Origin: Aminomonas paucivorans DSM 12260
Lineage (GTDB): Bacteria > Synergistota > Synergistia > Synergistales > Synergistaceae
DNA: 64,000 nt
Assembly (NCBI RefSeq): GCF_000165795.1
Contig: NZ_CM001022.1
Location: 496,001 to 560,000, forward strand
Reading direction: 5' to 3'
Shown: positions 1 to 64,000 of the stretch, piece by piece
Numbering within the stretch: position 1 is the stretch's first letter
Layout: each line of letters opens with the position of its first letter
Notes under the pieces: model-generated
Seen by the model: the letters and a program-made list of their open reading frames with translations, nothing else
What the model was told of the DNA's origin: nothing
Database searches by the model: none
Made by a program: the position numbers and the translations under genes

Positions 1-904
1 GGAAGCCCAGGATGGCCTCGGGGGAGGGACGGTCCCACCAGAAGGCGCCGATGGGGCAGGTGTGGAGGTTCCCCTCCTTCACCGCCCTCAGGTTCCGCAG
101 CTGGGGGTGCCCGGCCACGTCCGCCTTGGTCAGGGGGCGCCCCTCGTTGGGGCTGATGAGGATCACCTCGGGATTCCAGGCCAGGAGCTGCTCCACGTTC
201 ACCTCCCGCACCTTGCCCAGTTCGGAGGCCACGTTGATCCCTCCGGCGGTGCGGATCAGGGCCTCCCCCCACCAGGCGCTTCCGTTGGTGTGCAGGAAGT
301 CCCCCAGCAGGTAGTAGACCCGCTTGCGGTCCTTCTGGGGGATGGAGGCGGTGCGGTCCGCCAGGAGCTTGAGCTTCCTCTCCCAGTAGGCCACCAGCCT
401 GGCGGCCCGCTTTTCCTGCCCCAACAGCTCGCCCAGCATGCGAAACTCCTGAAGCAGCTTGGGCACGTCCGCCCGCCCCGTGAGCACCTGCACCACCGGC
501 AGTCCCGCCTCCTCCAGCTGTTTGTTGCCCTTGGAGGCGGTGACGCTGGCGATCACCACGTGGGGCTTCAGCTTCAGGGCCTCCTCCACGTTCACGTTGT
601 CGAAGGACCCCGCGTCGGGGCTCTTGGCGAAGCGGGGAAACAGGTCCACCAGGGCGGGAAAGCGCTTCATGTCCGGCTGCCCCACGATCCGGTCGGCGCA
701 GCCCAGCACCGCCACCTCGTGGGTGGCCCCGCCGTAGCACGTGATCAGCACCCGGCGGATCTCCCCGGGAACGGTGACCTTCCTGCCCCCCATGTCCGTG
801 ACGATCCGAGGAGCGGCCAGGGCGGCTCCCGCCGCCAGCAGCACCCATCCCGCTGCCAGGACTCCCCAAACTGTCTTTTTCCACCTTCCCTGCATCCGCA
901 CCAT
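1..904 (-). CDS. Iron-complex ABC transporter substrate-binding protein (3' end beyond window)
   Basis: Periplasmic or surface binding protein that would deliver an iron(III) complex or similar chelate to the permease encoded just upstream. About 301 residues are visible and no stop is reached before the window edge. The N-terminus has basic residues, a hydrophobic run and an Ala-rich cleavage region ending near residue 28. It is followed by a start typical of FecB/BtuF-like (TroA-fold) proteins, reading IVTDMGGRKVTVP. A WWDRPSPE motif near the visible end is common in iron-complex binders. I chose the ATG at 904 because GGAG lies 10 bases upstream; an ATG at 895 is also possible. It starts 32 bases after the ATPase stop, so it is the last gene of a permease-ATPase-binding protein operon. 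Cobalamin cannot be excluded as ligand. Confidence 0.85.
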   Translation of the reverse strand, partial: MVRMQGRWKKTVWGVLAAGWVLLAAGAALAAPRIVTDMGGRKVTVPGEIRRVLITCYGGATHEVAVLGCADRIVGQPDMKRFPALVDLFPRFAKSPDAGSFDNVNVEEALKLKPHVVIASVTASKGNKQLEEAGLPVVQVLTGRADVPKLLQEFRMLGELLGQEKRAARLVAYWERKLKLLADRTASIPQKDRKRVYYLLGDFLHTNGSAWWGEALIRTAGGINVASELGKVREVNVEQLLAWNPEVILISPNEGRPLTKADVAGHPQLRNLRAVKEGNLHTCPIGAFWWDRPSPEAILGF

Positions 905-936
905 CCCGTCCACGCTCCTTCGTTCGATTCGGGCGT

Positions 937-1725
937 CTACCCCAGAACGGGGACGCACACCCGGATTTCCTTGTCCTCCTGACCCCGCTCCGAGGCGGCC
1001 ACCACCCGAACCGAGGCCTGGTAGAGGTCCGTCAGCCGCTCCCCCGTGACCACTTCCTCCGGGGGGCCGTCCGCCAGCAGGGTCCCGTCCCGCAGGAGGA
1101 GCACCCGGCTGCTGGCGAGAAAGGCGTGGTTAGGGAAGTGGCTGGACATCACCACCGTGTACCCTCGGCCGGAAAGGGAGCGCACCGCCCGCAGGACCTT
1201 GATCTGGTTGCCGTAGTCCAGGTTGGCGGTGGGCTCGTCCAGCACCAGCACCCGGGCGTCCTGGGCCAGGGCCCGGGCCAGCAGGGTGAGCTGCCGTTCC
1301 CCGCCGCTCAGCTCGTTGAAACGCCGATTCGCCAGGGGGCGGATCCCCAGCTCGTCCAGGGCCGACTCCACGGCCCGGTGGTCCTCCCGGGTGGGGCTGC
1401 GGCCGCAGCCCAGATAGGGGATGCGCCCCATGAGCACCAGGTCCCGGACCTGGAAGGCGAAGGGGGTCTCCCCCGCCTGGGGGACGTAGGCCACCAGGTG
1501 GCCCCGATCCCGGGCTCCCAGTCGGCGCAGGTCCTTCCCCGCCAGGCGGACGGAACCCCGCATGGGGGGCGACACGCCCAGGATGCAGCGGAGCAGGGTG
1601 GTCTTGCCCGTGCCGTTGGGCCCCAGGAGACAGAGGCTTTCCCCCGCCCGGGCGTGGAGAGAGATGTCCCGGAGCGTGGGTTCCCTTCGGGGGTAGGCAA
1701 ACCAGAGTCCCTCCACCCTCAGCAT
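937..1725 (-). CDS. FecE/BtuD-type ABC transporter ATP-binding protein
   Basis: Cytoplasmic ATPase that powers uptake through the FecCD-type permease. The 262-residue length is typical. Walker A GPNGTGKTT is at residues 35-43, the signature LSGGERQ near 139, and Walker B VLVLDEP near 160, followed by the switch His in SSHFPNHA. The open frame continues upstream, but only the ATG at 1725 starts the family homology (MLRVEGLWFAYP). That ATG overlaps the last 7 bases of the permease gene, so the two are translationally coupled. Transport of an iron chelate is inferred from the binding protein; substrate is not determined by this subunit. Confidence 0.93.
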   Translation of the reverse strand: MLRVEGLWFAYPRREPTLRDISLHARAGESLCLLGPNGTGKTTLLRCILGVSPPMRGSVRLAGKDLRRLGARDRGHLVAYVPQAGETPFAFQVRDLVLMGRIPYLGCGRSPTREDHRAVESALDELGIRPLANRRFNELSGGERQLTLLARALAQDARVLVLDEPTANLDYGNQIKVLRAVRSLSGRGYTVVMSSHFPNHAFLASSRVLLLRDGTLLADGPPEEVVTGERLTDLYQASVRVVAASERGQEDKEIRVCVPVLG

Positions 1726-2729
1726 TTCCCCCACTCCTTTCGGGCGCGGGTCAGGAGGACCAGGAAGAAGGGGGCCCCCACCAGGGAGGTGAGGATGCCC
1801 AGGGGGATCTCCGCGGCGAAGAGGGTGCGACAGAGGTTGTCCACCAGGAGGAGAAAGGCTCCCCCCAGGAGGAACGACGCGGGAAGCAGGGCGGGAAAGG
1901 AGGGGCCCACCAGGGCGCGGGCCATGTGGGGCACCAGGAGGCCCACCCACCCGATGATGCCGCTGATGCTTACCGAAACCGCCGTGAGCAGGGTGGATCC
2001 CAGGATGACGGCGAAGCGCAGGGTCTTCACGGGCACCCCCAGGGTGGCGGCCTCCTCCTCCCCCGTGGAGAGGGCGTGGAGGGGCCACCGGAGGACCCAG
2101 AAGGCTCCCAGGGGGAGGAGCACCGGGAGCAGGGAGGCCCGGATGTCCTCCAGGCTGACCCGGGAGAGCCCCCCCATGAGCCAGAAGGTGATGGCCGGCA
2201 GAGTGTTGATCGGGTCCGCCACGAACTTGATCAGGGAGAGAAAGGCCTGGAAGAGGGCGGAGACCACCATCCCCCCCAGGACCAGCACCACCAGGGAATC
2301 CCGACCCACCAGGCGGCCGATGAGGAAGGCGCAGCCCACGGCGAACAGCCCCAGGGCGAAGGCGGCGGCCTGGATGCCCGACCAGCCGAGGGAGGCAAGC
2401 ATCCCCATGGCGGCCCCGAAGCTGGCTCCGGCGGAGACCCCCAGGATGCCCGGGGAGACCAGGGGGTTCTTGAAGAGATTCTGGTAGGCCGCCCCGGAGA
2501 CGGAAAGGGCGCCGCCCACCAGGATGGCCCCCAGGATGCGGGGCAGACGCACGTGCACCACCACGGTGCGCCTCGTGTCGTCCACGGCGGCGGAGGATCC
2601 CCCCAGGGACTCCAGGAGCAGGGAGACCACGTCCTGGGGAGGTACGGGGTAGCGCCCCAGAAGAAAGGAACCGAAAAACAGCGCCACCAGAAGGGAACCC
2701 AGGGACGCCAGACGAGCGCTCAGGGACAA
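1719..2729 (-). CDS. FecCD-family ABC transporter permease
   Basis: Inner-membrane permease of the iron-complex/cobalamin (BtuC-like) family, 336 residues, with about ten hydrophobic segments. Family blocks visible are RLPRILGAILVGGALSVSGA near residues 62-81, NPLVSPGILGVSAGASFGA near 90, and the C-terminal VGLLVPHMARALVGP near 267. The N-terminus starts with a hydrophobic helix reached directly from the ATG at 2729, which has AGGAGG upstream. It is the first gene of the transporter operon and is separated from the upstream radical SAM gene by 201 bases that hold candidate operator sequences. The gene appears intact. Confidence 0.94.
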   Translation of the reverse strand: MSLSARLASLGSLLVALFFGSFLLGRYPVPPQDVVSLLLESLGGSSAAVDDTRRTVVVHVRLPRILGAILVGGALSVSGAAYQNLFKNPLVSPGILGVSAGASFGAAMGMLASLGWSGIQAAAFALGLFAVGCAFLIGRLVGRDSLVVLVLGGMVVSALFQAFLSLIKFVADPINTLPAITFWLMGGLSRVSLEDIRASLLPVLLPLGAFWVLRWPLHALSTGEEEAATLGVPVKTLRFAVILGSTLLTAVSVSISGIIGWVGLLVPHMARALVGPSFPALLPASFLLGGAFLLLVDNLCRTLFAAEIPLGILTSLVGAPFFLVLLTRARKEWGKC

Positions 2730-2846
2730 CGGGCAGGACCTCCTCCCCGAGACCCGGGAAGGGGTTCCCGCGTCTCCCGGCGGCGATGCGGATTACACCT
2801 AAAAATCGCCACCGAGTTGCATGGTACAGGCGGGTCGTCTATTTTG

Positions 2847-2884
2847 CAACGTTATTGCGTTGTTTTGTCCCCTTTAGGTTAACC
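2847..2884. promoter_or_regulatory. Candidate operator upstream of the iron-complex transporter
   Basis: The AT-rich patch in this otherwise GC-rich gap contains an inverted repeat CAACG-N6-CGTTG (2847-2862). Next to it is TTAGGTTAACC (2874-2884). On the minus strand this reads GGTTAACCTAA, one mismatch from the right half of the DtxR/IdeR iron box; the left half is not recognisable. A metal-responsive repressor site would fit an iron transporter, but this is inference from half-site similarity only. Confidence 0.25.
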
Positions 2885-2930
2885 CCCCGGGTCCCTTCGG
2901 CGGCGGGGATGGGCCGAAACCCCTGGGCGT

Positions 2931-4307
2931 TTAGCCTGTTCCGGCGTCTTCCCCCGGGTCGGTTCCCCGCCGCAGCTCCTCCCAGAGCCGATCCGCCACG
3001 GGGGCCCATCGGGCCGCCGCTCCCTCCACCTTGGCGGTCAGGGTCTCCGCGGATTCCTCGTCCAGGGGCTGGGTGGAACGGGCGCCGGAGTGGCGTATCA
3101 TCTCCCGCAGCTTTTCCGGGTTGTCCAGGAGGGGGCAGGGACGGAGGAGGTTGGGGTGGAAGGGTTGCCCCTTCCGGTATTCCCGCATCAGGGGGGAGTC
3201 CAGGGCCTCCAGAAGGCTGCAATCCCGGATGTTGGCGTCGGCGTAGTGGATGAAGGCGCAGGGCTCCACGTCCCCCCGGGCGTTGATGTGCAGGTATTTC
3301 CTTCCCCCGGCGATGCAGCCGCCCACGTAGTCCCCGTCGTTCCAGAAGTCCATCAGGAAGATGGGCTTTTCCCGCCTCATGGCCCGGATCCGGTGGAACA
3401 TGCGTTCCCGCTGTTCGGGGGTGGTCAGAAGCTCCGGCGCGGCGCAGCGCCCGATGGGGATATAGGTGAAAAACCAGCCGAACCGGCACCCCTTGCGGAC
3501 CATGGAGTCCACGAAGGCGTCGGAGGCCACCCGCTCCGCGTTGTCCCGGTGGGTGCAGGTGGAGAACCCGAAGACGACCCCTTCGTCTCGAAGGAGGTCC
3601 ATGGCCGCCAGGGCCTTTCGGTAGGTTCCGGCTCCCCGGCGGGCGTCCGTGGTTTCCTCGTCTCCCTCCACGCTGATGGCCAGGGCCAGGTTCCCCAGCC
3701 TTCCCAGCTCCGCCGCGAAGGGGGCGTCCACCAGGGTGGCGTTGGTGAAGGCCAGGAAGGCGCAGTCATCGTGTCGCCTCGCCAGGGTCAGGAGGTCCTC
3801 CTTCCGCATCAGGGGTTCCCCCCCGGAGTAGAGGAACATGAAGATCCCCAGCTCCTTGCCCTCCCGGATGATCCGGTCCAGCAGGTCCAGGCTCAGGGAA
3901 TCGGTCTTGGCGTACTCCGCCGCCCAACACCCGAGGCAGCGCAGGTTGCACGCCGTGGTGGGGTCCAGGAGGAGGGCCCAGGGGATGTGGCGCCCCAGTT
4001 CCGCCTGGAGCCGTTCCCTCTTGGGGATGCCCAGGATGCCCGAGTGGAGGAGGTAGTTGACCAGGAAGGCCTTCTTGGCGGCGGGGGACAGCTCCGTGAA
4101 GAGCTTTTCGGTGAAGCGGTACCAGTTGTTGGAGGGGTTCTGGAGGTATTCCCGGAAGACCCTCAGGTAGAAGCGATGCTGCGGGTCGATGACGAGCCGC
4201 TCCGCCAGGGCCACCAGGCGGGGCATGTTCTCCATGGGGTCCTTCTCCACGTACCGAAGGGCTTCCTGGATGAGCGCGGTGCTCACCCGTTCCACGAGGT
4301 TGCTCAA
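2931..4307 (-). CDS. Radical SAM protein with SPASM-like C-terminus
   Basis: Predicted [4Fe-4S]/S-adenosylmethionine enzyme of 458 residues; the substrate is not known. The cluster motif CNLRCLGC sits near residue 124, preceded by an N-terminal helical region of about 110 residues. The SAM-binding block YSGGEP follows. A second Cys-rich region (GGCIAGG, DVEPCAFIHYADANI, LRPCPLL) resembles a SPASM-type auxiliary cluster domain. I chose a TTG start at 4307 because GGGAGGAGGG lies upstream and the homology-like sequence begins with SNLVERV; the open frame beyond it is Pro/Arg-rich and looks non-coding. It lies 201 bases upstream of the iron-complex transporter on the same strand, so a link to metal or cofactor handling is possible but unproven. 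Confidence 0.85.
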   Translation of the reverse strand: MSNLVERVSTALIQEALRYVEKDPMENMPRLVALAERLVIDPQHRFYLRVFREYLQNPSNNWYRFTEKLFTELSPAAKKAFLVNYLLHSGILGIPKRERLQAELGRHIPWALLLDPTTACNLRCLGCWAAEYAKTDSLSLDLLDRIIREGKELGIFMFLYSGGEPLMRKEDLLTLARRHDDCAFLAFTNATLVDAPFAAELGRLGNLALAISVEGDEETTDARRGAGTYRKALAAMDLLRDEGVVFGFSTCTHRDNAERVASDAFVDSMVRKGCRFGWFFTYIPIGRCAAPELLTTPEQRERMFHRIRAMRREKPIFLMDFWNDGDYVGGCIAGGRKYLHINARGDVEPCAFIHYADANIRDCSLLEALDSPLMREYRKGQPFHPNLLRPCPLLDNPEKLREMIRHSGARSTQPLDEESAETLTAKVEGAAARWAPVADRLWEELRRGTDPGEDAGTG

Positions 4308-4518
4308 AGCGTTCCCTCCTCCCAACCCGAGCCGAGGGCTCCTTCGGGGCCGTCGCTCGCCCTCCGCCGGAGCCTTGGGGCGCGGTCGGCCTTGGGGCTG
4401 GGGAGATCGGGCTTCTCCGGGGAGAGGGGAACGGAAAAAGCCCGGCGGAAGGGGCAACGGGCCGCGGAAGGGCCGACGGCGGATGCCGAGGTCGTTTCCG
4501 CAGGGATCGAACGCCCCT

Positions 4519-4524
4519 ATAGTA
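4519..4524 (-). promoter_or_regulatory. Possible -10 box for the radical SAM gene
   Basis: TACTAT on the minus strand lies in an AT-rich island about 210 bases upstream of the TTG start. No convincing -35 hexamer is seen at the right spacing, so this is weak. The rest of the 4308-4566 gap shows no gene. Confidence 0.3.
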
Positions 4525-4566
4525 CACCTTAAACGGAATACGGTTTCTCTCGGGGAGGGGCGGTGG

Positions 4567-5091
4567 TCAGCGCCCCCCCTCCCCTCGCCCTCTCAGGTCC
4601 TGGAAGCCGTAGCCCCGCACCGAAAGAGGAGTTCCCTCCAGGAGGATCTCCCGGCGATCCAGGGGTCTGGCTCCGGAACGGGGGAAGAAGTCCTCGTAGG
4701 GATTCTTCTCCAGGACCCAGGCCAAGGCGGACCAGCGGCCCCGGGACACCCAGGCCTGGGCGAACCGGTCCAGCAGGGCGGTGCCCGTCCCCCGGCGCTG
4801 CCGGGGGGGCAGCACGTAGAGGGCGTAGATCTCTCCTTCGTAGGGGGAGGGTTCCAGGTCTCGGTTGGCTCCCCCGAAGAGAAACCCCGTCACCTCCCCC
4901 TCCTCTTCCGCCACCAGGAAGATCCCGTCCGGGTCGACCAGGACGGGGAGGAACCGGGGCACGTCCTCCCGGGGGTCCAGGTGGCCCAGGATCTCCCGGG
5001 GGACGAGCCCTTCGTAGGCGTGGCGCCAGGCGGTGCAGCGCACCGTCCCGATGGACAGGGCGTCGGCGGGCGTGGCGGGTCGAATGTTCAT
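4567..5091 (-). CDS. GNAT-family N-acetyltransferase
   Basis: Acetyl-CoA-dependent N-acetyltransferase of 174 residues. The strand-4/helix-3 core is clear: IYALYVLPPRQRRGTGTALL contains the acetyl-CoA pyrophosphate-binding R-x-x-G-x-G/A pattern (RRGTGT). The N-terminus NIRPATPADALSI is the usual beta-1/helix-1 opening of the fold. The ATG at 5091 has GAGGTG eight bases upstream. It is divergent from the membrane diguanylate cyclase gene and separated by 260 bases from the next minus-strand gene. The acceptor (small amine, peptide or protein) cannot be told from sequence. Confidence 0.9.
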   Translation of the reverse strand: MNIRPATPADALSIGTVRCTAWRHAYEGLVPREILGHLDPREDVPRFLPVLVDPDGIFLVAEEEGEVTGFLFGGANRDLEPSPYEGEIYALYVLPPRQRRGTGTALLDRFAQAWVSRGRWSALAWVLEKNPYEDFFPRSGARPLDRREILLEGTPLSVRGYGFQDLRGRGEGGR

Positions 5092-5277
5092 GATCGGTTC
5101 ACCTCGTCGTTCCAGAAGATGTCTCGCATCCTAACGCAGGGAGGATCGGCAGCCAAGTCCGCTCCCAGGGGGGAGACGAGAAGGTCGCGTCTGGGGGGGA
5201 TCCATGGGAGGCGAGCTTCGACTCCCTCTTCCCCTTCCCTGTGGCTCGGGGAACCTTCCAGGGCTTATGATGAGGGC

Positions 5278-7098
5278 ATGAAGAGATCGACCAAACCCTC
5301 TCCCCGGTTCGTTGCGAGCAAGGGGCTCCGTCGTCCCCTTCCCTGCGTCCACCAGGAGCTTTGGCCCTTGGGCATCGCCTTGGTCTGCGCCCTGGTGGCC
5401 TGGGGGGTGGTCTGTTCCCTGATGCTGGTCCAGCGTCGGGGGGAGGAGGCCCGCCTGCGGGGGGAAGTGCTGGCGGCGGGGGAGGCCCTTCGGGATCGCC
5501 TGGTGGCCCGAAACCGGGGGATCGAGCGGGTTCTGGGGGACCTGCCCGTCCAATGGGGGGGACGGGTGCCCCCCCGGCGGGATTTCGACCTGGCCGCCCG
5601 GACCCTCTCCCGGCTCTACCCGGAGGTGCGGGGGGTCTTCCTGCTGGATCGGACGCGCCCCCTCCTGGCCCTGGACCCGGACCGAGGGGGGCGTCGTCCG
5701 GGGAGCCATCCCTGGCAGGTCCCTTCGGCCAAGGCGGCGCTGGCCGGGGAGGACCTGCGGACCTTCCGGGGGAGCCTGGGGCCCCTGGATCTCCCGGGGG
5801 GACAACGGGTACTCCTGGTGCTGGCCCCCCTGGACCGGGCCTTCCGGGGAGCCTCGGGGCCTCTGGTGGCGGTGGTCTCCCTCCAGGGGTTCCTGGAGGC
5901 TCCGGAGGTGGCGGTCCTTCCCGGACGGCTGGAGCTGGCCCTTCAGGACGCCCGATCCGGGAGGGTCTTTCACGGAGACCCCCTGACGCTGGCCCGCAGA
6001 CCCGTCCGGGTCTTCGTCCCCCTCACCCCGGGGGGATGGAACCTGTCTACCCTGCCCCTGGGGGGGTGGAAGTCCCTGGGGTCCCCGTCCCGCCGCTGGG
6101 GGATGGCCGCCGGGGGGATGGCGGCCGGAGGCGCCCTGCTGGGGTATCTGGGGGGACGGCGGCTGATGGGGCGCCTGCGGCGGCGACGGGAGCGAGCGGT
6201 TCGGGAGGGACACTACCGGGACCTGGTGGAGTCGGTGCACGACCTGATCTGGGAGGTGGACGCACAGGGGGTCTTCACCTTCCTGGGACCGCAGGTGGAG
6301 GGCCTCCTGGGCATGAAGCCGGAGGAGCTGGTGGGCCGGACCCCCTTTTCCCTCATGCCCCACAAGGAGGGGGTGCGGATGCAGAAGCTCTTCCGTATCC
6401 GGGCCGCCAAGGGGGAGGACTTCCTGTGGGAGGAAAGCGCCTGGATCGGCCGGGACGCCCTGGTCTACTGGGAGACCAACGCCCGCCCCTTCTTCCGGGA
6501 GGACGGTTCCCTGGGGGGGTACCGGGGGGTGAACCGGGACGTGACGAACCGAAAGCTCCGGGAGTTGGAGCTGGACGGGCAGGTGGAGGAGCTGGACGAG
6601 AAGATGGAGGAGCTACGCCGCTCCGCCTCCCTGGACCCGCTGACGGAAGCACTCAACCGGCGCAGCATCGAGCGGGAGCTGATGGCGGAGACGCGACGGG
6701 CGGATCGATACGGCAACCCCCTGACGGTGATCCTCTGCGACATCGACCGGTTCAAGTCCATCAACGACCGGTACGGACACCAGGAGGGGGATTGTGCCCT
6801 GCGGGCCTTTTCCCGCATCGTCCGGGGGTGTCTGCGCACCGGGGACCACTTCGGACGGTGGGGGGGGGAGGAGTTCCTGGTGGTGGCCCCGGTGGATGGG
6901 CCGGGGGGCGCCGCCCTGGCAGAGAAGCTGCGCCTGGAGCTGGAGACGGTGACTCGGGCCACTCCGGTGCCCTTCACGGCCAGCTTCGGCGTGGCGGTCT
7001 ACGTTCCCGGGGAACCCCCGGAGACCTTGGTGCAGCGGGCCGACGAAGCCATGTACCGGGCCAAGGAATCGGGGCGGAACCGGGTGGAAGTGGCCTAG
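5278..7098 (+). CDS. Membrane-anchored diguanylate cyclase, PAS-GGDEF
   Basis: Makes cyclic di-GMP from GTP. The 606-residue chain has a membrane helix at about 27-47, a roughly 220-residue extracytoplasmic sensor that is probably Cache/CHASE-like, and a second membrane helix near 277-300. A PAS domain follows (310-425) with a PAC-like end (YRGVNRDVTNRK), then GGDEF (440-606). The active site reads GGEEF near residue 530. An inhibitory I-site RTGD sits five residues before it, so product inhibition is expected. The frame stays open far upstream, but the ATG at 5278 gives the first sensible N-terminus. The ligand of the sensor region is unknown. Confidence 0.92.
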   Translation: MKRSTKPSPRFVASKGLRRPLPCVHQELWPLGIALVCALVAWGVVCSLMLVQRRGEEARLRGEVLAAGEALRDRLVARNRGIERVLGDLPVQWGGRVPPRRDFDLAARTLSRLYPEVRGVFLLDRTRPLLALDPDRGGRRPGSHPWQVPSAKAALAGEDLRTFRGSLGPLDLPGGQRVLLVLAPLDRAFRGASGPLVAVVSLQGFLEAPEVAVLPGRLELALQDARSGRVFHGDPLTLARRPVRVFVPLTPGGWNLSTLPLGGWKSLGSPSRRWGMAAGGMAAGGALLGYLGGRRLMGRLRRRRERAVREGHYRDLVESVHDLIWEVDAQGVFTFLGPQVEGLLGMKPEELVGRTPFSLMPHKEGVRMQKLFRIRAAKGEDFLWEESAWIGRDALVYWETNARPFFREDGSLGGYRGVNRDVTNRKLRELELDGQVEELDEKMEELRRSASLDPLTEALNRRSIERELMAETRRADRYGNPLTVILCDIDRFKSINDRYGHQEGDCALRAFSRIVRGCLRTGDHFGRWGGEEFLVVAPVDGPGGAALAEKLRLELETVTRATPVPFTASFGVAVYVPGEPPETLVQRADEAMYRAKESGRNRVEVA

Positions 7099-7125
7099 AC
7101 GGAAGAAAGAAGGGAGAGGGTGCCC

Positions 7126-7947
7126 ATGAGGCTTCGCGTGTTGGTGGACCAGATGGTGGGCAAGGACGGGCTTCTGGGGGAGGCGGGGTGGTCCGCCCTC
7201 CTGGAGACTCCTCGGGGGTGCCTGATCCTGGATGCGGGCATGGGGCGGGTGTTGGAGCACAACCTGCGTTTTCTGGGCATCGACCCCGCCAAGCCGGACC
7301 TGGGGGTGTTGAGCCACGGCCACAACGACCACGCCAGAGGCTTCGGCCTCCTGTACGAGATGGGGTTTCGCGGCCCCCTGTGGATGCATGCCCAGGCGGG
7401 GAGCGGTCACTTCGCCGTGACGCGGGGAGGGGAGAAGCAGTTCGTGGGGGCGGATCTGAACCTGGAGCATCGGGACGTGCGCACCCTGGACCGGGAGCCC
7501 GTGGAGGTGCTGCCCCGGGTCTGGATCCTGCCCGTCCCCCTGGAGGAACGGGAGGCCCGATGGGTGCCCCCGGACGCGAACCTGGTGCGCCCCGTCGCCG
7601 GAGGAGGGTTCGAGCAGGACCCCATGGAGGACGACCTTTCCCTGGTGGTGGAGGGAGAGGAAGGGTGGTCGGTGATCCTGGGGTGCGCCCACGCGGGGGT
7701 GGCCAACATCCTGGAGGCCGCGACGAAGCGTTTCGGGATGGATCGCTTCCACACCGTGGTGGGGGGGATGCACCTGAGCCACGGGTCCGTCTCCTGGCTG
7801 GAAGCCCTGGCGGACCACCTGGCGAAGCGCTTCCGGGTGGAACGGTGGCTGCCGGGGCACTGTACGGGTTTTCAGGCCGCCCTGGTTCTGGCGTCCCGGT
7901 TCGACCGGGTGGACTGGGCCGCTGCGGGACATCGCTGGGACCTTTAG
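7126..7947 (+). CDS. Metallo-beta-lactamase fold hydrolase, COG1237-like
   Basis: Probable binuclear-metal hydrolase, 273 residues. The metal-binding motif reads SHGHNDHARG near residue 64, and a later GCAHAGVANIL supplies another ligand His. The overall pattern (DAGMG, SHGHNDHA, GCAHAG) matches the MBL subfamily that includes enzymes annotated as methylaminobenzene-ribofuranosyl phosphate synthase (COG1237). I prefer the ATG at 7126 to the GTG at 7120 because the AGGGAGAGG ribosome site would abut the GTG. It lies 27 bases after the diguanylate cyclase gene and 37 before the DapB-like gene, so it may be cotranscribed with both. Substrate unknown. Confidence 0.88.
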   Translation: MRLRVLVDQMVGKDGLLGEAGWSALLETPRGCLILDAGMGRVLEHNLRFLGIDPAKPDLGVLSHGHNDHARGFGLLYEMGFRGPLWMHAQAGSGHFAVTRGGEKQFVGADLNLEHRDVRTLDREPVEVLPRVWILPVPLEEREARWVPPDANLVRPVAGGGFEQDPMEDDLSLVVEGEEGWSVILGCAHAGVANILEAATKRFGMDRFHTVVGGMHLSHGSVSWLEALADHLAKRFRVERWLPGHCTGFQAALVLASRFDRVDWAAAGHRWDL

Positions 7948-7984
7948 CTTTCGGGCGGGACTTGGGACGAAGGGAGGCGGGGAC

Positions 7985-8779
7985 ATGATCCGGCTGTTCG
8001 TCTCCGGTGCCTCGGGAAACGTGGGGCGCCTGGTGGTGCGGGAAGCGATCCTCCGACGGGACGTGGAACTGGCGGGAGGTTTCTGTCTGGAGGGGGGGCA
8101 GGACCTGGGCGTCCTGGCGGGAACCGACCCCCTGGGCCTGATGGCCGTCTCGGACCTGCGGGTGGGGCTGGCGGCTTCTTCCCCCGACGTGGTGGTGGAC
8201 TTCACCTCCGCGGTGGTGCTGCGGGACCACCTGGAGCTGTACGCGGAGCTGGGGCTGGACGCGGTGGTGGGCACCACGGGGCTGCCGGAGGAGGAAATCC
8301 GCCGGGTTCGGGACCGGGTGCGGGACCGGGGGCTGCGCCTGGCCCTGATCTCCAACTTCGGCCTGGGGATCAATCTGGTGATGGACTTCCTGGCCGCCGT
8401 GGGGGAGCACTACCCCTACGTGTCCGTCCTGGAGCGCCATCCCGCCTCCATGGCCAACGCCCCCAGCGGCACCGCGGGGCTCCTGGCCTCCTCCGTGCCC
8501 GGAGGCTCCTCCGGGGAGGTGGCGAGCCGGGAGGTGCTTCCCGGGGTGTTGGGGGGAAACGCCTTCGGCGTCCCCGTGCTTTCCCAGCGGATGCCCTACC
8601 CCGGCCCCTATTCGGAGCATGAGGTCACCCTGGGGCGGCAGGACGAGATCCTGAGGATCTCCGTGACGGACTTCTCCAGCTCCGTGTACCTGGAGGGGAT
8701 CTTCCGGGCGGTCCGGGGCGTCGGCGCCCTGCCCCCGGGGACCCTGGTCCGGCGGCTGGGGGAGTTCCCGAAGGAATAA
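7985..8779 (+). CDS. DapB-like oxidoreductase with altered catalytic motif
   Basis: This 264-residue protein has the whole architecture of 4-hydroxy-tetrahydrodipicolinate reductase. It shows the nucleotide-binding loop GASGNVG at residues 8-14, VVDFTSA near 75, GTTGLP near 98, SNFGLGINL near 121 and APSGTA near 160. The catalytic segment differs: where DapB has E-x-H-H-x-x-K-x-D-A-P-S-G-T-A, this reads ERHPASMANAPSGTA. The second His is Pro, the catalytic Lys is Met and the Asp is Asn. Normal DapB chemistry is therefore doubtful, and a different imine or keto substrate is likely. It precedes a small membrane protein, an aminotransferase and a homoserine-dehydrogenase-like gene. Lysine in this genome appears to be made by the LysW route instead. 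Confidence 0.82.
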   Translation: MIRLFVSGASGNVGRLVVREAILRRDVELAGGFCLEGGQDLGVLAGTDPLGLMAVSDLRVGLAASSPDVVVDFTSAVVLRDHLELYAELGLDAVVGTTGLPEEEIRRVRDRVRDRGLRLALISNFGLGINLVMDFLAAVGEHYPYVSVLERHPASMANAPSGTAGLLASSVPGGSSGEVASREVLPGVLGGNAFGVPVLSQRMPYPGPYSEHEVTLGRQDEILRISVTDFSSSVYLEGIFRAVRGVGALPPGTLVRRLGEFPKE

Positions 8780-8820
8780 CCTCCTTCGGGGACCAGGTTA
8801 GAAAGGAGACGAACCGATCC

Positions 8821-9003
8821 ATGAGAAACCGCAATCCCCTCACGGGAGGGATCGTGCTGGTGGTGCTGGGGGTGCTCTTCCTGCTGTCCAACCACGGACT
8901 GCTTCCCCCCCTGGGGTCCCTCTTCGACAGGTGGTGGCCCCTGTTCCTCATCGTGCCGGGGCTCCTGATGCTGGCGCGGCGGTGGCGTTCTCCCCGGAAC
9001 TAG
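8821..9003 (+). CDS. Small LiaI/LiaF-type transmembrane protein
   Basis: A 60-residue membrane protein with two hydrophobic segments (about 10-25 and 36-53) separated by a short loop with FDRWWPLFLI. This is the hallmark of the LiaI-LiaF-like transmembrane region family (DUF5668-like), in which a conserved W-W/P-rich stretch precedes helix 2. AGAAAGGAG lies upstream of the ATG. Family members sit in envelope-stress systems, but here it lies between metabolic genes and its role is unknown. It starts 42 bases after the DapB-like gene. Confidence 0.8.
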   Translation: MRNRNPLTGGIVLVVLGVLFLLSNHGLLPPLGSLFDRWWPLFLIVPGLLMLARRWRSPRN

Positions 9004-9043
9004 ACGGCCTCGAACAGGCCGGGCCCCACAAGGAGGCGGTTTG

Positions 9044-10159
9044 GTGAAATACGTGCGCATGCCCATCGAAGCGGAGTCCCCGGAACAGTACGGGTACGAC
9101 CGAATCCGGTTCAACCTCACCGAGAGTTCCCTGCGGGACCGGCCCTTGAGCGACCTGGGGGTGGATCTTCAGGATTTCCAGCGGCTGCTTCTGGCCTACG
9201 GGGACCATCGGGGGCACCCGGGGCTTCGGGAGGAGATCGCCTCCCTGTCCGGCGTGACGGCGGACCAGGTTCTGGTGACCCCCGGGGCCGCGGGGGCCCT
9301 GTTCCTGCTGGCCACGGCGCTGCTGGAGCGGGAGGACCACCTGGTGGTGCTCCGGCCCAACTACGCCACCAACATCGAGACCCCCCGGGCCATCGGGTGC
9401 GCCATCACCTTCCTGGACCTGGCCTTCGAGGAGGGCTTCCGGGTGGACCCGGGGCGCCTGGCCTCCCTGGTCCGGCCGAACACCAGGCTGGTGAGCCTCA
9501 CCTGTCCCCACAACCCCACGGGGACCTCCCTCTCCGAGGAGGAGCTGCGGGAGGTGCTGGACCTGGCGGAGGCCCGGGGGTGCCGCCTCCTCTTCGACGA
9601 GACCTACCGGGAGATGCGCTTCGGCGGCCCCCTGCCCGTGGCGGCGTCCCTTTCCTCCCGGGCGGTGAGCGTCTCCTCCCTTTCCAAGACCTACGGCATC
9701 CCGGGCATCCGGGTGGGCTGGATCTGCTGCGGCGACCCGGAGCTGTACGACCTGCTTCTGGCGGCGAAGGAACAGATGGGAATCTGCGGCAGCGTGGTGG
9801 ACGAGGAGCTGGCCTATCGAGCCCTGCTGCGCCGCGCCGCCTGGCTGCCGGACATCCGGGCCCGCATCGCCCTGGCCTTCGACACCGTGAAGGGTTGGAT
9901 GGAGGAGCAGGATCTTTTCCAGTGGGTTCCCCCCCAGGGCGGGGTGGTGTGTTTCCCCCGGCTTCGGGAGGACGTGGACCCGGACCGGTTCTACCGGGTG
10001 CTGAACGAACGCTACGGGGTCTTCGTGGGCCCCGGCCACTGGTTCGAACAGCCCCGGCGCTACATGCGGGTGGGCTACGGCTGGCCGAAGCCGGAGGAGC
10101 TGGCGGGGGGCCTGGCGGGCCTGGCCGCCGCGGCTTCGGACGCCCTGGAGGGCCGGTAG
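9044..10159 (+). CDS. Class I/II PLP-dependent aminotransferase
   Basis: Fold-type I aminotransferase of about 371 residues. The Schiff-base Lys lies in SSLSKTYGIPGIRVGW near residue 210. The conserved CPHNPTGT and FDETYREM supply the usual Asn, Asp and Tyr contacts to PLP, and the substrate-carboxylate Arg is in RYMRVGYG near the C-terminus. AGGAGG at 9031-9036 is seven bases from the GTG at 9044; a TTG at 9041 is the alternative start. The stop is immediately followed by the ATG of the homoserine-dehydrogenase-like gene, so the two are coupled. Together with the DapB-like gene this looks like a small amino-acid pathway, substrate undetermined. Confidence 0.92.
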   Translation: MKYVRMPIEAESPEQYGYDRIRFNLTESSLRDRPLSDLGVDLQDFQRLLLAYGDHRGHPGLREEIASLSGVTADQVLVTPGAAGALFLLATALLEREDHLVVLRPNYATNIETPRAIGCAITFLDLAFEEGFRVDPGRLASLVRPNTRLVSLTCPHNPTGTSLSEEELREVLDLAEARGCRLLFDETYREMRFGGPLPVAASLSSRAVSVSSLSKTYGIPGIRVGWICCGDPELYDLLLAAKEQMGICGSVVDEELAYRALLRRAAWLPDIRARIALAFDTVKGWMEEQDLFQWVPPQGGVVCFPRLREDVDPDRFYRVLNERYGVFVGPGHWFEQPRRYMRVGYGWPKPEELAGGLAGLAAAASDALEGR

Positions 10160-11230
10160 ATGTCTCGGGTGGGCTACCGGGGAGAGGGGCACCCCCTGCG
10201 GGTCCTCTTCGTGGGGTTCGGCAACGTGGGGCGAACCGCCGGGGAGATCCTGCAGGATCCGAAACGCTACCCCGGGGTGGCGGATCTGGACCTGGCGACG
10301 GTGGGGCTGATCACCCGCACCCGGGGCTGCCTGGCGAACCCCTCGGGGGTGGACCTGCCCCGGGCTCTGGAGGAACTGAAGACCCGGGGTCGCTTCGCCC
10401 CGGACCACCCCGACCGGACGGATCTGGACGGCCTGACCGCCGCCCGGACCCTGGACTACCACGTCCTGGTGGAGATCTCCCCCCTGAACGTGGCCGCCCG
10501 GGGAGAGCCCGCCATCTCCCACGTCCGGGCCGCCCTGAGCCGGGGTCGTCACGCCGTGACCGCCAACAAGGGCCCCGTGGCGTGGGCCCACGAGGAACTC
10601 TGCGCCCTGGCGGAGGAGAAGGGGGCGGCCTTCCTCAAGGAGACCACGGTGATGGACGGGGTGCCGGTGTTCAACCTGGCGGAGCGGTGCATGCAGGGCT
10701 GTCGGGTCCTGGAGATCGAGGGGATCCTCAACTCCACCTCCAACTGGGTGCTGGCGGGGCTGGAGGAGGGGCTTTCCCTGGAGGCGGCGGTGCGGGTCGC
10801 CCAGGAGGCGGGGATCGCCGAGGCGGACCCGAGCCACGATCTGGAAGGGTGGGACGGGGCGGTGAAGGTGTCCGCCCTGGCCAACGGCCTCATGGGAGGG
10901 GAGCTGACGCCGGATCAGGTGGAGCGGGTCGGCATGAGCCACCTCACCCCGGAGACGGTGGCCTCCGCCCGGACCCGAGGGCGGCGCTTCAAGATGCTTT
11001 GCCGGGCCTGGCGAGATGAGGAGGGGGTCCTCAAGGGGCGCTCCGCCCTGGAGGAACTGCCCCTGGACCACTTCTACGCCTCCGTGTCCGGGGCGGGGGC
11101 GGCCCTGACCCTGCGCACGGACCTGCTCCACACCATCCGTGTGGTGGAGGAAGGGGGGACCTCCCTGGTCCCCACGGCCTACGGGGTCTTAAGCGACCTC
11201 CTGGCCCTGCGGGACCGAATGAATTTCTGA
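10160..11230 (+). CDS. Homoserine dehydrogenase-like oxidoreductase
   Basis: NAD(P)-dependent oxidoreductase of 356 residues with the homoserine dehydrogenase fold. The Rossmann loop VGFGNVGR is near residue 17. The family block VTANKGP is near 133, GILNSTSNWVL near 192 (usual form GILNGTTN), and EADPSHDLEGWDGAVKVSAL near 222-241 holds the catalytic Asp and Lys. There is no ACT domain, so feedback control by threonine through ACT is not expected. It starts one base after the aminotransferase stop. It may be a true homoserine dehydrogenase or a relative acting on another amino-semialdehyde, and the neighbours argue for keeping that open. Confidence 0.85.
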   Translation: MSRVGYRGEGHPLRVLFVGFGNVGRTAGEILQDPKRYPGVADLDLATVGLITRTRGCLANPSGVDLPRALEELKTRGRFAPDHPDRTDLDGLTAARTLDYHVLVEISPLNVAARGEPAISHVRAALSRGRHAVTANKGPVAWAHEELCALAEEKGAAFLKETTVMDGVPVFNLAERCMQGCRVLEIEGILNSTSNWVLAGLEEGLSLEAAVRVAQEAGIAEADPSHDLEGWDGAVKVSALANGLMGGELTPDQVERVGMSHLTPETVASARTRGRRFKMLCRAWRDEEGVLKGRSALEELPLDHFYASVSGAGAALTLRTDLLHTIRVVEEGGTSLVPTAYGVLSDLLALRDRMNF

Positions 11231-11238
11231 CGGGGCCT

Positions 11239-11259
11239 CCGGTTCAGCCGGTCTTTTTT
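11239..11259 (+). terminator. Weak Rho-independent terminator after the dehydrogenase gene
   Basis: A short GC stem (CCGG-TTCAG-CCGG) is followed by six T residues at 11254-11259, nine bases past the stop of the homoserine-dehydrogenase-like gene. The stem is only four pairs, so strength is uncertain. Confidence 0.5.
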
Positions 11260-11342
11260 GTCCCGCGGATCCCTCGTCTTTTCCTCTCGAACCCTCCTGG
11301 AGGTGGAGACGGGGTCAGTTTTCTGGGCCCGTTCCGGTGGAG

Positions 11343-11449
11343 TACAATGAAATCGACCCGACGGAAGGATGCCGCCCTGCAGCGGGGAGTGGTGCCGTGA
11401 AAACCAAGGGGGCACGCTTTGACGTTCCCGAATCGGGGGGGCTCATGAG
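11343..11449 (+). promoter_or_regulatory. Orphan promoter and truncated reading-frame start abutting the IS5 element
   Basis: A -10-like TACAAT (11343-11348) is followed by GGGGAG and a GTG at 11398 that opens a short frame (KTKGARFDVPESGG...). The frame runs into the IS5 end and stops about 40 codons in. This looks like the promoter and beginning of something interrupted by the insertion; the nearest downstream gene in the same direction is the GGDEF-EAL gene at 12740. The rest of 11260-11342 shows nothing recognisable. Confidence 0.35.
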
Positions 11450-12705
11450 GGAACCTCTACAAAACCCTCTTTTCGAACGGCTTTTGCGTACATCAGACGA
11501 GGTGTACCCCTTTTGAGGCCCTGCCGGGGTTTGTCTCTCCCCCTGGGGGGCTTTTCCCAGGGATCAGGGGCCACTCTTGCCCCTCAGGCCCATACGTAGA
11601 CCTGCGTCACCAGGTAGGTGAAGCGCTGGAGGTTGTAGACCAGGTTGCGAAGGCCGATGCGGGCCTTTGCTCGAGCCAGGCCGATGCTACGCAGCAAGAG
11701 GGTCCCCGCCTGCTGTTTCTGGGCCGCAAAGATGTGTTCCACCCGGCTGCGAATGCGAGATCGAGTCCGGTTGCCCTGTTTCTCCCATCTGGTCAGGGGG
11801 TGTCCCGAGGTCCCCTTCCTCTGGATGTGCTCCCGGTACCCCACCTGGCGCAGGTACTCCAGGTGGGAAGCGGAACGATAAGCCGAGTCTGCCCAGACGT
11901 CTTTGCTGGTGTTCCCGAGATCCAGTAGTTCCTTGAAAACCTGGCTGTCGTGCACCGAGGCGGGGGTGACGGCATAGCGCCGGATGAGTTTGCAGGAGAC
12001 GTCCGCCTCGATGTGGTTCTTGTACCCGAAGGTGCTCTTGCCGTTCTTCACGGTCCATCTCGCTTCGGTGTCCTTCTGGCGAGACTTGGTTTCGCTCCAT
12101 TCCTGGGGCGGGTTGCCTTCTCGGATCTGTCGGTTCTCCTCCCGGCTGTTCCTCTGGATGGGGACGCTGACAAGAGAGGCATCCACGATCTGTCCCTTCC
12201 GGGCCTCCAGCCCCATCTGGCGAAGGGCTTCATCGAACCGGGCGAAGAGGAATTCCACCAGACCCGCCTGGGTCAGCTGTTCCCGAAACAGCCACAGCGT
12301 CTTGGCATCGGGGACCCGGTCCTCCAGGGAAAGACCGCAGAAGCGCTGAAAGGAGAGACGATCCCGGATCTGGTATTCCATGGCGTCATCCGACAGGTTG
12401 TACAAAGACCCAAGCACCAGAATCTTGAACATCAGCAGGGGGTCGAAGGGCTTGCGACCCGCAGGGGAGCCGGTGGTACGCAGACTCTCCCGGAAGGCCC
12501 GAAGGGGTTCCTCGAAGATGCGCCAGTCCACCGTCTCCGCAAGGGTCACCAAGGGATCCTTGCCCTTGTCCAGTCGTTGGTAGGCCATCTCTTCGAAGAA
12601 CAATTTCCCCTGGCGCATCCTCTCAAACCGCCTCTCCTGGTGGGTCTTGGGCGGAACCACGAGCGGCTCCCCGTTGGTTCAGTGTACTACCCTTGTTGTG
12701 GTTCT
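11450..12705. mobile_element. IS5-family insertion sequence
   Basis: About 1.26 kb containing one intact transposase gene on the minus strand. Imperfect terminal inverted repeats are proposed from GGAACCTCTACAA at the left end (11450) and AGAACCACAACAA read inward from the right end (12705), agreeing at 11 of 13 positions. No clean target duplication is visible, so the exact ends are uncertain by several bases. It lies directly upstream of the GGDEF-EAL gene. Confidence 0.6.
11584..12660 (-). CDS. IS5-family transposase
   Basis: DDE transposase of 358 residues, full length with no frameshift. The N-terminal part has FDPLLMFKILVLGSLYNLSD, typical of the IS5-type DUF772 region. The catalytic triad candidates are the Asp in GQIVDASL near residue 162, the Asp in WADSAYRS near 261 and the Glu in SRVEHIFA near 310. 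GTG at 12660 has GGGGAG seven bases upstream. The element should be able to move if the terminal repeats are functional. Confidence 0.92.
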   Translation of the reverse strand: MVPPKTHQERRFERMRQGKLFFEEMAYQRLDKGKDPLVTLAETVDWRIFEEPLRAFRESLRTTGSPAGRKPFDPLLMFKILVLGSLYNLSDDAMEYQIRDRLSFQRFCGLSLEDRVPDAKTLWLFREQLTQAGLVEFLFARFDEALRQMGLEARKGQIVDASLVSVPIQRNSREENRQIREGNPPQEWSETKSRQKDTEARWTVKNGKSTFGYKNHIEADVSCKLIRRYAVTPASVHDSQVFKELLDLGNTSKDVWADSAYRSASHLEYLRQVGYREHIQRKGTSGHPLTRWEKQGNRTRSRIRSRVEHIFAAQKQQAGTLLLRSIGLARAKARIGLRNLVYNLQRFTYLVTQVYVWA

Positions 12706-12739
12706 TTCAGCCCTGAAGGACGGATTTCTAGAGGTGCCC

Positions 12740-15586
12740 ATGAGAGAACGTTTCGCCTTTCTGGATCGAACCTGGTTCCGTCTCGCCCTCTCTCTGGGGG
12801 TGCTCTTCGCCGCCTTCGGCTTCTTCCTGTACATCCTGGCCGCGGAGGCCCGGGTGAACGCCCTGGAGGAGCGCCGCCAGGATGTGCGGCGCTTGGTAGA
12901 GGTTGCTCGGGCCTCCCTGCGCCCCATCCTGTCCCGGGTCCGTGATGGGGAGCTGTCCCGGGAGGAAGGGCGGCGGCTGGTGGTGCGGGTGGTCAGGCAG
13001 ATGATCTACCGGGACGTCCACGGTCCCAACTACTTTTTCCTCCTGGATTACGACGGAACCCTGTGGGTGAACCCCTACCTTCCCCAAAGGGAGGGGACGA
13101 AACAGGCGGATTTCACCTATCCCCAGGGACTGCCCTTGGAGCAGGAGCTTGTCCGAATCGCCCGCACCCGAGGGGAAGGGATCGTCCGCTACCTTTACCC
13201 GCCTCCTTTTTCCTCGGAACCTCAGGAAAAAGTCTCCTACGTGGCGTCGTTGCCGGAGATCCGGTGTGTCCTGGGCACCGGGGCCTACGTCCTGGATCTG
13301 GACAGGGCACTGAGGGCTCACCTGCGGGGCGTGGCCCTGACGGGGTCCTTCATCCTGATCCTGGGCCTCTTCATCAGCCTCCGCATCCTCTCCCCCCTTC
13401 TGAAAAGCTATTCCGTCCTTCTGGAGGCCATGCGCGGCCTTGCCCGAGACCCTCAAAAGCCCCCCACCCTGTCTTTGGAGGGTTTTCGAGAGGGTTCCGA
13501 GTCCTGGCTTCTCCTGTCCGCCTTTCTGGACATGGACCGACGCCTCCGGGAGACAGGGGCCCAGCTTCTCCAGGACGAGGAGCGGCTGCGCATCCTGGTG
13601 GAGGAGGCCCCCGACGGTTTTCTGGAGCTGGATGGGGACTCTCGGGTGGTGAGGACGAACCGCCGATTCTGCGAGCTGATGGGGGCCTCTCCGGAGGACC
13701 TCCTTTCCCGCCCGGTGGAGGAGCTGTTCCACCCGGACGACCTGATCACGACCCCCCTGGTGTACGAGGAGGTGCTGCGAGGCGGGGTGGTCACCCGGGA
13801 GCGGCGGCTTCTGCGCCCCTGGGGGGCCCCCCTTCGGGTGGAGATGCGCAGCAAACTTCTCTCCGACGGGACGGTCATGAGCCTCTTCCGGGACCTTTCG
13901 GAGCGGGAGGAGGCCCAGGCCCGCCTTCAGGAACAGCAGTCTCTTCTAGAGGCTCTCTTCGCAAACGCCCCCTTTGAGCTGTGGGTCCGGGACGCGAAAG
14001 GCAGGATGCTCCTCCAGAACCCCCTGGCTCGGAAAGGGCAGGGAAACCTGCTGGGCGAGGCAGTGGAGGAACACCGGGGCCTGTCGGAGGAGACCCGTCG
14101 CCTCTGGCGGGAGACCAACCGAAAGGTCCTGGCGGGAGACGTCATCCAGAGGGAGGAGATGGAGATCCGGGAGGGGCGGGAGATCTGCCTGTACAAGGTC
14201 ATCGCTCCCATCTGGAGGGAGGGGAAGGTCCGGGGCATCCTGGGGGTGAGCCTGGACGTGACGGAGGAGAAGGTACAGGCCCAGCAGATCGAACGCATGG
14301 CCTTCTACGACGCCCTCACCGATCTGCCCAACCTGCGACTCTTCAACGCCCACCTGGAGGAGCGCCTGGCCGCCGTCCGGGATGGGGGGGAGGGAGGAGC
14401 GCTGCTCTTCCTGGACCTGGACGACTTCAAGCTGGTGAACGATTCCCTGGGACATGCCCTGGGGGACCAGTTCCTGGTGGAGGTGGCGGCGCGGATCCGC
14501 ACCGTTCTGGGGCCGGACCGCCTGGCCGCCCGACTGGGGGGGGACGAGTTCCTCGTCCTGTCCGCCCCCGGCGAGGGCTGTCGGGATGTGGACATCCTGG
14601 CCAACGAGCTTCTGGGGCTGTTCGAGGCCCCCTTCGAGCAGGGAGGGGTGCGGCAGTTCCTCTCCGCCACCCTGGGGGTGGCGTGTTTCCCCGAGGACGG
14701 CCTCTACCCCGAGGCCCTGCTGGCTCAGGCGGACATGGCCCTGCACAAGGCCAAGCGGGAGGGGAAGCGGAGCTTCCGGTTCTACGACGCCGCCCTGCAG
14801 GAGGAGGTGGTCAAATCCCGGGAGCTGGAGAACCACCTGCGGGATGCCCTGGAGGCGGGGGAACTGGAGGTGTTCTTCCAGCCCCAGGTGGGGGTGTCCA
14901 GCGGCCGTGTGGAGGCCCTGGAAGCCCTGGCGCGGTGGCATTCCCCCACCCTGGGTCAGATCTCCCCCGGGCGCTTCATCCCCGTGGCGGAGCGCTCCGG
15001 CCTCATCGTCCCCCTGGGGGCCCTGGTGCTTCGGGAGGCCTGCCGCTTCGCCGCCGGGCTGGAGGCCCAGGGGCTGCCGTCCCTGCGGGTGGCGGTGAAC
15101 GTGTCCGCCCGGCAGCTTCTCCAGGAGGACTTCGCCGAGACCACCCTCCGGGTCCTGGAGGAGACGGGGTTGGCTCCCTCCCTGCTGGAGGTGGAAATCA
15201 CCGAGACCACCCTCATGGAGTCCTTCGACCGGGTGTCGGAGACCCTGAGGCACCTTCGGGAGAAGGGGGTCCGGGTGGCCCTGGACGACTTCGGCATGGG
15301 CTATTCCTCCCTTACCTACCTGCGCCGCCTCCCCCTGGACACCCTGAAGATCGACCGCTCCTTCATCGTGGACTCCCGCCGGGAGGGCAACCGGGTCATC
15401 ACCCGGGCCATGGTGCGCCTGGGCCACGACCTGGGGCTGGAGGTGGTGGCGGAGGGGGTGGAGACGGAGGAGCATCGGGCCTTTGCGGACGAGGCGGAGT
15501 GCGACGTGATCCAGGGGTACTGGTACAGCCGCCCCCTGCCGCCGGAGGAGGTCCGGGCCTTCCTGTCCCGCCAGGGGGACTTGTGA
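12740..15586 (+). CDS. Cache-PAS-PAS-GGDEF-EAL cyclic di-GMP enzyme
   Basis: Bifunctional-type membrane protein of 948 residues. Helix 1 lies at about 14-36. A Cache-like periplasmic domain follows, with NYFFLLDYDGTLWVNPY near 95-111 and GTGAYVLDLD before helix 2 near 200-220. Two PAS domains are at about 285-400 and 405-515, GGDEF at 520-690 and EAL at 700-945. The cyclase motif is GGDEF near residue 599, but the I-site position reads LGPD, so Arg is missing. All EAL catalytic signatures are present: EALARW, NVSARQL, EITET, LDDFGMGYSS, LKIDRSFI and EGVETEE. Phosphodiesterase activity is likely. The ATG at 12740 is preceded by GAGGTG only 35 bases beyond the IS5 end, so its original promoter may be displaced. 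Confidence 0.93.
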   Translation: MRERFAFLDRTWFRLALSLGVLFAAFGFFLYILAAEARVNALEERRQDVRRLVEVARASLRPILSRVRDGELSREEGRRLVVRVVRQMIYRDVHGPNYFFLLDYDGTLWVNPYLPQREGTKQADFTYPQGLPLEQELVRIARTRGEGIVRYLYPPPFSSEPQEKVSYVASLPEIRCVLGTGAYVLDLDRALRAHLRGVALTGSFILILGLFISLRILSPLLKSYSVLLEAMRGLARDPQKPPTLSLEGFREGSESWLLLSAFLDMDRRLRETGAQLLQDEERLRILVEEAPDGFLELDGDSRVVRTNRRFCELMGASPEDLLSRPVEELFHPDDLITTPLVYEEVLRGGVVTRERRLLRPWGAPLRVEMRSKLLSDGTVMSLFRDLSEREEAQARLQEQQSLLEALFANAPFELWVRDAKGRMLLQNPLARKGQGNLLGEAVEEHRGLSEETRRLWRETNRKVLAGDVIQREEMEIREGREICLYKVIAPIWREGKVRGILGVSLDVTEEKVQAQQIERMAFYDALTDLPNLRLFNAHLEERLAAVRDGGEGGALLFLDLDDFKLVNDSLGHALGDQFLVEVAARIRTVLGPDRLAARLGGDEFLVLSAPGEGCRDVDILANELLGLFEAPFEQGGVRQFLSATLGVACFPEDGLYPEALLAQADMALHKAKREGKRSFRFYDAALQEEVVKSRELENHLRDALEAGELEVFFQPQVGVSSGRVEALEALARWHSPTLGQISPGRFIPVAERSGLIVPLGALVLREACRFAAGLEAQGLPSLRVAVNVSARQLLQEDFAETTLRVLEETGLAPSLLEVEITETTLMESFDRVSETLRHLREKGVRVALDDFGMGYSSLTYLRRLPLDTLKIDRSFIVDSRREGNRVITRAMVRLGHDLGLEVVAEGVETEEHRAFADEAECDVIQGYWYSRPLPPEEVRAFLSRQGDL

Positions 15587-15603
15587 CCTCCTTTTGACAC
15601 GTA

Positions 15604-15632
15604 TTGGCACGCCCTGCGTTGGGTGCTATCCT
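15604..15632 (+). promoter_or_regulatory. Promoter of hicAB
   Basis: TTGGCA (15604-15609) and TATCCT (15627-15632) are separated by 17 bases and lie 26 bases before the hicA start. This is a good sigma-70-type match in a GC-rich genome. Confidence 0.55.
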
Positions 15633-15657
15633 TTGGGGATCGGAGGGGGAGCGAGCT

Positions 15658-15849
15658 ATGGGCAGGCAGTTCACCCAGAAGGAACTCATCCGGATGGCCC
15701 TTGCCCGAGGATGGTCCGTCAACGAAACTCGCGGGAAAGGCAGCCATGTGCTTGCGATGAAGGAAGGGGAAAGGCCCTTCCCGATTCCCCGAACGATCAA
15801 GAAAGGCATTCTTGAATCGATCAAGAAACGACTGGGGATCACCGACTAG
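15658..15849 (+). CDS. hicA: HicA-family mRNA interferase toxin
   Basis: Type II toxin of 63 residues, expected to cleave mRNA on translating ribosomes. The dsRBD-like HicA fold signature is clear: KELIRMALARGW, then RGKGSHVLA with the catalytic His, then PFPIPRTIKKGILESIKK. I chose the ATG at 15658 because GGAGGGGGAGC precedes it and family homology starts there. Its antitoxin gene follows after 47 bases on the same strand. The toxin-first order is the usual one for HicAB, and the antitoxin presumably represses the operon. Confidence 0.88.
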   Translation: MGRQFTQKELIRMALARGWSVNETRGKGSHVLAMKEGERPFPIPRTIKKGILESIKKRLGITD

Positions 15850-15896
15850 AGGCAGCGAAGGCCTCGCCGGAGGGTGCCCGAAAGGGAGGTGGCGCG

Positions 15897-16316
15897 GTGA
15901 AGCGACCGGAGCGTTATGCCTATCCTGCGGTCTTCACCACCGACGGAAGCGGGTGGGAGGTGGTTTTCCCGGATCTGGAAAACTGCTTCACCGCAGCGGA
16001 AAGCCTGGAGGAGGCCATCCTGGAGGCGGAGGGAGTCCTGGAGGACTGCCTGTACTTCCGGGAAGTCCAGAAAGACCTCATCCCCCCGCCGACTCCCCTG
16101 GGGAGGCTTGCTGCGCCGGAAGGAGGACTCGTGCAGCTTGTGGTGGCGGATATGCCCCCGGTCAGGCGAGCCTGGAGCCGGAAGGCTGTCAAAAAGACCC
16201 TCACCATTCCGGCCTGGATGGAAGAGGAACTGAAAAAACGCGACGATGTCAACGTCTCTGCGATCCTCCAGGAGGCGCTTCAGCAGAAGCTCAACCTCCG
16301 AGCTCCCGTCCTCTGA
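15897..16316 (+). CDS. hicB: HicB-family antitoxin
   Basis: Antitoxin of 139 residues that should bind and neutralise HicA. Residues 5-50 form the partial RNase-H-like HicB domain (YPAVFTTDGSGWEVVFPDLE, then ESLEEAILEAEGVLEDCL). The C-terminal part KKTLTIPAWMEEELKKR looks like a ribbon-helix-helix DNA-binding region, fitting autoregulation. The GTG at 15897 is preceded by GGGAGGTGGC. It is intact and ends tail-to-tail with mnmA, 19 bases away. Confidence 0.88.
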   Translation: MKRPERYAYPAVFTTDGSGWEVVFPDLENCFTAAESLEEAILEAEGVLEDCLYFREVQKDLIPPPTPLGRLAAPEGGLVQLVVADMPPVRRAWSRKAVKKTLTIPAWMEEELKKRDDVNVSAILQEALQQKLNLRAPVL

Positions 16317-16335
16317 GGCAGCATGGGCGATCCTT

Positions 16336-17394
16336 TCATAGGGGCATCAGAAGTTCCAGGGTGCTGCCCGCCACGACCCGACCCTGTCCGTCGTAGAGCA
16401 CGAGCCTTTGCCCCGGCGCGGGGGCGAATTGGGGCTGATGGAAGCGCACCGTCAGGAAGGCCCCGTCCCAGGACTCCAGGGAACAGGGGCCGGGCTCGCC
16501 CTGGGAGCGCACCTTGCCGAAGAGCTTCGTCTTTCCCCTCAGGGCCTCCGGGATCAGGACGTTCACGCCCCCTCCCCGGACCAGATGCGTCAGAAGGGCC
16601 TCCCTCCGGTCCACCGTCACCCTGTTCCTCCCCCCGTCGACCTCCCGCACGTACAGGGGCTCCGGTGAGGAGACCCCCAACCCCTTCCGCTGTCCCCGGG
16701 TGAAGTTCCCCACCCCTTCGTGGGTCCCCAGGACCCGTCCCGACGGGTCCACCACGGGGCCTTCCCGAAACGCCTCCGGACCCAGGAGCTTCCGGTAGTC
16801 TCCCCCCGGGACGAAGCAGAGCTCCATGCTGTCGGGAGTCTCCGCCGCCTCCAGCCCCGCCTCCCGGGCCAGGCGGCGGGCATCCTCCTTGGACAGGTCC
16901 CCCAGGGGGAAGAGCAGCCGGGAAAGCAGGGACGAGGGGAGCCCCGCCAGGAAGTAGCTCTGGTCCCGCTTGCCGTCCCGCCCCCGGGCCAGGGTGGCCC
17001 GTCCCCCCTCCCGGAGGATGCGGGCGTAGTGCCCCGTGGCCACGGGGACGTCCGCTCCCAGGAGCGTCTCTGCGGCCGCTAGGGCGGCACGGAACTTGAT
17101 GCGCCCGTTGCAGTCCGCGCAGGGATTGGGGGTGCGTCCCCGGAGGTAGGCCTCCCGAAAGGGAGCCACCACCTCCCGGGCGAAGGGCTCCCGCAGGTCC
17201 AGGATCCGATGGGGAAGGTCCAGCCTCTCCGCCGCCCTTCGGGCGCGTCCCGGTCCGGGACCTTCCGGGGTGTCCCCCGGGAGGAGCAGCAGGGTCACCA
17301 GGGTGGGGAGGTAGCCCTCCCGACGGAGAAGCACCGCCGCGGCGCAGCTGTCCACGCCGCCGCTGGCCAGAAGGAGACAGGGGGTTTCGGTCAC
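16336..17394 (-). CDS. mnmA: tRNA-specific 2-thiouridylase MnmA
   Basis: Adenylates and thiolates U34 of tRNA Lys, Glu and Gln, using a persulfide from a sulfurtransferase. The PP-loop reads SGGVDS near residue 9. The two catalytic Cys positions are conserved in NPCADCNGRIKF near 93 and SMELCFVPGG near 186. TGHYARI and NFTRGQRKGLG are also diagnostic. With the GTG at 17394 the protein is 352 residues, the usual size. An upstream in-frame TTG at 17505 would add a poorly conserved 37-residue extension, so I prefer 17394. It is divergent from a ThiF-like gene, an association that hints at shared sulfur-transfer chemistry. Confidence 0.9.
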   Translation of the reverse strand: MTETPCLLLASGGVDSCAAAVLLRREGYLPTLVTLLLLPGDTPEGPGPGRARRAAERLDLPHRILDLREPFAREVVAPFREAYLRGRTPNPCADCNGRIKFRAALAAAETLLGADVPVATGHYARILREGGRATLARGRDGKRDQSYFLAGLPSSLLSRLLFPLGDLSKEDARRLAREAGLEAAETPDSMELCFVPGGDYRKLLGPEAFREGPVVDPSGRVLGTHEGVGNFTRGQRKGLGVSSPEPLYVREVDGGRNRVTVDRREALLTHLVRGGGVNVLIPEALRGKTKLFGKVRSQGEPGPCSLESWDGAFLTVRFHQPQFAPAPGQRLVLYDGQGRVVAGSTLELLMPL

Positions 17395-17567
17395 GGTGGG
17401 GTCGCTCCCGTCGAGGGGGATCGCCTTGCGGCGGCCGAAAGGCGCTGGTAGGGTGGAGCCGGTTTCGGCGGATCGATCTTCGGGCTCCCGGGAAGGGGTT
17501 GTCAAGGACCCCCGGCCTTCGGGAGGGGGCCCGCGCCGGGGGGAGACGTGCCGGAGGAGGGCGGAGC

Positions 17568-18425
17568 ATGGAGATGCGGGATCTGTGGGCCCGGGGGGAA
17601 GAGCGGGACGGGGTGGTCCTGGTCCCCCTGGGGGCGGTGCGGGAAGCGGCTCGGTGCTGGGGGGTGTCGCCTCGGGAGGCGGAGATCCGGGTCCTGGAGG
17701 CGGGGGCCTGCCCCGCCCGGTACGAGCGGAACCTGGGGACCCTGGGGCGGGAGGGGCAGCTTCGCCTGCTTCGGTCCGCCGTGGCCGTGGCGGGGTGCGG
17801 CGGCCTGGGGGGTTACCTGGCGGAGCTGCTGGCTCGGGCGGGGGTGGGGCGGCTCGTCCTGGCGGACGGGGATGTCTTCGGGGAGAGCAACCTGAACCGG
17901 CAGCTCTGCTGCACCGAGGCGGACCTGGGGCGCCCCAAGGTCCGGGTGGCGGCGGAGCGGGTGGGGCGGGTCAACGGGGCGGTGGAGGTCCGGGTCCTGG
18001 AGGCCTACGTGGACGAGGCGGGAGCCGATGCCTTCCTGGAGGGCTGCGATCTGGCGGTGGACGGCCTGGACAACCAGACCGCCCGCAGGGTCCTGCATCG
18101 GGCCTGCGGGCGGCGGGGGATCCCCTTCGTCCACGGGGCCATCGGGGGGTTCTGGGCCCAGGTGGCGGTGTTCCGTCCCGGGGAGCCCTCCCTCTGGGAT
18201 CTCTGGGGGGACGGTCCCGACCGGGGGGTGGAACTGCGGACGGGCAACCCCCCCTTCACCCCCGCCCTGGCCGCGGCGGTGCAGGCGGCGGAGGCGGTGA
18301 AGCTCCTGACGGGAGTCGGGACTCCCTTGCGGGGAACCCTGCTCTGGTTCGATCTGGCGGAGGGGACCAGCCAGCCTCTGCGGTACGCCCCGGAGAGCGG
18401 AAGCCCCGGGGCTACCCGAAGCTGA
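17568..18425 (+). CDS. ThiF/MoeB/HesA-family adenylyltransferase
   Basis: E1-like enzyme of 285 residues that adenylates the C-terminus of a ubiquitin-fold sulfur carrier. The ATP-binding loop is AGCGGLGGYLAELLARAGVG near residues 68-87, followed by DGDVFGESNLNRQ near 95-107, which holds the catalytic Arg, and CDLAVDGLDN near 160. About 60 N-terminal residues precede the fold, as in some HesA-type proteins. The ATG at 17568 is preceded by GGAGGAGGGCGGAGC. It is divergent from mnmA. No sulfur carrier gene (ThiS, MoaD) is nearby, so thiamin, molybdopterin or tRNA thiolation are all possible. Confidence 0.87.
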   Translation: MEMRDLWARGEERDGVVLVPLGAVREAARCWGVSPREAEIRVLEAGACPARYERNLGTLGREGQLRLLRSAVAVAGCGGLGGYLAELLARAGVGRLVLADGDVFGESNLNRQLCCTEADLGRPKVRVAAERVGRVNGAVEVRVLEAYVDEAGADAFLEGCDLAVDGLDNQTARRVLHRACGRRGIPFVHGAIGGFWAQVAVFRPGEPSLWDLWGDGPDRGVELRTGNPPFTPALAAAVQAAEAVKLLTGVGTPLRGTLLWFDLAEGTSQPLRYAPESGSPGATRS

Positions 18426-19314
18426 CCCGGTTCCGCCCCTCCTGTTTGCTGCGGTACAGAAGCCTGTCCGCCCGGGAGACCAGCAGTTCCGGGGAGTCCT
18501 GGAACTCCGCCAGGGTGACCCCGCAGGAGACGGTGACCTGCACGTCCGAACCGTCCTCTCCCCGGCAGGTGGAGGCCTCCACCAGGAGGCGCAGTCGTTC
18601 CGCCACCTCCTTGAGGGTGGGGGCGTCCACGTTCTTGCAGAGCACCAGGAACTCCTCTCCTCCCCATCGTCCCACCACGTCCCAGTTCCGAAGATTTCCC
18701 TGGATCGTCCGGGCTACCATGGCCAGCACCTGGTCCCCCGTGGCATGTCCGTACCGGTCGTTGACGTTCTTGAAGTGGTCGATGTCGAAGAACAGCACCC
18801 CGAAGGGCCAGCCGTTTCCCTGAAACTCCTCCGTCCAGTCCTTCAGGGTGTCCTCCAGGTAGCGCCGATTTCCCGTCTGGGTGAGGGGGTCCAGGTAGGC
18901 CATCCGCTCCAGGATGGAGAGTCGGTCTTCCCGGGTGATGTGGTTGGTGGCGTCCTCGAAGATCTCCACCCCTCCCACCACTTCCCCCGCCCCGTTCCGC
19001 AGGGGAGCGGTGCGCACCTGCACCGGGACCCGGTGTCCGTCCTTGTGGTGCAGGTACACCAGGGTTTCCCGGACCTTCCCGTCGGCGATGGAGGCCGCCA
19101 GGGGGCACAGGTTGCGGCAGAGGCTGTTCCCCTCCCCGTCCACGTGCATCAGGATGTCCTCGGAACAGGGATGCCCCAGGACCTCCTCGGCGCGAAAGCC
19201 CGTGAGCTGTTCCGCGGCGTGGTTCCAGTAGGTGATGGTCCGGGTGCCGTCGGTGGTGTACACCGCGTTCAGCAGGTGGTCCAGGATGTCCTTGTAGTCG
19301 TGGTCCCTCGTCAT
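18412..19314 (-). CDS. Cytosolic PAS-GGDEF diguanylate cyclase
   Basis: 300 residues with no membrane segment. An N-terminal PAS domain (about 8-125) carries TITYWNHAAEQLTGF and an inserted pair of Cys in GNSLCRNLCPL, which could bind metal or sense redox. The GGDEF domain (about 135-300) has FFDIDHFKNVNDRYGH, active site GGEEF near 216 and an I-site RNWD five residues before it. It overlaps the ThiF-like gene tail-to-tail by 14 bases. The upstream DUF1847 gene is on the same strand 91 bases away and may be cotranscribed. Confidence 0.93.
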   Translation of the reverse strand: MTRDHDYKDILDHLLNAVYTTDGTRTITYWNHAAEQLTGFRAEEVLGHPCSEDILMHVDGEGNSLCRNLCPLAASIADGKVRETLVYLHHKDGHRVPVQVRTAPLRNGAGEVVGGVEIFEDATNHITREDRLSILERMAYLDPLTQTGNRRYLEDTLKDWTEEFQGNGWPFGVLFFDIDHFKNVNDRYGHATGDQVLAMVARTIQGNLRNWDVVGRWGGEEFLVLCKNVDAPTLKEVAERLRLLVEASTCRGEDGSDVQVTVSCGVTLAEFQDSPELLVSRADRLLYRSKQEGRNRVSFG

Positions 19315-19405
19315 CCCTCGTCCCTCCCTAGGGGGTCCGTGCCCCGATGTTCGTCACCATGCTAACACATGGAGGAAGAACCGAGGAGACGAGGGGAACC
19401 GAAGT

Positions 19406-19984
19406 TCAGGGACGGCTTTCCTCCCGTCCCAGCTTGCGCCGGATGTAGGGGCAGGTGAGGGCCGCCACGGGGTTGTGTCCCAGCCTCCGGTCCTTCACCA
19501 CCAGGGGCACCGTCCAGGCCTTGGAGTGACGAAGGAACAGGGCGTCGTGCCCCACGCAGAGCCCCATCATCAGGTTCAGCTCCGTCCCCGCCTCCTCCAG
19601 AATGCGGGCCTGTTCGACGGGGTTGCAGGACACCGCCCCCACCTTCTGGCTGGAGGGCACCTCCAGGTCCTCCTTCAGGAGGCCCCCGGTCTTGCAGCAC
19701 ACCGTGGTGAGGCGGAACTCCTTCTCCAGGATCTCCGCCGCCCAGACGGCTTCCTGGAACAGGCCCACGCAGAAGGCGATCCCCAGGTGGTGGACCCCCA
19801 GAACCCGGGCGAACTCCACAACCTCGTCGAAGCGGCACAGGTCCCCGTAGAAACGGGACTCCACCTCCCCCGCCGCCTGGAGGATCCGTCTCTCCTCCCG
19901 GTCCAGGTAGGCCTTCTCCGGGTCCGAAGGGACGCAGGGGTTGCCGGTGGAGCAGGGGTGGTCGGTGCATCGGTCGCAGCGCAT
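19406..19984 (-). CDS. DUF1847 family Cys-rich protein
   Basis: 192-residue protein of unknown function. Eleven Cys residues are visible, the first cluster being CDRCTDHPCSTGNPC at residues 3-17, suggestive of a metal or Fe-S site; others occur in TVCCKTGG and ALTCPYIRRKLG. The middle reads GVHHLGIAFCVGLFQEA, a conserved block of this family, and NLMMGLCVGHDALF follows. AGGAGGT is six bases from the ATG at 19984 and abuts the ATG at 19990, so I chose 19984. The family is common in anaerobes. No partner gene identifies its role. Confidence 0.85.
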   Translation of the reverse strand: MRCDRCTDHPCSTGNPCVPSDPEKAYLDREERRILQAAGEVESRFYGDLCRFDEVVEFARVLGVHHLGIAFCVGLFQEAVWAAEILEKEFRLTTVCCKTGGLLKEDLEVPSSQKVGAVSCNPVEQARILEEAGTELNLMMGLCVGHDALFLRHSKAWTVPLVVKDRRLGHNPVAALTCPYIRRKLGREESRP

Positions 19985-20004
19985 GTCCATACCTCCTCAT
20001 GATG

Positions 20005-20032
20005 CGCGGGGGAGGAACGTCCCTCCCCCGCG
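20005..20032 (-). terminator. Hairpin after the C69 peptidase gene
   Basis: An 11-pair GC stem (CGCGGGGGAGG against CCTCCCCCGCG, loop of 6) lies 40 bases past the C69 stop on the minus strand. There is no U-run, so it may be an mRNA-end-stabilising hairpin or a Rho-assisted terminator. Confidence 0.5.
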
Positions 20033-20072
20033 GTGGTTCCCGTTCCGTCCCGATGGATTCGGGGCTCTGCCC

Positions 20073-21806
20073 TCAGGGCTTGGGGGCGTAGGTGGTGGGG
20101 CCGGAGCGCCACTCCGTCCCGTCCAGCCAGTTCCGGGGGTACCCCAGGGGCTGGGCCATCTTCCCCGGCTCGTTGAGGAAGCCGTCGTTGTAGCGCACGA
20201 TGAGCCGGTCCGCGAAGGCCCACCAGTCCGCCACGGTCCTGTCTGCCCGGGCCCGGTCCGCCCGGGTCAGGAAGTCCCGGGCCTTGGCGGGGGAGGTCCG
20301 GTGCAGCGCCAGGGCCTTGCGGTCCTGTTCCTCCAGGGAGCGGAGGAACGAGGCCTCCATGCCGTCCCGCTTGGCGGCGATGTCGGCGTGGATCCGGTCG
20401 TAGCGAAGCCACGCCCAGTGGGCGGTGAAGTTGAAGGCCCACCAGGCGGCCTTGCGGTTGAAGACCTGGGGGTCCACCACCTGGAAGGACGGGGGCAGGT
20501 CCCGCACCCCCACGTGGAAGGGGATGAAGCAGGTCTCCGAGGGCTTGTCCGGCCCGATCCAGCACACCCCCCCGATGGGGTCGGGCAGCCAGCTCCGTCC
20601 CTGGCAGAGGGTGGTGTAGCCGCAGTAGGTCACGGAGATGGGGCGTTCCCAGGCCCCGTCCAGCTTGCGCTTCGGGTCCCCCACGTCCCCCTGCCCGTCG
20701 TAGGGGCCGTAGAACCGGTCCGGGTTGCCGAAGGGCCCCGCCCCGACCCCCGCGGTGAGGTCGAAGGGGGTGCCCTCGTAGTGGTCCCGGAAGAGGGCCG
20801 CCACGTCCCGCAGGGAGAGCTTGCGGTCCGGCTTCACCGAGAAGGGGTAGGCCCGGGTGGTGCCGCACTCCACCCAGGGAGAGAAGCCCCGGGAGGGAGC
20901 TACCCGGTCCAGGACCCGCCACACCCGCCGGAGGGAGTAGTAGGGGTGGTTGTACTCCCCCAGGCTGGCGACCTTCAGCCAGTCCAAGGGGCCGTCCTCG
21001 GGCTTCCAGAGGCCGTGACGCCTCGCCGTCTCGAAGAGCTTCGACCCGATCATCAGGTCCGGGTCCTTAGGGTCCACGTCCCGGATGCGGAACTCGTTGG
21101 CCGCCACGAAGACCTCCCCGTCGGGCACCCGCCGGGCCACCCAGAGCCCCCCGGTCCCGTCGGGGGAAGGAGCCATCTCCATCACCCAGGCCTCCTGGGG
21201 GTCCGCCACGGGAAGGGTCTCCCCGGTGCCGTAGTAACCGTAGGTCTCCAGCAGATTCCCCATGAGGCGCACCGCCTCCCGGGCGGTGCGGCACCGCTCC
21301 AGGGCCACACGAGACAGCTCGGAGGAGTAGAAGATCCGCTTCCCCGGCTCCGGATCCAGGTTCTGCCGTACCCCGTCGGTGCACTCCCCGAACATGAGCT
21401 GGTGTTCGTTCATGATGCCGTAGGAACCGTCGAAGTAGGCGTAGGTGTGGGGCACCTGGGGGATGAAGCCCAGAGGCACCGAGCGCAGGGCCGCCGGGCC
21501 GCCGTAGGCGGGGGCCCGGTCCGGGTCCACCAGTCGGGGGGTCAGGAAGCACCGGAACTTCGGAAACTCTCCCAGGGCCACGGCGCTGGCGTACACCGGG
21601 CGCCTGGCCCCCTTGGGGTGGTCCGCCGCAGGGACGTAGACGATGCGCTGGTCGCAGAGATCGTCGTCGTCCGAGTGGCCCACGAAGGTGGAGCCGTCGG
21701 TGGTGGCTCCCACCGTGACGATCAGGGTGGTGCAGGCCCAGACGGGGGCCGCCGAAAGGACCGCGGTCAGGGCGAGGAGCAGAAGGGTGCGTTTGCCTGC
21801 CTTCAT
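20073..21806 (-). CDS. Secreted C69-family dipeptidase (PepD/U34-like)
   Basis: Exported N-terminal-nucleophile hydrolase of 577 residues, predicted to cleave dipeptides. The signal peptide runs to about residue 24 and ends in VWA. The very next residue is the Cys of CTTLIVTVGATTDGSTFVGH, the family's catalytic N-terminal Cys. Further family blocks are YGIMNEHQLMFGECT and ETYGYYGTGETLPVADPQEAWVME. The ATG at 21806 follows CCAAGGAGGG; the longer open frame upstream overlaps other genes and is not coding. Secreted peptidases suit an amino-acid-fermenting lifestyle. The ImmA-like gene upstream is 59 bases away on the same strand. Confidence 0.93.
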   Translation of the reverse strand: MKAGKRTLLLLALTAVLSAAPVWACTTLIVTVGATTDGSTFVGHSDDDDLCDQRIVYVPAADHPKGARRPVYASAVALGEFPKFRCFLTPRLVDPDRAPAYGGPAALRSVPLGFIPQVPHTYAYFDGSYGIMNEHQLMFGECTDGVRQNLDPEPGKRIFYSSELSRVALERCRTAREAVRLMGNLLETYGYYGTGETLPVADPQEAWVMEMAPSPDGTGGLWVARRVPDGEVFVAANEFRIRDVDPKDPDLMIGSKLFETARRHGLWKPEDGPLDWLKVASLGEYNHPYYSLRRVWRVLDRVAPSRGFSPWVECGTTRAYPFSVKPDRKLSLRDVAALFRDHYEGTPFDLTAGVGAGPFGNPDRFYGPYDGQGDVGDPKRKLDGAWERPISVTYCGYTTLCQGRSWLPDPIGGVCWIGPDKPSETCFIPFHVGVRDLPPSFQVVDPQVFNRKAAWWAFNFTAHWAWLRYDRIHADIAAKRDGMEASFLRSLEEQDRKALALHRTSPAKARDFLTRADRARADRTVADWWAFADRLIVRYNDGFLNEPGKMAQPLGYPRNWLDGTEWRSGPTTYAPKP

Positions 21807-21865
21807 GGGAATCCCTCCTTGGGGAATCGGTCGGCGTGCAGGGTGGCGGGGGGGTAGCCCCCCCG

Positions 21866-22378
21866 TCAGGGGAACAGGGCTTCCACGGAGCGGTCGGGGG
21901 GAGGCTCGGTCTTCGGGGAGGGGAGGCACCCCAGCCGAGCCAGGCGCAGTCCCATGGCCTGCCGGGATACCCGAAAGCGCCGGGCCAGGACCAGCTCCCT
22001 CTGCCCGGGGGGCAGGAGGAGGGCGGAATCCCGACGCAGGGCCCAGGCTGGCATGAGCAGCTCCGAGGCGAAGTCGTCCGCCTCCCGCTCCTGCCAGGCC
22101 AGCCGGGGTCGTCCCGGGAGGACCGGGGCGTGTCCCAGCACCAGATGTCCCAGCTCGTGGGCCGCGGTAAAGCGCCTCCGGGGCGGGGGCATCTGGGCGT
22201 TCAGGGAAAGGGTCACCCGCCCCGCGAGGCGGGAACAGGCGGCGTCCACGCCCCCGGAGCCGTGGAGGTACACCCGAATCCCCAGGGACCGGAAGAGCCC
22301 GTTCAGGTCCACGGGGATCTCCGTCAGGATGCCCCCCGTCCAGAACCGCCTCGCCGCCAGGGCTCCCCTGCGCGTCAT
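21866..22378 (-). CDS. ImmA/IrrE-type metallopeptidase
   Basis: 170-residue zinc peptidase of the ImmA/IrrE family (COG2856). The gluzincin motif HELGHLVLGH lies near residues 73-82, and a downstream E-x-x-A-D (EREADDFASELLMP) supplies the third ligand and the conserved FA.ELLMP. The C-terminus has a helical RFRVSRQAMGLRLARLG segment typical of these proteins. It lies 9 bases downstream of an XRE-family regulator, the standard ImmR-ImmA arrangement in which the peptidase cleaves the repressor. No integrase or conjugation gene is nearby, so it looks like a solitary stress or regulatory pair. Confidence 0.9.
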   Translation of the reverse strand: MTRRGALAARRFWTGGILTEIPVDLNGLFRSLGIRVYLHGSGGVDAACSRLAGRVTLSLNAQMPPPRRRFTAAHELGHLVLGHAPVLPGRPRLAWQEREADDFASELLMPAWALRRDSALLLPPGQRELVLARRFRVSRQAMGLRLARLGCLPSPKTEPPPDRSVEALFP

Positions 22379-22387
22379 GGGCCCTCC

Positions 22388-22792
22388 CTAGAGGGCGTCC
22401 TCCCGCCTGTGGCGGCGCAGCGCCTCGTCCGCCTGCCCCAGGGCCAGCTTCAGGTGGTCCGCCAGGAAGCGGCGCTCCTCCTCCGTCAGGTCCCCCGCCT
22501 TGCCGGAGAGATGGCGCAGATAGAGGGCCACCTCCGGATGCTCCCGCACCGCCAGGTCCAACAGGTCCTCCAGGGCCTGTCTCTCCGGCCGGGGCGTCTC
22601 CTCCGCCAGCTCCGCCAGGGGACACCCCAGGACGGCGCTGGCCCGGCGCAGCAGGTCCAGGGAGCAGCCTCGCTCCCCCCGCTCGATGCGGCTCAGGAAG
22701 GCGGCGGAGATGCCCATCCGCTCCGCCAGCTCCTTCTGTTCCAGGCCCCGAGCCTTGCGGGCCTCCCGGATGCGGGATCCCGTGGAGTCCAT
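22388..22792 (-). CDS. XRE-family transcriptional regulator (ImmR-like)
   Basis: 134 residues. The helix-turn-helix spans about residues 6-60: GSRIREARKARGLEQKELAE, then MGISAAFLSRIERGERG with the Q-K-E-L and S-x-I-E-x-G signatures. The rest is helical and Glu/Leu-rich. I chose the ATG at 22792, with GGGGGAGG upstream; an upstream ATG at 22933 lies in a non-coding-looking extension. It is divergent from the PaaK-like gene and paired with the ImmA-like peptidase, its likely proteolytic regulator. Confidence 0.88.
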   Translation of the reverse strand: MDSTGSRIREARKARGLEQKELAERMGISAAFLSRIERGERGCSLDLLRRASAVLGCPLAELAEETPRPERQALEDLLDLAVREHPEVALYLRHLSGKAGDLTEEERRFLADHLKLALGQADEALRRHRREDAL

Positions 22793-22931
22793 CCCCTTCC
22801 CTCCCCCTTTGTTTCGTCTCCCCCGCATCATGGTCCCTGGCGTTTCCCGCGTCAAGAAAGGGTCGGGGAGGCGAAAATCCCGGATTTCGGGTAGGATCGT
22901 CTCATTCGCCATCCGAACGGGAGGGATGTCC

Positions 22932-24329
22932 ATGACCTTCGAGGAGCTTTACCGCATCGCCGCATCCAGGGTTCCCGCCTACCGACGCTTCCTGACCCAG
23001 CGCCTCGGCTCCGTGCCGGAGGTCGTCTCCCGGGAGGACTTTGCCGCCCTTCCCCTCACCTCGAAGAAGGACTACGTGAAGGCCTTCCCCCTGGAGGACC
23101 TGTGCCTGGACGGCACCCTGGAGGGCAAACACGTCCTCTGCCGCAGCTCCGGCAGCACCGGCAAACCCACCTACTGGCCCCAGATGCCCGAACAGGAACG
23201 CTACGTGGCGGACTACCTCTACACGGACCTGGACGAGGACCTCCAGATCAGCCTGCGCCCCGCCCTGGCCCTGGTGGTGTTGGGCCTGGGCTCCTGGATC
23301 AGCGGGGAACTCACCACCTGGGGGCTGCGCACCCTGGGGATCCAGAAGGGACACCTCACCCTGGCCACCCCGGGGATCAACCTGGAGGAGGCGGCGGAGA
23401 TCCTGGAGGAGTTCGGCCCTCGCTTTCCCCAGACGGTGCTCTACAGCTACCCTCCCTTCGCCAAGCGCCTCCTGGAGATGGCCTCGGATCGGGGAGTGGA
23501 CCTGTCGGTGCTGCGGGTGAGCCTGCGCCTCGCCGGGGAAGGGTATTCGGAGCGGTACCGGGATCACGTGAACCGCCTGCTGGGGTACCCGGAGGGGCAC
23601 CTCACCTCCGTGGTCTCCGGCTACGGCTCCACGGACTTCGGCAGCGCCGGGAAGGAGACCCCCCTCTGCGTCGCCATCCGTCGGGCCCTGTACGAGGGGA
23701 ACCTGACGGAAAAGGTCCTGGGGGTGCCGGACCTTCCCTCGGTCTGCCAGTACGACCCGGCGGCGCACCTCCTAGAGGTGGTGGAGGGGGAACTGGTGGC
23801 CTCCAAGTACCAGGCGGTGCCCCTGGTGCGCTATCGCAGCGGCGACCGGGGGGAGCTGGTCCCCTTCCGGGAGATGATGGCCCGGCTGGCCGACGCGGGG
23901 GTCGACCCCCTGCGGGTCCTGGAGGAGCGGGGGTGCCGGACCGACCGGGTCCGGGAGCTGCCCTTCGTGCTGGTGCACGGCCGCATCGACGGAGGGGTCA
24001 CCTTCTTCGCCGCCAACATCCTGGTGGGGCAGGTGCAGGGGGCCCTGGAGACGGACCCGGTCCTGGCGGGAGCCTTTACCGGGGCCTTCCAGCTTCGGTG
24101 CGCCGAGACGGAGGATCTGTCCTCGGTCCTGGAGATCCGGGCGGAACTTCGTCCCGGGGCCACCGCCCCGGAGGACGGAGCGCCCCGCCTGGCCCGGGAG
24201 CTGGCCAGGCGCAGCACCGAGTACGCCGCGGTCTGGGAGAGCAACGGAGACCGGGCCCTGCCCCGGATCGTCCCCGTGGAGCCCGGCAGCCTCTACTCCA
24301 GCACCAAGGTCCGCTACCTGGACCGGTAG
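22932..24329 (+). CDS. PaaK-like (phenylacetate-CoA ligase family) adenylate-forming enzyme
   Basis: 465-residue member of the ANL superfamily, closest in motif pattern to phenylacetate-CoA ligase/coenzyme F390 synthetase. The P-loop-like ATP motif reads CRSSGSTGKPT near residue 75, and SGYGSTDFGS near 230 corresponds to the adenylate-binding A5 motif. The C-terminal lid is present with VHGRID and a final K in YSSTKVRYLDR. GGGAGG is seven bases before the ATG at 22932; the ATG at 22926 is too close. The acid substrate is unknown. It is followed after 16 bases by a membrane protein gene. Confidence 0.85.
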   Translation: MTFEELYRIAASRVPAYRRFLTQRLGSVPEVVSREDFAALPLTSKKDYVKAFPLEDLCLDGTLEGKHVLCRSSGSTGKPTYWPQMPEQERYVADYLYTDLDEDLQISLRPALALVVLGLGSWISGELTTWGLRTLGIQKGHLTLATPGINLEEAAEILEEFGPRFPQTVLYSYPPFAKRLLEMASDRGVDLSVLRVSLRLAGEGYSERYRDHVNRLLGYPEGHLTSVVSGYGSTDFGSAGKETPLCVAIRRALYEGNLTEKVLGVPDLPSVCQYDPAAHLLEVVEGELVASKYQAVPLVRYRSGDRGELVPFREMMARLADAGVDPLRVLEERGCRTDRVRELPFVLVHGRIDGGVTFFAANILVGQVQGALETDPVLAGAFTGAFQLRCAETEDLSSVLEIRAELRPGATAPEDGAPRLARELARRSTEYAAVWESNGDRALPRIVPVEPGSLYSSTKVRYLDR

Positions 24330-24345
24330 GGAGCCCCCCGTCCCC

Positions 24346-25701
24346 GTGACCTCCTCCCCCTCCACCCCGTCCCTTCGAGAGCACCTCGCGTCCCCCGTCG
24401 CCGCCCTGGCGGCGGGGGTGCTGGCGGGGTTTGCCCTCCGAACCCTCCCGGGAGCCTGGAACGCCGCCGCCTTCGGGGCCGGACTGGGCCTGGGGCTGAC
24501 CTGGATCCCTCGTCCCGAGGAGGACCCGGGAGTCCTCTTCCTGGGAGGGCTCCTGGGGCTGTCGGGGTGGGTCCTGGCCTTTGTCCCCCTGCCCTGGATC
24601 TCCCTTCCCCTCTCCCTCTTCCAAGGCGTGGCCGTGGCCCTGCTGGCCCGCACGGGACTGGGGGAGGGGCCCATCCCCGAGGAAGGGGACGTCTCGGGCT
24701 GGGGACCCCTGGGAGCCGGGGCGGGGGTCCTCCTCTCCCTCCTCTCCCCGGGGGTCTTCCTGTGGCTGGGGGGGCTGCTGGCCCTCCTTGCGGTCCTGGG
24801 CTTTCTGGAGGAACGGCGCCCGGCGGCTCCCCTTCCCGAGGGGGAGACGGGTGCCCCCCTTCTCCCGTCCTCCCCCCCCGGCCCCCTGCGCCTTCCCGGG
24901 GCGGCCCTCCTGGTGGGGGGCTTCTTCCTCGTCCTCGTCCGCTCCTGCGACCTTCCCTCTCCCGGAGGGGCTCGGGTGCTGCTTTTGGCCCTGTGGGGGC
25001 TTCTCCTCTGGATGGGGGTCTTCCGGTGGGGGATCTTCTCGGCCCTCTGTTTCCGCCACCGGGCCTTCGTGGGAGGGGCCGTCCTGGCGGGGGGAAGCGC
25101 CTTCGTCCTGGCCGGCGCGTCCAGCCTCCTGAACGGGCTGGGGGGGCGTCTTTTCCCCGGTGGGGGAGGGGGTACCCCGGAGTTCCTGCTCCTGGGGCTT
25201 CTCCTGGGAGGGCAGGGGGTGGTCGCCCTGCTGGACCGGTTCCCCCGCCTCCTGGTGGCTGCGGGGCTTGCCCTGGGAGCGGGGGCCCTGGGGGGGCTCT
25301 CGGGAATCTGGGGTGTCCCCTCCCCGGGGATGTGGGGCCTGGGCTGCGGGGCCTTCGGCCTGGGGTTGGGCCTGGTTCTGGAGTCCTCCTGGCGCATCGC
25401 CTCCGGCCCCCTGGGGCCGGTGCACCGGGCCTCCGCCCTCCGCTGGTACGCAGCGGTGCTCCTGGGTTCCCTGGGGGCGGGGCGCATCCTCGCCCCGGCG
25501 GAGTTCCTCCGGACCTCTGCCCTCTTCCTTCGCCAGATGGGGAACCGCCTCGACGCCCCCTTGCCCTCCCCGGACCTCCTCCAAGACCTCCTGGGGCGAG
25601 GAGCGGAACAGTTGGCCTACGGCCGCTGCCTGGCTCTGGGGGTGCTCCTGCTGCTGCTCCTCTTCCCCCTGCTTCGCCTCCTTCCCTCGCACCGCCGCTG
25701 A
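24346..25701 (+). CDS. Polytopic membrane protein, function unknown
   Basis: 451 residues, extremely Leu/Gly-rich, with about 12 hydrophobic segments and a cytoplasmic-type Pro/Glu loop near residues 160-185. The N- and C-terminal halves each start with similar helix-loop patterns, reminiscent of a major-facilitator-like transporter, but I see no diagnostic motif. The start is a GTG at 24346 with a weak GGGAG upstream. It is probably cotranscribed with the PaaK-like gene. Confidence 0.75.
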   Translation: MTSSPSTPSLREHLASPVAALAAGVLAGFALRTLPGAWNAAAFGAGLGLGLTWIPRPEEDPGVLFLGGLLGLSGWVLAFVPLPWISLPLSLFQGVAVALLARTGLGEGPIPEEGDVSGWGPLGAGAGVLLSLLSPGVFLWLGGLLALLAVLGFLEERRPAAPLPEGETGAPLLPSSPPGPLRLPGAALLVGGFFLVLVRSCDLPSPGGARVLLLALWGLLLWMGVFRWGIFSALCFRHRAFVGGAVLAGGSAFVLAGASSLLNGLGGRLFPGGGGGTPEFLLLGLLLGGQGVVALLDRFPRLLVAAGLALGAGALGGLSGIWGVPSPGMWGLGCGAFGLGLGLVLESSWRIASGPLGPVHRASALRWYAAVLLGSLGAGRILAPAEFLRTSALFLRQMGNRLDAPLPSPDLLQDLLGRGAEQLAYGRCLALGVLLLLLLFPLLRLLPSHRR

Positions 25702-25738
25702 CTCCGAAAGCTGACAAAGGGGAATCATATTTGACTGC

Positions 25739-25767
25739 TTGACAACTATGGGTTGTCGAGTTAGGCT
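25739..25767 (+). promoter_or_regulatory. Strong promoter of the DUF1659-YvrJ operon
   Basis: TTGACA (25739-25744) and TAGGCT (25762-25767) are 17 bases apart. The region between them contains an inverted repeat GACAAC-TATGG-GTTGTC starting inside the -35 box, a possible repressor site. Confidence 0.65.
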
Positions 25768-25773
25768 GTGTTT

Positions 25774-25920
25774 GCCTTGAAGGCAAACCGGCTCTGCCGG
25801 AACCGAGGGAGGAGAGAACCGGGCCCAACCTCCTTCGGGGCGCTCATCCCGCCCGCGCAAGCGGGAGAAGGCGCCGACCTATCCCGGGGATGATCCCCGA
25901 ATCCAATGGAGGTGGCACCT
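25774..25920 (+). promoter_or_regulatory. Structured 5' leader of the DUF1659 operon, possible divergent riboswitch
   Basis: The roughly 147-base leader holds successive perfect hairpins: GTTTGCC-TTGAA-GGCAAAC, CCGG-CTCTG-CCGG, and CCCGC-loop-GCGGG. Between them lie short segments GCCGGAACCG, GGAGAGAACC, GGGGCGCTCATC and CCGACCTATCCCGG, in that order. They are weakly reminiscent of the c-di-AMP (ydaO/yuaA) riboswitch core, but the element is shorter and the hallmark 3' segment is incomplete. A GGAGGTGG ribosome site ends the leader. Confidence 0.35.
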
Positions 25921-26139
25921 ATGGCAAGCTACAACACCCTGAAGAGCAGCATGTCCCTGGTACTGGACCTGGGGGTGGGACCGGACGGCAAGGGCAAGAG
26001 CAAGACCGTCACCCTGTCCCGCCTCAAGGCGAGCGCCACCGCCGATGCGGTGGACGCGGTGGCCGACGCCCTGTCCCCCCTTCTGGCCTATCCGGTTCTG
26101 GAAGTGCTCAAGACCGACACCGACGGCGTTGCCGATTAG
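25921..26139 (+). CDS. DUF1659 family protein
   Basis: 72-residue protein resembling the DUF1659 family of Firmicutes and related bacteria: SMSLVLDLGV, then SKTVTLSRLKASATADAV and a C-terminal AYPVLEVLKTDT segment. Function unknown. GGAGGTGGC lies eight bases before the ATG. It is the first gene of an operon with DUF2922 and, past an insertion sequence, YvrJ, a combination seen together in many genomes. Confidence 0.85.
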   Translation: MASYNTLKSSMSLVLDLGVGPDGKGKSKTVTLSRLKASATADAVDAVADALSPLLAYPVLEVLKTDTDGVAD

Positions 26140-26161
26140 TCGACAAAGGGAGGAATGAACG

Positions 26162-26368
26162 ATGAAGACCCTTCGCATGGAGTTTTCCACCCCCGAGGGC
26201 AAGAGCTTCCTGCTCTCCCTGCCCAATGCCAAGGACGGCCTGACGGAAGTTGCCGTGCAGACCGCCATGAACGCCCTGGTGACGCAGAACGTGTTCACCA
26301 GCACCCTGTCCGCTCCCACGAGCGCCGAGGTGGTGGACCGCACCGCCACGGTGCTCTTCGGGGCCTAG
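26162..26368 (+). CDS. DUF2922 family protein
   Basis: 68 residues, MKTLRMEFSTPEGKSFLLSL at the N-terminus followed by VQTAMNALVTQNVF, matching the DUF2922 family pattern. The ATG follows GGGAGGAATGAACG and lies 22 bases after the DUF1659 stop. Function unknown; conserved partner of DUF1659 and YvrJ. Confidence 0.85.
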   Translation: MKTLRMEFSTPEGKSFLLSLPNAKDGLTEVAVQTAMNALVTQNVFTSTLSAPTSAEVVDRTATVLFGA

Positions 26369-26392
26369 CCCCTCGTCTGGAGGGCCGTCCCC

Positions 26393-26414
26393 ACCCGGGG
26401 GCGGCCCCCCGGGT
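26393..26414 (+). terminator. GC hairpin after DUF2922
   Basis: ACCCGGGGG pairs with CCCCCGGGT around a short loop. There is no U-run. Before the insertion this hairpin sat between the DUF2922 gene and yvrJ, so it may have tuned rather than ended transcription. Confidence 0.4.
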
Positions 26415-26425
26415 CCACCGAAAGG
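26415..26425. repeat. Target-site duplication, left copy
   Basis: CCACCGAAAGG, an exact copy of 27840-27850. The duplication produced by an ISL3 element is about 8 bases; the repeat looks longer because the IS end bases match the flank. Confidence 0.85.
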
Positions 26426-27840
26426 GCTCCTCATCATCCCGTATGGGCACCCTCGGAACAGGGTCTTTGAGGGCTGGCGCGATACGGGTTTGGTGCTAGC
26501 ATAGAGTTCAAATTTCATGAGGCCTCTTCATGGTTCTCTCACAGGAGGACGGATTCATGCGCAAGGCGCGAAAGAGCAGCGGCAAGGAAGTGACGGACTT
26601 GAACCAGCTCTTCCTGGGTTTTCTGGGCCTGGAAGAGCCCTGGTTCATCCAGTCCATCGAATGGGATCCCCTGGAGGGACGGGTGGACCTGCACGTCTCC
26701 TTCCGGGAGGGCACCCGATTCCCCTGCCCGAAGTGCGGGGGTTCCCATCCGGTTCATGACTGCCTGGAGCGCACCTGGCGCCACCTGAACCTCTTCCAGC
26801 ACAAGACCTACCTTCACGCCCGGGTCCCCCGAACGGAGTGTCCGGAACATGGAGTCCACCAGATCGCCGTCCCCTGGGGAGAGGAACGGAGCGGCTTCAC
26901 CCTGCTCTTCGAAGCCTTCGTGATGGAACTGGCCCCCCTTCTTCCCGTGAAGGAGATCTCCCGCGTCCTGGGGGAGACGGACACCCGACTCTGGCGGATC
27001 ATCCGCCGGCACGTGGACCGCTTCTTGGCCACCCAGGATCTTACGGGGCTGCGCAGGGTCGGGGTGGACGAAACCTCCTACCGCAGGGGGCACAGGTATG
27101 TCACCGCCTTCGTGGACCTGGACCGGGGACACGCCATCTGGGTCACGGAGGGGAAGGGCAAGGCCGTCCTGGCGCGGTTTGCGGCCTACCTGACCTCACG
27201 AGGTGTCGCCCCCTCCGTCATCACCGACTTCACCCTGGACATGTCCGAGGCCTTCATCCAGGGGATCGGGGAGAACTTTCCCCAGGCCCGCCTGACCTTC
27301 GACAAATTCCACGTCATCAAAATGATGAACGAAGCGGTGGACCAGGTCCGCCGAGAGGAACGCCGGGGTGCCGAGGAACTGACGGGAAGCCGCTACCTCT
27401 GGCTTTACAACCCCGAAAGTCTCTCGCCCAAGCAGCAAGCAGCCCTCACCGCCCTGCTTGCCTCAAAGAACACCCGCAAGACCCAAAGGGCCTACGCCCT
27501 GAAGCTCCTCCTGCAGGAGTTCTACGAGAAGGTCCCGCGCTGGGGGACCGTGTGGCTGAAACGCTGGTACTGGCGAGCCAGCCACAGCCGCCTGGAACCG
27601 GTCAAGAAGCTGGCCCGAACCATCAAGAATCACTGGGAGGGGGTCCTGAATCACATCCGAACCGGGATCGACAACGGCATCCTGGAGGGACGCAACAGCC
27701 TCTTCAAGGCCGCCTCGGCGAAAGCCCGAGGCTACCGCACCTCCACCTATGCGGCTCTGAGCTATTTACTGGTCAACGCTAAGATGCAACTGCGGTTTCC
27801 TGGGCCCCGGGAAGCAGCCCATACGGGATGATGAGGAACC
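26425..27840. mobile_element. ISL3-family insertion sequence
   Basis: About 1.42 kb with near-perfect terminal inverted repeats. The left end reads GCTCCTCATCATCCCGTATG (26426 on) and the right end read inward is GTTCCTCATCATCCCGTATG (ending 27839), one mismatch in 20. Exact flanking direct repeats confirm transposition. It carries one intact transposase and splits the DUF2922-yvrJ junction. The right-hand repeat recreates the yvrJ ribosome site. Confidence 0.93.
26557..27831 (+). CDS. ISL3-family transposase
   Basis: 424-residue DDE transposase, intact. A Cys-rich zinc-finger region (CPKCGG near residue 56, TECPEHGVH near 97) is followed by a helix-turn-helix-like part. The catalytic core has Asp in RVGVDETSYRRGH near 170 and Asp in ITDFTLDMSEAF near 227. 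The Glu lies in DNGILEGRNSLFK near 385, the family's C-terminal signature. AGGAGG is eight bases before the ATG at 26557; an ATG at 26530 is possible but lacks a ribosome site. Confidence 0.93.
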   Translation: MRKARKSSGKEVTDLNQLFLGFLGLEEPWFIQSIEWDPLEGRVDLHVSFREGTRFPCPKCGGSHPVHDCLERTWRHLNLFQHKTYLHARVPRTECPEHGVHQIAVPWGEERSGFTLLFEAFVMELAPLLPVKEISRVLGETDTRLWRIIRRHVDRFLATQDLTGLRRVGVDETSYRRGHRYVTAFVDLDRGHAIWVTEGKGKAVLARFAAYLTSRGVAPSVITDFTLDMSEAFIQGIGENFPQARLTFDKFHVIKMMNEAVDQVRREERRGAEELTGSRYLWLYNPESLSPKQQAALTALLASKNTRKTQRAYALKLLLQEFYEKVPRWGTVWLKRWYWRASHSRLEPVKKLARTIKNHWEGVLNHIRTGIDNGILEGRNSLFKAASAKARGYRTSTYAALSYLLVNAKMQLRFPGPREAAHTG

Positions 27841-27850
27841 CACCGAAAGG
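27840..27850. repeat. Target-site duplication, right copy
   Basis: CCACCGAAAGG, identical to 26415-26425. Its last bases form part of the AAAGGAGG ribosome site of yvrJ. Confidence 0.85.
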
Positions 27851-27862
27851 AGGTACGCGCCC

Positions 27863-28078
27863 ATGGAGGAACTGCTGAAGGCGACGGGCCAGACGGCCTT
27901 TCCCGTGGCGGTGGCGGCCTTCCTGCTGGTTCGCATGGAAAGCCGCATGGAGGCCCTCACCCGGGCCATCGGAGAGCTTCAGGCCATCCTCACCCGGGGA
28001 TGCCTGCTGGGAGGCGGACCGATCCGGGAAGCAACGGGAGAAGCTCCTCCCAGATCGGTGCGGGGGGAGGGGGGATGA
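27863..28078 (+). CDS. YvrJ family protein
   Basis: 71 residues. The first 45 match the YvrJ family: MEELLKATGQTAFPVAVAAF then LLVRMESRMEALTRAIGEL, a short membrane-associated helix followed by a helix. AAAGGAGG is 10 bases before the ATG. It was separated from DUF1659-DUF2922 by the ISL3 element and probably now depends on readthrough or an IS-borne promoter. Its stop overlaps the ATG of the M15 peptidase gene by four bases. Confidence 0.85.
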   Translation: MEELLKATGQTAFPVAVAAFLLVRMESRMEALTRAIGELQAILTRGCLLGGGPIREATGEAPPRSVRGEGG

Positions 28079-28404
28079 ACCGGCGGGGCATCCCCGAACG
28101 GGAGGACCTGCGCTGCCGATGCTGCGGCGCCCTGGTGCTTCACGAGCCCCTCTACGGGGCACTGCGGGAGCTGGCTCGCCGCTGGGGCGGGGTGCGGGTC
28201 ACCAGCGGCTACCGCTGTCCCTCCCACAACCGGAGGGTGGGGGGAGTTCCGGGCAGCCTCCACACCCGGGGGCGGGCGGTCGACCTGGCCTGCCCCGCCT
28301 CCCGGCAGGGGGAGCTGTTGGCCCTGGCGAAGGAACTGGGGTTCGACCAGCGGATCCCCTATCCCTCCCGGGGTTTCGTCCATCTGGGATGGCGCCGCAA
28401 ATGA
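28075..28404 (+). CDS. M15-family D,D-peptidase-like protein
   Basis: 109 residues with the peptidase M15A (D-Ala-D-Ala carboxypeptidase/endolysin) fold. Zinc ligands are the His and Asp in SLHTRGRAVDLAC near residue 63 and the His in GFVHLGW near 102; TSGYRCPSHN is the conserved Arg-containing lead-in. There is no signal peptide, as in phage-type and intracellular relatives. A CRCCG pair near the N-terminus could bind metal. The start overlaps the yvrJ stop (ATGA), so it belongs to the same operon. It would cut peptidoglycan stem peptides if exported. Confidence 0.88.
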   Translation: MNRRGIPEREDLRCRCCGALVLHEPLYGALRELARRWGGVRVTSGYRCPSHNRRVGGVPGSLHTRGRAVDLACPASRQGELLALAKELGFDQRIPYPSRGFVHLGWRRK

Positions 28405-28441
28405 GTGCCGCCCCCCGGGCCACAGGCCCGGGGGGCGGCAC
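28405..28441 (+). terminator. Perfect 17-pair hairpin after the M15 peptidase gene
   Basis: GTGCCGCCCCCCGGGCC pairs with its exact complement around the loop ACA, beginning at the base after the stop codon. There is no U-run, but stability is very high. It marks the operon end. Confidence 0.75.
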
Positions 28442-28641
28442 GTTCCCGTGTCGGTGCTTCCCTCCGTCCTACGCCCCGGACCGAGGGGGCCAAAGAGCAT
28501 CTAACCGGGGGGCACTCCACCACAAGAAGATCCTCCTCGTGGACCGTGACCCTGTCTCCAGCACATCGGTTCAGCTCCTGCGCGAAGGTCCTGTTCCCGT
28601 CCGGTCACCCCACAACCTGACGAAAACGTGTTCTCCCGTTC
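28442..28641. other. Gene-free stretch with a probable gene fragment
   Basis: No intact gene. On the minus strand around 28500-28605 an open run of about 35 codons has protein-like composition (RTFAQELNRCAGDRV, then VHEEDLLVVECPP), bounded by a stop on its 5' side and without a start. It looks like a decayed gene. Base composition is lower in GC than the flanks. Confidence 0.35.
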
Positions 28642-28887
28642 TCATGTCTCCACTGTATTCAGTAATCTAAAATCCCCCCATTGCGGGGTCGAATGATCGT
28701 CGAAAAGGCACCCATCCGGCACATGGGACGCCGCCTCACCTAGAATTGTGAGTTGGCGGATGACCGCATCGTAGGTCTTCTCGTCCGCAAGAAACCCCTC
28801 GAAGGTCAAGCCCTCGACATAGTCCCCGATTTTATGCGCTGCATGAAGCATGTCTTGAAGGCGGAACGCCCACTTTCTATGCAACAT
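28642..28887 (-). pseudogene. Truncated HepT-like (DUF86, HEPN) toxin
   Basis: The N-terminal 60 residues match HepT/DUF86 RNases: FRLQDMLHAAHKIGDYVEG, then TYDAVIRQLTILGEAASHVP. At that point intact family members continue for about 50 more residues and contain the R-N-x-x-x-H catalytic motif. Here the sequence turns into unrelated residues (DGCLFDDHSTPQWGDF) and stops at 81 residues, with no R-x4-6-H in any nearby frame. The toxin is therefore almost certainly inactive. The start overlaps the MntA gene by 11 bases, as in intact systems. Confidence 0.8.
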
Positions 28888-29173
28888 GGACGGCCTCCTT
28901 GAGAATCTCTTCTTTGAGGGCGGGGTGAAGCGCATCGGGGGTACCCAGGTCCACCTTCATGCCCAGCAGGGTGCTCAGTTCGTTTTTCAACCGGATAAAT
29001 TCAAACAGCCCCACAGCCACGTTCGGTTGAAACTCCACCAGGAGATCGATGTCGCTGTCCGGCCCAGCCTCACCCCGCACAACCGAACCGAAAACGGATA
29101 AAGAACGTACGTGGTGTTGAAGCAGCAATGCATTGTTTTGGCGTAGGATGTCTCGGACCCTGTCGATGTCCAT
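28877..29173 (-). CDS. mntA: MntA-type minimal nucleotidyltransferase antitoxin
   Basis: 98 residues, minimal nucleotidyltransferase fold. The motif FGSVVRGEAGPDSDIDLLVE near residues 29-48 has the G-S-x-x-R-G and D-x-D needed for catalysis. In MntA-HepT systems this enzyme adenylylates and silences the HEPN toxin. Here the partner is truncated, leaving an apparently intact but orphaned antitoxin. AAGGAGGGG precedes the ATG at 29173. Confidence 0.88.
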   Translation of the reverse strand: MDIDRVRDILRQNNALLLQHHVRSLSVFGSVVRGEAGPDSDIDLLVEFQPNVAVGLFEFIRLKNELSTLLGMKVDLGTPDALHPALKEEILKEAVHVA

Positions 29174-29723
29174 GGAACCCCTCCTTGTCGGAGCCCGTGA
29201 CGTTGATCCCAGAACGGTTTGCTTGAACGAACCTGCCAGGTGCCCGCCTTCGCCCTCCCCGCAGAGACGGAGCCTTCGGCAAGGGGGGCATGAGGCCGTC
29301 CGTTCTGGACGGCGAATTCCTTTGGTCCCCCCCGATCGCGGGGGATGTGCTTCCCGCCTTCCCTGGCAGGATGGCGGCGGCGTTCCTCAGAGTTTTCCTT
29401 GCCATGGTTGTTTCCTCCATTGTAGCGGAGGTTCTGTTTGGGGCCTATGAGGCGATACGCCTGGCCCCGGAGTCGCGGGGTTTGAAGCGGGCCACGAAAT
29501 CCTCATTCTCGTAATCGATGCCCTTGGAGGAAAAACCCAACGCTGATCCTGCACCATCCTCCCCGCTCTCTTCATCAGAAGAGGAGGGGCTGGACGGGCC
29601 GGGGCGAGATTGACCCCGCCACCGGGAAGGTGTATCTTAGGTACCGTATGTTGTATTTAATTTTTCCGTCGCCTCCTTCCGGCGCTGCTGCGGGAGGATT
29701 GGAGGGGCGGGAAAGGGGTCGTC
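29174..29723. other. Decayed intergenic region with two minus-strand coding remnants
   Basis: About 550 bases without a supportable gene. One remnant ends at a TAG at 29445-29447 and reads GIDYENEDFVARFKPRDSG near its C-terminus with normal codon use, but has no proper start. The second begins at an ATG at 29405 with an ideal ribosome site (TGGAGG, eight bases away) and opens with ARKTLRNAAAILPGKAGS. It soon loses protein-like composition and runs into the MntA gene. Both suggest a two-gene unit eroded by deletion. Confidence 0.4.
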
Positions 29724-30281
29724 ATGACGGAGCAGGAGGCCCGAGAGCTGCGGGAGAAGCGCCTTCTGGAGGCGCTGGAGCAGAAGCATGAGGTTCTGGC
29801 GGGACGAAGGAGCGTCGTCCTTGAGAGGCTGGAGGCGTGGCGCAAAGACCAGGGCGCGGGAGAATCCCCCTTTCCCCTGGAAATGCGGGATTTGGCGGGA
29901 TTCTTCGGGAAGACCCCGTGCACCTTGGAGCGGGACGTGAGCCTGATGCGGCAAAGCAGACAGCCCTACTGGAAGGACCGGTTGGCCCGGGTGGAGCGGT
30001 TCGGGGAGGTCCGGCGGGTGGCGAGGCAGCGAAGCTACGCTCTGGGCATCGTCCCCCTGTTGGGGGATTTCAGGGAATACCGCTACCTGCGCCGTTTGGC
30101 CTTTCCCACCAACGGTCGTCCCAAGCCCGCGGAGGAGATGGAGCGCCTCTGGGCCTGGTGGAGGGAGCTGAAGGTCCGAGCCGGGGAGGACCTGGAGTGG
30201 ATGGATCGGGTGTCCGTCCCCGGGTGTCTTGAGCCCGAAGCCCCCGAGCCGGTGGTGGCGAGGTTGCTTTCCCTCGTCTAG
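29724..30281 (+). CDS. Hypothetical protein, 185 residues
   Basis: I recognise no family. The protein is soluble and rich in Arg, Glu and Leu, with a likely N-terminal coiled coil over residues 1-45 and no Cys clusters. Residues 52-75 (EMRDLAGFFGKTPCTLERDV) look like a helix-turn-helix-style segment, and RDVSLMRQSRQPYWKDRL follows, so a DNA-binding role is possible. Codon use matches the host. GAAAGGGG precedes the ATG. It is an isolated gene between the decayed region and the Wsp-like operon, which runs in the opposite direction. Confidence 0.7.
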   Translation: MTEQEARELREKRLLEALEQKHEVLAGRRSVVLERLEAWRKDQGAGESPFPLEMRDLAGFFGKTPCTLERDVSLMRQSRQPYWKDRLARVERFGEVRRVARQRSYALGIVPLLGDFREYRYLRRLAFPTNGRPKPAEEMERLWAWWRELKVRAGEDLEWMDRVSVPGCLEPEAPEPVVARLLSLV

Positions 30282-30317
30282 GGGGCCTCGGGGAGCGCCC
30301 GGCTTCCGGGCCGGCTT

Positions 30318-31718
30318 CTAGCGGGCTTCCGAGCCCTTCCGAGCGATCTTGTCCTTGTACATGCGCTTGTCCGCCGTGTCCATCAGGTCTTCCAGGGACA
30401 GGACCTCCCCTGGGGCCTTGGTGGCCAGGCCCATGCTCAGGGCCAGCCGGTAGGGGCGGGAAGTCCGTTGGTTGACCGTTTCCAGGGCCGTTTCCAGGCG
30501 GGTTCGGAGGGTCTCCACCTGGTCCGATTCGTCGCAGAGCAGGAGCACCGCGAACTCGTCCCCCCCAATGCGTCCGATGAGGTCCGAAGCCCGGAAGGTC
30601 TCCTTCAGGGCTTCGGCGGTGTCCCGGAGGACTTCGTCCCCCTCGTCGTGTCCCAGGGTGTCGTTGACGTGTTTGAAGCCGTCCAGGTCCAGGAAAAGAC
30701 AGGCCAAAGTCTGCCCCAGGCGGGCCGCCAGTTGGAGCCGATCCTCCCCCAGGGTCATGAAGCCCCGGCGGTTGTACAGCCCCGTGAGGTAGTCCGTCAG
30801 CGCTTCCTGCTTGAGCCGTTCCCGCATCAGCGCCGTCTCCGTGACGTCCCGGAGGGTGGCCAGGGAGACCAGCTCCCGGTTCCAGGTGGAGCCGGTGACC
30901 CGCAGGTCCGCGATCAGGGGGGTCCCGTCGGGGAGCACCAGGGAGACCTCCCGTTTTTCCTCCGTCAGGGGGAAGGGGAAGGCCGTCCCCTCTCGGACCG
31001 CGTCCCCCAGAAGCAGATGCGCCGCCCCGTTGGCGTACCGCACCAGCCCGTCCTGTCCCACCACCGCCACCGCGTCCTCCAGGTTCTCCAGCAGGGTGCG
31101 GAAGTTCTCCTGGAGCTGCTTGGCCTCCTCCCGGGCGTCCCGGGTCTCTCCGTTGAGCCGTTCGATCTGCTCGGTCTGCATCACCGCCGCCTCGAAGGTG
31201 GACAGGAGCAGGTCGATGATCTGCATCCGGTCCGCAGTGAGCTTGTGCCGTTCCCCCGCGAAGAAGACCTCCACGGACATCTGGGAGTGTCCCTCCCGGC
31301 GGAGTTCCTGGTTTGAGAGGATGTGCCGAAGCCGACGGAGGAGGTATTCCTCCCCGTAGGGTTTGGTGAGGAAGTTGTCCGCCCCGCAGTGGAGCCCCCG
31401 GATGATGTCCTGGGGGTCCGAGAGGGAGGTGAGGACCATCACGGGGATCTCCCGAAGGGCCCGGTCCTCCTTGATGCAGCGGCACATCTCGAAGCCGTCC
31501 ATGCGGGGCATCATCACGTCGGTGATGATCACCGTGGGGCGCTGCTCCCGGGCTGCATCCAGGCCCGCCTGGCCGTCCCGGGCCACCCGGACGGCGAAGC
31601 CGTTCTCCCGCAGGACCCGCTCCAGCCGTTTGGCCTGGGTGAGGCTGTCCTCCACCACCAGGATCTCCGCGTTCCGGAGGGTGTCGGCGTGGCCGATCAG
31701 ATCGTCCCGTTCCATCAT
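30318..31718 (-). CDS. Response-regulator diguanylate cyclase, REC-PAS-GGDEF (WspR-like)
   Basis: 466 residues, the expected output of the chemosensory operon. The receiver domain (about 15-135) has the phospho-acceptor Asp in VIITDVMMPRMDGFE, an acidic ILVVEDS and the Lys in FLTKPYG. A coiled linker and PAS domain (about 190-300) separate it from GGDEF (about 305-466), which has FLDLDGFKHVNDTLGHDEGD, active site GGDEF and I-site RASD five residues before. Phosphorylation by the CheA-like kinase should drive cyclic di-GMP synthesis. Its ATG overlaps the cheB stop (ATGA), with AAGGAGG nine bases upstream. The PAS insertion is not in Pseudomonas WspR. Confidence 0.93.
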   Translation of the reverse strand: MMERDDLIGHADTLRNAEILVVEDSLTQAKRLERVLRENGFAVRVARDGQAGLDAAREQRPTVIITDVMMPRMDGFEMCRCIKEDRALREIPVMVLTSLSDPQDIIRGLHCGADNFLTKPYGEEYLLRRLRHILSNQELRREGHSQMSVEVFFAGERHKLTADRMQIIDLLLSTFEAAVMQTEQIERLNGETRDAREEAKQLQENFRTLLENLEDAVAVVGQDGLVRYANGAAHLLLGDAVREGTAFPFPLTEEKREVSLVLPDGTPLIADLRVTGSTWNRELVSLATLRDVTETALMRERLKQEALTDYLTGLYNRRGFMTLGEDRLQLAARLGQTLACLFLDLDGFKHVNDTLGHDEGDEVLRDTAEALKETFRASDLIGRIGGDEFAVLLLCDESDQVETLRTRLETALETVNQRTSRPYRLALSMGLATKAPGEVLSLEDLMDTADKRMYKDKIARKGSEAR

Positions 31719-32782
31719 GGTTTCGTTCCTCCTTCGCGCGGCGGCGCGTCGTCTTCGTCGGGTCTTCGGGCCAGGGCGGCCAGGGCTGCGGCGATGCGTT
31801 CCGGGGGGAGCACCTGTTCCGCCCCCGCCAGGCGCACCGCCTCCCCGGGCATGCCCCAGATGAGGGAGGAGGGGGCGTCCTGGGCGAAGGTGGTCCCTCC
31901 CCGATCCCGGAGGAGCCGCATCTCCTGGGCCCCGTCGGTGCCCATGCCGGAGAGGAGCACCGCCGCCGCGTCGCCTCCGAACCGTCGGGTCACGGAGCGG
32001 AAGAGCACCGAGGCGGCGGGGCGCACCCCGTGTTCCGGAGGGGCCTGGGTGAGGAGCACCCGGCAGGACGGGTCCAGCTCCAGGTGGGTTCCCGCAGGGG
32101 CCACCAGGACCTGCCCCGGGATCAGGTCGTCCCCTCGTCGGGCCAGCCTCACCCTCAGGGGGCCGCTGCGGTCCAGCCAGTCCGCGAAGCCCTCCTCGAA
32201 GCCCGGGGTGATGTGCTGCACCAGCAGCAGGGGCAGGGGGAAGGCGGCGGGCAGCCGGGGCAACAGGACCTTGAGAGCCTGGGGTCCCCCCGTGGAGGCT
32301 CCTACCGCCACCACCTGAAGCTCCTCGCTCCGGAGGGGAGGAAGGCGTTTCGGTGCCCTGTGTCGGGGCGCGGGAAGCAGGACCCGGACGGAGGCCGCCC
32401 GTCGGACCTTCGCCGTCAGTTCCTGGGCATAGGACTCCAGGGGTTCCCCGTCCCGGGGCTTGGGGAGGATCTCCAGCGCCCCCGCGTCCATGGCCCGGAA
32501 GGTCAGGTCGATCTCCTCGGGGGACCAGCAGGCGCTGACCACCACGATGGGCAGGGGGGCGGTTCCCATGAGGCGCCTCGTGGCCTCCAGTCCCCCCATC
32601 CCGGGCATCTGCACGTCCATGATGACCACGTCGAAGGCGTCGGGCTGCCTCAGGACCCGTTCCACCGCCTCCTCTCCCGAGGAGGCCTGTCCCGTCACGC
32701 GGATCTCCGGGTCCCTCTCCAGCAGGTTGCCCAAGAGCTTGCGGAAGACTTCCGAGTCGTCCGTCACCAGCACCCGAATCAT
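31715..32782 (-). CDS. cheB: CheB-type chemoreceptor methylesterase (WspF-like)
   Basis: 355 residues; removes methyl groups from receptor glutamates. The receiver domain (1-120) has the Asp in VVIMDVQMPG. The C-terminal esterase carries the catalytic triad in GASTGGP near residue 165 (Ser), VQHITPGF near 191 (His) and SGMGTDGA near 285 (Asp). GGGAGGGG precedes the ATG. It lies 24 bases after the cheA-like gene and overlaps the diguanylate cyclase gene by four bases. Confidence 0.95.
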   Translation of the reverse strand: MIRVLVTDDSEVFRKLLGNLLERDPEIRVTGQASSGEEAVERVLRQPDAFDVVIMDVQMPGMGGLEATRRLMGTAPLPIVVVSACWSPEEIDLTFRAMDAGALEILPKPRDGEPLESYAQELTAKVRRAASVRVLLPAPRHRAPKRLPPLRSEELQVVAVGASTGGPQALKVLLPRLPAAFPLPLLLVQHITPGFEEGFADWLDRSGPLRVRLARRGDDLIPGQVLVAPAGTHLELDPSCRVLLTQAPPEHGVRPAASVLFRSVTRRFGGDAAAVLLSGMGTDGAQEMRLLRDRGGTTFAQDAPSSLIWGMPGEAVRLAGAEQVLPPERIAAALAALARRPDEDDAPPREGGTKP

Positions 32783-32806
32783 GGGTTCCCCTCCCTCTTG
32801 CGGATG

Positions 32807-35011
32807 CTACAGAAGGCGTCTCACGGCGTCCAGCAGGTTCCCCTGGTCGAAGCCCCGTTTGACGATGTAGGCGTCCGCCCCCACCTCTGCGCCCCGCTCC
32901 CGATCCTCCCGGGACTCCAGGGAAGTGACCAGCACCACCGGCAGTTCCTGGAGCCGGGGGTCCGAGCGGATCCGGGCGGTGAGGTCGAACCCGGACATCC
33001 GGGGCATCTCCACGTCCGAGACCACCAGGTCGAAGGAGCCCTCCCGCACCAGGTTCCAGCCCTCTTCCCCGTCCACCGCCGTGGTCACCTCGTGCCCTGC
33101 GGCGCTCAGGATGTTGCGCAGCAGGGTCCGGGAGGTGATGGAGTCCTCCACCAGAAGCACGGAGGGGCGGCGGTCCTCCTCCCGGGAGGAACCGGCCCGG
33201 ACGGAGGCTTCCCCCTCCAGGGCGGAGCGGATCAGGTCTCCCGCGTGGAGCACCGGGACCACCTCCCCGGAGCCCAGCACCGTGGCCCCCGCCAGGTGAC
33301 GCACCCGGACGAGCTGGGGGCCCAGGGGCTTCAGCAGGGCCTCCTGTTCCTCCAGGATCTGGTCCACCGCGAAGCCCAGGCGGGAACTCCCCGACGTCAG
33401 GACCAGCACGGGGAGGTGGGGGCCTGTTTCCGGTCCCGGAGGCAGTCCCAGGACCCCGCCGAGGCGCGCCAGGCCCAGGGGGATTCCGTCCATCCGGAAG
33501 GTCTCCCGGGATCCCACCGAGGAGATCTGGTCCCGGGGGATGCGCAGGACCCGGAGGATGCTGCCCGTGGGGACGAGGAACGAACGCCCCCCCTCCCGGA
33601 CCAAAAGCCCCCGGAAGGTGGCCAGGGTCAGGGGCAGGGAGAGGAGGAAGGTGGTCCCCACCCCCGGTACGGAGCGCACCGTCACGGAGCCTCCCAGTTT
33701 CTGCACCCCTTCCTCCACGATGGCCATGCCCAGTCCCCGGCCGGAGATGTCCGTGACCAGGGGGCTGGTGGAGACGCCGGAGCGGAACAGGAGTCCCAGG
33801 GCTGCCGCGTCGTCCAGGGCTTCCGCGTCCTGGGAGGAGAGGACCCCGGCCTTCACGGCGCTTTGCCGAAGGGCTCGGGGGTCGATGCCCCGGCCGTCGT
33901 CGGAGAGGACGATCTCCACCCGGTTCCCCTCCTGTCGGTGGACCCGCAGGGAGAGGTTCCCGGCGGGAGGTTTGCCCTGACGGAGCCGTTCCTCCGGGGG
34001 TTCCAGGCCGTGGTCCACCCCGTTGCGCAGCAGGTGGAGCAGGGGGTCCTTGAGCCCCTCCAGGATCCGCTTGTCCATGGGGGTGTCCTCCCCGGAGACG
34101 GTCAGGGCGGCCTCCTTGCCCAACAGGCGGCACAGGTCCCGGACCACCTTGGGATACCCCTGGAGGATCGTCCCCAGGGGAAGCATCAGCACCCCCTTGG
34201 CGCTCTCCATCAGGGAGGAGAGGGACCGATCCGCCGCCAGCAGGTCCCGGCGCATCTCCTTGCGCAGCCGACGCAGCCGGTCCTGCAGGTCCTCCATCCG
34301 GGCCCGGTGTTCCTCCAGAAGGGGGCGCAGGGCCTCTTGTCCCGAGGAGGACTTCAGGGCATGGAGGGTCTTCTCCCAGCCCTTCCGCCAGGGGAGGCAG
34401 CGGGAAAGGGCTTCCTCCACCTCCCCCAGGCGTTGGGCCAGGGAGAGCTTGAGGGAGAGCAGATCCTCCGCCTGGAGCAGCAGGGAATCCAGCTTCTGGG
34501 TCTCGATGCGCACCGTGTCCCGGTTTGCCCGCAGGTCCCCCGAGGGAGCCTCCGGCGAAGGGGCTTCCGGTTCCTGGAGGGCGGGAGGGGGCGTCTCCTC
34601 CTGGGACGGGGCTCGGGGAGGGGAGGCTCCCAGGCAGAGTCCCTCCAGTTCCCGGGCCAGCCCGGGGGAGGTCCCGTCGTCCCGCCCCGCCACCAGCTCC
34701 CCCAAGGCGTCGGCGGTGCGGTGGAGGAGGTCGAATCCCGAGGGATTCAGGTGGAGGAGGCCCTTGCGCATCCCCGACAGGACGGACTCCAGGGGCTGGC
34801 AGAGGGAGGCCACCCGGGGAAGCTGCACCGCGTGGGCGGCGCCTTTCATGCTGTGCACCGCCCGGTACACCGCCTCCCTGGCGGGGCTCTCCGGGTCCTT
34901 CTCCAGATCCAGGAGGCCGGACACCACCGTCTGGAGGTGTTCCGCCGCCTCTACGGCGAAGTCCCCCCGCAGCTCCTCCAGAAACTCCGGGGACAGGTCG
35001 GAACCGCTCAT
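32807..35011 (-). CDS. cheA: Hybrid CheA histidine kinase with C-terminal receiver (WspE-like)
   Basis: 734 residues. An Hpt domain (about 5-110) has the phospho-His in HSMKGAAHAV. A Pro/Glu linker follows, then a dimerisation region (about 165-260). The ATPase (about 280-430) has N-box LLRNGVDHGLE, DDGRGID and SGRGLGMAIV. A CheW-like regulatory domain (about 435-580) and a receiver domain with LVVSDVEMPRMSGFD (about 610-734) complete it. CheA-receiver fusion is typical of Wsp, Frz and related systems controlling non-motility outputs. It starts 39 bases after the receptor gene. Confidence 0.95.
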   Translation of the reverse strand: MSGSDLSPEFLEELRGDFAVEAAEHLQTVVSGLLDLEKDPESPAREAVYRAVHSMKGAAHAVQLPRVASLCQPLESVLSGMRKGLLHLNPSGFDLLHRTADALGELVAGRDDGTSPGLARELEGLCLGASPPRAPSQEETPPPALQEPEAPSPEAPSGDLRANRDTVRIETQKLDSLLLQAEDLLSLKLSLAQRLGEVEEALSRCLPWRKGWEKTLHALKSSSGQEALRPLLEEHRARMEDLQDRLRRLRKEMRRDLLAADRSLSSLMESAKGVLMLPLGTILQGYPKVVRDLCRLLGKEAALTVSGEDTPMDKRILEGLKDPLLHLLRNGVDHGLEPPEERLRQGKPPAGNLSLRVHRQEGNRVEIVLSDDGRGIDPRALRQSAVKAGVLSSQDAEALDDAAALGLLFRSGVSTSPLVTDISGRGLGMAIVEEGVQKLGGSVTVRSVPGVGTTFLLSLPLTLATFRGLLVREGGRSFLVPTGSILRVLRIPRDQISSVGSRETFRMDGIPLGLARLGGVLGLPPGPETGPHLPVLVLTSGSSRLGFAVDQILEEQEALLKPLGPQLVRVRHLAGATVLGSGEVVPVLHAGDLIRSALEGEASVRAGSSREEDRRPSVLLVEDSITSRTLLRNILSAAGHEVTTAVDGEEGWNLVREGSFDLVVSDVEMPRMSGFDLTARIRSDPRLQELPVVLVTSLESREDRERGAEVGADAYIVKRGFDQGNLLDAVRRLL

Positions 35012-35050
35012 GCCGTCCCCCCTCTCTCGGGGGCTTCCTCCGGTCCCATG

Positions 35051-36733
35051 TCAGGCCCGGTAGCGCTTCATCAGGTCCAGAAGCCCTTGCCCCAGATCCC
35101 GCAGGTGGCGCACCGTGTCCTCCAGGTCCTTCATCCCCGCCACGTTCTGGGACCCCGCTTCCCGGATGCTCCCCATGGCCTGGGTCACCTGGTCCACCCC
35201 GACGAAGAGGTCCCGGTTCGCCGCGGCGATCTGCGCCGCCAGCTGGGCGGTGTCGGTGAGCTTGCGGCTCATGGTGAGGATGGAGTCCTTCACGGGGCCC
35301 GCGTTCTGGATGCCCTGTTCCACCGCCTTGCTGCCCTGCTCCGTTGCCATCACCGCCGCGCTGGTGGCCTTCTGGATGTCCTGGAGGATGCGCTGCACCT
35401 CCTTGGCCGCCTGCTTGGACTGTTCCGCCAGGTTCTTGATCTCCTGGGCCACCACCGCGAAGCCCCGTCCCTGTTCCCCCGCCTTGGCGGCCTCCACCGC
35501 CGCGTTCACCGCCAGGAGGTTGGACTGCTCCGCCAGGTCCTCCACGGACTGGGTGATCTCCCCGATCTCCTGGTTCTGCTCGCTCAGGCGCACGATGGTT
35601 TCGGCGATGAAGCCCATGCGCTCGTGGATGCGCTGCATCCCCTCCACCATGGCCTCCGTGGCCTTGTGCCCCGTCTGCACCGATTCCAGCCCCTTCTGGG
35701 AGGTCTCCGCCACCTCCCGGGCCTTGCGGCTGGTGTTCTCCGCGGTGGCGCGCACCTCCTCCATGGTGGTGGAGCTTTCCGCCACGGAGGCCGCGGTTTC
35801 CTCGGCGGCGGCGGTCACCTCCGCCACCGTGGCGGACACCTGGGCGGAGGAGGAGCTCAAGGCGCTTGCCGCCCCGCTGATGGCCTCGATCTGGGTCTGC
35901 ATGCTCGCGATGAGCCCTTTCAGTGCCCGGGCCAGGTCGCCGATTTCGTCCCTCCGGGCAGCCAGGACTTCCGGGACTTCCCCGGTGAGGTCTCCCTGAT
36001 CCAGGCGTTTCAGCAGTTCCACCCCCATCCCCAGGGGGCCGGAGATGCTGCGGGTGATGGCCAGGCCCACCAGAAAAGCCACCAGCACGGCGCCCAGCAG
36101 GGCGAAGAGGGTGGTGTGCCGGACGGTCTTCGCCCGATCCAGGTCCGTTCGGATGAGCTTTTCCGTGTTCCTGCGGTTATTCTGGCTCAAATCGTCCAGG
36201 GTCTTGCCCATAGCGTCGGAAAGGGGCACCAGGCGTTGCACCCGGAGCTGGTAATCCTGGAAGAGACGGCGGCGTTCCGTCCGGTTGGGGGCCTCCAGGA
36301 TGCGCCGCATCGCCTGTTCCAGCTCCGCGTGCTGGGCTCTCCATGCGGGGTACTGGGTCTTGAGGGTGGCCACCAGCCCCCGTCCCCGGTCGCTCATGCG
36401 TACTGTGGACAGGAGGACCTGCCATGCCCGGTCCATCTCTCCCCATAGAGCGGGACGGTCCTCAAGAAGGGTCCGGAAGACCGTCTCCTGGTCCGCCTGT
36501 TTCTCCGAGGTGCCCGCCTCGTATACCTCCGTGTGGACCTTCATGCGCAGGTAGTTCAGGTCTCCCAGGGCGCGCAGGTCCGGGATGCGGTTCGTGATGA
36601 TGAAGTCCATGTCCCCCGTCAGCTTGTCGAGCCCATACAGCCCCAGGGCCCCCATCCCCACCAGGGCGACCAGCAGGATCCCGAAGCCCAGGGCCAGTTT
36701 TTTCCCGATCCGGACGTGCTGCAGCAGGTTCAT
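35051..36733 (-). CDS. Methyl-accepting chemotaxis protein (WspA-like)
   Basis: 560-residue receptor: membrane helix at 13-33, a four-helix-bundle periplasmic sensor (about 34-190), a second membrane helix at about 195-215, HAMP (215-268) and a cytoplasmic signalling coil. The hairpin tip EDLAEQSNLLAVNAAVEAA, which contacts CheA and CheW, lies near residue 405. There is no C-terminal pentapeptide for CheR tethering. The start overlaps the upstream CheW stop by four bases. What the sensor detects is unknown. Confidence 0.95.
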   Translation of the reverse strand: MNLLQHVRIGKKLALGFGILLVALVGMGALGLYGLDKLTGDMDFIITNRIPDLRALGDLNYLRMKVHTEVYEAGTSEKQADQETVFRTLLEDRPALWGEMDRAWQVLLSTVRMSDRGRGLVATLKTQYPAWRAQHAELEQAMRRILEAPNRTERRRLFQDYQLRVQRLVPLSDAMGKTLDDLSQNNRRNTEKLIRTDLDRAKTVRHTTLFALLGAVLVAFLVGLAITRSISGPLGMGVELLKRLDQGDLTGEVPEVLAARRDEIGDLARALKGLIASMQTQIEAISGAASALSSSSAQVSATVAEVTAAAEETAASVAESSTTMEEVRATAENTSRKAREVAETSQKGLESVQTGHKATEAMVEGMQRIHERMGFIAETIVRLSEQNQEIGEITQSVEDLAEQSNLLAVNAAVEAAKAGEQGRGFAVVAQEIKNLAEQSKQAAKEVQRILQDIQKATSAAVMATEQGSKAVEQGIQNAGPVKDSILTMSRKLTDTAQLAAQIAAANRDLFVGVDQVTQAMGSIREAGSQNVAGMKDLEDTVRHLRDLGQGLLDLMKRYRA

Positions 36734-37317
36734 CGTCTTTCCTCCCCTTCCCTCCGTGTCGTCGTGTTCCCGCCCGGGTCGGGCGCGTCGTCCACCACCA
36801 GGGACGGTTCCGCCAGAAGGCGCGCCCCGTCCAGCAGGATCAGGTCCTCCCAGATCCCCAGGATCAGCCCCCAGGGGTCCCCCGTCCCCGGGGGGGCGGG
36901 GCGGATCTGTTCCACCGGAACCCGTCGGGTTCCCAGAAGCCCCTCCGTCACCAGGCCGAACTCCATTCCCTTGCCCCGGAGGATCACCCCCATCCGGGCC
37001 TCCTCCTCCCGGGGCATGTGGAGGAGCACCCGAAGGTCCACCAGGGAGACGAGGGTTCCCCGGAGGTTCAGGATGCCCGCCACGAAGGGAGGCGTCCCCG
37101 GCAGAGGGGTGACCCCCCGCAGGGGGAGGACCTCCCCCACGTGGAGCGCCCCCACGGCGAAGGGCTCGCCCCCCAGGGGGAAGGCCACCACGTCCAGCAG
37201 TGCCCCCTCGGGCGCCGGGGGCTCCTCCCGGGCGAGGCGCTCCGCCCGCTCCCGGAGGATGCGGGCTCGCCTAAGGGACGGGGAGTCCTGTCCCGGAGGA
37301 TGCATCGGATGGTCCAC
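36730..37317 (-). CDS. cheW: CheW-like coupling protein (WspD position)
   Basis: 195 residues; the CheW SH3-like fold spans about 40-175, after a 40-residue charged N-terminal helix. Key segments are VVAFPLGGEPFAVGALHVGE and VAGILNLRGTLVSLVDLR, the conserved N-L-R-G loop. GTG at 37317 has AGGAG ten bases upstream; the ATG at 37305 is an alternative. It is the second CheW of the operon, between the CheR and receptor genes. Confidence 0.9.
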   Translation of the reverse strand: MDHPMHPPGQDSPSLRRARILRERAERLAREEPPAPEGALLDVVAFPLGGEPFAVGALHVGEVLPLRGVTPLPGTPPFVAGILNLRGTLVSLVDLRVLLHMPREEEARMGVILRGKGMEFGLVTEGLLGTRRVPVEQIRPAPPGTGDPWGLILGIWEDLILLDGARLLAEPSLVVDDAPDPGGNTTTRREGEERR

Positions 37318-37350
37318 GGCGGATTCGCTCCTTCCTCGGCGTTTCGGGGG

Positions 37351-38745
37351 TCATCGCGGGGCGATGTGGAGCAGTTCCAACAGGGCGGAAGCGGTCAGCC
37401 CTCCCGACTCGGGGACGACCTCGTCCTCCGGCAGGGCCAGGAGCAGCTCCCGGGCGTTGCGCAGGTGTCGGGCCTCGGACTCCCGATCCGGGGCCAGGGA
37501 GGCCAGGGCGTGGTGGGCCGCCACGAAGGACGGGTCCAGATACACCGCCCGCCTCAGGGCGTTGCGGGCCTCCTGGGTCGCCCCCCGTTCCTGGTGGATC
37601 ACCCCGCTCAGATAATAGGGCGTCGGGTCGGTCCTGTCCCGCTCCATGGCCTGGGAACACAGGCACAGGGCCTCCTCGTGGAGCCCCGCGTCCGCCTTCT
37701 GCCGGGCGGTGGCCAGGAGGTCCTCCTCCGGGGAGGGGGGGAGGGGGAGTGGGGCGGGTTGCGGGGGGGAAGGGGGCAAAAACAGGTCCTCCTCCGGACC
37801 GAAGGGGAGGGCCGTCGGAAGCTCTTCCGGAAGGGGAGGGGGGAGAAACCCCTCCAGGGCGTACTCCCGCTCCCGGGGCGTTTCCCCCGAGGCTCTTCGG
37901 GAGGGGTGGAGGAAGGTGCTCGTCCTTCCCAGGGGGTGGAAGCCGAAGCCCTGGACCAGGGGGGCCTCCGCCGGGGCCACCACCAGCCACCCCTCCGGAG
38001 ACAGGGTCTGCCGGAACAGGCTTAAGACCCGGCGGATCGCCGCCTCCTCGAAGTAGATCAGCACGTTGCGGCACAGGATCACGTCCCCGGGGCGACCGTC
38101 CGGGAAAGGGGACGCCGGATCCAGGAGGTTGCCCTCCCGGAAGGAGATCCCCTGGCGGAACCGGGGCTTCACCGAGCGGACCCCCTCGGGGAGGCGCGTG
38201 AAGAACCGTTCCACCCAGGGGGAGGGCACCCCTCGGAAGGACCAGCGGGTGTAGTGTCCCTTTCGGGCCTTGCGCAGCGATCGGGGGTTGAGGTCCGTTC
38301 CCAGGATCTCCAGCCTCTCCGGGGGCAGAACCTCCTGGGCCAGCATGGCCACCGTGTACGCTTCCTCCCCGGAGCTGCATCCGGCGCACCAGATCCGAAC
38401 CGTCCCGCCCCGTCGGGCCAGCTCCGGGAAGACGCGGTCCCGCAGCACCCCCAGGGTCTCCATGTCCCGGAAGAAGTAGGTCTCCCCTACGGTGAGGTGG
38501 GGAGCCAGCCGGTCCGTATCCTCCCGGGAGAGGGGAGAGGCGGCCAGGCGGGAGAGCAGCTCCCGGAGGGGCTCCCCCTCCTGCCGGGCCAGCTCCCTCA
38601 GGGCCCGCCACAAGTCTTCGGGGCGTCTTCCCCGTCGAAGTCCCATGGCGGATTCCACCCGGTTTCCCAGGATGGCCAGGTCCCCCGCGCACTCCAGGGG
38701 GGGGCACAGGTCGGCGGTCTCCGGGACGGGGTTCTGCTGGGTCAC
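37351..38745 (-). CDS. cheR: CheR methyltransferase with C-terminal TPR (WspC-like)
   Basis: 464 residues; methylates receptor glutamates with S-adenosylmethionine. The CheR catalytic domain (about 30-285) has the SAM motif WCAGCSSGEEAYTVAML near 120, GTDLNPRSLRKAR, and VILCRNVLIYF near 225. A Pro-rich linker leads to TPR repeats at about 370-440 (ALCLCSQAMERDRTDPTPYY). The TPR extension is the WspC hallmark. The GTG at 38745 overlaps the upstream CheW stop (GTGA); the frame beyond is non-coding. Confidence 0.93.
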   Translation of the reverse strand: MTQQNPVPETADLCPPLECAGDLAILGNRVESAMGLRRGRRPEDLWRALRELARQEGEPLRELLSRLAASPLSREDTDRLAPHLTVGETYFFRDMETLGVLRDRVFPELARRGGTVRIWCAGCSSGEEAYTVAMLAQEVLPPERLEILGTDLNPRSLRKARKGHYTRWSFRGVPSPWVERFFTRLPEGVRSVKPRFRQGISFREGNLLDPASPFPDGRPGDVILCRNVLIYFEEAAIRRVLSLFRQTLSPEGWLVVAPAEAPLVQGFGFHPLGRTSTFLHPSRRASGETPREREYALEGFLPPPLPEELPTALPFGPEEDLFLPPSPPQPAPLPLPPSPEEDLLATARQKADAGLHEEALCLCSQAMERDRTDPTPYYLSGVIHQERGATQEARNALRRAVYLDPSFVAAHHALASLAPDRESEARHLRNARELLLALPEDEVVPESGGLTASALLELLHIAPR

Positions 38746-39152
38746 GGGGCTTCGGTTCCCCCGGGGGCGAGGAGGGACGCCAGGCTGTGCAGGAGCGTCA
38801 GTTCCGCCCCGTCCCCCAGGGTCACCCGGGCGTCGGGGGTCTCCGGGACGGCCCGGCACCGGGGAGAGGAGACCCCCTCCACGGCCTCCACCAGGAGGGC
38901 CCGAAGGGCTCCCTGGAAGCGTACCAGCAAAAAGCGGTCCGACAGCTCCAGCTCCCGGGAGGGCAGGCCGAAGCGTCGGCGCAGGTCCACCACCGGGGCC
39001 ACCTCGCTTCCCACCTTCACGGCTCCCCGCACGTCCGGAGGAGCGTCGGGGAGGGGGGTGACCTCCGCGGCGGGCACGACGCGCTCCACGTCCCCCACCG
39101 GGAGGGCGTGGCGTCGTCCCGCCACCAGGAACACCAATACCGGTTCGTCCAC
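38742..39152 (-). CDS. cheW: CheW-like coupling protein (WspB position)
   Basis: 136 residues, a minimal CheW: LVFLVAGRRHALPVGDVERV, then VRGAVKVGSEVAPVVDLRRR, where the usual N-L-R-G is replaced by V-K-V-G. GTG at 39152 has AAGGGGG eight bases upstream and gives the normal CheW length; longer starts would place the promoter inside the gene. It is the first gene of the seven-gene operon and overlaps cheR by four bases. Confidence 0.88.
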   Translation of the reverse strand: MDEPVLVFLVAGRRHALPVGDVERVVPAAEVTPLPDAPPDVRGAVKVGSEVAPVVDLRRRFGLPSRELELSDRFLLVRFQGALRALLVEAVEGVSSPRCRAVPETPDARVTLGDGAELTLLHSLASLLAPGGTEAP

Positions 39153-39208
39153 GTCCGAAACCCCCTTGAGGAAGGCTGCGTCCCCATCGGTTTGCCCAAG
39201 CCGACGCC

Positions 39209-39214
39209 ATTCTA
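39209..39214 (-). promoter_or_regulatory. -10 box of the Wsp-like operon
   Basis: TAGAAT on the minus strand lies 57 bases upstream of the first cheW start. The -35 region (TTCCCT at 18-base spacing) is poor. Its place between a terminator and the first gene supports it. Confidence 0.45.
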
Positions 39215-39308
39215 GCGCGTCCGGGCGGAGGAAGGGAAAGGGAAGCGAGTTCGCCCCGACGGGCCCTCTTCGTTCCCGGGGCAGAAAGAGGGGGCGGGGG
39301 GACACAAA

Positions 39309-39334
39309 CCGGCGCCCCCCGAAGAGGGCGCCGG
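39309..39334 (-). terminator. Rho-independent terminator after the 39.4-39.9 kb gene
   Basis: On the minus strand CCGGCGCCCTC and GGGGGCGCCGG pair around TTCG, and TTTGT follows. It lies 33 bases past the stop of the hypothetical gene and upstream of the Wsp-like promoter, separating the two units. Confidence 0.7.
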
Positions 39335-39367
39335 AGAGGGGGGCGGACGGTTTCGTCGTCCGGGGGA

Positions 39368-39925
39368 TCAGGCCAGGGTGGTCTCCTCATCCTCCTCCGC
39401 AGCGGCCAGGGCCGCGTCGATCCGGGCCAGGAGGGTCTGGAAGATGGAGCCGTCCTCCTCTTCCTCCCTTTCCACCATCTGGCCGTTGGGGCCGTAGGTT
39501 CCCGGGGCCCGGCCCGCCTTGTCGGCGCCCGTCATCCCTCCCGGGGGCATGCCGCCGGGAGGAGGGGTTCCTCCCTGTCCCGGACCGCCCTGGGGGGGCT
39601 GGAGGGCCGACAGGTCTCCCGTCTCGGCCACCTGGCCCAGCATCTCCGCCAGGTGGGTGAGGCGGTTCTGCTCCTCCCCTTCCGCCTCCTCCGCCTGGGC
39701 GGCCACGTCCTCCGCCAGCTGCTCCACCACTTCCTGGAACTGCTCCGGGTCCTTCTCCTTCAGCTGCTGGAGCTTGCTCATGAGCTCCGCGGGCCCGGAG
39801 ACTTTGAAGTCGTCCGATCCCGACTCGCTTCCCGTCTGTTCCGTCGACGAGGTCGCCTTCTGGGCGGCCAGGCGGAGCATTTCCACCAGGCTGGTGTTTT
39901 GGGTGCCGACGCTGCCGATGTTCAC
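39368..39925 (-). CDS. Hypothetical acidic protein with Gly/Pro-rich hinge
   Basis: 185 residues, no recognised family. Residues 1-105 are helical and acidic (SKLQQLKEKDPEQFQEVVEQ). Residues 108-135 form a low-complexity Gly/Pro/Met hinge, and a C-terminal acidic helix follows (SIFQTLLARIDAALAAAEED). No signal or membrane segment. The GTG at 39925 has AAGGAGGG upstream. It is monocistronic, with its own terminator, and divergent from the two-component pair. The shape suggests a structural or scaffold protein, but no function can be assigned. Confidence 0.75.
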   Translation of the reverse strand: MNIGSVGTQNTSLVEMLRLAAQKATSSTEQTGSESGSDDFKVSGPAELMSKLQQLKEKDPEQFQEVVEQLAEDVAAQAEEAEGEEQNRLTHLAEMLGQVAETGDLSALQPPQGGPGQGGTPPPGGMPPGGMTGADKAGRAPGTYGPNGQMVEREEEEDGSIFQTLLARIDAALAAAEEDEETTLA

Positions 39926-40036
39926 CGAGAATCCCTCCTTGAGTGGGTGATGGGGGTCGGGACGAGCCCCCGCCCCCTCTTCCCTTGCTTCGGATTCCCG
40001 GGGGCAAGGGTTCGCCAAGGAGAGCAAGGGGGGGAT

Positions 40037-40145
40037 AAGAAGTGCAAAGACCCCCTGAAGACGGGGGGTGCTGCTGGCCCTGGCGGTTTCCCTGCCTCTG
40101 GTCCGAAGGAGAGCCTGAAGGGGCAGCGCACAAAGAAGTGCAAAG
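40037..40145. promoter_or_regulatory. Two identical 13-base repeats upstream of the two-component genes
   Basis: AAGAAGTGCAAAG occurs at 40037-40049 and 40133-40145, same orientation, 96 bases apart, in the 297-base divergent intergenic region. They may be binding sites for the downstream OmpR-type regulator. A -10-like TACAAT lies at 40183-40188. The rest of the gap has no gene. Confidence 0.4.
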
Positions 40146-40222
40146 GTCGCCGCCGTTGCCGGTTCCCCCCTTCCGGGGTTGGTACAATCGCCCCAGCAAG
40201 GCGGAGGGGAGAGAGGCTGCCC

Positions 40223-40948
40223 GTGGAAGGGGAACGGAAGCGCATCCTGGTGGTGGACGACGATGGGGAACTGGGGGAGCTGCTGCGAACCTATCTGGAG
40301 CGGGAGGGGTTCGCGTGCCTCCACGTGACCGACGGGGAGACGGGGCTTCGGGAGGCCCTTTCGGGGCGCCAGGACCTGGCGATCCTGGACGTGATGCTGC
40401 CGGAGAAGAGCGGTTTCGACGTGCTGCGGGAGATCCGGGCCCGGTCGGACCTGCCGGTGCTGATGCTCACCGCCCGGGGGGATCCGGTGGACCGGGTGGT
40501 GGGGCTGGAGCTGGGGGCGGACGACTACATCCCCAAACCCTTCCTCCCCCGGGAGCTGGCGGCCCGGGTGCGGGCGGTGCTGCGCCGCACGGACCGGAAG
40601 GAGGAGGACCCCGCTCCGGAGGACGCGGATCGGCTGTCGGTGGGGGACCTGGAGCTGTGCCTCCTGTCCCGGACGGTTCGGGTGGGGGGGCAGTCCGTCT
40701 CGCTCACGGGGACGGAGTTCCGGCTCCTGCGGGCCCTTCTGGCCTCCGCGGGGTTTCTGGTTTCCCTGGAGAGCCTGAGCCCGGAGGTTCTGGGGCGGCG
40801 ACACTCCGCTTTTGACCGGAGCCTGGGGGTCCACCTGAGTAACCTGCGGCGCAAGCTGGGACCCTACCCCGACGGGATGGAGCGGATCCGCACCGTCCGG
40901 GGGGAGGGGTACGTGCTGGTGTACCCGGAGCCGGAGGGGCGGGGATGA
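40223..40948 (+). CDS. OmpR/CpxR-family response regulator
   Basis: 241 residues. The receiver domain (about 8-120) has DDDGELG, the phospho-acceptor Asp in LAILDVMLPEKSGFD and the Lys in YIPKPFLPREL. The winged helix (about 140-235) has VSLTGTEFRLLRALL and RIRTVRGEGYVLV. GTG at 40223 is seven bases after GAGAGG; the upstream frame is not coding. Its stop overlaps the sensor kinase start (ATGA). Confidence 0.93.
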   Translation: MEGERKRILVVDDDGELGELLRTYLEREGFACLHVTDGETGLREALSGRQDLAILDVMLPEKSGFDVLREIRARSDLPVLMLTARGDPVDRVVGLELGADDYIPKPFLPRELAARVRAVLRRTDRKEEDPAPEDADRLSVGDLELCLLSRTVRVGGQSVSLTGTEFRLLRALLASAGFLVSLESLSPEVLGRRHSAFDRSLGVHLSNLRRKLGPYPDGMERIRTVRGEGYVLVYPEPEGRG

Positions 40949-42375
40949 AGCGCCTTTCCCTCTTCTGGCGCATGTACCTGGGGTTCCTCCTGGCCCTGCT
41001 GCTGCCCGTGGGGCTCTTCGAGCTGTCCGCCCTGGGGGCCCGCCAGCGGTTCCACGGCGAGATGGTCCGGGGGCTGCCCCGTCTGCTGGTCTGGACCGTG
41101 TCGACCCTGGCGGAGGAGGCGGGGCGGGTGCGCTCCCAAGGGGGGGAGGAGGCCCTGGCGGCGTTCCTCCGGCGGGAGGGGGAGCTTCGGGGAATGGAGC
41201 TGTACGTGACGGACCCGAAGGAAACCTTCTTGTCCGATCCCCCCTCCGATCCCCTCCGGCCCGAAGGCCCCGAGTCCCCTTCCGGCTCCTCGGGGGAGCG
41301 GGTGCTTCGGTTCTCGGGGCATCGCCTGGGGGTCTCGGTACCCCTGCCCGGTGCCCCCCTGAGGCTGCTGGGGATCCTGCTGCCCCCGGAGGGAAGGCCC
41401 CCCGGTCCTCCGGGGCCGCCGCCCCCGGGGTTCCGGAACCCCCTGCGGGGCCTTCTCCTGCCCATGGTGGCGGGAGCCACCCTGTGTTTCCTGCTGGTCC
41501 GGTGGCTCACCGTGCCCCTGAAGGACCTGCGCCGGGCCACCTCCACCCTGGCGGGGGGGGACCTGGCCGCCCGGGTGGGGCCGAAGGTGACGGATCGGGG
41601 GGACGAGATCGCCGAGCTGGGGCGGGCCTTCAACGCCATGGCGGAGCGGATCCAGTCCCTGGTGACCTCCCAGCGCCGTCTGCTGGGGGACATCTCCCAC
41701 GAGCTTCGGTCCCCCCTGCAGCGGGTGGGCCTGGCGGCGGCCCTGGCCCGCAAGGGCTGTACCCCCGAGGGGGAGGCCTACCTGGAACGCATCGAGGGGG
41801 AGACGGGGCGGATGGGGGAGATGATCGGCCAGCTCCTGGACCTGACCCGGGAGGAGCTGCGGGACCTGTGTCCGGAGGAGGAGCCGGTGTATCTGGAGGC
41901 CCTTCTGGAGCGCATCGCCGCGGACGGGGCCTTCGAGGGGGCGGAGGAGGGCAAAGGGGTGGAGCTGTCCGTTCCCGAAGCGGTGGTGGTGTGGGGGGAG
42001 GCGGAACCCCTGGCCCGGGCCCTGGAGAACGGGGTGCGCAATGCCCTGCGCCACACCCCCCCGGGGACGGGGGTGGAGGTGAAGGTCCTTCCGGAGGGAG
42101 ACCGGGTCCGGATCCTCGTCCGGGACCACGGGCCGGGGGTGGAGGAGGGGGAGCTGGAACGGATCTTCCTGCCCTTCTACCGGGTGGATTCCTCCCGGGA
42201 CCGAGGGCAGGGGGGCGTGGGCCTGGGGCTTGCCATCGCCCGGGAGGGGACGAGGCGCCTCGGAGGGACGGTGACGGCCCGCAACCACCCCCAGGGAGGG
42301 CTGATGCTGGAGTACGTCCTGCCCCTGCGCCCCGTCCCGGCGGAACGGGGCGCAGGAGGCCCCCGGGCCTCCTAG
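40945..42375 (+). CDS. CpxA-like sensor histidine kinase
   Basis: 476-residue membrane kinase. Helix 1 is at about 9-31, a short periplasmic sensor with a Pro-rich end runs to about 165, and helix 2 follows at 168-188. HAMP is at about 188-245 and the HisKA has the phospho-His in LGDISHELRSPL near 253. HATPase motifs are LENGVRNALRH, DHGPGVE and GVGLGLAI. Likely an envelope-stress-type sensor for the regulator encoded just upstream. It ends tail-to-tail with the sirtuin gene, overlapping by four bases. Confidence 0.93.
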   Translation: MKRLSLFWRMYLGFLLALLLPVGLFELSALGARQRFHGEMVRGLPRLLVWTVSTLAEEAGRVRSQGGEEALAAFLRREGELRGMELYVTDPKETFLSDPPSDPLRPEGPESPSGSSGERVLRFSGHRLGVSVPLPGAPLRLLGILLPPEGRPPGPPGPPPPGFRNPLRGLLLPMVAGATLCFLLVRWLTVPLKDLRRATSTLAGGDLAARVGPKVTDRGDEIAELGRAFNAMAERIQSLVTSQRRLLGDISHELRSPLQRVGLAAALARKGCTPEGEAYLERIEGETGRMGEMIGQLLDLTREELRDLCPEEEPVYLEALLERIAADGAFEGAEEGKGVELSVPEAVVVWGEAEPLARALENGVRNALRHTPPGTGVEVKVLPEGDRVRILVRDHGPGVEEGELERIFLPFYRVDSSRDRGQGGVGLGLAIAREGTRRLGGTVTARNHPQGGLMLEYVLPLRPVPAERGAGGPRAS

Positions 42376-43157
42376 ATGGGCGAATCGGGGGCCTCCTCTT
42401 CCGGGGAGTCATAAGCCTTCTCCACCCTCTGGAAGAAGGTGTCCAGGTCCTCCTCCGCGTGGAGGCTCACCCGGTTCCGGGGGAGGTAGGAGAAGGAGAT
42501 CTCCCCCTTGTTGACCACCACGATCCTCCCCGGGCAGGCGGAGGGCAGCAGCGCTGCGGGGGTCACCACCAGGGAGGAGCCCACCACGAAGAGCAGGTCC
42601 GCCTCTTCCATGAGGGCCTGACAGGCCCCGAGGGCCTGCACCCCTTCCCCGAAGAAGACGATGTCGGGCTTCACGATGCCCCCGCAGCGGGGGCATCGGG
42701 GCACCTCCGCGGCCGCCAGCAGTTCCCGGAAGGTCGCCAGGTCGTACCGGGCGCCGCAGCCCGTGCAGGTGTTTCCCCGCACCCCCCCGTGGATCTCCAG
42801 GACGTTTCGGGACCCCGCCTTCTGGTGGAGCCCGTCGATGTTCTGGGTCACGATGCCCGAAAGCACCCCCTCCTCCTCCAGCCGGGCGAAGAAGCGATGG
42901 GCCCCGGTGGGCTGGACGCGGTCCAGCAGGTCCAGGAATTCCCGGTGGAACCGGAAGAAGAAGCCCGGGTTCCGGAAGAAGTGGTCGATGTCGAAGATCC
43001 GCTCCGGGTCGGAGATCCCCAGGGTGCGGTAGAGCCCCTGGGGGCCCCGGAAGTCCTGGATCCCCGCTTTCGTGGAGAGTCCCGCGCCGCTCAAGACCGC
43101 CACGCGGCGGGAGGAACGGATCCACTGGGCGCAGGTTGCCGCTTCTCCGTATTGCAT
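42372..43157 (-). CDS. cobB: Sir2-type NAD-dependent protein deacylase
   Basis: 261 residues. The NAD-binding GAGLSTKAGIQDFRG is at about 24-38, and TQNIDGLHQKAG followed by the catalytic His in EIHG is near 103-122. The zinc site is CTGCGA and CPRCGG near 130-155. VVGSSLVVTPAA completes the Rossmann fold. It should remove acyl groups from protein lysines. ATG at 43157 has GGGGAGG upstream. Divergent from the ferritin gene. Confidence 0.93.
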   Translation of the reverse strand: MQYGEAATCAQWIRSSRRVAVLSGAGLSTKAGIQDFRGPQGLYRTLGISDPERIFDIDHFFRNPGFFFRFHREFLDLLDRVQPTGAHRFFARLEEEGVLSGIVTQNIDGLHQKAGSRNVLEIHGGVRGNTCTGCGARYDLATFRELLAAAEVPRCPRCGGIVKPDIVFFGEGVQALGACQALMEEADLLFVVGSSLVVTPAALLPSACPGRIVVVNKGEISFSYLPRNRVSLHAEEDLDTFFQRVEKAYDSPEEEAPDSPI

Positions 43158-43226
43158 CGAATCGCCTCCCCTGGGGTATCATGTCTTCAGGCGGGACCCT
43201 AAGCCCTGCGGTGCCTTTCGTCAACC

Positions 43227-43255
43227 TTGACGGGGAAAGGGGAGGGCGGTATAAA
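43227..43255 (+). promoter_or_regulatory. Promoter of the ferritin gene
   Basis: TTGACG (43227-43232) and TATAAA (43250-43255) are exactly 17 bases apart, one of the best promoter matches in the window. Transcription would start near 43262, just before the palindrome at 43269. Confidence 0.75.
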
Positions 43256-43268
43256 GGGGCCGGTCAAA

Positions 43269-43283
43269 CTGAAATCATTTCAG
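43269..43283. promoter_or_regulatory. Palindromic operator overlapping the ferritin ribosome site
   Basis: CTGAAATCATTTCAG is a perfect 7-1-7 inverted repeat, the geometry of Fur/PerR-family boxes though not their consensus. Its last two bases are the first of the AGGAGG ribosome site. A repressor bound here would block transcription, and as RNA it could form a hairpin at the ribosome site. Confidence 0.55.
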
Positions 43284-43294
43284 GAGGTGCGGTC

Positions 43295-43786
43295 ATGAAC
43301 ATCGGCAAGAAGATGGAAAAGGCTATCAACGACCAGATCCAGGCGGAGCTGTACTCCGGGTACATGTATCTCGCCATGGCGGCGTATTTCGAGGCCCAGA
43401 ACCTCAAGGGCTGCGCCCACTGGATGAAGAAGCAGGCGGAGGAGGAGCAGGAGCACGCCATGAAGTTCTTCGACTACGTGGCGGAGCGGGGCGGCCGGGT
43501 GACCCTTCAGGCCATCCAGGCCCCCAAGACCGACTGGGCCTCCCCCTTGGCGGTCTTCGAGGAGGCCTACGCCCACGAGCAGAAGGTGACCTCCCTCATC
43601 TACGGCCTCTACGAGGTGGCCCTGAAGGAGAAGGACTACACTTCCCAGACCTTCCTCCAGTGGTACCTGACGGAGCAGGTGGAGGAAGAGGCGGATTCCT
43701 CGGAGATCGTGGAGAAGCTGAAGGCCGTGCAGGGCGCCCCTCAGGCGCTCCTGATGCTGGACCGGGAACTGGGACAGCGCGGCTAG
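43295..43786 (+). CDS. ftnA: Non-heme ferritin
   Basis: 163-residue iron-storage protein of the FtnA type: NDQIQAELYSGYMYLAMAAY at residues 11-30 with the first Glu ligand, EEEQEHAMKFFDY near 50 with the E-x-x-H ferroxidase ligands, and EQVEEEADSSEIVEKL near 128 with the later Glu ligands. AGGAGG lies seven bases before the ATG at 43295. It has its own promoter, operator and terminator. Oxidative and iron stress control is likely; the adjacent flavin reductase could supply electrons for iron release. Confidence 0.95.
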   Translation: MNIGKKMEKAINDQIQAELYSGYMYLAMAAYFEAQNLKGCAHWMKKQAEEEQEHAMKFFDYVAERGGRVTLQAIQAPKTDWASPLAVFEEAYAHEQKVTSLIYGLYEVALKEKDYTSQTFLQWYLTEQVEEEADSSEIVEKLKAVQGAPQALLMLDRELGQRG

Positions 43787-43807
43787 ACCCGGCGGCGGAT
43801 CCGACGG

Positions 43808-43833
43808 GGCGGGGCGGGAAGGCCCGCCCCGCC
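43808..43833 (+). terminator. Hairpin terminator after ferritin
   Basis: An 11-pair perfect GC stem (GGCGGGGCGGG) with loop AAGG lies 22 bases past the ferritin stop. Only two T residues follow, so termination strength is uncertain. Confidence 0.55.
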
Positions 43834-43873
43834 TTGCGATGGGGCCGGATTGCCCGGCGGAGGAGGTCGAACC

Positions 43874-44401
43874 ATGGAGAAGCAGATCGACGTGAAGGCC
43901 CTGTTCCAGTTCAGCTACGGCATGTACATCGTCAGTTCCCTCTGCGAGGGGCGGCTCAACGGCCAGATCGCCAACGCGGCGATGCAGGTCACCGGGGACC
44001 CCTGCTCCGTGGCGGTGTGCCTGCACCAGTCCAACCTCACCACGGAGTACATCGGCAAGAGCGGGGTCTTCTCCGTGTCCGTCCTGGAGCAGGAGGTCCC
44101 CATGACCTTCATCGGCCAGTTCGGGTTCAAGTGCGGCCGGGACATCGACAAGTTCTGCAACGTCCCGTACCTCACCGGCTCCACCGGGGCTCCCATGGTG
44201 ACGGAACACGCCCTGGCGGTGCTGGAGGCGAAGGTGGTGCACCGGATGGACGTGTTCACCCACCGGCTCTTCGTGGGGGAGGTGGTTTCCTCCCAGGTGG
44301 TGCGGGAGGGAACGCCCCTCACCTATGCGGACTACCACCTCATCAAGAAGGGCAAGTCCCCCAAGAACGCCCCCACCTTCGGGTTCAACCAGCTGAAGTG
44401 A
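43874..44401 (+). CDS. Flavin reductase-like FMN protein (Hrb N-terminal-like)
   Basis: 175 residues with the split-barrel flavin reductase/FMN-binding fold. The N-terminal FQFSYGMYIVSSLCEGRLNG and the following SVAVCLHQSNLTTEYI and FSVSVLEQEVPMTFIGQFG closely follow the flavin domain of high-molecular-weight rubredoxin of acetogens, but there is no rubredoxin domain here. It probably passes electrons to oxygen- or NO-detoxifying partners, or to ferritin. GGAGGAGG precedes the ATG at 43874. Its stop overlaps the next GTG start. Confidence 0.88.
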   Translation: MEKQIDVKALFQFSYGMYIVSSLCEGRLNGQIANAAMQVTGDPCSVAVCLHQSNLTTEYIGKSGVFSVSVLEQEVPMTFIGQFGFKCGRDIDKFCNVPYLTGSTGAPMVTEHALAVLEAKVVHRMDVFTHRLFVGEVVSSQVVREGTPLTYADYHLIKKGKSPKNAPTFGFNQLK

Positions 44402-45198
44402 CCCGGGTCCTGGCGGCGTACCTGGAGGAGACCTATCGGGCCTTCCACCGCCCCGAGACGATCCACCCGGACCCCCTGGAGGTTCCCCGGCGCTACCCCT
44501 TCGGGGAGGACCGGGAGGTGACGGCCCTTCTGGCTGCCCTGTACGCCTATGGCCGGGTGCGGCAGATCCTGACCACCCTGGACCGCCTCCTGGCTCCCCT
44601 GGGCCCCCGGCCCGCCTCCGTCCTCCGGGACGGGGCGCTGCCGGGGGCCTTCTGCGCTCCCGCCCACCGCTTCACCTCCTGCGAGCAGACCCTGGGTCTG
44701 CTCGCAGGGACGGGGGCGGTGCTGCGGGAGTTCGGCTCCCTGGAGGGGGCCTTTCTGCGGGGCGGGGTCCCGACGTGCCGGGAGGACCTGCTGGAGGCCC
44801 TGGAGGGTTTCGCCGCCCTGCTGGCGGAGCGCTCCGGCACCGACGGGGCCTTCCTGCTGCCCCGTCCCTCCGGGAAGAGCGCCTGCAAACGCTGGTTCCT
44901 CTTTCTGCGCTGGATGGTCCGGGAGGACGAGGTGGACCCGGGGGGCTGGCGGGGCATCCCACGGTCCGCCCTGGTGGTGCCCCTGGACGCCCACATGTTC
45001 CGCTTCGGACGGGAGTGGGGGCTGATCCGCCGGGCCAGCCCGGACCTGAAGTCGGCCCTGGAACTCACCGAGGCCCTGGCGGCGGTGGATCCCCAGGACC
45101 CGGTGCGCTTCGACTTCTCCCTCACCCGCAGGGGCATCCTGGGAGAGGGGACCCTTGACAGGTCTCCCGCCCTTGGGGTATCCTTCCCGCCAAGCTGA
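44398..45198 (+). CDS. TIGR02757 family protein
   Basis: 266 residues, matching the uncharacterised TIGR02757 family. The pattern is HPDPLEVPRRYPFGEDREV at the N-terminus, VTALLAALYAYGRVRQILTT, then GKSACKRWFLFLRWMVREDE and SALVVPLDAHMFRFGRE, ending PVRFDFSLTRRGI. The fold is probably related to helix-hairpin-helix DNA glycosylases, but activity is unknown. The GTG start overlaps the flavin reductase stop (GTGA). The promoter of the lysine operon lies inside its 3' end. Confidence 0.88.
   Translation: MTRVLAAYLEETYRAFHRPETIHPDPLEVPRRYPFGEDREVTALLAALYAYGRVRQILTTLDRLLAPLGPRPASVLRDGALPGAFCAPAHRFTSCEQTLGLLAGTGAVLREFGSLEGAFLRGGVPTCREDLLEALEGFAALLAERSGTDGAFLLPRPSGKSACKRWFLFLRWMVREDEVDPGGWRGIPRSALVVPLDAHMFRFGREWGLIRRASPDLKSALELTEALAAVDPQDPVRFDFSLTRRGILGEGTLDRSPALGVSFPPS
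45155..45184 (+). promoter_or_regulatory. Promoter of the lysine operon
   Basis: TTGACA (45155-45160), an 18-base spacer and TATCCT (45179-45184), within the last 45 bases of the TIGR02757 gene. It is correctly placed to start the T-box leader near 45191. Confidence 0.7.
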
Positions 45199-45488
45199 TG
45201 AGGCCGGTCGGACCAAAAGACCGGTTTCGGAAAAGGCGAGGAAGCGGGTGACCCCAGGAGCCCGGATCCCCCAGAGAGAGACCTCCACCGGCTGAGAGGG
45301 GTCTCGGATCCGCCGAAAGGTCCAAGGCCCGCCGAGCCGGCCCCGAAAGGGGGCGCTGTGCGCGTCCCTGGAGTAAGGCGCCCGGGTGGGCCCCGTCAGA
45401 GGCCTCCAAGAGGAGTCCTGGTGGCTCAAGTTGGGTGGTACCGCGGGTTTTCGGCCCGTCCCTTCAATGTGAAGGGGCGGGCCGTTTT
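45191..45488 (+). promoter_or_regulatory. T-box riboswitch, predicted lysine specific
   Basis: The 3' half carries the T-box bulge sequence GGGTGGTACCGCGG (45433-45446), whose TGGT would pair with an ACCA tRNA end, fitting discriminator A of tRNA-Lys. A terminator follows: CGGCCCGTCCCTTCA pairs with the 15 bases ending at 45484, then TTTT. Stem I is traceable: CAGAGAGAGACC and GGCTGAGAGGGG form the distal loop region. GGATCC/GGATCC, GACC/GGTC and GCGGG/CCCGC form the arms. This leaves AAG (45324-45326) unpaired in the specifier position, a lysine codon. Uncharged tRNA-Lys would promote readthrough into lysW. Confidence 0.9.
45452..45488 (+). terminator. T-box leader terminator
   Basis: A 15-pair stem containing two G-U pairs, with loop ATG, followed by TTTT at 45485-45488. 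Its 5' arm lies immediately downstream of the antiterminator T-box sequence, as expected for a transcription-attenuating T-box. Confidence 0.85.
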
Positions 45489-45528
45489 GTATATCCGGCG
45501 TCGGAGGACGCGAAGGAGGTCGAGGAAG

Positions 45529-45699
45529 ATGGCAAGCGGAGTCTGCGTGGTGTGCGAGGGAGCGGTGGCGCTGCCGGAAGGGTGCTGCCAGGGGGAGATC
45601 CTGGTGTGCGGGGATTGCGGCACGGAGCTGGAGCTGGTGGAGCTGGACCCGCCCCGGTTCGAGGAGGCCCCCCAGGTGCAGGAGGACTGGGGTGAGTAG
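45529..45699 (+). CDS. lysW: LysW amino-group carrier protein
   Basis: 56-residue carrier that holds alpha-aminoadipate through its C-terminal Glu during lysine synthesis. Zinc-ribbon Cys pairs are CVVC near residue 6 and CGDC near 27. The protein is acidic and ends in the diagnostic EDWGE. AAGGAGG lies 9 bases before the ATG. It overlaps lysX by eight bases and is the first gene behind the T-box. Confidence 0.95.
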   Translation: MASGVCVVCEGAVALPEGCCQGEILVCGDCGTELELVELDPPRFEEAPQVQEDWGE

Positions 45700-46543
45700 G
45701 GGGCCCGTCCTTCGGATCCTCTTCACCCGGCTTCGGGCGGAGGAGAAGCTGCTGGCGGAGGCGGCCCGTCGGCAGGGTATCCCCGTGGACCTGGCGGACG
45801 TGACGGACCGGGTCTTCGGGGCCGCCCTGCCCGCGGAGGCCGGGGACGTGGTGCTGGCCCGGTGCGTGAGCCACGGGCAGAACGAGGCGGTGGCCGGGAT
45901 GCTGGAGGCCCGGGGGTTCCGGGTGGCCAACCCGTCGTCGGTGATGGCCCTCTGCGGGGACAAGCTGCGCACCACCCTGGCCCTGGAGCGGGGGGGGGTG
46001 GCGCAACCCCGGTGGCGCACCGCCCTGTCGGAGGAGGGGGCCCTGGAGGCGGCGGAAGAGCTGGGGTACCCGGTGGTCTTCAAGCCCCTGGTGGGAAGCT
46101 GGGGACGCCTGTTGGCCAAGGCGAACGACCGGGAGGCGGCGGAGGCGGTGGTGGAGCACAAGGCCCAGCTGGGGGCGGCGCACCGCACCTTCTACCTCCA
46201 GGAGTACGTGCACAAGGGGGGCTTCGACGTGCGGGCCTTCGTGGTGGGGGGAGAACCCCTCTGCGCCATCCGGCGGGAGAGTTCCCACTGGATCACCAAC
46301 ACCGCCCGGGGGGGACGGGCCTGCGCCCAGCCCCTGGACGAGGAACTCTCCGGGGTGCTCCGGTCGGTGCACGCCGCCCTGGGGGGAGACTTCCTGGCGG
46401 TGGACCTGTTCCGTTCCCGGGACCGGTGGCTGGTGAACGAGGTGAACGACGGAGGGGAGTTCCGCAACTCCGTGGAGCCCACCGGGACGGACATCCCCGG
46501 TGCGGTGGTGGCCCATCTCTGGGCGAACCGGCCGAGGGCGTAG
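45692..46543 (+). CDS. lysX: LysX, alpha-aminoadipate-LysW ligase
   Basis: 283-residue ATP-grasp enzyme that joins alpha-aminoadipate to the C-terminal Glu of LysW. Motifs: VVFKPLVGSWGRLLAK near residue 129 (ATP lid Lys and glycine loop), YLQEYVHKGGFDVRAFVVGG near 170-189, and VNEVNDGGEFRNS near 248 with metal-binding Glu and Asn. Sequence alone does not separate LysX from the glutamate-using ArgX, but the lysine T-box favours aminoadipate. The GTG at 45692 lies inside lysW. Confidence 0.92.
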   Translation: MSRGPVLRILFTRLRAEEKLLAEAARRQGIPVDLADVTDRVFGAALPAEAGDVVLARCVSHGQNEAVAGMLEARGFRVANPSSVMALCGDKLRTTLALERGGVAQPRWRTALSEEGALEAAEELGYPVVFKPLVGSWGRLLAKANDREAAEAVVEHKAQLGAAHRTFYLQEYVHKGGFDVRAFVVGGEPLCAIRRESSHWITNTARGGRACAQPLDEELSGVLRSVHAALGGDFLAVDLFRSRDRWLVNEVNDGGEFRNSVEPTGTDIPGAVVAHLWANRPRA

Positions 46544-46547
46544 GTCC

Positions 46548-46713
46548 GTGACTTCCCGCAGGGAGATCCGAAAGCCCTTGAAGCGCCACGCAGCCGTCCT
46601 CAAGCGGAGGACGGGAGGATGGGTCGTGGGGTTCCGCAGGGTCTAGGCGCGCAGGCGCCCGCCCGAGGAAGAACGTCCGCGACCCGCCTTCGAGACCGGA
46701 GGCGGGTTTTTTT
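46548..46713 (+). promoter_or_regulatory. Putative attenuator with basic leader peptide between lysX and the rest of the operon
   Basis: Four bases after the lysX stop, a GTG opens a 32-codon frame (46548-46646) with three Lys (all AAG) and eight Arg codons. The leader contains a stem CCGTCCTC/GAGGACGG (46594-46614). A segment at 46621-46629 pairs over nine bases with 46677-46685, which includes the left arm of the terminator stem at 46683-46706. The pairing is mutually exclusive with the terminator, the arrangement expected for ribosome-controlled attenuation. Translation of the frame is not proven. Confidence 0.45.
46683..46713 (+). terminator. Rho-independent terminator inside the lysine operon
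   Basis: CCCGCCT (46683-46689) pairs with AGGCGGG (46700-46706) and is followed by seven T residues. It is the most canonical terminator in the window and lies between lysX and the downstream lys genes. Confidence 0.88.
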
Positions 46714-46738
46714 GTGGGGAAGGCAGGAGGGATGGTCC

Positions 46739-46888
46739 GTGGAGGTACGGGTGGACGAGGAGGGCTGGACCGTGGAGATCCGGCTGCGACGGGAACGGCG
46801 GAACGAGGCGCCCCGAGAGGGGCTGTCGGAGGAGGAACCCCGGGGCGAGGGGCCGGGGCATCTGGGGAGGGACGGGGAATGGTGGTGA
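46739..46888 (+). CDS. Possible small acidic/basic protein
   Basis: A 49-codon frame starting at GTG 46739, eight bases after AGGAGG, and ending 10 bases inside the citrate-synthase-like gene. It opens with EVRVDEEGWTVEIRLRRE and ends in GEWW. No family is recognised and it has no Cys. The ribosome site and coupling support it, but small GC-rich frames are common. Confidence 0.4.
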   Translation: MEVRVDEEGWTVEIRLRRERRNEAPREGLSEEEPRGEGPGHLGRDGEWW

Positions 46889-47610
46889 CGGTGGAACGGA
46901 CGGAGGTGTCCCCCGATCGGATGGTCTTGGACGGGCAGCCCGTGGAGTCCTGGATCGAAAGCCTCGCCCCCGGGGATGCGTGGTTTCGCATGCTCCAGGG
47001 GCGGATGCCCGAGGAGGGGGAGCGGCGGGTCTTCGACGGGGTGCTGGTGGCCCTCACCGACCACGGCAGCACCCCCCCCAGCACCCAGGCCGCCCGGCTG
47101 GTGGCCTCCGCGGGGGTGCCCCTCCAGGCGGCCCTGGCGGGGGGGCTGCTGGCCTTCGGGGACCACCATGCCGGGGCCATTGAGGGGGCCATGGCCCTCT
47201 TCCAGGAGGAGGTGGCCCGGCCCGGTCCGGGAGGGGCGGCGGGCCTGGTGGAGCGGACCCTGGAGGAGGGGGCCCGGATCCCGGGGTTCGGGCACCGGGT
47301 GCACCGTCGGGACCCCCGGGTGGTTCCCCTGAAGCGTCTGGGGGAGGCCTGCCTTGTCCGGAGCCCCCACCTGGACCTGTTCCGCTCCCTGGAGGAGGAG
47401 CTGTCCCGGCGCAAGGACATCGGGGGGAACGTGGACGGGGTCTGCGGGGCCCTGCTCTCCGACCTGGGCTTTCCTCCCCAGGCGGGACGGGCCCTGTTCT
47501 TCGCGGGGCGCCTGCCGGGCCTCACGGGGTGGATCCTGCGGGAGACCCGGGGGCGGGCCTTCCGGCCCTACGCCCTGGTGCCCCGGGAGGGCGTCCCGTG
47601 TTCCGCGTAG
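46879..47610 (+). CDS. Citrate synthase-like / citryl-CoA lyase-like protein
   Basis: 243 residues, a short single-piece form of the citrate synthase fold, close in size to citryl-CoA lyase. Conserved catalytic-region motifs are HGSTPPSTQAARLVASAG near residue 60, FGDHHAGAIEGAM near 93, GFGHRVHRRDPR near 137 and GNVDGVCGALLSDLGF near 180. These carry the two His and the Asp expected of the family. It would make or break a C-C bond between acetyl-CoA and a 2-oxo acid. It overlaps lysY by 13 bases, deep inside the lysine operon. An alternative homocitrate-forming or acyl-CoA-linked role is inference; standard LysW pathways use a TIM-barrel homocitrate synthase. Confidence 0.82.
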   Translation: MVVTVERTEVSPDRMVLDGQPVESWIESLAPGDAWFRMLQGRMPEEGERRVFDGVLVALTDHGSTPPSTQAARLVASAGVPLQAALAGGLLAFGDHHAGAIEGAMALFQEEVARPGPGGAAGLVERTLEEGARIPGFGHRVHRRDPRVVPLKRLGEACLVRSPHLDLFRSLEEELSRRKDIGGNVDGVCGALLSDLGFPPQAGRALFFAGRLPGLTGWILRETRGRAFRPYALVPREGVPCSA

Positions 47611-48638
47611 CCCTGTGGGGGGCCACGGGCCTGGCGGGGGGGGAGCTGTTGCGCCTGATTGCGGGGCATCCGAACATGGAACTGGCCTGCGCCGTGTCCC
47701 GAGGTCGGGCGGGGCAACCCCTGGGGGGGACCCACCCCCACCTGCGACATGCCTACCCCTCCTGTTCCTTCGTCTCCCCCGAGGAGGCCCGGGAGGGGGA
47801 GGCGGACCTGGCCTTCCTGGCGCTGCCCCACGGAGCCTCGGCGGAGGAGGCGGGCCGGTGCCTAGCCCGGGGGCAGAAGGTGGTGGACCTGTCGGCGGAC
47901 TTTCGGCTGCGGGACCCGGAGGCCCACCGACGTTGGTACGGGGCGGAGGTCCCCGCTCCGGAGCTGCGGGGCCGGGGGGTGTACGGTCTGCCGGAGCTGC
48001 ACCGGGAGGAGCTGCGGGGGGCGGACCTGGTCTCCGGGGTGGGGTGCAACGCCACCGCCGCGATCCTGGCTCTGCTGCCCCTGGCCCGGGCGGGGGTGCT
48101 GGAGGAGGCCCGGGTGGAGTGCCGGGTGGGCTCCTCCGAGGGGGGCGCCGGAGGGGACGAGGGGAGCCACCACCCCTGGCGCAGCCGGGCCCTTCGGGTG
48201 GTGACCCCCTTCGCCCACCGCCACCTGGGGGAGGTGTGCCAGGAGCTGGGGCTGGAGGAGGAGCGCCTCACCCTGGGGGTGACGGCGGTGGAGCTGGTGC
48301 GGGGGGTGCAGTGCCTGGCCCACGCCACCCTCTCCCGGCCCATGGTGGAGGGGGAGCTGTGGCGCCTCTACCGGGGAGCCTACGGGGAGGAGCCCTTCGT
48401 GGACCTGTGCCCCGCCCGGCCCTCCCACCAGCGGATCCCGGACCCCCGGCACGTCCTGGGGAGCAACCGGGTTCGGGTGGGCTTCGCCCTGGCGGAAGGG
48501 GGGCGGCGGATCCTGGCGGCCTCCGCTCTGGACAACCTGATGAAGGGCGCCGCGGGCACGGCGCTGCAGGGGGCGAACCTGGCCCTGGGGCTCCCGGAGA
48601 CCCGGGGGTTGGACATGCTGCCGGTGTTCCCGGCGTGA
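47598..48638 (+). CDS. lysY: LysY, LysW-aminoadipyl-phosphate reductase (ArgC family)
   Basis: 346 residues. NADPH-dependent reductase of the ArgC family acting on the LysW-bound acyl phosphate. The Rossmann start WGATGLAGGELLRLIAGHP is at about 6-24. FLALPHGAS and VVDLSADFRL follow, then GCNATAAILAL near 152 with the catalytic Cys. The C-terminal NLMKGAAGTALQGANLALGL is the family end. GTG at 47598 overlaps the upstream gene. Confidence 0.94.
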   Translation: MFRVALWGATGLAGGELLRLIAGHPNMELACAVSRGRAGQPLGGTHPHLRHAYPSCSFVSPEEAREGEADLAFLALPHGASAEEAGRCLARGQKVVDLSADFRLRDPEAHRRWYGAEVPAPELRGRGVYGLPELHREELRGADLVSGVGCNATAAILALLPLARAGVLEEARVECRVGSSEGGAGGDEGSHHPWRSRALRVVTPFAHRHLGEVCQELGLEEERLTLGVTAVELVRGVQCLAHATLSRPMVEGELWRLYRGAYGEEPFVDLCPARPSHQRIPDPRHVLGSNRVRVGFALAEGGRRILAASALDNLMKGAAGTALQGANLALGLPETRGLDMLPVFPA

Positions 48639-48652
48639 GGGGAGGAAGGGAC

Positions 48653-49468
48653 ATGATCGGGGTGGTGAAGGTGGGGGGCGCCCGGGGGAACCGGACGGAA
48701 CCCCTGGTGCGGGAGCTGGCGGAGCGGGTGGCCTCGGGGGAGCGTTGGGTCCTGGTGCACGGGGCCAGCGGGGCCATGGACGACCTGTGCCGCCGGGAGG
48801 GGGTGGAGGTGCGCCACGTGGTGAGCCCCTCGGGGTACCGGAGCCGCTTCGTGGGGGAGCCGGAGCGGCGGCTCTTCGAGCGGGCGGCCCGGGAGGCGGG
48901 GGAGGCCCTGGTGGGTCAGTTGGGGGGGCTGGGGGTCCCCAGCAAGGCTCTGCGCCCCGCCCGGGCGGCCCGGAAGGAGTGTCTCCGCTCCCTGGAGGAG
49001 GGGCGGGTCCGGTTGGTCCGGGGCAACCGGAGCGGCTCCGTGACGGAGGTGGATCCCCGTCCCCTGGAGGCCCTGCTGGACTCCCGAACCGTGCCCGTGC
49101 TGCCCCCCCTGGGACGGGACGACGAGGGGCTGTGGCTGAACGTGGACGGGGATCGCCTGGCGGCGGCGACGGCTCGGGCCCTGGGGGCGGAGGTGCTGGT
49201 GATTCTCTCCAACGTGCCGGGGCTTCTGGCGGACCCGCAGGATCCGGAAAGCCGCATCCCCTCGGGGGATTTGGAAGGTTGGGAGGTCCTGGAGGGGGCG
49301 GCGAAGGGGAACATGAAGCGCAAGCTCCTGGCCTGTCGGGAGGCCCTGGAGGGGGGCGTTCCCCGGGTGGTCCTGGGGGACGGACGGGTGGAGGCCCCCC
49401 TGGGGGCGGCACTGTCGGGAAGGGGGACGCAGCTTTGGGCAGCGTGCTGTACGGCGGTCGGGGCCTGA
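48653..49468 (+). CDS. lysZ: LysZ, LysW-aminoadipate kinase (ArgB family)
   Basis: 271-residue amino-acid kinase-fold enzyme that phosphorylates the side-chain carboxylate of LysW-bound aminoadipate. VVKVGGARGN near the N-terminus and WVLVHGASGAMDDL are the phosphate loops. NVDGDRLAAATARALGAEVL near 163 and GNMKRKLLACREAL near 219 are ATP-site motifs. ATG at 48653 follows GGAGGAAGGG. It overlaps lysJ by 34 bases. Confidence 0.93.
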   Translation: MIGVVKVGGARGNRTEPLVRELAERVASGERWVLVHGASGAMDDLCRREGVEVRHVVSPSGYRSRFVGEPERRLFERAAREAGEALVGQLGGLGVPSKALRPARAARKECLRSLEEGRVRLVRGNRSGSVTEVDPRPLEALLDSRTVPVLPPLGRDDEGLWLNVDGDRLAAATARALGAEVLVILSNVPGLLADPQDPESRIPSGDLEGWEVLEGAAKGNMKRKLLACREALEGGVPRVVLGDGRVEAPLGAALSGRGTQLWAACCTAVGA

Positions 49469-50556
49469 CCCTGACGGAGGGCTCCGGGAGTCGGGTGCGG
49501 GATTCCTCGGGGCGGGAGTACCTGGACTGGTTCACGGGGCACGGGGCGCTGCTCTTCGGCCATCGGCACCCCCGGCTGGTTGCGGCTTTGCGGGAGGCCT
49601 CCGAGGGTCTCTGGGGGGTGGGGGCGGGCTTCCGCCACCCCGCCCGGGAGGCCTGCGAGGAGCGCCTGGCGGCCCTGCTTCCCCGGGGGCGGGTTCTCTG
49701 GGCCAACAGCGGGGCGGAGGCCCTGGAAGGGGCCCTCAAGCTGGCCCTGCTGCTGCGCCCGGGGAGGCCCCGTCTGCTGGCGGTGCGTCGGGCCTTTCAC
49801 GGCCGAACCCTGGGGGCCCTGGGGCTCACCTTCAACCCCAAGTATCGGGAACCCTTCCGGGCCTTCCTGCCCCCGGTGGAGCACCGGGGGGCCGAGGAGC
49901 TTCCCGCGGCGGTGGGACCGGATGTGGCGGCGGTGTTTCTGGAGCCCCTACAGGGGGAGGGAGGAGTGCACCCCCTGGATCCGGAGCTGGGCAGGGCGCT
50001 GACCCGGGCCTGCCGGGCCTCCGGGGCCCTTCTGGTGGCGGACGAGGTGCAGTCCGGCATGGGGCGCTGCGGCGCGCTGCTGGCCAGCCCCCTGATGGGG
50101 CTGGAGCCCGACGCGGTGTGCCTGGCCAAGGGACTGGCGGGGGGGCTTCCCGCGGGGGCGCTGGTCTGGCGGGGGGATCTGGGAGACTTCTCCCCCCATT
50201 CTCACGGTTCCACCTGCGCGGGCAACCCCGTGGTCTGCCGGGTGGCCCTGGAGGCGTTCCGGCTCCTGGACGAAGGGCTCCCGCAGCGGGGGGCCGCCCT
50301 GGGAGAGGTCTTCCGGGGGCGGCTTCGGGGCCTGGAGCATCCGGCGATCCGGGAGGTCCGGGGGGTGGGGCTCCTCACGGGGGTGGAGCTGACGGTGCCC
50401 GCCCTGCCTGTGGTGAAGGCCCTCCAGGAGAGGGGCGTCCTGGCCCTGGCGGCGGGGCCTCGGGTGGTGCGGTTTCTGCCCCCCTTCGTTATCCCGGAGG
50501 AGGAGGGGGCGGAGGTGGCGGAACGCTTCGCCTTGGCCCTGGAAGACTGCCGATGA
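49435..50556 (+). CDS. lysJ: LysJ, LysW-aminoadipate semialdehyde aminotransferase
   Basis: 373-residue class III aminotransferase (ArgD-like). WANSGAEALEGALKLA near 91 binds the PLP phosphate, and VADEVQSGMGRCG near 201 has the Asp on the PLP ring nitrogen. The Schiff-base Lys is in CLAKGLAGGLPAGA near 230. TTG at 49435 has AAGGGGG seven bases upstream; a GTG nine bases later is an alternative without good spacing. It overlaps lysZ and ends in ATGA with lysK. Confidence 0.93.
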   Translation: MGSVLYGGRGLTLTEGSGSRVRDSSGREYLDWFTGHGALLFGHRHPRLVAALREASEGLWGVGAGFRHPAREACEERLAALLPRGRVLWANSGAEALEGALKLALLLRPGRPRLLAVRRAFHGRTLGALGLTFNPKYREPFRAFLPPVEHRGAEELPAAVGPDVAAVFLEPLQGEGGVHPLDPELGRALTRACRASGALLVADEVQSGMGRCGALLASPLMGLEPDAVCLAKGLAGGLPAGALVWRGDLGDFSPHSHGSTCAGNPVVCRVALEAFRLLDEGLPQRGAALGEVFRGRLRGLEHPAIREVRGVGLLTGVELTVPALPVVKALQERGVLALAAGPRVVRFLPPFVIPEEEGAEVAERFALALEDCR

Positions 50557-51575
50557 CCCGGGAGGAGCGGCTTCTGGCGGACCTGGTGGGGGTTCCCAGC
50601 CCCAGCGGCGAGGAAGGGGCGGCGGCGGCGACCCTGTGCGACCTTCTTCCCCGGTTCGGCTGGGAGGAGGCGACGGTGGACGAGGCGGGGAGCGTGGTGG
50701 CCCGGCGCGGCTCCGGGGGGCGGGAGCTGCTGCTGCTGGGGCACCTGGACACGGTGCCCGGGGGGCCGGAGGTGCGCCTGGAGGGAGAGGTCCTCTGGGG
50801 GCGGGGGAGCGTGGACGCCAAGGGCCCCCTGTGCGCCCTGGGGGTCAGCGGCGGGCGGATCCCCTTGCCTCCGGGATGGCGGGTGACCCTGGTGGCCGCC
50901 TCGGGGGAGGAGGCGGATTCCCGGGGGACGAGGCACCGCCTGCCCCTCCACGCCCCGGCGGCCTGCCTGGTGGGGGAGCCTACGGGGACCGACGGGGTGG
51001 CCCTCTCCTACCGGGGACGGGTGCTTTTGTCCCTGGAGGGAGAGGACGGAGGAGCCCACCGGTCCGGAGACCCGGGGCCCCTGGCGGCGGCGGTGCGGGC
51101 CGCTGCGGCGATCCTGGAGGAGGCGGAAGCCCGGGAGGGGCACTCCGGCGCGGTGTTGGGCATGGAGGGGCACGAGGCGGGGCGGCGCACCGCCCGGGTG
51201 GACCTGGACCTGCGCCTCCCCCTGGGGGCCTCCGTGGCGGGGTGTCTGGAATGGGCGGCGGAGGTGGCGGCCCGCCGGGGGCTGACCCTGCGGGTGCGGG
51301 ACGCCGTGGAGCCCCACGGCGTGGACCGGTTGGATCCGGCGGTGCAGGCCCTGCGGGTGGCGGTGCGGGGGGAGGGCATGACGCCCCGGCTCCTGGCCAA
51401 GCAGGGCACGGCGGACTTCAACCTGGCCGCCGCCTGGGGGTGTCCCCTGGCGGTCTACGGCCCCGGGGACTCCCGGATGGACCACACCTCGGAGGAACGG
51501 CTGGATCTGGGGGAGTACCGCCGGGCCCTGGGGGTGCTGGATCGGGCCCTGCCTCTTTTGATGGATCGGGCCTAA
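50553..51575 (+). CDS. lysK: LysK, LysW-lysine hydrolase (M20 peptidase family)
   Basis: 340 residues. Releases lysine from LysW. Metal-binding M20 motifs: LGHLDTVPG near residue 62, GRGSVDAKGP near 87, catalytic GEEADSRGT near 118 and GEPTG near 140. The late metal His appears in MDHTSEE near the C-terminus. It is the last gene of the lysine operon and converges on the ECF S-component gene with a four-base overlap. Confidence 0.93.
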   Translation: MTREERLLADLVGVPSPSGEEGAAAATLCDLLPRFGWEEATVDEAGSVVARRGSGGRELLLLGHLDTVPGGPEVRLEGEVLWGRGSVDAKGPLCALGVSGGRIPLPPGWRVTLVAASGEEADSRGTRHRLPLHAPAACLVGEPTGTDGVALSYRGRVLLSLEGEDGGAHRSGDPGPLAAAVRAAAAILEEAEAREGHSGAVLGMEGHEAGRRTARVDLDLRLPLGASVAGCLEWAAEVAARRGLTLRVRDAVEPHGVDRLDPAVQALRVAVRGEGMTPRLLAKQGTADFNLAAAWGCPLAVYGPGDSRMDHTSEERLDLGEYRRALGVLDRALPLLMDRA

Positions 51576-52120
51576 CGGCGGAGGAAGGGGCTCGGGGCCA
51601 GACGGGCGCGTTCCAGGAGGATGCGGCAGAGGAAGGCGTAGGCGGGAACGGTGACGACCGCCGCCACCAGGCGGGGGGGCACCGTGGCGGCCAGGGGCAG
51701 CCCGAAGAGGTGGCGGAGGATCAGGGGGACCAGCAGGCAGGAGACGAGGAGATAGGGGGCCCCCACCGCCGCCAGGAGCCCGGGCAGGCCGGGCCTTCCC
51801 GGCCAGACCCGCCAGAGGAGCCCCGGGAGGGCTCCCCCCAGGGCCGCCGCCGCGGTGAAGTGGGGCATGTAGGGCCCCATGGGCTGCACCCAGTAGCCCA
51901 GCAGGTCCCCCAGGGCTCCCACCAGGGTCCCCGCGGCGGGGCCCATCCCCAGGCTCGCCAGCACTACGGGAAGATGCCCCAGCCCCAGGCGCACCCCCTC
52001 CACGGGTCCCAGGGCGATGCGGATGCTGGCCACCCGGGTGAGCACCACGTTCAGCCCCACCAGCAGGCCCAGGAACACCAGCTCCCGGGTGGTGGGGCGC
52101 CAGAGCCGCCGCGGTTCCAC
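51572..52120 (-). CDS. ECF transporter S component (FolT/QueT-like)
   Basis: 182-residue membrane protein with six hydrophobic segments, the size and layout of an energy-coupling-factor substrate-binding subunit. Segment 1 (ELVFLGLLVGLNVVLTRVAS) resembles the A-x-x-x-A packing motif region. LGLGHLPVVLASLGMGPAAG, then VGALGDLLGYWVQPMGPYMP, match folate-family S components (VGALGDLLG). Substrate is likely a vitamin; no A or T subunits are nearby, so a shared ECF module is implied. The GTG start directly follows the CaiB-family stop. Confidence 0.85.
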   Translation of the reverse strand: MEPRRLWRPTTRELVFLGLLVGLNVVLTRVASIRIALGPVEGVRLGLGHLPVVLASLGMGPAAGTLVGALGDLLGYWVQPMGPYMPHFTAAAALGGALPGLLWRVWPGRPGLPGLLAAVGAPYLLVSCLLVPLILRHLFGLPLAATVPPRLVAAVVTVPAYAFLCRILLERARLAPSPFLRR

Positions 52121-53332
52121 CTAGAGGATCCCCTTCCCCTTCAGGGTTTCGATCTCCCCTTCCGACAGGCCCAACAGCTCCCGGTGCACCAGGTCGTTGT
52201 GCTCCCCCAGAAGGGGCGGGGCCAGGCGGATGCCCGAGGGGTTCTCGGCGAAGTGCATGGGGCACCCCGGGAGAAGCACCTCCCGGCCCCCGGGGAGGGA
52301 GGAGGGGACCAGCATGTCCCGGGCGGCGAGCTGCTTGTCCCCCAGAAGCTCCGCCACCCCCCGCACCGGGGCGGCGGGCACCTGAGAGGCTTCGAGGAGG
52401 GCCACCGCCTCGTCGGTGGGCAGGGTGCGCGTCCAGGCGGAGAGGGTCTCGGTGAGTTCCACCAGGTGGGCGATCCGGGCCTCGTTGGTGGCGAAGAGGG
52501 GGTGATCCGCCAGGTCGGGGCGCTCCATGACGGCGCAGAGGCGCTCCCAGGTGGGGCGGGTGGCGCATCCCAGGACCAACCATCCGTCGGCGGTGGGGTA
52601 GACGTCGTAGGGGGCTGCGCTGGCGTGGGCGCTGCCCATGCGCCCCGGGGGAAGGGGCTCCAGTTGGGCCCGCACCAGGGCGTTCTCCAGGATGGCGAAC
52701 ACCGAGTCCACCATGGCCAGGTCCAGCCGGTCCCCCCGGCCGGTGACGCTGCGGCGGTACAGGGCGGCGCACACCGCGTTGGCGGCGAACATCCCCGTGG
52801 CGATGTCCCCCAGGGAGCTGCCCACCCGGGTGGGGGGGGCGTCGGGGAAGCCCGTGAGGCCCATGAGGCCTCCCCGGGCCTGGGCGGTGATGTCGAAGGC
52901 CAGCTTGGAGGACTCGGGCCCCGTCTGGCCGAAGCCGCTGATGGAGCAGTACACCAGCCGGGGGTTCTCCTCCCTCAGGGCCTCGTGTCCCAGGCCCCAG
53001 CCCTCCATGGTGCCGGGGGAGAAGTTCTCCACCAGCACGTCCGCCCTCCGGGCCAGGCGGCGGCACAGGTCCTGCCCCTCCGGGGCGCGCAGGTTCAGGG
53101 TGAAGGATCGCTTGTTGCGGTTGAAGGTGGCGAAGTAGCCGCTCTGTCCGTCCTCCAGGGGAAGGTAGCCCCGGGAGTCGTCCCCCCGCCCCGGCACCTC
53201 CGCCTTGAGGACCGTGGCCCCCAGGTCTCCCAGCACCATGGTGCAGTAGGGGCCCGCCAGGGCCCGGGAGAGATCCAGGACCAGGACTCCTTCCAGCGGT
53301 CCGGAGCCGACGCCTTGCTTTTCCGTGGACAT
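52121..53332 (-). CDS. CaiB/BaiF family III CoA-transferase
   Basis: 403 residues; moves CoA between carboxylic acids. Family signatures: LVLDLSRALAGPYCTMVLGD near residue 15, FNRNKRSFTLNLRAPEG near 70, and the catalytic Asp in LAMVDSVFAILEN near 170. The second ATG (53332) is six bases after GGAGGG, whereas the ATG at 53338 abuts it. It is divergent from ptb-buk, which also handle acyl-CoA, suggesting a role in organic-acid metabolism. The acid is unknown. Confidence 0.92.
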   Translation of the reverse strand: MSTEKQGVGSGPLEGVLVLDLSRALAGPYCTMVLGDLGATVLKAEVPGRGDDSRGYLPLEDGQSGYFATFNRNKRSFTLNLRAPEGQDLCRRLARRADVLVENFSPGTMEGWGLGHEALREENPRLVYCSISGFGQTGPESSKLAFDITAQARGGLMGLTGFPDAPPTRVGSSLGDIATGMFAANAVCAALYRRSVTGRGDRLDLAMVDSVFAILENALVRAQLEPLPPGRMGSAHASAAPYDVYPTADGWLVLGCATRPTWERLCAVMERPDLADHPLFATNEARIAHLVELTETLSAWTRTLPTDEAVALLEASQVPAAPVRGVAELLGDKQLAARDMLVPSSLPGGREVLLPGCPMHFAENPSGIRLAPPLLGEHNDLVHRELLGLSEGEIETLKGKGIL

Positions 53333-53368
53333 GCCCATCCCTCCGGGAGATCCCCTTCCCCCCTTCCC

Positions 53369-53396
53369 TTTTGGGGCCGGACGGAGAGGGTATAAT
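53369..53396 (+). promoter_or_regulatory. Promoter of the ptb-buk operon
   Basis: A perfect TATAAT (53391-53396) is preceded at 16 bases by TTTTGG (53369-53374), a weak -35. The 90-base leader holds a small hairpin GCCCG/CGGGC near 53403-53421. Confidence 0.6.
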
Positions 53397-53487
53397 GACG
53401 ATGCCCGATTATACAGCGGGCGGATCGTTTTAGGTAGCAGGTACTAGAATCAGGTTCGAAACTTTTTTCGAGGAGGTTGCCGTTCGG

Positions 53488-54420
53488 ATGAAACAGTTGC
53501 GTTCCCTGACCGAGTTGCTGCAGTACGCCCAGGAAGTGGGTCCCCTCACCATCAGCGTGGCCTGCGCCGAGGACGCGGAGGTCCTGGAGGCCGTCGAGGA
53601 GGCCCGCAAGAAGGGCATCGCCAAGGCGTTCCTGGTGGGGGACGCGGACAAGATCCGCTCCGTCGCCTCCGGCCTGGGCGTGGACCTGACCCCCTACGAC
53701 GTGGTGGACGAGAAGGGCGGCGAGGCCGCCGCTTCCCTGCGGGCGGTGGAGCTGGTCTCCTCCGGGCAGGCGGACATCCTCATGAAGGGGATGGTCAAGA
53801 CCGCCAACTTCCTCCGGGGGGTCCTCAACAAGGAGAAGGGGCTGCGCAGCGGCTCCCTGCTGTCCCACGTGTACATCCACGAGGTGGAGAACTACGACCG
53901 GATCTTCTTCATCGCCGACCCGGCCTTCAATATGTATCCCGACCTGGGGGCGAAAGTTGGCATCATCGACAACACGGTGCAGCTGGCTCACGCCTTCGGG
54001 GTGGAGTGCCCCAAGGTGGCGGCCCTGGGGGCGGTGGAGGTGGTGAACGCGGACATGCCTCCCACTCTGGACGCGGCGAACCTCACCCAGATGAACCGGC
54101 GCGGCCAGATCAAGGGCTGCCTGGTGGACGGCCCCCTGGCCCTGGACAACGCGGTGAGCGAAGAGTCCGCCAGGCACAAGGGCATCGTCTCCGACGTGGC
54201 GGGGCATGCGGACATCCTCCTGGTGCCCAACATCGAGGCGGGGAACATGCTGGCCAAGGCCATCATCTACTTCGCCCGCAACAAGACCGCGGGCCTGGTG
54301 CTGGGCGCCAAGGCCCCGGTGGTGCTCACCAGCCGGGCGGATTCGTCGGAGACCAAGCTGCTCTCCATCGCCTCCGCGGTGGCCCTGGCGGCGTTCCAAA
54401 AGAAGAAGAAACGGGGCTAG
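53488..54420 (+). CDS. ptb: Phosphate butyryltransferase
   Basis: 310-residue enzyme that converts butyryl-CoA (or a branched acyl-CoA) and phosphate to acyl phosphate. The PTA/PTB fold is shown by GQADILMKGMVKTANFLRGV near residue 95, HVYIHEVENYDRIFFIADPA near 130 and a C-terminal AKAPVVLTSRADSSETKLLS near 275-294. ATG at 53488 follows CGAGGAGG. It precedes butyrate kinase by 80 bases, the classical ATP-yielding pair of butyrate and branched-chain-acid producers. Confidence 0.94.
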   Translation: MKQLRSLTELLQYAQEVGPLTISVACAEDAEVLEAVEEARKKGIAKAFLVGDADKIRSVASGLGVDLTPYDVVDEKGGEAAASLRAVELVSSGQADILMKGMVKTANFLRGVLNKEKGLRSGSLLSHVYIHEVENYDRIFFIADPAFNMYPDLGAKVGIIDNTVQLAHAFGVECPKVAALGAVEVVNADMPPTLDAANLTQMNRRGQIKGCLVDGPLALDNAVSEESARHKGIVSDVAGHADILLVPNIEAGNMLAKAIIYFARNKTAGLVLGAKAPVVLTSRADSSETKLLSIASAVALAAFQKKKKRG

Positions 54421-54500
54421 ACCCCCTTCAGAGACGAAGACCTTCGCGGGGGGACGTCCGGTTCGGACGCTCCCCCCTTTGTGGATGGGAGGAGGGCATC

Positions 54501-55595
54501 ATGCACGCACCCCTGATCCTGGCGATCCATCCCCGGCCTCGGAGCACCGAGGCGGCTCTGTTCCAGGGGGAGAGAGAACTCTGGCGGGACGGCAGACAGC
54601 ACGCCTTGCAGGATCTGCACCGGTTCCCCTCCGTGTCGGCCCAGTTGGACTTCCGGCTCCGCAGCCTCCAGGACCTCCTCCTGGCCCAGGAAACCGACCC
54701 CGCCAAGCTGGACGGGGTGGTGGGAACGGGGGGACTGCTTCGCCCCATCCCCGGAGGGACCTACCGGGTCACCCCCGCCATGCTGGAGGAGCTGGAGAGT
54801 TGCCGCTACGGCTGCCACGTGTCCAACCTGGGGGCGCCCCTGGCCCGGAGGATGGCGGACCTGGCGGGGGGGCGTCCCGCCTTCGTGGTGGACCCCCTGG
54901 TGGTGGACGAACTTCTCCCGGAGGCCCGGCTTTCGGGCATCCCGGAGATCGAACGCAAGTCCCTGTTCCACGCCCTCTCCCAGCGCGCCGCAGGGCGTCA
55001 CGCCGCCCGGGCCCTGGGGCGTCCCTACGAGGAGTGCAACCTGGTGGTGGCCCACCTGGGCTTCGGCATCAGCGTGGGGGCCCACCATCGGGGCCGGGTG
55101 GAGGAGGTCAACAACCCCCTGGAGGGGGAGGGGCCCTTCTCCGGGGAGCGCTCCGGGGGGTTGCCCTGCGGGGAGCTGGTGCGCCTGGCCTACAGCGGCC
55201 GCTACGACTTCGAGGAAATGATGGACCGCATCACCCGCAAGGGGGGGCTTCTGGCCCACCTGGGCACCGACGACCCCCACGTCCTGGATTCCCGCATCCG
55301 GGGAGGGGACGAGAAGGCCCGGCTGGTGGTGGAGGCCCTGGCCTACCAGGTGGCCAAGGAGATCGCCGCCCGGGGGGCGGTGCTTCGGGGGGTGGTGGAC
55401 GGGGTGGTGCTCACGGGGCACCTGGCCCGTTGGGACACCCTGGTGGAGGGCATCCGACGCTGGGCGGACTGGGTGGCCCCCTTCCAGGTCTTTCCGGGGG
55501 AGAACGAGCTGGCGGCCCTGGCGGAGGGGGCCCTTCGGGTCCTGCTGGGGCAGGAGGAGCCTCGGATCTACGAGGAAGAGACGGGGGGACGGTAG
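54501..55595 (+). CDS. buk: Butyrate kinase
   Basis: 364 residues, acetate/propionate kinase (ASKHA) superfamily. LAIHPRPRSTEAALFQGE near the N-terminus is the adenosine/phosphate loop (usually N-P-G-S-T-S; here H-P-R-P-R-S-T), VGTGGLLRPIPGGTYRV near residue 74 is the family signature, and VVAHLGFGISVGAHHRGRV near 184 is the second phosphate loop. GGAGGAGGG precedes the ATG. With ptb it would yield ATP and a fatty acid from acyl-CoA. The loop differs slightly from the usual N-P-G-S-T-S, worth noting. Confidence 0.92.
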   Translation: MHAPLILAIHPRPRSTEAALFQGERELWRDGRQHALQDLHRFPSVSAQLDFRLRSLQDLLLAQETDPAKLDGVVGTGGLLRPIPGGTYRVTPAMLEELESCRYGCHVSNLGAPLARRMADLAGGRPAFVVDPLVVDELLPEARLSGIPEIERKSLFHALSQRAAGRHAARALGRPYEECNLVVAHLGFGISVGAHHRGRVEEVNNPLEGEGPFSGERSGGLPCGELVRLAYSGRYDFEEMMDRITRKGGLLAHLGTDDPHVLDSRIRGGDEKARLVVEALAYQVAKEIAARGAVLRGVVDGVVLTGHLARWDTLVEGIRRWADWVAPFQVFPGENELAALAEGALRVLLGQEEPRIYEEETGGR

Positions 55596-55598
55596 AAC

Positions 55599-56555
55599 AT
55601 GCGGGTGGTGGTGCTGGAGCCCCTGGGGGTCAGCCAGGAACGCTTGGCGGAGCTGGCGGCTCCCCTGGGAGAAGCGGGACACAAGGTGGAGTTCTACGCC
55701 ACCCGGGAGCGCAACTGGGCGGTGATGGCGGAACGGGCCAGCGACGCGGACGTGGTGGTGATCGCCAACCACGCCCTCAAGGGGGACGTGGTGCGTCTCT
55801 GCCCCAACCTGAAGATGATCTCCGTGGCCTTCACGGGGGTGGACCATCTGGACCTGGAGGCCTGCCGGACCCGGGGCATCCTGGTGTCCAACGCCGCAGG
55901 GTACGCCACCTCCGCGGTGGCGGAGCTGACCCTGGGCCTGGCGCTGGCCCTCTTCCGGCAGATCCTTCCGGCGGACGGGGCGGCCCGAAGCGGCGGCACC
56001 CTGGAGGGGCTGCGCCAGCGGGAGCTGCGGGGCAAGACCTTCGGCGTGGTGGGCACCGGGGCCATCGGCAAGGAGGTGGCCCGCCTGGCCGCCGCCTTCG
56101 GCTGCTCCGTGCTGGGGCATCGGCGTTCCGTGCCCGAGGGGGCGGAGGAGGAGGGCATCCTCCACGTGTCTTTGGAAGACCTGCTGCGCCGGTCCGACCT
56201 GGTGTCCCTCCACGTGCCCCTCACCGACGCCACCCGAGGCCTGATCGGGGAGGAGGCCCTGTCCCTCATGAAGCCCGACGGGGTGCTGATCAACGTGGCC
56301 CGGGGGCCCGTGGTGGACCAGCAGGCTCTGGCCCGGGCCCTTCGGGAGGGGCGCCTGGGCGGGGCGGGGGTGGACGTGTTCGACCTGGAGCCCCCTCTGC
56401 CGCCGGACCACGTGCTCTTCGAGGTCCCCCGGCTGATCCTGACCCCCCACCTGGGCTACGCCACGGAGGAGGCCTTGGAGGAGCGGGCCCGGATCGCCCT
56501 GGAGAACGTGCTGGCCTGGACCCTGGGGCGGCCCCGGAACGTGGTGTGCCCATGA
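55599..56555 (+). CDS. D-2-hydroxyacid dehydrogenase (SerA-like)
   Basis: 318 residues. NAD-binding GVVGTGAIGKEVARLAAAFG near residue 148; catalytic Arg in INVARGPVVDQQAL near 233, Glu in DVFDLEPPL near 262 and His in ILTPHLGYATEEA near 282. FTGVDHLD near 77 is the substrate-side loop. It starts three bases after buk and overlaps the hydrolase gene, so it belongs to the ptb-buk operon. It may reduce a 2-oxo acid from amino-acid breakdown; substrate not determinable. Confidence 0.92.
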   Translation: MRVVVLEPLGVSQERLAELAAPLGEAGHKVEFYATRERNWAVMAERASDADVVVIANHALKGDVVRLCPNLKMISVAFTGVDHLDLEACRTRGILVSNAAGYATSAVAELTLGLALALFRQILPADGAARSGGTLEGLRQRELRGKTFGVVGTGAIGKEVARLAAAFGCSVLGHRRSVPEGAEEEGILHVSLEDLLRRSDLVSLHVPLTDATRGLIGEEALSLMKPDGVLINVARGPVVDQQALARALREGRLGGAGVDVFDLEPPLPPDHVLFEVPRLILTPHLGYATEEALEERARIALENVLAWTLGRPRNVVCP

Positions 56556-57370
56556 CCTGCCCGGGACGGCGCCACGTGCTGGAGACCTTCACCGCCCCCG
56601 GCTCCTTCGGGGACGGGGAGGTGCTCATGAGCCGGTTCCATCCCGCAGGGGAGAGGTTGCCCCTGGTGGTGGTGTTCCACGGGGTGCACGGCTGTGCGGA
56701 TCCCTCCCCGGGGGAGAAGTACGGCGACCTGGGGCGGTTCCTGGCGGAGGAGGGCATTGGCTGCGTCCTGGCGGAGTCCAGCCGGAAGCGCCGGGATCGG
56801 AGGATCTTCGGGGACGACCGGGCGGGCTGGGCGGTGGCGGCCTTCGAGGGGAAGACCTTCCTCCAGGAGCTGGCGGACGCTGCCTCGGCCCTGGATCGGG
56901 TGTCCGCCCTGTGGCCCGCTAGCCCCCTGTGGATCTGGGGTTTCTCCCTGGGGGGGCTTCTGGGGATGCTTCTGGCAGGTCGGGCGGCGGGGCCCCTCCT
57001 GGGGCGGAAGGAGTTTTCCGTGCCCCACCTGCGGGGGCTGGTTCTCGCGGGAAGCGGGGACTCCCTCAAACAGGGGAGGGAGGACCAGACCCGGCTGCCC
57101 GTCCTGGACAGCCTGCCGGAGCAGCGGTGGCTCCACGAGGCGGCCCGGAACCTCTCGGGGATCCGCCTGGGGGCCTTCCGGGGGACCAAGGACGAGACCT
57201 TCACCCAAGGGGCCTGCCGCCGCCTGGTGGACCTGGCCCCCCTTCCCGAGCCGGATCGGTTCTACCAGGAGCTGGAGGGGGTGGACCACGCCTTCCGCAC
57301 CCTGAACGGGGAGCCCTCCCGACAGCCCCTCCGGGCCATGATCCGGCGTCTCCTGCCCTGGTGGACCTAG
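56552..57370 (+). CDS. Alpha/beta hydrolase (dienelactone hydrolase-like)
   Basis: 272 residues. Oxyanion-hole segment VVFHGVHGCAD near residue 36; nucleophile elbow GFSLGG near 130 with the catalytic Ser; acid and His candidates in GTKDETF near 212 and GVDHAFR near 246. The ATG overlaps the dehydrogenase stop (ATGA). No signal peptide. A serine esterase or thioesterase role is likely, substrate unknown. Confidence 0.85.
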   Translation: MTCPGRRHVLETFTAPGSFGDGEVLMSRFHPAGERLPLVVVFHGVHGCADPSPGEKYGDLGRFLAEEGIGCVLAESSRKRRDRRIFGDDRAGWAVAAFEGKTFLQELADAASALDRVSALWPASPLWIWGFSLGGLLGMLLAGRAAGPLLGRKEFSVPHLRGLVLAGSGDSLKQGREDQTRLPVLDSLPEQRWLHEAARNLSGIRLGAFRGTKDETFTQGACRRLVDLAPLPEPDRFYQELEGVDHAFRTLNGEPSRQPLRAMIRRLLPWWT

Positions 57371-57379
57371 AGGAGCCCC

Positions 57380-58111
57380 ATGTCCTTCTTCCGGAGGGAA
57401 CCGGACCCGGGGGCGGATGAGCGGTTCTTCGGCCGGGACCGTCAGGGTCTGGTGGAGATGGTGGTGCGCATGGGGGCCCTGGTCCGGGAGAACCTGGAGT
57501 CGGCGGTTCGGGGCCTGACGGAGCGGGACGAGGCGGCGGCTCTGGCCGGGGCCTCGGGGGACGACGGGGTGGACGAGATGGAGGTGCAGGTGGAGCAGGA
57601 GTGCCTGCGCCTTTTGGCCCTGCGCCAGCCCGTGCGGGAGGACCTCCGCTTCGTCTTCGCGGTGCTGCGCATCGTCAAGGATCTGGAGCGCATGGGGGAC
57701 GAGGCGGAAAACGTGGCGGAGGAAGCCCTGCGCCTCTTTCCCGAGCCCGCTCCCCTTCCCCTGGAGGGACCCTTGCGGCGCATGGGGGAACTCTGCTTCG
57801 AGATGGTGGACGATGCCCTGGACGCCCTGGTGCGGGGGGATGCCCCCCTGGCGGAGCGGGTGGTGCGGCGGGACGACGATGTGGACGCCCTGTGGTTTCA
57901 GGTAAGGGAGGACACGGTGCGCCTCCTCGGCACCTGCCCCCCGGAGGGGGAGTCGGGGGCCCGCCGGACCCTGACGGAGCTGTCCGCGGCCCGTCACCTG
58001 GAACGGGTGGGGGACCACGCCACCAACGTGGCGGAGCTGGCCTTCTTCGTCCTCACGGGGAAGCGCCTGAGGGAGGAGCGTCCTGCTCCGCCCCCGGCTC
58101 CGGAAGCCTAG
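57380..58111 (+). CDS. phoU: PhoU-family protein
   Basis: 243 residues, all-helical, with the duplicated PhoU three-helix bundle. The metal-binding E/D-x-x-x-D-type motifs are in IVKDLERMGDEAENVAEEAL near 94 and ARHLERVGDHATNVAEL near 206. It normally restrains phosphate uptake by the Pst transporter and PhoR, but no pst or pho genes are in view. It lies 9 bases after the hydrolase gene and overlaps gpt tail-to-tail by four bases. Confidence 0.92.
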   Translation: MSFFRREPDPGADERFFGRDRQGLVEMVVRMGALVRENLESAVRGLTERDEAAALAGASGDDGVDEMEVQVEQECLRLLALRQPVREDLRFVFAVLRIVKDLERMGDEAENVAEEALRLFPEPAPLPLEGPLRRMGELCFEMVDDALDALVRGDAPLAERVVRRDDDVDALWFQVREDTVRLLGTCPPEGESGARRTLTELSAARHLERVGDHATNVAELAFFVLTGKRLREERPAPPPAPEA

Positions 58112-58599
58112 CGGTCCTGGTCCACGATGGGGGTGCAGAAGGCGCAGGTGGAGTCCCAGGGGAAGAGGATCCAGGTGTCCTGGCTCACCTCGGTGATGTA
58201 GGAGTCCACCAGGGGACGCCCCTCGGGCTTGGCGTACACCGCGGCGAAGTGGGCCCGGGGGAAGAGATCCCGCACCACCTTGGCGGTTCTGCCCGTGTCC
58301 ACCAGGTCGTCCACGATGAGACAGTCCTCGTCCATGTCCTCCAGGTCCGGGCGCTTGAGGATGCTGGCCTCGCCCTGGGTGCGCAGGGTGTAGCTGGACA
58401 CGCACACCGTATCCACCAGGCGGATGTTCAGCTCCCGGGCGATGATGGCCGCGGGCACCAGGCCTCCCCGGGCCACCGCCAGGATGCGGGTCCAGGGACG
58501 CAGGTTCAGGAGGCGCCAGGCCAGGGCCCGGCAGTCTCGCTGGAGCTGGTCCCAGCTTACGGGGTAGGTCTTGTGGTAGCGGTCGGCGGCATCGGACAT
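58108..58599 (-). CDS. gpt: Xanthine-guanine phosphoribosyltransferase-like
   Basis: 163 residues, very similar in layout to E. coli Gpt: YPVSWDQLQRDCRALAWRL, ILAVARGGLVPAAIIARELN, VDTVCVSSY, and the PRPP loop CLIVDDLVDTGRTA near residue 88. KPEGRPLVDSYITEVSQDTW is the purine-recognition end. It salvages guanine and xanthine with PRPP. GGGAGG is nine bases before the ATG at 58599; the ATG at 58608 abuts it. Confidence 0.92.
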   Translation of the reverse strand: MSDAADRYHKTYPVSWDQLQRDCRALAWRLLNLRPWTRILAVARGGLVPAAIIARELNIRLVDTVCVSSYTLRTQGEASILKRPDLEDMDEDCLIVDDLVDTGRTAKVVRDLFPRAHFAAVYAKPEGRPLVDSYITEVSQDTWILFPWDSTCAFCTPIVDQDR

Positions 58600-58781
58600 G
58601 GATCTCATCCTCCCGGGGGTTTGAGTCTGACGACCCTACGAGGGTACGACGCCGAGGGCGGTTCGCGCAAGGCGAGGGGGGGAATGTCCGCCTGGCGGGG
58701 GAGAATTTCTCGGGAACTGAGGGAAAAAGTTGTGGTATTCTGGGCTCTGTCACCCAACCAACCTTGGAGGAGGCGGTTTTC

Positions 58782-59867
58782 GTGAAGCGGATTTCGTTCT
58801 GGGTCGCCCTGTGCCTGGGGCTCTCCCTCCTGTGCGGCGCGGCCTGGGCCCTGCCCGCGGTGGCGCCGAAGGACATCAAGTCGGGGTACGTCTACGTGGG
58901 GCCCGTGGGGGACGGCGGCTGGACCTACATGCACGACCTGGCCCGCAAGGCCATGGACAAGGCTTACCCCGGTCTCAAGTCCAGCTACGTGGAGTCCGTG
59001 CCCGAGGGACCCGACGCGGAGCGGGTCATGGAGACCTTCATCCGCAACGGTTCCAAGGTGATCTTCGCCACCTCCTTCGGGTTCATGGACCCGGTGCAGA
59101 ACGTGGCCAAGCGGCACCCCGACGTGATCTTCATGCACTGCTCCGGCTACAAGCGAGCCGCCAACGTGGGGACCTACTTCGGCCGCATGTACCAGGCCCG
59201 GTACCTCTCGGGGCTCGTGGCGGGGAAGATGACCAAGAGCAACACCATCGGCTACGTGGCCGCCTACCCCATCCCGGAGGTGATCCGGCACATCGACGCC
59301 TTCACCCTGGGGGTGCGGAAGGCCAACCCCAAGGCGAAGGTGAAGGTGGTGTGGATCTTCTCCTGGCATGATCCCGCCAAGGAGAAGGAGGCCACCAAGG
59401 CCCTGGTGGACGCCAAGTCCGACGTCATCGCCATGCACGCCGACACCGGCGCCGCCCCCCAGGCGGCGGAGGAGCTGGGGGTCTGGGTCATCGGCTACAA
59501 CAGCGACATGAGCCGCTACGCCCCCACCAAGTTCCTCACCTCCCCCATCTGGAACTGGAGCGTGGTGTACAAGCACGTCCTCGACGGGGTCACCAAGGGC
59601 ACCTGGAAGTCCGAGGACATCTGGTGGGGTATGGAGAAGGGGCTTGTGGACCTGGCCCCCTTCGGCAAGGGGGTTCCCCAGAGCGTGAAGGACCTGGTGG
59701 CCAAGGAGAAGGCCCAGATCGCTTCGGGCAAGCTGGACGTCTTCGCGGGCCCCATCAAGGACCAGAAGGGCAAGGTGGTGGTCCCGGCGGGCAAGTCCAT
59801 GAGCGACAAGGACCTCCTCTCCCTGACCTGGTTCGTGGAGGGCGTGGAAGGGGACGTGCCGAAGTAG
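58782..59867 (+). CDS. BMP/PnrA-family ABC transporter substrate-binding protein
   Basis: 361-residue exported binding protein of the basic membrane protein family, which usually binds nucleosides. Signal peptide to about residue 23 (ending AWA), then KSGYVYVGPVGDGGWTYMHD, IFATSFGFMDPVQNVAKRHP and IPEVIRHIDAFTLGVRKANP. No lipobox Cys at the cleavage site. GGAGGAGG precedes the GTG at 58782. No permease or ATPase genes follow, so its transporter partners lie elsewhere. The divergent gpt gene, also purine related, supports a nucleoside ligand. Confidence 0.92.
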   Translation: MKRISFWVALCLGLSLLCGAAWALPAVAPKDIKSGYVYVGPVGDGGWTYMHDLARKAMDKAYPGLKSSYVESVPEGPDAERVMETFIRNGSKVIFATSFGFMDPVQNVAKRHPDVIFMHCSGYKRAANVGTYFGRMYQARYLSGLVAGKMTKSNTIGYVAAYPIPEVIRHIDAFTLGVRKANPKAKVKVVWIFSWHDPAKEKEATKALVDAKSDVIAMHADTGAAPQAAEELGVWVIGYNSDMSRYAPTKFLTSPIWNWSVVYKHVLDGVTKGTWKSEDIWWGMEKGLVDLAPFGKGVPQSVKDLVAKEKAQIASGKLDVFAGPIKDQKGKVVVPAGKSMSDKDLLSLTWFVEGVEGDVPK

Positions 59868-59904
59868 GCGTCCGCCGCCCTTCGACGGGAAGCGCACCGA
59901 TCCA

Positions 59905-59940
59905 GAAGGCCCGCCCCCTTTCGGGAGCGGGCCTTCTTTC
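59905..59940 (+). terminator. Terminator after the BMP-type gene
   Basis: GAAGGCCCGC pairs with GCGGGCCTTC around a 12-base loop, then a T-rich tail (TTTC). It lies 37 bases past the stop. Confidence 0.75.
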
Positions 59941-59976
59941 GTGGAGCCCTCGGTTCAGCCGCCGAAGGAGGGGGAG

Positions 59977-60471
59977 CTACTTCTTCTCCTCGTAGGTCTT
60001 GATGATGGCGTAGATGGGGTCGAACAGGTCGTTGGGCACCGGGAAGCTCAGGTTGTACTGGACGATTTTCCAGGCCTTGCCGTCGTGCACCAGCACCCCC
60101 GTCCCCCGGGCCTCCCCGGCGGAGTGGGCCAGCCGCTCGTCGAACCAGGCGGTCTTCCCGTCGCCGCTGAAGAAGACGTGCCGCTCCGTGGGCTTGTAGG
60201 TCCAGCCCTTGCCCGTGTCGAAGCGCTTCTGCCCGTAGGGTTGGAACTCCTTCAGGGGCCACCGCTCGGTCTTGTCGGTGCCGAAGAAGACCGCGTCGGG
60301 GGCGAAGAGGGCGAAGTAGGCCTTCCCGTCCGCCTTGGAGGCGGCGAGGTGCAGCGCGTCCAGCACCTCCGCCACCGCCTTCTCCGGGTTGGCGGGGGCC
60401 GCCTGGGCGGGGACGCTTCCCAGGGCAAGGAGAAGACAGAGGAGAAGCAGGGAGAACCGAAAACGAGTCAT
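59977..60471 (-). CDS. Secreted NTF2-like (DUF4440/SnoaL-type) protein
   Basis: 164 residues. A signal peptide ends near residue 24 (AQA). The mature part has the DUF4440-like cone fold: VLDALHLAASKADGKAYFAL, then VFFGTDKTERWPL, AWFDERLAHSA and a final GKAWKIVQYNLSFPVPN. Function unknown; family members bind small hydrophobic ligands or act as subunits. ATG at 60471 has GGAG ten bases upstream. It converges on the BMP-type gene across a bidirectional hairpin. Confidence 0.85.
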   Translation of the reverse strand: MTRFRFSLLLLCLLLALGSVPAQAAPANPEKAVAEVLDALHLAASKADGKAYFALFAPDAVFFGTDKTERWPLKEFQPYGQKRFDTGKGWTYKPTERHVFFSGDGKTAWFDERLAHSAGEARGTGVLVHDGKAWKIVQYNLSFPVPNDLFDPIYAIIKTYEEKK

Positions 60472-60614
60472 GACGGCGTCACTCCTTTGTGGTGAAGAGA
60501 TGGTTGACGCGGGAAGACTAGCACGGAAGGGCATTCCGGGGATAGGGCAAAGGGGCGGGGGTTTCCCGGGTCCCGGACGCTTCCCGCGGGGTACCGGGGA
60601 AGGCCCTCCTCTGG

Positions 60615-60870
60615 TACCATGGTCCCGATTCCATCCCTCCCGCGAAGGAGATGCCCATGCGCCAGAACTAGACGGTCGACCTCCATGGATTGCGTCCGCT
60701 CCGGTCCCCCTGCGGGACCGCCATGGGGTGTCCCGTCTCCGCTCCTCCCGGGGCGGGCTGCATCGGCATTCCGGAACCATCCACCAGCCCAGATCGTTTT
60801 CTCCAGTCCCGGCTTCCCCGTGGGGGAAGGGAGCGGCTGCGGGCCCCGAATCGTTTCGGGAGGTGCCCTC
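60615..60870 (+). promoter_or_regulatory. Leader of the ABC-F gene with a four-codon uORF
   Basis: TACCAT (60615-60620) is a possible -10. A strong ribosome site AAGGAG precedes ATG CGC CAG AAC TAG (60657-60671), encoding Met-Arg-Gln-Asn. About 200 bases then hold hairpins GGTCCC/GGGACC (60709-60725) and CTTCCCC/GGGGAAG before the gene's own ribosome site. ABC-F genes are often induced by ribosome stalling on such leaders. No classic terminator is seen. The 60472-60614 part contains nothing recognisable. Confidence 0.4.
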
Positions 60871-62409
60871 ATGTCCCTTGCCTTTTCCCGCGTCTTTTTC
60901 CGCCACGAGGGGGCCGCGTCCCCCCTCTTCGAAGACCTGACCCTGGAGTTTCCCCCCCGTTGGACCGGCGTGGTGGGAGCCAACGGTTCCGGCAAGACCA
61001 CCCTGCTCCGCCTCGCCCAGGGGGAGCTGCTCCCCTCGTCGGGGAACGTGGCCTCCCCGGGAAGAAGACGGTTCTGTCCCCAGGGGGTCGCCCTCCCTCC
61101 GGTGGGGTGGGTCGATCTGCTCCGCTCTCCCCTCCCTCGCCCGGCCCGCCTTCGGGCCGAACTGGAGCTGGATCCCTCCTGGGCGGAGCGCTGGGAGACC
61201 CTGAGCCCGGGGGAGCGCAAGCGGGTCCAGATCGGCGTCGCCCTCCTGGAGGAGCCGGACCTTCTGCTCCTGGACGAGCCGACGAACCACCTGGATCGGC
61301 AGGCCCGGGATCTGCTGCTTCGCTCCCTGAGGCGTTTCGGGGGGGTGGGGCTCCTGGTGAGCCACGACCGGGAGCTGCTGGACGTCCTTGCGGTGCGCTG
61401 CCTTTTCCTGGACCCGCCCCGGGCGATTCTGCTGCCGGGCAACTACACCGCCGCCCTTCGGGTTCGGGAGGAGGGGCGCCGCGCCGCCCGGGAGGCCTAC
61501 GAGCGGGACCGACGGGAGCTGGTCCGCCTGGAAAAGGAACGGCGCAGGCGTCGGGAGGAGGCGGATCGGGCGGACCGGAAGCGGTCCAAGCGGGACTTGG
61601 CGCCTCGCGACTCCGACGGTCGGGAGCGCCTCGACCGGGCCCGGGTGACGGGACGGGACGGCCTGGCGGGGCGGCTGCTGCGGCAGATGGAAGGTCGCCT
61701 GGCCCAGCGGGAACGGGACCTGGAGGCTCGGGAGGTCCGCCGTCCCGAGATCCTGTCCTTTCGCCTGCCCGGTTCCCGCTCTTCCCGCAACCGCCTCCTG
61801 GATCTCCCGGGGGGAAAACTGTCCCTGGGGGGCGGGAGGTGGCTGCGCTTTCCGGACCTGCGGCTGGAGCCGGGGGATCGGGTGGCCCTGGCGGGGCCCA
61901 ACGGTTCCGGCAAATCCACCCTCCTGCGGCACCTTCTGCCCCTGCTGAACGTCCCCCCGGAGCGGGTGCTGTATCTTCCCCAGGAGCTGGAGGAACGGTC
62001 GACCCGGGAACTGGTCGAGGCCTTTCGCCGCCTGGACCCGAGGCGCCGCGGCCTTGCCGGGGCGGTGATGGCGGGGTTGGGTTCCTCCCCGGACGCTCTC
62101 CTCGCCGGCCCGTTTCCCAGCCCGGGGGAGCTGCGCAAGGGATTCCTGGCCCTGGGGGCCCTGGCGGATCCCCAGATCCTGGTACTGGACGAGCCCACGA
62201 ACCACCTGGACCTGCCCGCCACGCTCCTGCTGGAGCGGGCTCTTGCCCCTTTTCCCGGGGCCCTGATCCTGGTGAGCCACGACGAGGTCTTTCTCCGCAC
62301 CCTGACGACGAGGTGTTGGCATCTGTCCCGGGAGGAGGGTACGAGCCGCCTGGCGACGGAAGGCCCCGTCTCGGGGGGATCGGCTCAGAGAGAGGGAAAC
62401 GCGCCTTGA
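60871..62409 (+). CDS. ABC-F family ATPase
   Basis: 512-residue twin-ATPase without membrane segments. Domain 1: GANGSGKTT near residue 37, LSPGERKR near 112, LLLDEPTNHLD near 131. A charged linker rich in Arg and Glu (about 185-310) corresponds to the P-site tRNA interaction motif region. Domain 2: GPNGSGKST near 345, SPGELRKG near 417, LVLDEPTNHLD near 436. ABC-F proteins act on stalled ribosomes and include antibiotic-resistance factors. The linker is longer and more basic than in housekeeping EttA, so a resistance or specialised rescue role is possible. Confidence 0.92.
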   Translation: MSLAFSRVFFRHEGAASPLFEDLTLEFPPRWTGVVGANGSGKTTLLRLAQGELLPSSGNVASPGRRRFCPQGVALPPVGWVDLLRSPLPRPARLRAELELDPSWAERWETLSPGERKRVQIGVALLEEPDLLLLDEPTNHLDRQARDLLLRSLRRFGGVGLLVSHDRELLDVLAVRCLFLDPPRAILLPGNYTAALRVREEGRRAAREAYERDRRELVRLEKERRRRREEADRADRKRSKRDLAPRDSDGRERLDRARVTGRDGLAGRLLRQMEGRLAQRERDLEAREVRRPEILSFRLPGSRSSRNRLLDLPGGKLSLGGGRWLRFPDLRLEPGDRVALAGPNGSGKSTLLRHLLPLLNVPPERVLYLPQELEERSTRELVEAFRRLDPRRRGLAGAVMAGLGSSPDALLAGPFPSPGELRKGFLALGALADPQILVLDEPTNHLDLPATLLLERALAPFPGALILVSHDEVFLRTLTTRCWHLSREEGTSRLATEGPVSGGSAQREGNAP

Positions 62410-62498
62410 TCCTCCTCCCCCGAGGGCCGATACTACCAGAAGGACAAGGAAACCCCTTGTGCATCCTGCGGCGCGCCGCAATTTCCGGGAGGATCACC

Positions 62499-63449
62499 GT
62501 GAACCCTCTTCGACCGCTTCGCTCTCGCGTCCTCGTCGTCCTGGCATCGAGCCTGCTGGGGATCGCCCTGTGGGGGGCGGCCGCCCGGGCGGACGTGGTG
62601 GACCCCCAGGTGGGGCTCCGCTTCCGCCTCGCCACCCCCATCCACAACCTGTCCTACTTCAAGGTGTGGCCCAGCCGCTACGAGCCCGGGGACGCCCTTC
62701 CGGAGCATATGACCTTCTTCTTCCAGAACCTCCTCAAGGAGTCCCCTCTCATCACCGCCACCCTGGTGGACAAGGAACTGGGGGCGGGATGGCCCACCCA
62801 CGGCTTCACCCCCGACGACGTGGTGCTCAAGATCAACCTGGAGGACGCGGCCTTCACGAACCGCAACACCATGGGCTCCAAGATGACCGGCCGGGCCTTC
62901 GTGCGCATGACCGTCTACCGGGCCCTCACCAAGGACGTCCTCTTCACCACGGTGGTGAAGGGGCGGGAGACCCGCTGGAACCCGGAGTATCTGGACATCC
63001 TGGACAAACAGCCCGTGCTGTGGAAGGACTTCGAGCGCACCGTCTATTGGATGGCCATCCAGGACGCCCTGAGGCAGGCGGCGAACGAGCTGCTCCGGAA
63101 CTACACGGGCTACCGCATCCTGGGTCGCCTGACCGCGGTGGCCACCCCCGCGGAGGGTCTGGAGGGCACCTGGGACCGGCGGGCCAAGCGGTTCCACATC
63201 AACCTGGGGCGGGACGATTCCCTCAAGGTGGGGGACGTGCTGGCGGTGACCCGGGCGTCCGCAGCCCGCACCGTGGACGCGGAGGAGCCGGTGATGCTCT
63301 ACCCCCAGGTGGTGGGGAAGGTGAAGGTGGTGTTCCTCCAGGAGCGGGACGGGGTGGTGCAGGTGGTCTCGGAGCACAAACGGGCCCCCCTGGAGCCCGG
63401 AGACGCCCTCTCCGTGCCCATCCTGGCGCCCCGGAAGGGACAGCTTTGA
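62499..63449 (+). CDS. Secreted protein with FlgT-like C-terminal domain
   Basis: 316 residues. N-terminal signal peptide to about residue 31 (ARA). The middle has no recognised fold (SYFKVWPSRYEPGDALPEHM). The C-terminal 90 residues (NLGRDDSLKVGDVLAVTR, then YPQVVGKVKVVFLQERDG and LEPGDALSVPI) resemble the FlgT C-terminal/SH3-like domain found in envelope proteins. GTG at 62499 follows CGGGAGG. It lies 89 bases after the ABC-F gene and 133 before a TPR protein gene. Function unknown. Confidence 0.78.
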   Translation: MNPLRPLRSRVLVVLASSLLGIALWGAAARADVVDPQVGLRFRLATPIHNLSYFKVWPSRYEPGDALPEHMTFFFQNLLKESPLITATLVDKELGAGWPTHGFTPDDVVLKINLEDAAFTNRNTMGSKMTGRAFVRMTVYRALTKDVLFTTVVKGRETRWNPEYLDILDKQPVLWKDFERTVYWMAIQDALRQAANELLRNYTGYRILGRLTAVATPAEGLEGTWDRRAKRFHINLGRDDSLKVGDVLAVTRASAARTVDAEEPVMLYPQVVGKVKVVFLQERDGVVQVVSEHKRAPLEPGDALSVPILAPRKGQL

Positions 63450-63582
63450 CGAGGGAACCCTCCTCGGGGCACTGGACGAGCTTCCCCGCTGCAGGAACCC
63501 TGGAACGGATCTCCCCTCTCCGGGGGATCGGGAGAGACCCCGCCCTTTGCGGGGGAGAGGCAGGAGAAAGGGGCGGCATGGC

Positions 63583-64000
63583 ATGAAGAACTGGTTGCGA
63601 AAAACCCTCGCGGCGGCGCTGATCCTGGGGGTGGCGGCGGGGTTGGGAAGCCCCGACGACGCGGAGGCGGCGAAACGCAAAAAGAAGGTCGCCCCCAAGC
63701 CCGTTTCCAAGGTGGAGCAGGAAGTGGTGCGTCAGGCTTGGCGGGCGGGGCAGCAGATGGTGGAGGAAGGGCGCCTCAAGGGGGCGGTGGTCTACCTGCG
63801 GCAGTATCTGGCCCTGAAGCCCCGGTCCGTGGACGGCTGGTACTGGCTGGGCCGGGCCTTCGCCGCCCAGGGGGACTACGAACGGGCCCAGAACGCCTTC
63901 GGTCGGGCCGTGGCCATCGATCCGGAGTATCCCGCCCTGACGCCGGGCCGGCGGGACCTTTGGCTTCGCCCCATGGTGGTGCACTCCCCCTGGAAAGCCC
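63583..64000 (+). CDS. Secreted TPR-repeat protein (3' end beyond window)
   Basis: 139 residues visible. A signal peptide (KNWLRKTLAAALILGVAAG) is followed by a Lys-rich stretch (AAKRKKKVAPKP) and then at least two tetratricopeptide repeats: GRLKGAVVYLRQYLALKPRS and DYERAQNAFGRAVAIDPEYP. ATG at 63583 is preceded by AGGAGAAAGGGG; the ATG at 63578 is out of frame. Probably a periplasmic scaffold working with the upstream secreted protein. Confidence 0.85.
   Translation, partial: MKNWLRKTLAAALILGVAAGLGSPDDAEAAKRKKKVAPKPVSKVEQEVVRQAWRAGQQMVEEGRLKGAVVYLRQYLALKPRSVDGWYWLGRAFAAQGDYERAQNAFGRAVAIDPEYPALTPGRRDLWLRPMVVHSPWKA

Follow-up and report, generated by a model that had tools for sequence, protein, structure and literature searches.

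What does a gene of the citrate synthase fold do in the middle of a lysine operon? We analyzed a 64,000-nucleotide stretch of the genome of Aminomonas paucivorans DSM 12260, a bacterium that ferments amino acids (hereafter the window, genome positions 496001-560000 of a 2.63 Mb single contig) in which such a gene, here called CSL, was found at window positions 46879-47610. The genome has been described as 2,630,120 bp with 67.6% G+C (PMC3035310). The original prediction placed a 243-residue gene between lysX and lysY with a 13-bp overlap into lysY, and reading of the open reading frames bore this out, with an ATG start for CSL and a GTG start for lysY at 47598. The operon genes, and the leader elements and small ORF described below, all lie on the forward strand. 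We identified lysW (45529-45699), encoding an amino-group carrier protein with the C-terminus EDWGE (PF21344, E=2.6e-12); lysX (45692-46543), of the LysW-aminoadipate ligase type with the signature FRNSV (LysX_preATP_grasp and RimK matches; TIGR02144 at 265 bits against a cut-off of 276; aligned to Thermus LysX, 3vpd); lysY (47598-48638), an argC type reductase (TIGR01850, 318 bits); and the lysZ kinase (48653-49468), assigned from its frame and position, with a similar protein seen by eye at the matching place in relatives. These are followed by the lysJ aminotransferase (49423-50556, start approximate; Aminotran_3, E=3e-83) and the lysK hydrolase (50553-51575; TIGR01902 at 211 bits, above cut-off, and the [LysW]-lysine hydrolase model NF003367 at 273 bits, below its cut-off of 363). 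With lysW, X, Y, Z, J and K all present, lysZ by position and reading, and with the aminoadipate signature in LysX, this is a LysW lysine operon. Beside it, at 51572-55595, the window holds genes for an ECF transporter S component, a CoA-transferase of family III (PF02515), and proteins like phosphate butyryltransferase and butyrate kinase.

CSL proved to be a member of the citrate synthase superfamily, as had been suggested. It matched PF00285 with E=1.4e-34 and 120 bits (cut-off 27), and comparison of its predicted fold agreed. When ten homologues were aligned, His62, His97, His139 and Asp186 were invariant, in keeping with the predicted conservation of catalytic His and Asp positions; we take these residues to correspond to the catalytic set of pig citrate synthase. 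CSL did not read as a Si-citrate synthase, since the match covers only profile positions 151-356, the catalytic C-terminal part, and all citrate synthase equivalogs scored far below cut-off. The Arg of its C-terminal FRPY segment is not conserved: family members have R, K, A or another residue there, which hints that CSL may bind the distal carboxylate differently from citrate synthase.

Does the operon respond to lysine or to arginine? RNA evidence allows this question to be tested without culturing the organism. Upstream of lysW lies a T-box leader with a terminator (45230-45484), which scored 38.4 bits against RF00230 (E=3.3e-7), short of the curated gathering cut-off of 93. The core GGGTGGTACCGCG is exact at 45433, the terminator spans 45452-45484, and the leader, which also has a stem I helix and a specifier, is conserved in nine related lysW leaders from other genomes. 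Alignment of the ten leaders and a covarying helix placed the specifier at 45324-45326, where it reads AAG (Lys). Out of the ten leaders, 8 had AAG and 2 had AAA, both lysine codons, and a purine follows. The 5-bp helix beside the specifier was 100% paired although both bases of each of its five pairs vary among the leaders, compared with 82% pairing in shuffled controls and 16-50% when the position was slid. At the matching place, read by eye, the T-box of argG in this genome has CGC and the carA T-boxes of G002 and G004 (f11) have CGG, both arginine codons. An AGG (Arg) specifier in the window was considered and rejected, as its register gives AAA/AAG in G182/G017 and differs from that of the covarying helix.

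The LysX proteins told a similar story. Those like G000 have EFRNS, compared with FKNS in Thermus LysX, and the others have EFHGS, EFRSS or EFARSS; genomes with two adjacent LysX proteins carry one of each class. For the meaning of the LysX motifs (GSWGR, FxNSV) we followed PMC10433800. The searches found argG and no ArgJ in the genome, which raised the possibility of an arginine-only, ArgX-like operon; this was set aside on the NS signature of LysX and the Lys specifiers. Because it has a T-box with a Lys specifier and a LysX with the NS signature as in Thermus, the lysW operon is predicted to be under lysine control.

A second set of regulatory elements precedes CSL itself. The gap between lysX and CSL is 335 bp and contains two small ORFs, the first of them a leader, along with a terminator. 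The putative leader peptide VTSRREIRKPLKRHAAVLKRRTGGWVVGFRRV (46548-46646) has 11 Lys or Arg residues out of 32, and only 2 of 500 shuffles contained an ORF with equal Lys and Arg content. An antiterminator strand, GAGGATGGGTCGTGGG (46615-46630), pairs with the 5' arm of a predicted intrinsic terminator (46681-46715, its end also being placed at 46708), and 11 of 1000 shuffles paired equally well. The leader peptide would act by ribosome stalling at its Lys/Arg codons. Given the Arg codons, a joint lysine/ornithine response of the attenuator and dual use of the operon for ornithine are both possible. This arrangement also modifies the tight coupling that had been proposed for CSL: the 13-bp overlap with lysY stands, but the gene is not tightly joined to lysX. 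In a partial search of the literature, we found no published description of a T-box and a leader-peptide attenuator in one lysW operon.

We compared the region after lysX in other operons. NS-class operons have a gap of ~190-350 bp there, usually ending in a strong terminator, although none was obtained for G176 and G177 in this survey, and the lysX-lysY gap of GS/SS-class operons is mostly 21-79 bp without a terminator, with G122 as the exception. Judging by their sequences, NS-class lysX-lysY gaps that lack CSL probably also hold a Lys/Arg attenuator. The ORFs in the lysX gaps of relatives include, for example, MSGCVTAYESAIKFADKCKRGIKRLPDGSW. At the NS-class loci L090, L091 and L096, a leader peptide of the form ...KCKRGIKR..DGSW is conserved and a terminator lies between lysX and lysY.

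Two genomes of one distant family, G002 and G004, carry CSL apart from lysW, and yet the gene has its own K/R-rich leader (LKKEKKRIGAR), antiterminator and terminator, with 23 and 27 of 1000 shuffles, respectively, giving an equally good antiterminator. The G002 CSL leader begins MKAHLSKKLVSLKKEKKR..., and its start, KAHLSK, resembles the leader of the G002 lysX operon; the lysX operon of both genomes is preceded by a similar Lys-rich leader. The antiterminator pairing was not significant in several single relatives, nor in the f11 lysX leaders as scored, these being read by inspection. Where CSL stands alone in G024 and G182, no T-box or other Rfam element was found in front of it. Downstream of the G182 gene there is a c-di-AMP riboswitch (L037 9211-9347), and 3' of CSL in G002 and G004 (L040, L041) we noted by eye a gene resembling Asp/Glu racemases of the maleate isomerase type. 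The case for CSL serving lysine rests most strongly on the Lys-type leader of the unlinked gene in G002 and G004.

The second small ORF of the gap (46739-46888, start codon approximate) ends in ...GHLGRDGEWW, and its stop overlaps the CSL start. ORFs of ~40-55 codons with the ending H(L/I)GRDGEWW were present at all eight Synergistales CSL loci (including L033-L039). Synonymous codon changes occur in the tail, which suggests selection on the peptide; the tail partly contains the CSL ribosome-binding site, and the small ORF, which had no Pfam match, may only couple translation to CSL.

If the operon makes lysine, which enzymes supply its aminoadipate? The original prediction held that no homocitrate, homoaconitase or homoisocitrate gene lies in the window, and indeed all matches of the genome to PF00682, PF00330 and PF00180 fell outside 496001-560000. 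Since PF00682 matched only LeuA, in the ilv/leu cluster, and an OadA-like protein, the HMM searches of the genome found neither a TIM-barrel homocitrate synthase nor a Re-citrate synthase, and the whole-genome check for a lysS/nifV-type enzyme, which had been named as a possible objection, thus came back empty. The leuCD and leuB genes lie near 750 kb of the genome, and lysA gave a weak match only, to a protein that reads like ornithine decarboxylase. Two aconitase-type large subunits and an IDH-like protein are encoded at 2.004-2.009 Mb; the best score of the latter was to the homoisocitrate dehydrogenase AksF2, below that model's cut-off. In relatives the order of this cluster is GntR, a small protein, HacA1, HacB1, HacA2, HacB2, the IDH-like protein, a probable CitD (by eye), CitE and CitF. 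The whole Hac/Cit cluster (L014 6457-15521, genome 2.002-2.012 Mb; also L162-L180) is highly conserved in Synergistota. It is kept across several families with or without LysX or CSL, and its IDH-like protein is about 70-88% identical in most. Because it carries CitDEF and is conserved also where LysX or CSL is missing, its role is probably mainly catabolic, perhaps in glutamate or citrate fermentation, and possibly it also serves homocitrate isomerization.

CSL lies inside a predicted lysine-controlled operon and the usual homocitrate synthase was not found in the genome, which makes it the best candidate we have for the missing first step. A role in lysine synthesis, as originally proposed, is likely in view of the Lys T-box, the leader, antiterminator and terminator before CSL, and the Lys-rich leader of its own where it is unlinked. 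This proposal stood on the Lys T-box, the NS signature of LysX and the Lys-type attenuation in two genomes, and is weakened by the fact that most LysW operons lack CSL. Our preferred reading, tentative and held with somewhat less than even confidence, is that CSL is a short condensing enzyme of the citrate synthase fold belonging to the lysine regulon, and that it most likely makes homocitrate. Running in the synthetic direction, it would join acetyl-CoA to 2-oxoglutarate, our proposed second substrate, to give homocitrate, the first committed step toward aminoadipate, which LysX then attaches to LysW; at the homoaconitase and homoisocitrate dehydrogenase steps, the products of the HacA1-HacB1-HacA2-HacB2-IDH-like cluster (2.00-2.01 Mb) could act. 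When regulation, the missing enzymes and the chemistry are weighed jointly, homocitrate synthesis is the most economical role. The weak lysA match, the best score of the IDH-like protein to AksF2 and the Arg codons of the argG and carA T-boxes also count in its favor. We know of no homocitrate synthase with the citrate synthase fold.

We surveyed 188 Synergistota genomes for CSL. Relatives were present in 13 and close copies in 10, compared with a full-length LysX in about 74. CSL lies between lysX and lysY in G000, G173, G174 and G175, and in G019 it immediately precedes lysY, at the end of a contig; it lies elsewhere in the genome in G024, G182, G183, G002 and G004. Thus the expectation that related lys operons would carry the gene was borne out in G173, G174, G175 and G019 but failed in most relatives. 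Most LysX genomes sampled lacked CSL and also had no homocitrate synthase linked to lysine genes, and no protein in a sample of 53 genomes passed the cut-off for NifV homocitrate synthase. A few of these genomes have short HMGL proteins, which were considered as lysine homocitrate synthases and rejected, as the neighbors read were GntR regulators, transporters or aminotransferases rather than lysine genes. Outside the phylum, a scan found CSL relatives in Methanobrevibacter and Archaeoglobi.

One alternative is that CSL is a short-form citrate synthase that makes citrate from acetyl-CoA and oxaloacetate and, with aconitase and isocitrate dehydrogenase, provides the LysW pathway with 2-oxoglutarate and glutamate. 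CSL is the sole PF00285 protein found by HMM search of the genome, so that no other citrate synthase was found, and genes for an aconitase and an isocitrate dehydrogenase are grouped at 36-39 kb of the genome; in Methanobrevibacter the relatives of CSL adjoin, by eye, genes for a dehydratase of the MmgE/PrpD type and a fumarase-like protein. We nevertheless consider this role unlikely. Control by lysine starvation would be an odd switch for central citrate supply, a PF00285 protein of any kind occurs in only 12 of the 188 Synergistota (176 do without one), and G002 and G004 own a full-length citrate synthase besides the CSL with the Lys-type leader.

The distribution could also mean that CSL is a passenger from unrelated metabolism that landed behind an attenuator and is dispensable for lysine synthesis, as would fit the many LysW operons without it and its position elsewhere in G024, G182 and G183. 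In G183, which is 99% complete, CSL is present and a full LysX is absent, and the gene has been lost or broken in sister genomes: within one genus G024 has an intact copy, G023 has a fragment, and none was found in G021 or G022, with lysine T-box operons in G024, G023 and G021. In the tree, the stand-alone copies of G182 and G183 group beside the operon copies of G173-G175, so CSL has moved in or out of the operon. In G002 and G004, however, CSL has a Lys-rich leader and a terminator to itself, which a chance insertion would hardly explain, and the eight copies from Synergistales group as a single clade with full support and share the conserved small ORF coupled to the gene; we judge a dispensable passenger to be distinctly unlikely.

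The solved protein closest to CSL by sequence was the Hydrogenobacter citryl-CoA lyase 6hxp (E=6.5e-34, against ~1e-15 for citrate synthases; profile comparison, E=9.5e-61), which was also the best match of the predicted CSL structure (mean pLDDT 86; TM 0.86, with 32% identity in the structural alignment). Although the best NCBIfam models were likewise subfamilies of the citryl-CoA lyase PRK06224, we find it improbable that CSL splits citryl-CoA from a CoA ligase or CoA-transferase and is merely co-transcribed with the lysine genes, as every PRK06224 score was below cut-off (207 bits against 245 and 157 against 212 for the two best) and the CaiB-type CoA-transferase beside the operon was not found there in G173-G175.

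Against the homocitrate role, we count the nearness of citryl-CoA lyase, the few genomes with CSL, the LysX genomes in which both CSL and a homocitrate synthase are lacking, G183 without a full LysX, the loss within the G024 genus and the probably catabolic main role of the Hac/IDH cluster. The requirement of A. paucivorans for yeast extract (PMC3035310) was also counted against homocitrate synthesis for lysine. The fuller proposal, in which a homocitrate synthase of the citrate synthase fold has taken the place of the non-homologous LysS/NifV and acts with a LysW operon under double RNA control by a tRNA-Lys T-box and a Lys/Arg attenuator, seems to us possible though doubtful. What is new here is the RNA evidence for lysine control of CSL. 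Many genomes with LysW operons in Synergistota lack a recognizable first aminoadipate enzyme; if CSL does make homocitrate, homocitrate synthase would have arisen twice in evolution, once on the citrate synthase fold, and a protein branch currently labeled citryl-CoA lyase would gain a function.

Among known systems, the citryl-CoA lyase of Hydrogenobacter thermophilus (6hxp) shares with CSL the short citrate synthase fold without inserted N-terminal helices, the catalytic His/His/Asp and a length of ~240-270 residues, whereas CSL lies in a predicted lysine-regulated operon, falls below the PRK06224 cut-offs and has FRPY (in G000) rather than KPFSKRL in its C-terminal segment. The TIM-barrel homocitrate synthases (LysS/NifV), which are HMGL-like, resemble CSL in the proposed reaction only, as the folds are unrelated. 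The operon resembles the LysW aminoadipate pathway of Thermus thermophilus in its lysW, X, Y, Z, J and K genes, the EDWGE tail of LysW and the GSWGR and FxNSV motifs of LysX (motifs after PMC10433800); it differs in that no TIM-barrel homocitrate synthase was found and a citrate-synthase-fold gene lies between lysX and lysY. The lysW leader has the core, specifier and antiterminator of T-boxes (RF00230), and the region before CSL has, like amino-acid leader-peptide attenuators, a leader rich in regulated codons and mutually exclusive hairpins. Unlike the known systems of either kind, this lysW operon has both, together with a leader that combines Lys and Arg codons.
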